From positions 1 through 10,230 of the forward strand of contig JAFVAA010000262.1 in the NCBI GenBank assembly GCA_017476305.1: DNA of 10,230 bases. The letters run 5' to 3'. The DNA comes from Lachnospiraceae bacterium (GTDB taxonomy: Bacteria; Bacillota; Clostridia; Lachnospirales; Lachnospiraceae). The notes under the pieces are model-generated. The model was not told the origin of the DNA, did no database searches, and saw only the letters and a list, made by a program, of their open reading frames with translations. Both the position numbers and the translations under genes were made by a program. This document shows positions 1 to 10,230 of this stretch, one piece after another; positions within the stretch are counted from its first letter, which is position 1; each line of letters opens with the position of its first letter.

Positions 1-60
1 CTCCGTAATCTCCGTGATCGCATCAGCCGCTTTTGTCACATCCTGGAAAATGGAGTCAAA
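1..60 (-). other. possible chemoreceptor-like reading frame at window edge
   Basis: Read on the minus strand in the frame that is not used by the neighbouring kinase, this edge stays open from about position 123 to base 1. Its last 20 residues run FDSIFQDVTKAADAITEITE. The hydrophobic residues F, I, V, A, I, I fall at heptad a/d spacing, as in the C-terminal coiled coil of methyl-accepting chemotaxis proteins. No start codon or ribosome site is seen, and the frame overlaps the 3' end of the kinase gene. It may be the remnant of an MCP joined to the kinase by a deletion, the continuation of the kinase after a frameshift, or chance. The window ends too soon to decide. Confidence 0.25.
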
Positions 61-1598
61 GGAATGATTCCTTTCGTCGGCCGGAACCCCTCCTCTGCAG
101 ACACTGTAATCACAATGTCTTCTTTACTTAATTTATCAAAATAGGTCCGGTTCGCCTCATACTCGTCCACTCCCATAAAGATGTGGCTGACCTGAAGCTT
201 TTCCCGTAACCGTTCAATCTCCCCTACTGTCTCAGCAGAGTACAGAGTCACTTTGATTCCGGAAGCCAGGTTTCGTGCCATTGCGCGGTAAAAATCACGT
301 AGCTTCGCCACTTTGAATTTATCCGACCGGACATGAAACAGGATATCCCCCTGGAAAGCGTCATCTACCTTCAGGCATGGCGTTTTATCCGTTACCTTTT
401 GCGGGATGGTCACACGCACTGTAGTACCTTTTCCCTTTTCACTTTCAATTTTGACAAAGCCTCCCATTCTGTGGGCAAAACCATATACAATGGCGAAGCC
501 AAGACCTATCCCGCCGGAGCTGCGGTTCCTCTTTTTATTGACCTGATACATTCCTTCTGATACGGAGGCAATATCCATTCTCGTCATCCCGATGCCGGTA
601 TCTGTCACCTCGATGCAGAGATTCACCCCGTACTCCTTCTGTTCTGCATAGATCTTTACGTAAATGCCACCGGCTTTTGTAAACTTGACCGCATTCTCCA
701 AAAGATGACGGAATATTTTATGAAGCTTTTTAATATCTCCTTTCATTTTTGCCGGTACCATGGGATCAATGTCCACGATAAGCTCCTGATTGCCCCTGAC
801 ATCCATCGCCCGGAATGCCACGACCACATCATTGACAAGAGAAGTGCTCATATATTCCTCTTCTGCCAAAAAAAGCTTGTTTCTTTTTGCCTCCGTGTAA
901 TCCTGGATGTCTTCGATCTGATAAGACAGTCTTATCCCGGCTTCTTTGATGGAATATGCCTCATCTCCGGCATTCCTTTTAATCAGCAGGTCAGACATCC
1001 CGTTTACCACATTCACCGGTGTCCTGAGTTCATGCGAGATATTGGACAGAAAATCTTCCATATCCTCATCATAGCTCTCGATACGCTCCTCATTGCTCCT
1101 AATGACCGTTTCATTCTCTGCCCTCTCCTTCACCATTCGCAGGCAGCAGAAATAGACACACAGCACCACGGCAGGCTGAAGCAGAATCCGTGAAACAGTC
1201 AGCACACTAAACTCCATGCTGTTTCCATGGCTCACAAGCACCGTCTGTATCATCATGACGACAGCATATTCTGCCAAAAAAAAATTGACCATATAAAGAT
1301 GGTTGAAAAACGAAAAAACGACCATCCCAAGTATATATACAATTGCGATATCCCAAAAACTCGTTTCATGAACTCCATGAAAAAAGGTCAGGAAGCAGGA
1401 AAAAGTAAAATAGCAGATCTCCCGCATTTTTTCCTTCGGCTTTCCTTCTATATACATCCACCAAAGGGCAATCAAACCTATCATGAGCAGTGGTGGAACC
1501 CAAAATTCCCATCCTAAAGTCACACTTTCTGCTACAAGTCCGATGCCGCCTACCGATACCAGCGTAATAATAAATTGTTCTTCTCTTTTATGATTCAT
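36..1598 (-). CDS. membrane sensor histidine kinase with truncated pseudo-receiver
   Basis: This 520-residue protein would phosphorylate an unknown response regulator from the cytoplasmic membrane. About four to five hydrophobic segments fill residues 8-155 with almost no periplasmic domain. An acidic coil leads to a HisKA domain with the H box FLSNISHELRTP (His189). The ATPase domain follows, with N box HLLENAVKF (Asn302), G1 box DTGIGM (Asp333) and G2 box GGIGLG (362-367). Residues 408-520 have alpha/beta receiver-like character, but I cannot place the phospho-acceptor Asp or the acidic pair, so I call it a pseudo-receiver. It stops at TPFSRM, about where a receiver's KPF motif would lie, so the last strand and helix are missing and the gene may be truncated. 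ATG 1598 follows GGGAG by six bases. The gene lies 137 bp behind the hybrid kinase. Kinase call sure; the 3' end is doubtful. Confidence 0.88.
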   Translation of the reverse strand: MNHKREEQFIITLVSVGGIGLVAESVTLGWEFWVPPLLMIGLIALWWMYIEGKPKEKMREICYFTFSCFLTFFHGVHETSFWDIAIVYILGMVVFSFFNHLYMVNFFLAEYAVVMMIQTVLVSHGNSMEFSVLTVSRILLQPAVVLCVYFCCLRMVKERAENETVIRSNEERIESYDEDMEDFLSNISHELRTPVNVVNGMSDLLIKRNAGDEAYSIKEAGIRLSYQIEDIQDYTEAKRNKLFLAEEEYMSTSLVNDVVVAFRAMDVRGNQELIVDIDPMVPAKMKGDIKKLHKIFRHLLENAVKFTKAGGIYVKIYAEQKEYGVNLCIEVTDTGIGMTRMDIASVSEGMYQVNKKRNRSSGGIGLGFAIVYGFAHRMGGFVKIESEKGKGTTVRVTIPQKVTDKTPCLKVDDAFQGDILFHVRSDKFKVAKLRDFYRAMARNLASGIKVTLYSAETVGEIERLREKLQVSHIFMGVDEYEANRTYFDKLSKEDIVITVSAEEGFRPTKGIIPLTPFSRM

Positions 1599-1636
1599 AT
1601 TGCTCTCCCTTTTTCTTTCACAATTTATATCCTTAT

Positions 1637-1722
1637 TTTGTTCACAATATCATTTAGTTTAGCCAACATTTAGAATCAGGAAACTGTAATCTATATATTT
1701 GTTCAAAATTCTAAACTAAATG
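1637..1722. repeat. 12-bp perfect inverted repeat plus TTTGTTCA direct repeat
   Basis: CATTTAGTTTAG (1651-1662) and CTAAACTAAATG (1711-1722) are exact reverse complements with 48 bp between them. Each arm is preceded on the plus strand by TTTGTTCA, at 1637-1644 and 1698-1705. The arms themselves contain a doubled TTTAG. The block fills most of the 137-bp gap between the two kinase genes. It is too widely spaced for an intrinsic terminator and has no following T run. It could be a paired operator for the downstream kinase or the ends of a small lost element. Confidence 0.7.
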
Positions 1723-1735
1723 ACATCGATTCCAT

Positions 1736-3670
1736 TCATGAGCATAAAATCTCCATCATCCCTTCATAATCGAACCGTCCCGCCTTCTCTTTCAGCTTAG
1801 CGAATCTCTCTGCATCCGTCTCCGGTATCGTATAAGCCTCCATCTCCGAAAAAATACCCTCTAACCGGTCACAGTCCATATCCTCTGCAGCCGATTTGAT
1901 TTCATCGTACATTACTTCCATAAGTGCCGCATCTGCCTCCGGTCTGTCCAGTTCCTTCCCCTTTTCCTCTTCCCGAAACATCTCAGACAGCGGTGCTTTA
2001 AATTTTCTCAGATTCTCCATGAATCCTTCCTGATGTTCCCTAATATAATCTATATCCTCCCCTTTTCCGGCATCTTCTAACTTCTGTGCCTCTTCTCCAA
2101 AAGAAGCAGCCCCGATGATCCGTGCCGAACTCTTTAACGCATGTACTTTGATCGTATAACCTTTCATGTCACCGGATTCATACAGTTTTTCTATTTCCTC
2201 TGCCTTTTCTTCCAAAGATTCATAAAAAATCTCCAGCAGGGAAAGATATGCCTCTTTCGAACCACTGTTTTCTATCCCCTGTCTGACATCAATGGACTCC
2301 AGTCCATTCAGTGGCGCAAACTCCTCCGAAAGACCGGAAGCTGACTCTGTTTCCATCTCCACTGTCTTTATCTTCTCCTCCGGCAGGTAAGTAAGCAGAA
2401 TATCTTCTAACGTTTCGGAATCAATCGGCTTCGTCAGATAATCATCAAATCCCTCTCTGATATACTCTTCCCTCGCACCTGAGATCGCATTGGCAGTGAG
2501 ACAGATGACCGGTGTATTCCGATTCGGATTCTCTTCCTGCGCGCGCATCTCATGCAATGTCTCGATTCCGTCCTTTTCCGGCATCATATGGTCGAAAAAG
2601 AGCAGGTCAAATGTTTTTTCCCGTGTAAGCTTTAAAGCTTCGTCTCCACTCTCCGCAGTCTCGATCTTTACCTTTGTACTCTTTAAAAGACTTTCAAAGA
2701 CGACCAGATTCATCTCGTTATCATCCACCACGAGTACCAGGGCATCCGGTGCGGTAAATTTCCCCTTTTGTTTCTTATGCACTTTATAAAGTTCCCGGTA
2801 TGCTTCCTCATAATCCCCTAAAGGCTTCCAGGAAACCACTCTCTGTTTCAAGGTAAAGAAAAACCTGGAGCCCAGACCATAGGTACTCTCGACCTGAAGA
2901 CTCGTTCCCATCATCTCCAGCAGATTTTTCGTAATACTCAACCCAAGTCCGGTGCCCTCTATGTTTCGATTTCTTTTTTCTTCGATTCGCTCGAACTCTA
3001 AAAAAAGCTTCTTCATATCCTCCGGCCTGATGCCGATTCCACTGTCCTTGACCGAAACATGAAGGAGTATACAGTCCGGTTCAGACTCCGTTTTTTCAAA
3101 GCCGATTTCAAAAGTGATACTCCCCTTTTCCGTGTATTTTACAGCATTTGTTAAAATATTCGTTATGATCTGCCTTAGCCGGACCTCGTCTCCGTGAAGC
3201 TGTTTCGGAATCTCCTTATCAAAATCAAGTGCCAGAAAAAGCCCTTTCTCAACTGCTCTTGGCTTTATCATATTCACCAGGTCATTTAACACGGCACAAA
3301 GATGATAGTCCACAGGCAGGATTTCAATCTTCCCCGCCTCGATTTTTGAAAAATCCAGAATATCATTGATCAGTCCCAAAAGAGTATTTCCCGATGTCCG
3401 GACACTTTCAGCATACTGCAGTATAGCCGGATCCTCACACTCCCTTAAAATCATCTCATTCATTCCGAGAACCGCATTGATCGGGGTTCGGATCTCGTGT
3501 GACATATTGGAAAGGAAAGCGGTTTTGGCTTCATTTGCTGCCACCGCCCGCTCTTTTTCCTCTTCAGACCTTGCAGCCGCAATGCTTTTCCTGCCGGAGT
3601 AGAACAAAATGCCCAGAACCACTGCCAGAAAAAGAGAAGCAGCAAGTATAGTAAGTACTAACCGGACCAT
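1736..3670 (-). CDS. hybrid histidine kinase, C-terminal part (HisKA-HATPase-REC-HPt)
   Basis: This frame holds one transmembrane helix and all phosphorelay modules of a hybrid kinase. The frame is open from a TTG at 3712 (658 residues). ATG 3670 is the more plausible start because it follows GGGGG by three bases. In 658-residue numbering, the helix spans about 18-38. HisKA has SNMSHEIRTP (His72). The ATPase has Asn189, DSGIG (Asp223) and GTGLGLS (253-259). The receiver spans about 324-445 with VVDDNE, phospho-Asp374 in FFDHMMP, Thr406 and Lys428. The HPt domain has HALKSS with His524. All catalytic residues are present, but the extracellular sensor is gone and the first transmembrane helix lies in another frame (3564-4004). 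It is probably the 3' part of a damaged gene that might still be expressed by reinitiation. The 5' neighbour is the REC-GGDEF gene. Confidence 0.82.
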   Translation of the reverse strand: MVRLVLTILAASLFLAVVLGILFYSGRKSIAAARSEEEKERAVAANEAKTAFLSNMSHEIRTPINAVLGMNEMILRECEDPAILQYAESVRTSGNTLLGLINDILDFSKIEAGKIEILPVDYHLCAVLNDLVNMIKPRAVEKGLFLALDFDKEIPKQLHGDEVRLRQIITNILTNAVKYTEKGSITFEIGFEKTESEPDCILLHVSVKDSGIGIRPEDMKKLFLEFERIEEKRNRNIEGTGLGLSITKNLLEMMGTSLQVESTYGLGSRFFFTLKQRVVSWKPLGDYEEAYRELYKVHKKQKGKFTAPDALVLVVDDNEMNLVVFESLLKSTKVKIETAESGDEALKLTREKTFDLLFFDHMMPEKDGIETLHEMRAQEENPNRNTPVICLTANAISGAREEYIREGFDDYLTKPIDSETLEDILLTYLPEEKIKTVEMETESASGLSEEFAPLNGLESIDVRQGIENSGSKEAYLSLLEIFYESLEEKAEEIEKLYESGDMKGYTIKVHALKSSARIIGAASFGEEAQKLEDAGKGEDIDYIREHQEGFMENLRKFKAPLSEMFREEEKGKELDRPEADAALMEVMYDEIKSAAEDMDCDRLEGIFSEMEAYTIPETDAERFAKLKEKAGRFDYEGMMEILCS

Positions 3671-4004
3671 AGACCCCCGTAGAAGCTTCCGGCAAGATAT
3701 TTGATATAGCAAAGGATTGATCGACCAGATACCCTAACATCTCCTCTGCCCCCCGCTCTCCGCGAAGCATGTTATCCAGGGAGTACCCCGCCAGAGAGAT
3801 ACAGTCCATCCCCACAGAAAGATAACCGTTGAGCTTTTCCGCAGAAATGCCGGCATTTAGCCCGCCCTCTTTCATCATATTACTTTCTGTTTCATCACGG
3901 AGCATATTGTAATATACGATGATGATAACCGAAAAAAATACAATGACCACTATGGAAGCAATAATGCCTCTGATATAGCCCGGTTTCTTTTTTTCTCCAA
4001 ACAT
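3564..4004 (-). pseudogene. N-terminal fragment of the hybrid kinase (TM1 and start of sensor)
   Basis: ATG 4004 has a good ribosome site (GGAG, six bases away) and starts a 146-residue frame. A basic N-terminus and a transmembrane helix (about 14-32) are followed by an extracellular stretch to about residue 110, ending ILPEASTGVYG. That looks like the opening of a Cache-type sensor. From about position 3670 the frame turns into Cys/Ser-rich nonsense that overlaps the second transmembrane helix of the kinase frame, and it ends at 3564. The simplest reading is one original gene, 4004-1736, that lost most of its sensor (roughly a Cache domain's length) by an out-of-frame deletion near 3670. The start is 53 bp behind the REC-GGDEF stop, so the two were probably co-transcribed. 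Confidence 0.8.
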
Positions 4005-4057
4005 AATCTTCTCCGATCCCTGTGCTTATAAGAACTGTCACAGATTAAAACTATCTT

Positions 4058-5422
4058 TTACTCATTTTTTTCGTTCTCCACGCTCTTCATTACATACTGT
4101 ACACGAACCCCGTCCTGATACCCGCTCTGCTCCCACATTTTCATCACTCTGTCTATCACGCTCAGGACATGCTTTTCCAAAAGTGCCGGCAAAAACAGGA
4201 AGAACTGATTCCCCTTACACTGCAGGATCAGATCGCTTTTCCTCAGTGTTTCCTGTAAAACCATGCCAAACTGCTCTGCTTTTTCTTCCAGCTTCTCCCC
4301 CTCCCCGGACTCCATATCTAATGAAAACAGAACCTTTACAGCAGGCATCTGATAGCGTTTGATATACCGCATGACAAACCGGTAAATAGAAGAAAATGCT
4401 TCCTGCCCCAGCATGAGTGCGCCGCTGCCGTCATTTCTTTCCTCTACGATCTGCGTGACTCTTTTCAGCTCCTGTTCTAAATCCGTCTTCTCATTTTTCT
4501 CCTGATCCGGGAACTCTGATGCAGTATACACGGCACAGTCATGTTTTCCGTTCTGCTTCACCTTATAGAGCATCTTATCTGCCAGGGCAAACAGGTCATG
4601 ATATTCCCTGCCATATTCCGGTATCATGACAGCTCCTGCAGATATCCCAAGCGGTATGGAAAAATCCTCCCCCATCAGCTTTACTGCTTCCGCTGTAAGC
4701 TGTTCGTTCAATCTCTTCACGATGACCGTCATGGCATGGTCATCCGGCACATTACAGAAAAACGCTAAAAATTCATCTCCACCGATTCTGCATACCAGAT
4801 CATCCTCACGTGTGTTCTGTCTGATAATCTCTGCAAAAGCCCGAAGAATCCGATCTCCCATATCATGCCCGTACAGGTCGTTCACTAACTTAAAACTGTC
4901 CAGATCCAAGATCATAAGCACTCCTGTTTTTTCTGCACAGTATGCCTCGACTTTTACTGTCCCGCCTGCCTTGTTAAAAAAACCGGTCAGTGCATCTACG
5001 CTCACTTCCTCTGTCAGATTTTCAATCGTTTTGACACTTGTAATGGTATTATTGATACGCCTGACCAAAATATCCTTATTAAACGGCTTATGTACAAAAT
5101 CAGAAGCTCCTATTTCTAATCCCCTGCGCTCTGTTTCCGCATCGTTTTCACCCGTCAGAAAAATAACCGGCGTCTGCTTCCTTCCATCCCTTTCTTCCAA
5201 ATCCCTCAGTTTTCTGTATGTTTCAAACCCGTCCATTTCGGGCATCAGCACATCGAGAAGAACCAAATCCGGTTCGTGCTTCTCCATAAATGCCAGAAGT
5301 TCCCTGCCGGAACGCACGCAGCTCACACGCATCCCCACTTCGCGCAGCATATTTCTGGCATTTGCGATGCTCAGTGCCTCGTCATCTACTACCACAATCC
5401 AATCACTCATCTTTTTATCCAT
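4058..5422 (-). CDS. REC-GGDEF diguanylate cyclase with degenerate second GGDEF-like domain
   Basis: This is a soluble response regulator predicted to make c-di-GMP from two GTP when phosphorylated. The receiver (residues 7-130) has VVDDE, phospho-Asp57 in LLDVLMP, Thr90 and Lys112. The cyclase domain (about 140-300) begins with DALTGFFNK, has LDLDSFK (172-178) and an intact GGDEF at 214-218. An inhibitory I-site, REDD (205-208), lies exactly five residues before it, so product inhibition is expected. Residues 335-445 look like a second, inactive GGDEF fold: SDLILQCKGNQFFLFLP sits where RIGGDEF would be, with NQ in place of the catalytic DE. Two starts are possible. ATG 5422 has AAAGGA only two bases away; ATG 5410 is four codons later. 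A shared 36-bp promoter lies 42 bp upstream. The damaged hybrid kinase follows after 53 bp and is a possible phosphodonor. Confidence 0.93.
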   Translation of the reverse strand: MDKKMSDWIVVVDDEALSIANARNMLREVGMRVSCVRSGRELLAFMEKHEPDLVLLDVLMPEMDGFETYRKLRDLEERDGRKQTPVIFLTGENDAETERRGLEIGASDFVHKPFNKDILVRRINNTITSVKTIENLTEEVSVDALTGFFNKAGGTVKVEAYCAEKTGVLMILDLDSFKLVNDLYGHDMGDRILRAFAEIIRQNTREDDLVCRIGGDEFLAFFCNVPDDHAMTVIVKRLNEQLTAEAVKLMGEDFSIPLGISAGAVMIPEYGREYHDLFALADKMLYKVKQNGKHDCAVYTASEFPDQEKNEKTDLEQELKRVTQIVEERNDGSGALMLGQEAFSSIYRFVMRYIKRYQMPAVKVLFSLDMESGEGEKLEEKAEQFGMVLQETLRKSDLILQCKGNQFFLFLPALLEKHVLSVIDRVMKMWEQSGYQDGVRVQYVMKSVENEKNE

Positions 5423-5463
5423 AATCCTTTACATTTTCCCATATTATGAAATTCTCCAATAGG

Positions 5464-5499
5464 ATTGTATCACACCGAGTATGACCACAGTGCTACAAA
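5464..5499 (-). promoter_or_regulatory. shared 36-bp promoter/operator, copy A (REC-GGDEF gene)
   Basis: On the minus strand this reads TTTGTAGCACTGTGGT, CATACTCGG, TGTGATACAAT. The end is an extended -10 (TG, A, TACAAT). The place of a -35 holds CACTGT, a poor match to TTGACA. Heptamers GTAGCAC and GTCATAC begin 11 bp apart. A predicted start near 5457 gives a short leader of about 35 bases to ATG 5422. A/T-rich DNA (5512-5538) lies just upstream. Confidence 0.72.
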
Positions 5500-5554
5500 T
5501 CAGGGGGCATTTTGAAAAAAAATATTTTTTTATATATAGCTGGTTTTGAATGGG

Positions 5555-5591
5555 AAATGGCAGCCCGCCCTGTTTCGGCAGACTGCCATTT
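5555..5591 (-). terminator. strong hairpin after the STAS gene, candidate terminator
   Basis: The minus-strand RNA can form a 15-bp stem. AAATGGCAG pairs with CTGCCATTT, continued by TCTGCC pairing with GGCGGG, around a seven-base loop GAAACAG. Two of the pairs are G-U on the minus strand and would be A-C mismatches on the plus strand, so the structure fits minus-strand RNA. It lies about 110 bases after the STAS stop and before promoter A. A downstream U run is lacking (CCCATTC follows), so termination is likely but not certain. Confidence 0.5.
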
Positions 5592-5699
5592 TCATGAATT
5601 TACATAATCAGTGAAGAAATCTGATATCCCCACTGTCAACTGCATTATCCGAAAATATATGTCCCTCTATCCGTTAGCGAGCATAGCACGGCATCATAT

Positions 5700-5999
5700 T
5701 TAACCGGCATCTTCTTTCCACTTCGCACAGACAATATCATGCATCCGGCACCTGCTTTCCACCCAGTAATCTGCATTTTCTATGTACATGATCCCCTGCT
5801 CATTCATAATTTTCTGTGCATAAGAAAGAATCCGCAGGCCAATACTGGAAATATCATTTAAGCCTTTCATATCAAAAGACAGCTTTTCTATTCCCTGTAT
5901 CTCTTTCACGACCAGATTCTCCAGCTCATTTTCTGTCTTTCTGTCAAACGAACCTTCAAAATCAACCTCTAAAGACTTCCCTTTCTTTTCGATTTTCAT
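5700..5999 (-). CDS. single-domain STAS protein (anti-anti-sigma-factor type)
   Basis: This small cytoplasmic protein has 99 residues, the normal length of a lone STAS domain. Such proteins bind a kinase/anti-sigma partner and are switched by serine phosphorylation. The signature is DISSIGLRILSYAQKIM (residues 49-65), which matches the family pattern SSaGLRvL; Ser51 or Ser52 is the expected phosphosite. No kinase, phosphatase or sigma gene lies next to it. ATG 5999 is chosen because AAGGAG lies ten bases upstream and the STAS fold starts at once (MKIEKKGKSLEVDFEGSFD). The frame also stays open to TTG 6089, which has its own AAGGAG three bases away, so a 129-residue form with a Cys-Cys extension cannot be excluded. 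The gene has its own copy of the shared promoter about 190 bases upstream and so a long leader. Confidence 0.87.
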   Translation of the reverse strand: MKIEKKGKSLEVDFEGSFDRKTENELENLVVKEIQGIEKLSFDMKGLNDISSIGLRILSYAQKIMNEQGIMYIENADYWVESRCRMHDIVCAKWKEDAG

Positions 6000-6155
6000 T
6001 TTTGACTGTCTCCTTCTTATACCCCATTCATCAACAGAAGCAGAGAGATGACTGCCTGCAGTTTTCAAACAGCAAAAGCCAGACAGCAATCTCTCCTTCT
6101 TTACGATGGGGATGATTTCACATGGCCTTCGAACTATATAAAAAACAGCTCTTTC

Positions 6156-6177
6156 TACATAGGTTGAGGACTATGTA
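6156..6177 (-). promoter_or_regulatory. small hairpin in the STAS mRNA leader
   Basis: TACATAG (6156-6162) and CTATGTA (6171-6177) form a perfect seven-bp stem with the minus-strand loop TCCTCAAC. It would lie about ten bases from the predicted transcript start of promoter B. It may only protect the 5' end. The loop's TCCT could pair with AGGA of either ribosome site, but that is weak. Confidence 0.4.
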
Positions 6178-6192
6178 TGCCATGCAGAGAAA

Positions 6193-6228
6193 AGTATAAC
6201 ACACCGAATACTACCACAGTCCTACAAA
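6193..6228 (-). promoter_or_regulatory. shared 36-bp promoter/operator, copy B (STAS gene)
   Basis: On the minus strand this reads TTTGTAGGACTGTGGT, AGTATTCGG, TGTGTTATACT. The extended -10 is TGTTATACT; the -35 position (GACTGT) is poor. Heptamers GTAGGAC and GTAGTAT begin 11 bp apart, and the second ends nine bases before the -10 hexamer. The 373-bp gap between the regulator gene and the STAS gene holds this promoter, the regulator's terminator, a 12-bp tandem repeat and the leader hairpin; I see no further gene in it. Confidence 0.78.
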
Positions 6229-6253
6229 AACGGGGCAATAATTAAAAAAAATT

Positions 6254-6298
6254 CAAAAAAAGTACATCCACAGCCTGTTTGTTTACTGTCAGATGTAC
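6254..6298 (-). terminator. intrinsic terminator of the kinase/regulator operon
   Basis: On the minus strand GTACATC pairs with GATGTAC. An inner ACAG/CTGT helix extends the stem past a small internal loop, with loop TAAACAAACAGG. Seven T residues follow directly and a second T run comes a few bases later. This is a textbook rho-independent terminator, 75 bp behind the response regulator stop and just before promoter B. Confidence 0.85.
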
Positions 6299-6306
6299 CT
6301 TCTTTC

Positions 6307-6342
6307 ATTTACTTTTTTATTTACTTTTTTATTTACCTTTTT
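6307..6342. repeat. three tandem 12-bp A/T-rich repeats
   Basis: Plus-strand units are ATTTACTTTTTT (6307-6318), ATTTACTTTTTT (6319-6330) and ATTTACCTTTTT (6331-6342). The third differs by one base. On the coding strand this is AAAAAAGTAAAT in tandem, between the regulator stop and its terminator. The exact repetition suggests slippage and possible copy-number variation between strains. Confidence 0.85.
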
Positions 6343-6372
6343 ATTAATTGGTTCAAAACCCGACTTTTTGTT

Positions 6373-7182
6373 TTACACTCTGCCCCCTCCCGAAAATTCT
6401 TCGAACAGTGTTCCGATTCTCTCCTCTGCCCAATCATACTGGCTCATATATTCGCCATGAAAATTCGCCAGCACCGTCTTGTTCCTCTTAAGCGCAGAGT
6501 AATAATCACATGGAATCTTCTCCGGCACGATTGCATAAAAATTCCTTTCCTGCCGGAACACATCCCCACAGCCAATATCCTCTAACCTCATTCTGACATC
6601 CCTGACAAGTTGTGCAAAATATTTTCTCTGATTCCGTTCGTCGCTCACCGCATCTCTCCAAAGGACTGCCCGAAGCTCTGCATTTGTGGCAGAAGCACCT
6701 CTCCTGTCGATCAGGTATGCAAACAGCTCCTTTGCCTTTGTCCTCCGGAAGCGTACCGGCTCCCCATCATAAAATACCTCGAAATTTCCGAAACACTGGA
6801 CATATAATCCTGAAATCTCCTCTTTTATGGGATTCCTCAAATGTTCCAAAGCATCACGCACATCCTCCTCTAAGACCGGCTTCACGATATATCCGCTCAC
6901 ATACAGCCTGAGAGCATCGAGCGCATACTGTGGATGTGCTGTGACCATGATGATATTAATTTGCGGTCTGATTTCTTTAAACTCCTTTGCCATCTCCAGT
7001 CCATCAAGATCCGGCATACTGATATCTAAGAACACCACATCAAACTCCTTTTCCCAAAAAACAGCAAGTGCCGTATCTGCCCTGCCTGCCATTTCCATAT
7101 ACGCAGACGGCACGACTTTTTCTAAAATCTCCTGCATATATCTTAACGCTACTGCTTCATCATCTACGATCAATATATTCAT
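6373..7182 (-). CDS. SAPR-family response regulator (REC, SARP-like winged helix, short BTAD-like tail)
   Basis: This 269-residue protein is a predicted transcription activator worked by the upstream sensor kinase. The receiver (1-118) has VDDE (acidic pair Asp7/Asp8), phospho-Asp53 in FLDISMP, Thr81 and Lys101. The output domain begins near residue 125 with LYVQCFGNFEVFYDG, the typical opening of the SARP/AfsR winged-helix domain, then RRTKAKELFAYLIDRRG, and ends in a short tail with FHGEYMSQYDWAEER that resembles the end of a bacterial transcriptional activator (BTAD) domain. I place it in COG3947 (SAPR) from family knowledge, not a search. ATG 7182 is chosen: GGGAG lies eight bases upstream and the receiver starts there; an open frame to 7233 has no such support. 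It follows the kinase stop by 72 bp in one operon and probably binds the 36-bp elements before its own operon and the STAS and cyclase genes. Confidence 0.92.
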   Translation of the reverse strand: MNILIVDDEAVALRYMQEILEKVVPSAYMEMAGRADTALAVFWEKEFDVVFLDISMPDLDGLEMAKEFKEIRPQINIIMVTAHPQYALDALRLYVSGYIVKPVLEEDVRDALEHLRNPIKEEISGLYVQCFGNFEVFYDGEPVRFRRTKAKELFAYLIDRRGASATNAELRAVLWRDAVSDERNQRKYFAQLVRDVRMRLEDIGCGDVFRQERNFYAIVPEKIPCDYYSALKRNKTVLANFHGEYMSQYDWAEERIGTLFEEFSGGGRV

Positions 7183-7254
7183 CTCAGTTTCTCCCTTTTC
7201 CTCCGACTCCATACTCATACATGGCCAGATCATATCCTATGCTCACTCATGTTT

Positions 7255-8598
7255 TCATCTGCCATCCCTGGGAATCAAAATCGTGCATACGGTTCCTTTC
7301 CCCTTCTCGCTCTCGATCCTTAGTTCGCCACGGCATTCAAACCACAGGCGTTTTTTCACATTCCGGATACCGATATGCGTATCATCTAAATCCTCCAGAC
7401 CATCTGTATCAAAGCCTGCACCATTATCTGCCACCTTTACTGCATGATGGGTGTCCGTCCTCTCAGATGTGATCGTTATCCTGCCGCTGGATGTTTTGCT
7501 TTTCCGAATGCCATGCCTGATTGCATTTTCTGCCAGAGGCTGTAAAGTCAGTACCGGAAGCTCAAAGGCTTCATCCTGTATGTCGTATTCTACCTCCAGA
7601 TCATCCTCAAACCGAAGCTTTTCTAACTCCAGATATTTTTCTGTGTGTTCCAATTCGTCCAAAAACCTCACAGGATGCTCTGTCGTAAGGGAATCCAGAT
7701 TTTTTCTTAAATATTTCGAAAAATCCCCCAGTGCCGCCCTCGTTTTCTGCGGATCCTTATCTGCATGATACATAATAGACTGAAGCACATTGTATAGAAA
7801 ATGCGGCTGTATCTGAGAAAGCGTCAGCCTGGTCTGTATCCTGTCCATCCGGGTTGATCTGTCGATTGCATACATTACTTTATGTCTTTCATACAGAATA
7901 AAAATAATCAGCGCGGTAACGATAACCGCAATATTGTTCAGACTGACTTCCTTTATGATATGGTCCAATAAAAAAGCAGACAAAGGAATCAGCGTACTAA
8001 AAAGAAGCACCTTTCTAAAAAAAACATCTGCCTTTCTATACCAGAACAGGATGATGGTTCCGATAAATCCAAATGTGACCAGAGTCACATAGAACCATAC
8101 CGGATAACCAAAAGAACGCACATAATGATTTGCCCCGTCAAAATGGTATAAAAAACCGGTAAACGGTGTAACAATCAGTAAAATCATCAGCAGAAGCTCC
8201 AAAGCCTGAAAAAAACGTATCAGCTTTCTGACTGCTCTGTTTCCTGCTGATGTGATGATATCCATATAGATGACCTGCAGGAAAAAAGTGGTCAAAAATG
8301 CACCGGTCAAAAAATACCCAAAGACAGCAATACGTATTCCGATCAAGGAAAAAGAGTCTACAGCCCCTTCACAAAATATGATGACCAGATTAAAAAGATT
8401 GTATAAAAAAATCGCAATATAAAAGATCAGAATTTCTTTCGTATATGGAATCGTAATTTTCTTCATGAAAGTATGCTTTCTGTCCTGTCTTATGCTAATA
8501 AGCATAGAAAATATGATAATCAGCAGTACAAGCTCAAAACTCATCTCACTGACTGCCTGTATAAACAAAGGGATTTCTATCCGTCTGATCAGTTCCAT
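7255..8598 (-). CDS. LytS-type seven-helix sensor histidine kinase
   Basis: This 447-residue membrane kinase very likely phosphorylates the SAPR regulator encoded directly behind it. About seven hydrophobic segments occupy residues 20-237 with only short loops, so the signal may be a small ligand or a membrane state. A short coil leads to the His_kinase (PF06580-type) motif QIQPHFLYNVLQSIMY with His266. The ATPase domain has LQPLAENAIRHGI (Asn358), ADNGAGF (Asp391) and HIGIRNVKKRL. Its C-terminus is complete (GKGTVCTILIPRDG). ATG 8598 is chosen over the longer frame to 8625 because GGGAGG lies six bases upstream. The messenger leader is about 108 bases long and can fold near this ribosome site. 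The shared 36-bp promoter lies upstream, suggesting autoregulation. Confidence 0.93.
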   Translation of the reverse strand: MELIRRIEIPLFIQAVSEMSFELVLLIIIFSMLISIRQDRKHTFMKKITIPYTKEILIFYIAIFLYNLFNLVIIFCEGAVDSFSLIGIRIAVFGYFLTGAFLTTFFLQVIYMDIITSAGNRAVRKLIRFFQALELLLMILLIVTPFTGFLYHFDGANHYVRSFGYPVWFYVTLVTFGFIGTIILFWYRKADVFFRKVLLFSTLIPLSAFLLDHIIKEVSLNNIAVIVTALIIFILYERHKVMYAIDRSTRMDRIQTRLTLSQIQPHFLYNVLQSIMYHADKDPQKTRAALGDFSKYLRKNLDSLTTEHPVRFLDELEHTEKYLELEKLRFEDDLEVEYDIQDEAFELPVLTLQPLAENAIRHGIRKSKTSSGRITITSERTDTHHAVKVADNGAGFDTDGLEDLDDTHIGIRNVKKRLWFECRGELRIESEKGKGTVCTILIPRDGR

Positions 8599-8603
8599 TT
8601 TCC

Positions 8604-8677
8604 GCCTCCCAAAGATACCTCTCAATTCAAGGAGGGGATGTAAAAAATACTATTTTTCACACCCCACTACAAGGAGA
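8604..8677 (-). promoter_or_regulatory. structured 5' leader of the kinase operon with possible anti-SD switch
   Basis: The minus-strand RNA GGGGTGTGAAAAA (ending near 8653) pairs with TTTTTTACATCCCC (ending at 8634) through GGGG/CCCC, a one-base bulge, TGT/ACA, one G-U pair and an A/U run. CTCCTTG flanks it on both sides. The downstream CCTCC (8631-8635) can pair with GGAGG of the ribosome site at 8605-8610. It shares two bases with the hairpin's CCCC arm, so the two structures exclude each other. This is a hand-folded proposal only. Confidence 0.4.
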
Positions 8678-8713
8678 TATAAAAGCAACAAAAAAATAAA
8701 TGCTACGAATATA

Positions 8714-8749
8714 AGTATAGCACAGTAAATACTACCACAGTACTACAAA
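8714..8749 (-). promoter_or_regulatory. shared 36-bp promoter/operator, copy C (kinase/regulator operon)
   Basis: On the minus strand this reads TTTGTAGTACTGTGGT, AGTATTTAC, TGTGCTATACT. The extended -10 is TGCTATACT, with predicted start near 8707. Heptamers GTAGTAC and GTAGTAT begin 11 bp apart. Upstream DNA (8750-8780) is rich in A/T runs and includes the palindrome AAAAGATCTTTT (8749-8760). From about 8781 to 8862 I see nothing recognisable. Confidence 0.77.
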
Positions 8750-8862
8750 AAAGATCTTTTGAAAAATTTTGTAAAAAAAAGTAACGCATCCAATTATCTG
8801 CAATCTAAAACATATTTGACTTTTCCATTGATACAGGAGATGTACCTTGATTTGACGTGGGA

Positions 8863-8888
8863 AGTTTGAGTGATTAGTTTGAGTGATT
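8863..8888. repeat. perfect tandem duplication of a 13-bp unit
   Basis: AGTTTGAGTGATT occurs twice in direct succession at 8863-8875 and 8876-8888. It lies between the terminator-like hairpin at 8927 and promoter C, outside any supported gene, and looks like a recent slippage duplication. Confidence 0.9.
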
Positions 8889-8926
8889 TATTAAGATAAA
8901 ACCTGATTATCGGAACAATTGAAACA

Positions 8927-8960
8927 GATGGGATTGTTGCTTGATCGTAACAATCCCATC
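8927..8960 (-). terminator. 12-bp-stem hairpin terminator behind the outer GGDEF gene
   Basis: GATGGGATTGTT (8927-8938) and AACAATCCCATC (8949-8960) are perfect reverse complements around a ten-base loop. On the minus strand TGTTTCAATTGTT follows, a broken T run. No gene converges from the plus strand, so the hairpin most likely ends transcripts of the GGDEF region. It begins only seven bases after the stop of the possible 42-codon ORF. Confidence 0.72.
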
Positions 8961-8967
8961 CTCTTCA

Positions 8968-9096
8968 TCAGACATAAATATAATCTCGCAGAATAATGCG
9001 GTCAAGGACTTCGTGACATTTCTCATTCAGTTCAGATAGATATTTCCATGTGATATGTAATCTCCCTACACGCACCTCCGCATCATTTTCAAACAC
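8968..9096 (-). CDS. possible 42-residue ORF or gene remnant of unknown function
   Basis: I do not recognise this. A GTG at 9096 overlaps the TAG stop of the GGDEF gene (TAGTG) and opens a 42-codon frame. It contains GRLHITWKYLSELNEKC and ends in ILRDYIYV. The composition looks like a real protein rather than noise: a mix of charged and aromatic residues with a likely helix. The hairpin terminator follows at once. Against it, there is no good ribosome site, and the frame stays open upstream inside the GGDEF gene to a TAA near 9125, with no other start. It may be a translationally coupled small protein, the 3' remnant of a lost gene, or chance. Confidence 0.3.
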   Translation of the reverse strand: MFENDAEVRVGRLHITWKYLSELNEKCHEVLDRIILRDYIYV

Positions 9097-10230
9097 TATT
9101 CCGTACGTACCGCTTTCATCTCTTTTTTGTTAAGATACATAGCTTTATCCGCTCTTTTAAATACCGCGTCTGCATTGCTGTCCCTTTCCGGGTCAAAGCA
9201 GGCATAGCCAAAAGCCGCAGAGACCTTCTCCCAGTTTTTTAGCGTCTCATCTTCCTCCCATGCTTTCATACAGGCTTTCATCTCCGTATGAAGCTCCCCG
9301 ATATGCTCATAATCGTGTCCGCGTAATATCACAACAAACTCATCTCCCCCGATACGGAATACCGGTGAATGTTTGAAAACATCACAGACCATCTGGCAGC
9401 ACTTTTTGATCATGATATTGCCCTTGTCATGCCCATAGGTATCATTTACTCGTTTCAGGTAGTTCAGGTCTATCATGGCTATGCCAAATTCCGCTTCCCC
9501 GCTTTCGATCTCCCAGTCCTTGACCGCATTGTCATATGCCGCACGGTTCCGAAGTCCCGTGAGCGCATCCGTGACAGACTTTTCCTCCAGTTTGCGGGAA
9601 ATATCCCTTTCCTTTTGCAAGGCGTTCTGGGTAGAAGTCACCTGGTTTATATAGTCACCAATCTGCATGATCATATCCGAAAACTGCAGGGCGAGGGCAG
9701 AAATCTCATCCCTGGATGTCACGACCTGATGAATCTTTTCAGCCAGCGAGGTATCTTTATTGGAGGCATACTCCTGCACAAAGGACTGCATCGTCCCCAG
9801 ACGCTTAATAAACCTGTGATAGATGAACCAGATGAGTATCGCTAAAAAAAGCGCAATCGCAAATCCAATCAGACCCACCGCCCGCAGTGTGATCATGACG
9901 ATATCATGATTGATCCTGTCTGCCTCGACCTCCGCTCCTACGACACCTATGACTTCCCCATTCATCTGAAGGAGTGAGTAGCACGCATAGGTATAACCAT
10001 ACTCATTATCGTATACCTCAAATCCGTCCACATCCTTTTTTTCAATGGTATCCCATATTTTCTCATGGCTTTCACGGGTTCCATCCCCAAATGGCAGCCC
10101 TAACTGGCGTTACAGCTTTCCATCTGCTTCAAGATCCTCCGAAAGCGGATCCATCAGATAACTGAGGGAATATGGCAGATCGGCATCTTCCTCCGGGACC
10201 GCAAGGTAAGTATATGCTAACCCATAGGTA
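9096..10230 (-). pseudogene. Cache-type membrane sensor with GGDEF domain, interrupted by a stop codon (5' end outside window)
   Basis: The frame entering at 10229 reads TYGLAYTYLAVPEEDADL and runs to a TAA at 10110-10112. It then continues in the same frame with RQLGLPFGDGTRESHEKI into the long open part, so both sides belong to one protein. After the sensor (ending near VIGVVGAEVEADRI, typical of a Cache domain) come a transmembrane helix, a HAMP-like linker with a long coil, and a GGDEF domain. The cyclase has DALTGLRNRAAYDN, IDLNYLKRVND and an intact GGDEF motif; the position of the inhibitory I-site holds FKHS, so no I-site. A GTG at 10031 could start a shortened form, but no convincing ribosome site was seen. 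Unless the stop is suppressed or is a sequencing error, the sensor is lost. The tail ends normally at 9096. Confidence 0.85.

What the first reader, a model, noticed from the sequence alone, without database searches (positions are those of the whole stretch)
5464..8749. One 36-bp promoter element used three times, before the kinase/regulator operon, the STAS gene and the REC-GGDEF gene
Copies at 8714-8749, 6193-6228 and 5464-5499 are all on the minus strand, aligned without gaps. By eye 26 of 36 positions are the same in all three, including TTTGTAG, ACTGTGGT, TGTG and the -10. The genes they serve are unrelated in sequence, so this is not a gene duplication carrying its promoter. It defines a small regulon: a sensor pair, a STAS protein and a c-di-GMP synthase.
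Basis: seen in the sequence. Interest (0 to 1): 0.78.

Follow-up and report, generated by a model that had tools for sequence, protein, structure and literature searches.

The report
A two-component regulator's private promoter
A gut bacterium of the Lachnospiraceae carries the same 36-base promoter-like element in front of a sensor/regulator gene pair, a STAS gene and a gene for a predicted c-di-GMP synthase and nowhere else in its assembled genome, and the neighbouring regulator, predicted to resemble the SARP activators of antibiotic-making Streptomyces, likely switches all three on through it.

Summary
Each copy is two 11-bp direct half-sites, 8 bp, then an extended -10 with no consensus -35. 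That is the published operator layout of SARP activators (PMC10936776, passages). The regulator in the first operon is a receiver domain plus a DNA-binding part whose best structural matches, well ahead of OmpR-type domains, are the SARPs EmbR and AfsR. A relative with an 84%-identical regulator has eight copies, before its kinase/regulator, REC-GGDEF, MCP-STAS, STAS, SpoIIE-type, acetolactate-decarboxylase and GH3 genes and one contig end. Of 28 genomes of the genus only the two with this regulator have 0-1-mismatch copies. Around 98 loci of related regulators, 11-bp repeats 8 bp from a -10 and before genes are about ten times as frequent as other periods, with half-sites that differ between lineages; 68 of 98 loci lack a strict one. 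I read it as the autoregulated regulon of a two-component SARP. Binding, phosphorylation and transcript starts are untested.

The parts
8714..8749 (-). Copy 1 of the element: half-sites 8739-8749 and 8728-8738, extended -10 TG at 8721-8722, -10 TATACT 8714-8719; before the kinase/regulator operon; start expected near 8707
6193..6228 (-). Copy 2: half-sites 6218-6228 and 6207-6217, -10 TATACT 6193-6198; before the STAS gene; start expected near 6186
5464..5499 (-). Copy 3: half-sites 5489-5499 and 5478-5488 (weakest repeat, 5 of 9), -10 TACAAT 5464-5469; before the REC-GGDEF gene; start expected near 5457
7255..8598 (-). Sensor histidine kinase (His_kinase + HATPase_c), likely start ATG at 8598
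   Evidence: ORF; Pfam; start codon
6373..7233 (-). Response regulator: receiver domain plus SARP-like DNA-binding part (winged helix and the beginning of a BTAD-like part); likely cognate factor of the element; likely start at ATG 7182
5700..5999 (-). 99-aa STAS protein (anti-sigma-factor-antagonist type)
4058..5422 (-). REC-GGDEF protein (predicted diguanylate cyclase, GGDEF motif intact)
1736..4004 (-). Hybrid histidine kinase in two overlapping frames, possibly co-transcribed behind REC-GGDEF (inference)

Best explanation
The 36-bp element stands three times in this genome assembly, and it is likely an activator-dependent promoter in which two 11-bp direct repeats take the place of the -35 box and are predicted to be bound by the response regulator encoded in the first of the three operons, a predicted two-component relative of the SARP activators. 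Shown: the copies, their layout (two half-sites, 8 bp, extended -10, no consensus -35), their restriction to the two genomes of the genus that hold this regulator, their conservation before orthologous genes in a second species, and the enrichment of 11-bp-repeat promoters around related regulators. Inferred: the kinase phosphorylates the regulator; two regulator DNA-binding parts sit side by side on the repeats and hold sigma region 4 and RNA polymerase, as AfsR does; this turns on the kinase/regulator operon (positive feedback), the STAS gene and the REC-GGDEF gene with whatever is co-transcribed behind it, so that one signal raises partner-switching and c-di-GMP signalling together.
Against: No binding or expression data. 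68 of 98 regulator loci have no strict element, among them two further own-genome paralog loci, C331 and C868. Copy 3's repeat is weak (5 of 9), and in these elements lag 8 also scores (5.36 of 9 against 6.91 at lag 11), so the period rests mainly on the relatives. Half-site similarity follows the receiver domain at least as well as the recognition helix. Pfam's Trans_reg_C and BTAD models do not hit the window regulator. Several G313 targets were not found in the own genome, and one of the 8 G313 copies has no clear gene.
Confidence: 0.8

Rival explanations
1. The element is the binding site of another factor (a different response regulator or an alternative sigma factor), and the neighbouring kinase/regulator pair is merely one of its targets.
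For: No direct binding evidence; the genome has other REC-SARP paralogs; the recognition helix does not explain the half-sites better than the receiver domain does.
Against: The element tracks this regulator across 28 genomes; the 55% paralog is accompanied by another repeat; repeat-type promoters are enriched around such regulators in general; the -10 is of the TATAAT type in the relatives.
Confidence: 0.13
2. The regulator binds the element but as an ordinary PhoB/OmpR-type class II activator, or as a repressor, not in the SARP manner.
Against: SARPs are clearly the better structural match, over 140-144 against about 92 residues; lack of a consensus -35 fits activation better than repression.
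Confidence: 0.2
3. The copies are a dispersed repeat or a recent duplication without regulatory meaning.
For: Three close copies within 3.3 kb.
Against: 3 copies in 4.01 Mb, unrelated flanks, placement before genes, conservation in a second species where the leaders have diverged.
Confidence: 0.02

Closest known systems
SARP activators and their operators (AfsR at the afsS promoter; EmbR as a solved relative)
   Same: Predicted winged helix followed by the start of a BTAD-like part; direct repeats 11 bp apart over the -35 region, 8 bp before the -10; poor or no -35
   Different: Here the SARP-like part is joined to a receiver domain and paired with a kinase, only the first part of the BTAD region is present, the host is a Lachnospiraceae bacterium, the -10 is extended, and the targets are signalling genes instead of antibiotic clusters
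PhoB/OmpR-type response regulators (pho box; recalled)
   Same: Receiver domain plus winged helix; tandem 11-bp half-sites over the -35 (recalled)
COG3947, receiver + winged helix + BTAD regulators (name recalled; not tested by a call)
   Same: Same domain order as predicted here
   Different: I know of no described operator for a clostridial member; my searches listed none

Membership tests
SARP-type regulator | OmpR-like winged helix followed by a BTAD region | tested here: met
SARP-type regulator | Operator of direct repeats 11 bp apart, 3' repeat 8 bp from the -10 | tested here: met
   repeat strength 7, 6 and 5 of 9 in the three window copies
SARP-type regulator | Binding to the repeats and activation with sigma region 4 held by the activator | not testable with these tools
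   needs protein
Two-component response regulator | Receiver domain with a phosphorylatable Asp, and an adjacent kinase | tested here: met
   Response_reg 2.6e-22, kinase beside it; Asp-70 invariant in 61 homologs
Two-component response regulator | Phosphotransfer from the neighbouring kinase | not testable with these tools
   needs protein
Regulon (shared promoter) | Element conserved before orthologous genes in another species | tested here: met
   kinase/regulator, REC-GGDEF and STAS (64%) in G313
Dispersed repeat | Many copies without regard to genes | tested here: not met
   3 copies in the assembly, 8 in G313

The most novel reading that the evidence does not exclude
Clostridia run a large, uncharted set of two-component SARPs, many with a private 11-bp-repeat operator at a fixed 8 bp from an extended -10: a modular family of insulated activator/promoter pairs that lets paralogous systems coexist in one cell, with sigma-adaptation-type activation outside Actinobacteria. 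In this genome two paralogous circuits would drive opposite ends of c-di-GMP signalling, a GGDEF synthase in one and an HD-GYP hydrolase in the other.
Probability: 0.55. Interest if true: 0.72.

Novelty: new variant of a known kind. Interest (0 to 1): 0.6.

Why it matters
If true, it gives a rule by which operators, and so regulons, of uncharacterised two-component systems in gut Clostridia can be read from sequence: look for two 11-bp repeats 8 bp before a -10 near the regulator. It would extend a promoter architecture described for Streptomyces antibiotic regulators to phosphorylation-controlled regulators of c-di-GMP, STAS and chemotaxis-type genes, and offer a set of putatively orthogonal activator/promoter pairs.

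Tried and rejected
Dispersed repeat: rejected (3 copies, unrelated flanks). Gene duplication carrying its promoter: rejected. Riboswitch or other known RNA: no Rfam match in the window at gathering scores; the hairpin in the kinase leader is not conserved in sequence in G313, which has a hairpin of its own. Finding the window's element elsewhere in the family: 0 of 298 further genomes at 3 mismatches; this sample did not include G313. Recognition-helix code: not resolved. Whole-model fold search: rows filled by receiver domains and OmpR-type regulators, no SARP among the 50 rows shown; repeated with the DNA-binding part alone.

Other G313 targets in the window's own genome: GH3 has 0 matches, the MCP only a 27% match, the best SpoIIE match covers residues 158-304 of the query at 65% but sits in a differently built protein, and no element was found in the stretches scanned. 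The assembly is 79% complete, so absence is not shown.

Rows dropped: from the family test I left out 4 weak loci (L071, L073, L074, L075) and used the longer fetched loci instead of the short search loci (L001-L033, L076-L084); 97 loci plus the window remained. In the half-site table, entries for L052, L055, L058 and L060 were written in by hand; L058 and L060 fall below the strict repeat setting. One control stretch, L160, holds two repeats of the same style; whether a regulator of this kind governs them was not followed up. A first STAS comparison used a wrong frame and was discarded; replace it.

Literature: PMC10936776, PMC10972967 and PMC5930380 were seen as passages only; other papers only as search listings.

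A first attempt to hand in this report was malformed and not filed; this version was checked against the calls, with counts recomputed.

Full report
WHAT IS THERE. The three copies are real and exact: 8714-8749, 6193-6228, 5464-5499, all on the minus strand, no gaps, 26 of 36 columns identical in all three. The pattern with up to 3 mismatches occurs three times in the window and never in 200 shuffles, and only these three times in the 4,010,710-base assembly of 957 contigs; a looser version finds no more, with 1 match for its reversed control. Sixty bases on either side are unrelated between the copies (22-42% identical). The window is one whole contig of a 79%-complete assembly, so more copies could be missing from it.

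ANATOMY. Read 5' to 3', each copy is two 11-bp half-sites (copy 1: TTTGTAGTACT GTGGTAGTATT), three variable bases, then TGTGn and a -10 (TATACT, TATACT, TACAAT). The second half-site ends 8 bp before the -10. In eleven copies from two species the TG of an extended -10 is invariant (11 of 11), and similarity between the halves peaks at lag 11 (6.91 of 9; next best lag 8 with 5.36). In the window's copies alone it is 7, 6 and 5 of 9. No -35/-10 pair is called at these places by the consensus scan. The -10 lies 115, 193 and 41 bases before the likely start codons. Predicted transcript starts are near 8707, 6186 and 5457.

THE GENES. Copy 1 precedes a kinase (His_kinase + HATPase_c) and a response regulator; copy 2 a 99-aa STAS protein; copy 3 a REC-GGDEF protein with an intact GGDEF motif. 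Behind the last lie a split hybrid kinase and a further kinase in the same direction, possibly co-transcribed (inference).

THE PUBLISHED PARALLEL. SARP operators are described as direct repeats 11 or 22 bp apart with the 3' repeat 8 bp from the -10; the 22-bp afs box overlaps the -35, and the AfsR SARP dimer carries sigma region 4 (PMC10936776, passages). A review gives heptameric repeats with spacers of 4-15 nucleotides that generally overlap the -35 (PMC10972967, passages). PimR's main operator has 4-bp spacers but does not overlap the -35, and its second has a 10-bp period (PMC5930380, passages). The window element has the AfsR layout.

A SECOND SPECIES. A Lachnospiraceae MAG (RUG14099, locus L052, identical in sequence to G313 contig C322) has an 84%-identical regulator. 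The G313 genome holds eight copies, five without mismatch to the looser pattern, two with 1 and one with 2, against 1 control match: before the kinase/regulator operon, before the REC-GGDEF gene, before a STAS - ATP-grasp - MATE - GH3 row, before an acetolactate-decarboxylase gene, before a second GH3 - MATE row, before a SpoIIE-type phosphatase gene whose frame is split, before an MCP-STAS pair, and one near a contig end without a clear gene. The STAS of the MCP pair is 64% identical over 86 residues to the window's STAS, so a related gene is under the same element although its neighbourhood differs. In the kinase and REC-GGDEF promoters the element is conserved while the leaders diverge.

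PHYLETIC MATCH. Of 28 genomes of the genus, these two have a close regulator (100% and 83%; the best in any other is 41%), and these two alone have 0-1-mismatch copies. Eleven of the other 26 genomes have matches, 15 in all, with 2-3 mismatches, against 17 matches of the reversed control pattern in those 26. In 298 other genomes of the family the strict pattern gives none.

A FAMILY RULE. I asked, without using the window's sequence as a pattern, whether loci of regulator homologs hold direct repeats 8 bp from a -10. In 98 loci (97 fetched plus the window; 1.21 Mb), period 11 gives 73 hits, 57 intergenic and 37 intergenic within 300 bp of a start, in 30 of the 98 loci. Periods 8, 9, 10, 12, 13, 14 and 15 give 4-8 intergenic and 1-6 near a start. 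In 40 control stretches from genomes of the same set (0.80 Mb) period 11 gives 17 hits, 7 intergenic, 3 near a start: about ten-fold over other periods and eight-fold per base over controls. With spacing left free the period-11 signal peaks at spacers 7-8, and with another identity rule the result is alike (49 hits in 31 of 97 loci against 5 hits in 4 of 40 controls; other periods 2-21 hits in the regulator loci). The half-sites differ between lineages: TTGTGATA, TGTGACAGT, TTGTCATA, TTGCAAAG, TTGTTGGACA and others. 68 of 98 loci have no strict element. The window itself passes with only one of its three copies, so the setting is conservative.

SPECIFICITY. Half-site similarity follows regulator similarity over 33 loci (Mantel, 1000 permutations, p about 0.001), but the recognition helix does not do better than the receiver domain (0.31 against 0.37; partial 0.18 against 0.28). 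This shows co-inheritance, not a readable code. Within one genome the point is clearer: the 55%-identical paralog on contig C682 is accompanied by a TGTGACAGT repeat, a single copy in the genome, in front of an HD-GYP gene, whereas the window's repeats stand before a GGDEF gene. The paralog loci C331 (incomplete), C868 and C416 have no strict element. The repeat-before-HD-GYP arrangement also occurs in L053.

MECHANISM. Most likely the kinase phosphorylates the regulator, which binds the two half-sites side by side, replaces the missing -35 contact by holding sigma region 4, and starts transcription from the extended -10. The first target is its own operon, so the switch would reinforce itself; the outputs would be a STAS protein and a c-di-GMP synthase here, with chemotaxis-type, phosphatase and metabolic genes added in the relative. 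Shown are the sequence layout, its conservation and its co-occurrence with the regulator. Binding, activation, phosphorylation and the signal are inferred.

VERDICT. The finding is best filed as a new variant of a known kind: a two-component, clostridial version of the SARP operator/activator system. I found no description of it in the listings of my searches, which see open-licence PubMed Central papers only.

Noticed in passing
L034:5271-7643 (own genome, contig C682): A 55%-identical REC-SARP paralog is followed by its own 11-bp repeat (TGTGACAGT twice, one copy in the genome) in front of an HD-GYP gene, a predicted c-di-GMP hydrolase; the same arrangement occurs in L053.
   Followed up: partly
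L194:724-5577, L195:1290-4384: In the relative's genome the element stands before two rows with bacterial GH3-family enzymes and MATE transporters, one behind a STAS and an ATP-grasp gene; the role of GH3 enzymes there is unclear.
   Followed up: partly
L068:1553-5950, L072:1293-6362: Two Oscillospiraceae loci carry about half a dozen copies each of a TTTGCAAAG-type 11-bp repeat promoter, several before genes with signal-peptide-like starts: apparently a larger regulon of the same design.
   Followed up: no
8633-8672: A 14-pair hairpin lies in the kinase leader (fold z -2.6); the relative's leader has a different strong hairpin (z -4.2). No Rfam match.
   Followed up: partly
1736-4004: The hybrid kinase is spread over two overlapping frames (3564-4004 and 1736-3712), probably a frameshift in the assembly or a broken gene.
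   Followed up: no
L113:6415-6717, L114:1546-2093: Repeat promoters of other REC-SARP loci stand before a small ORF with a double-glycine-type leader (by eye) and before an ECF sigma-factor gene (Pfam).
   Followed up: no
L160:10552 and 12493 (control stretch of G138): Two near-identical TTTGTTGTTC repeats with the same layout occur far from the regulator locus that was fetched, perhaps targets of a REC-SARP elsewhere in that genome.
   Followed up: no
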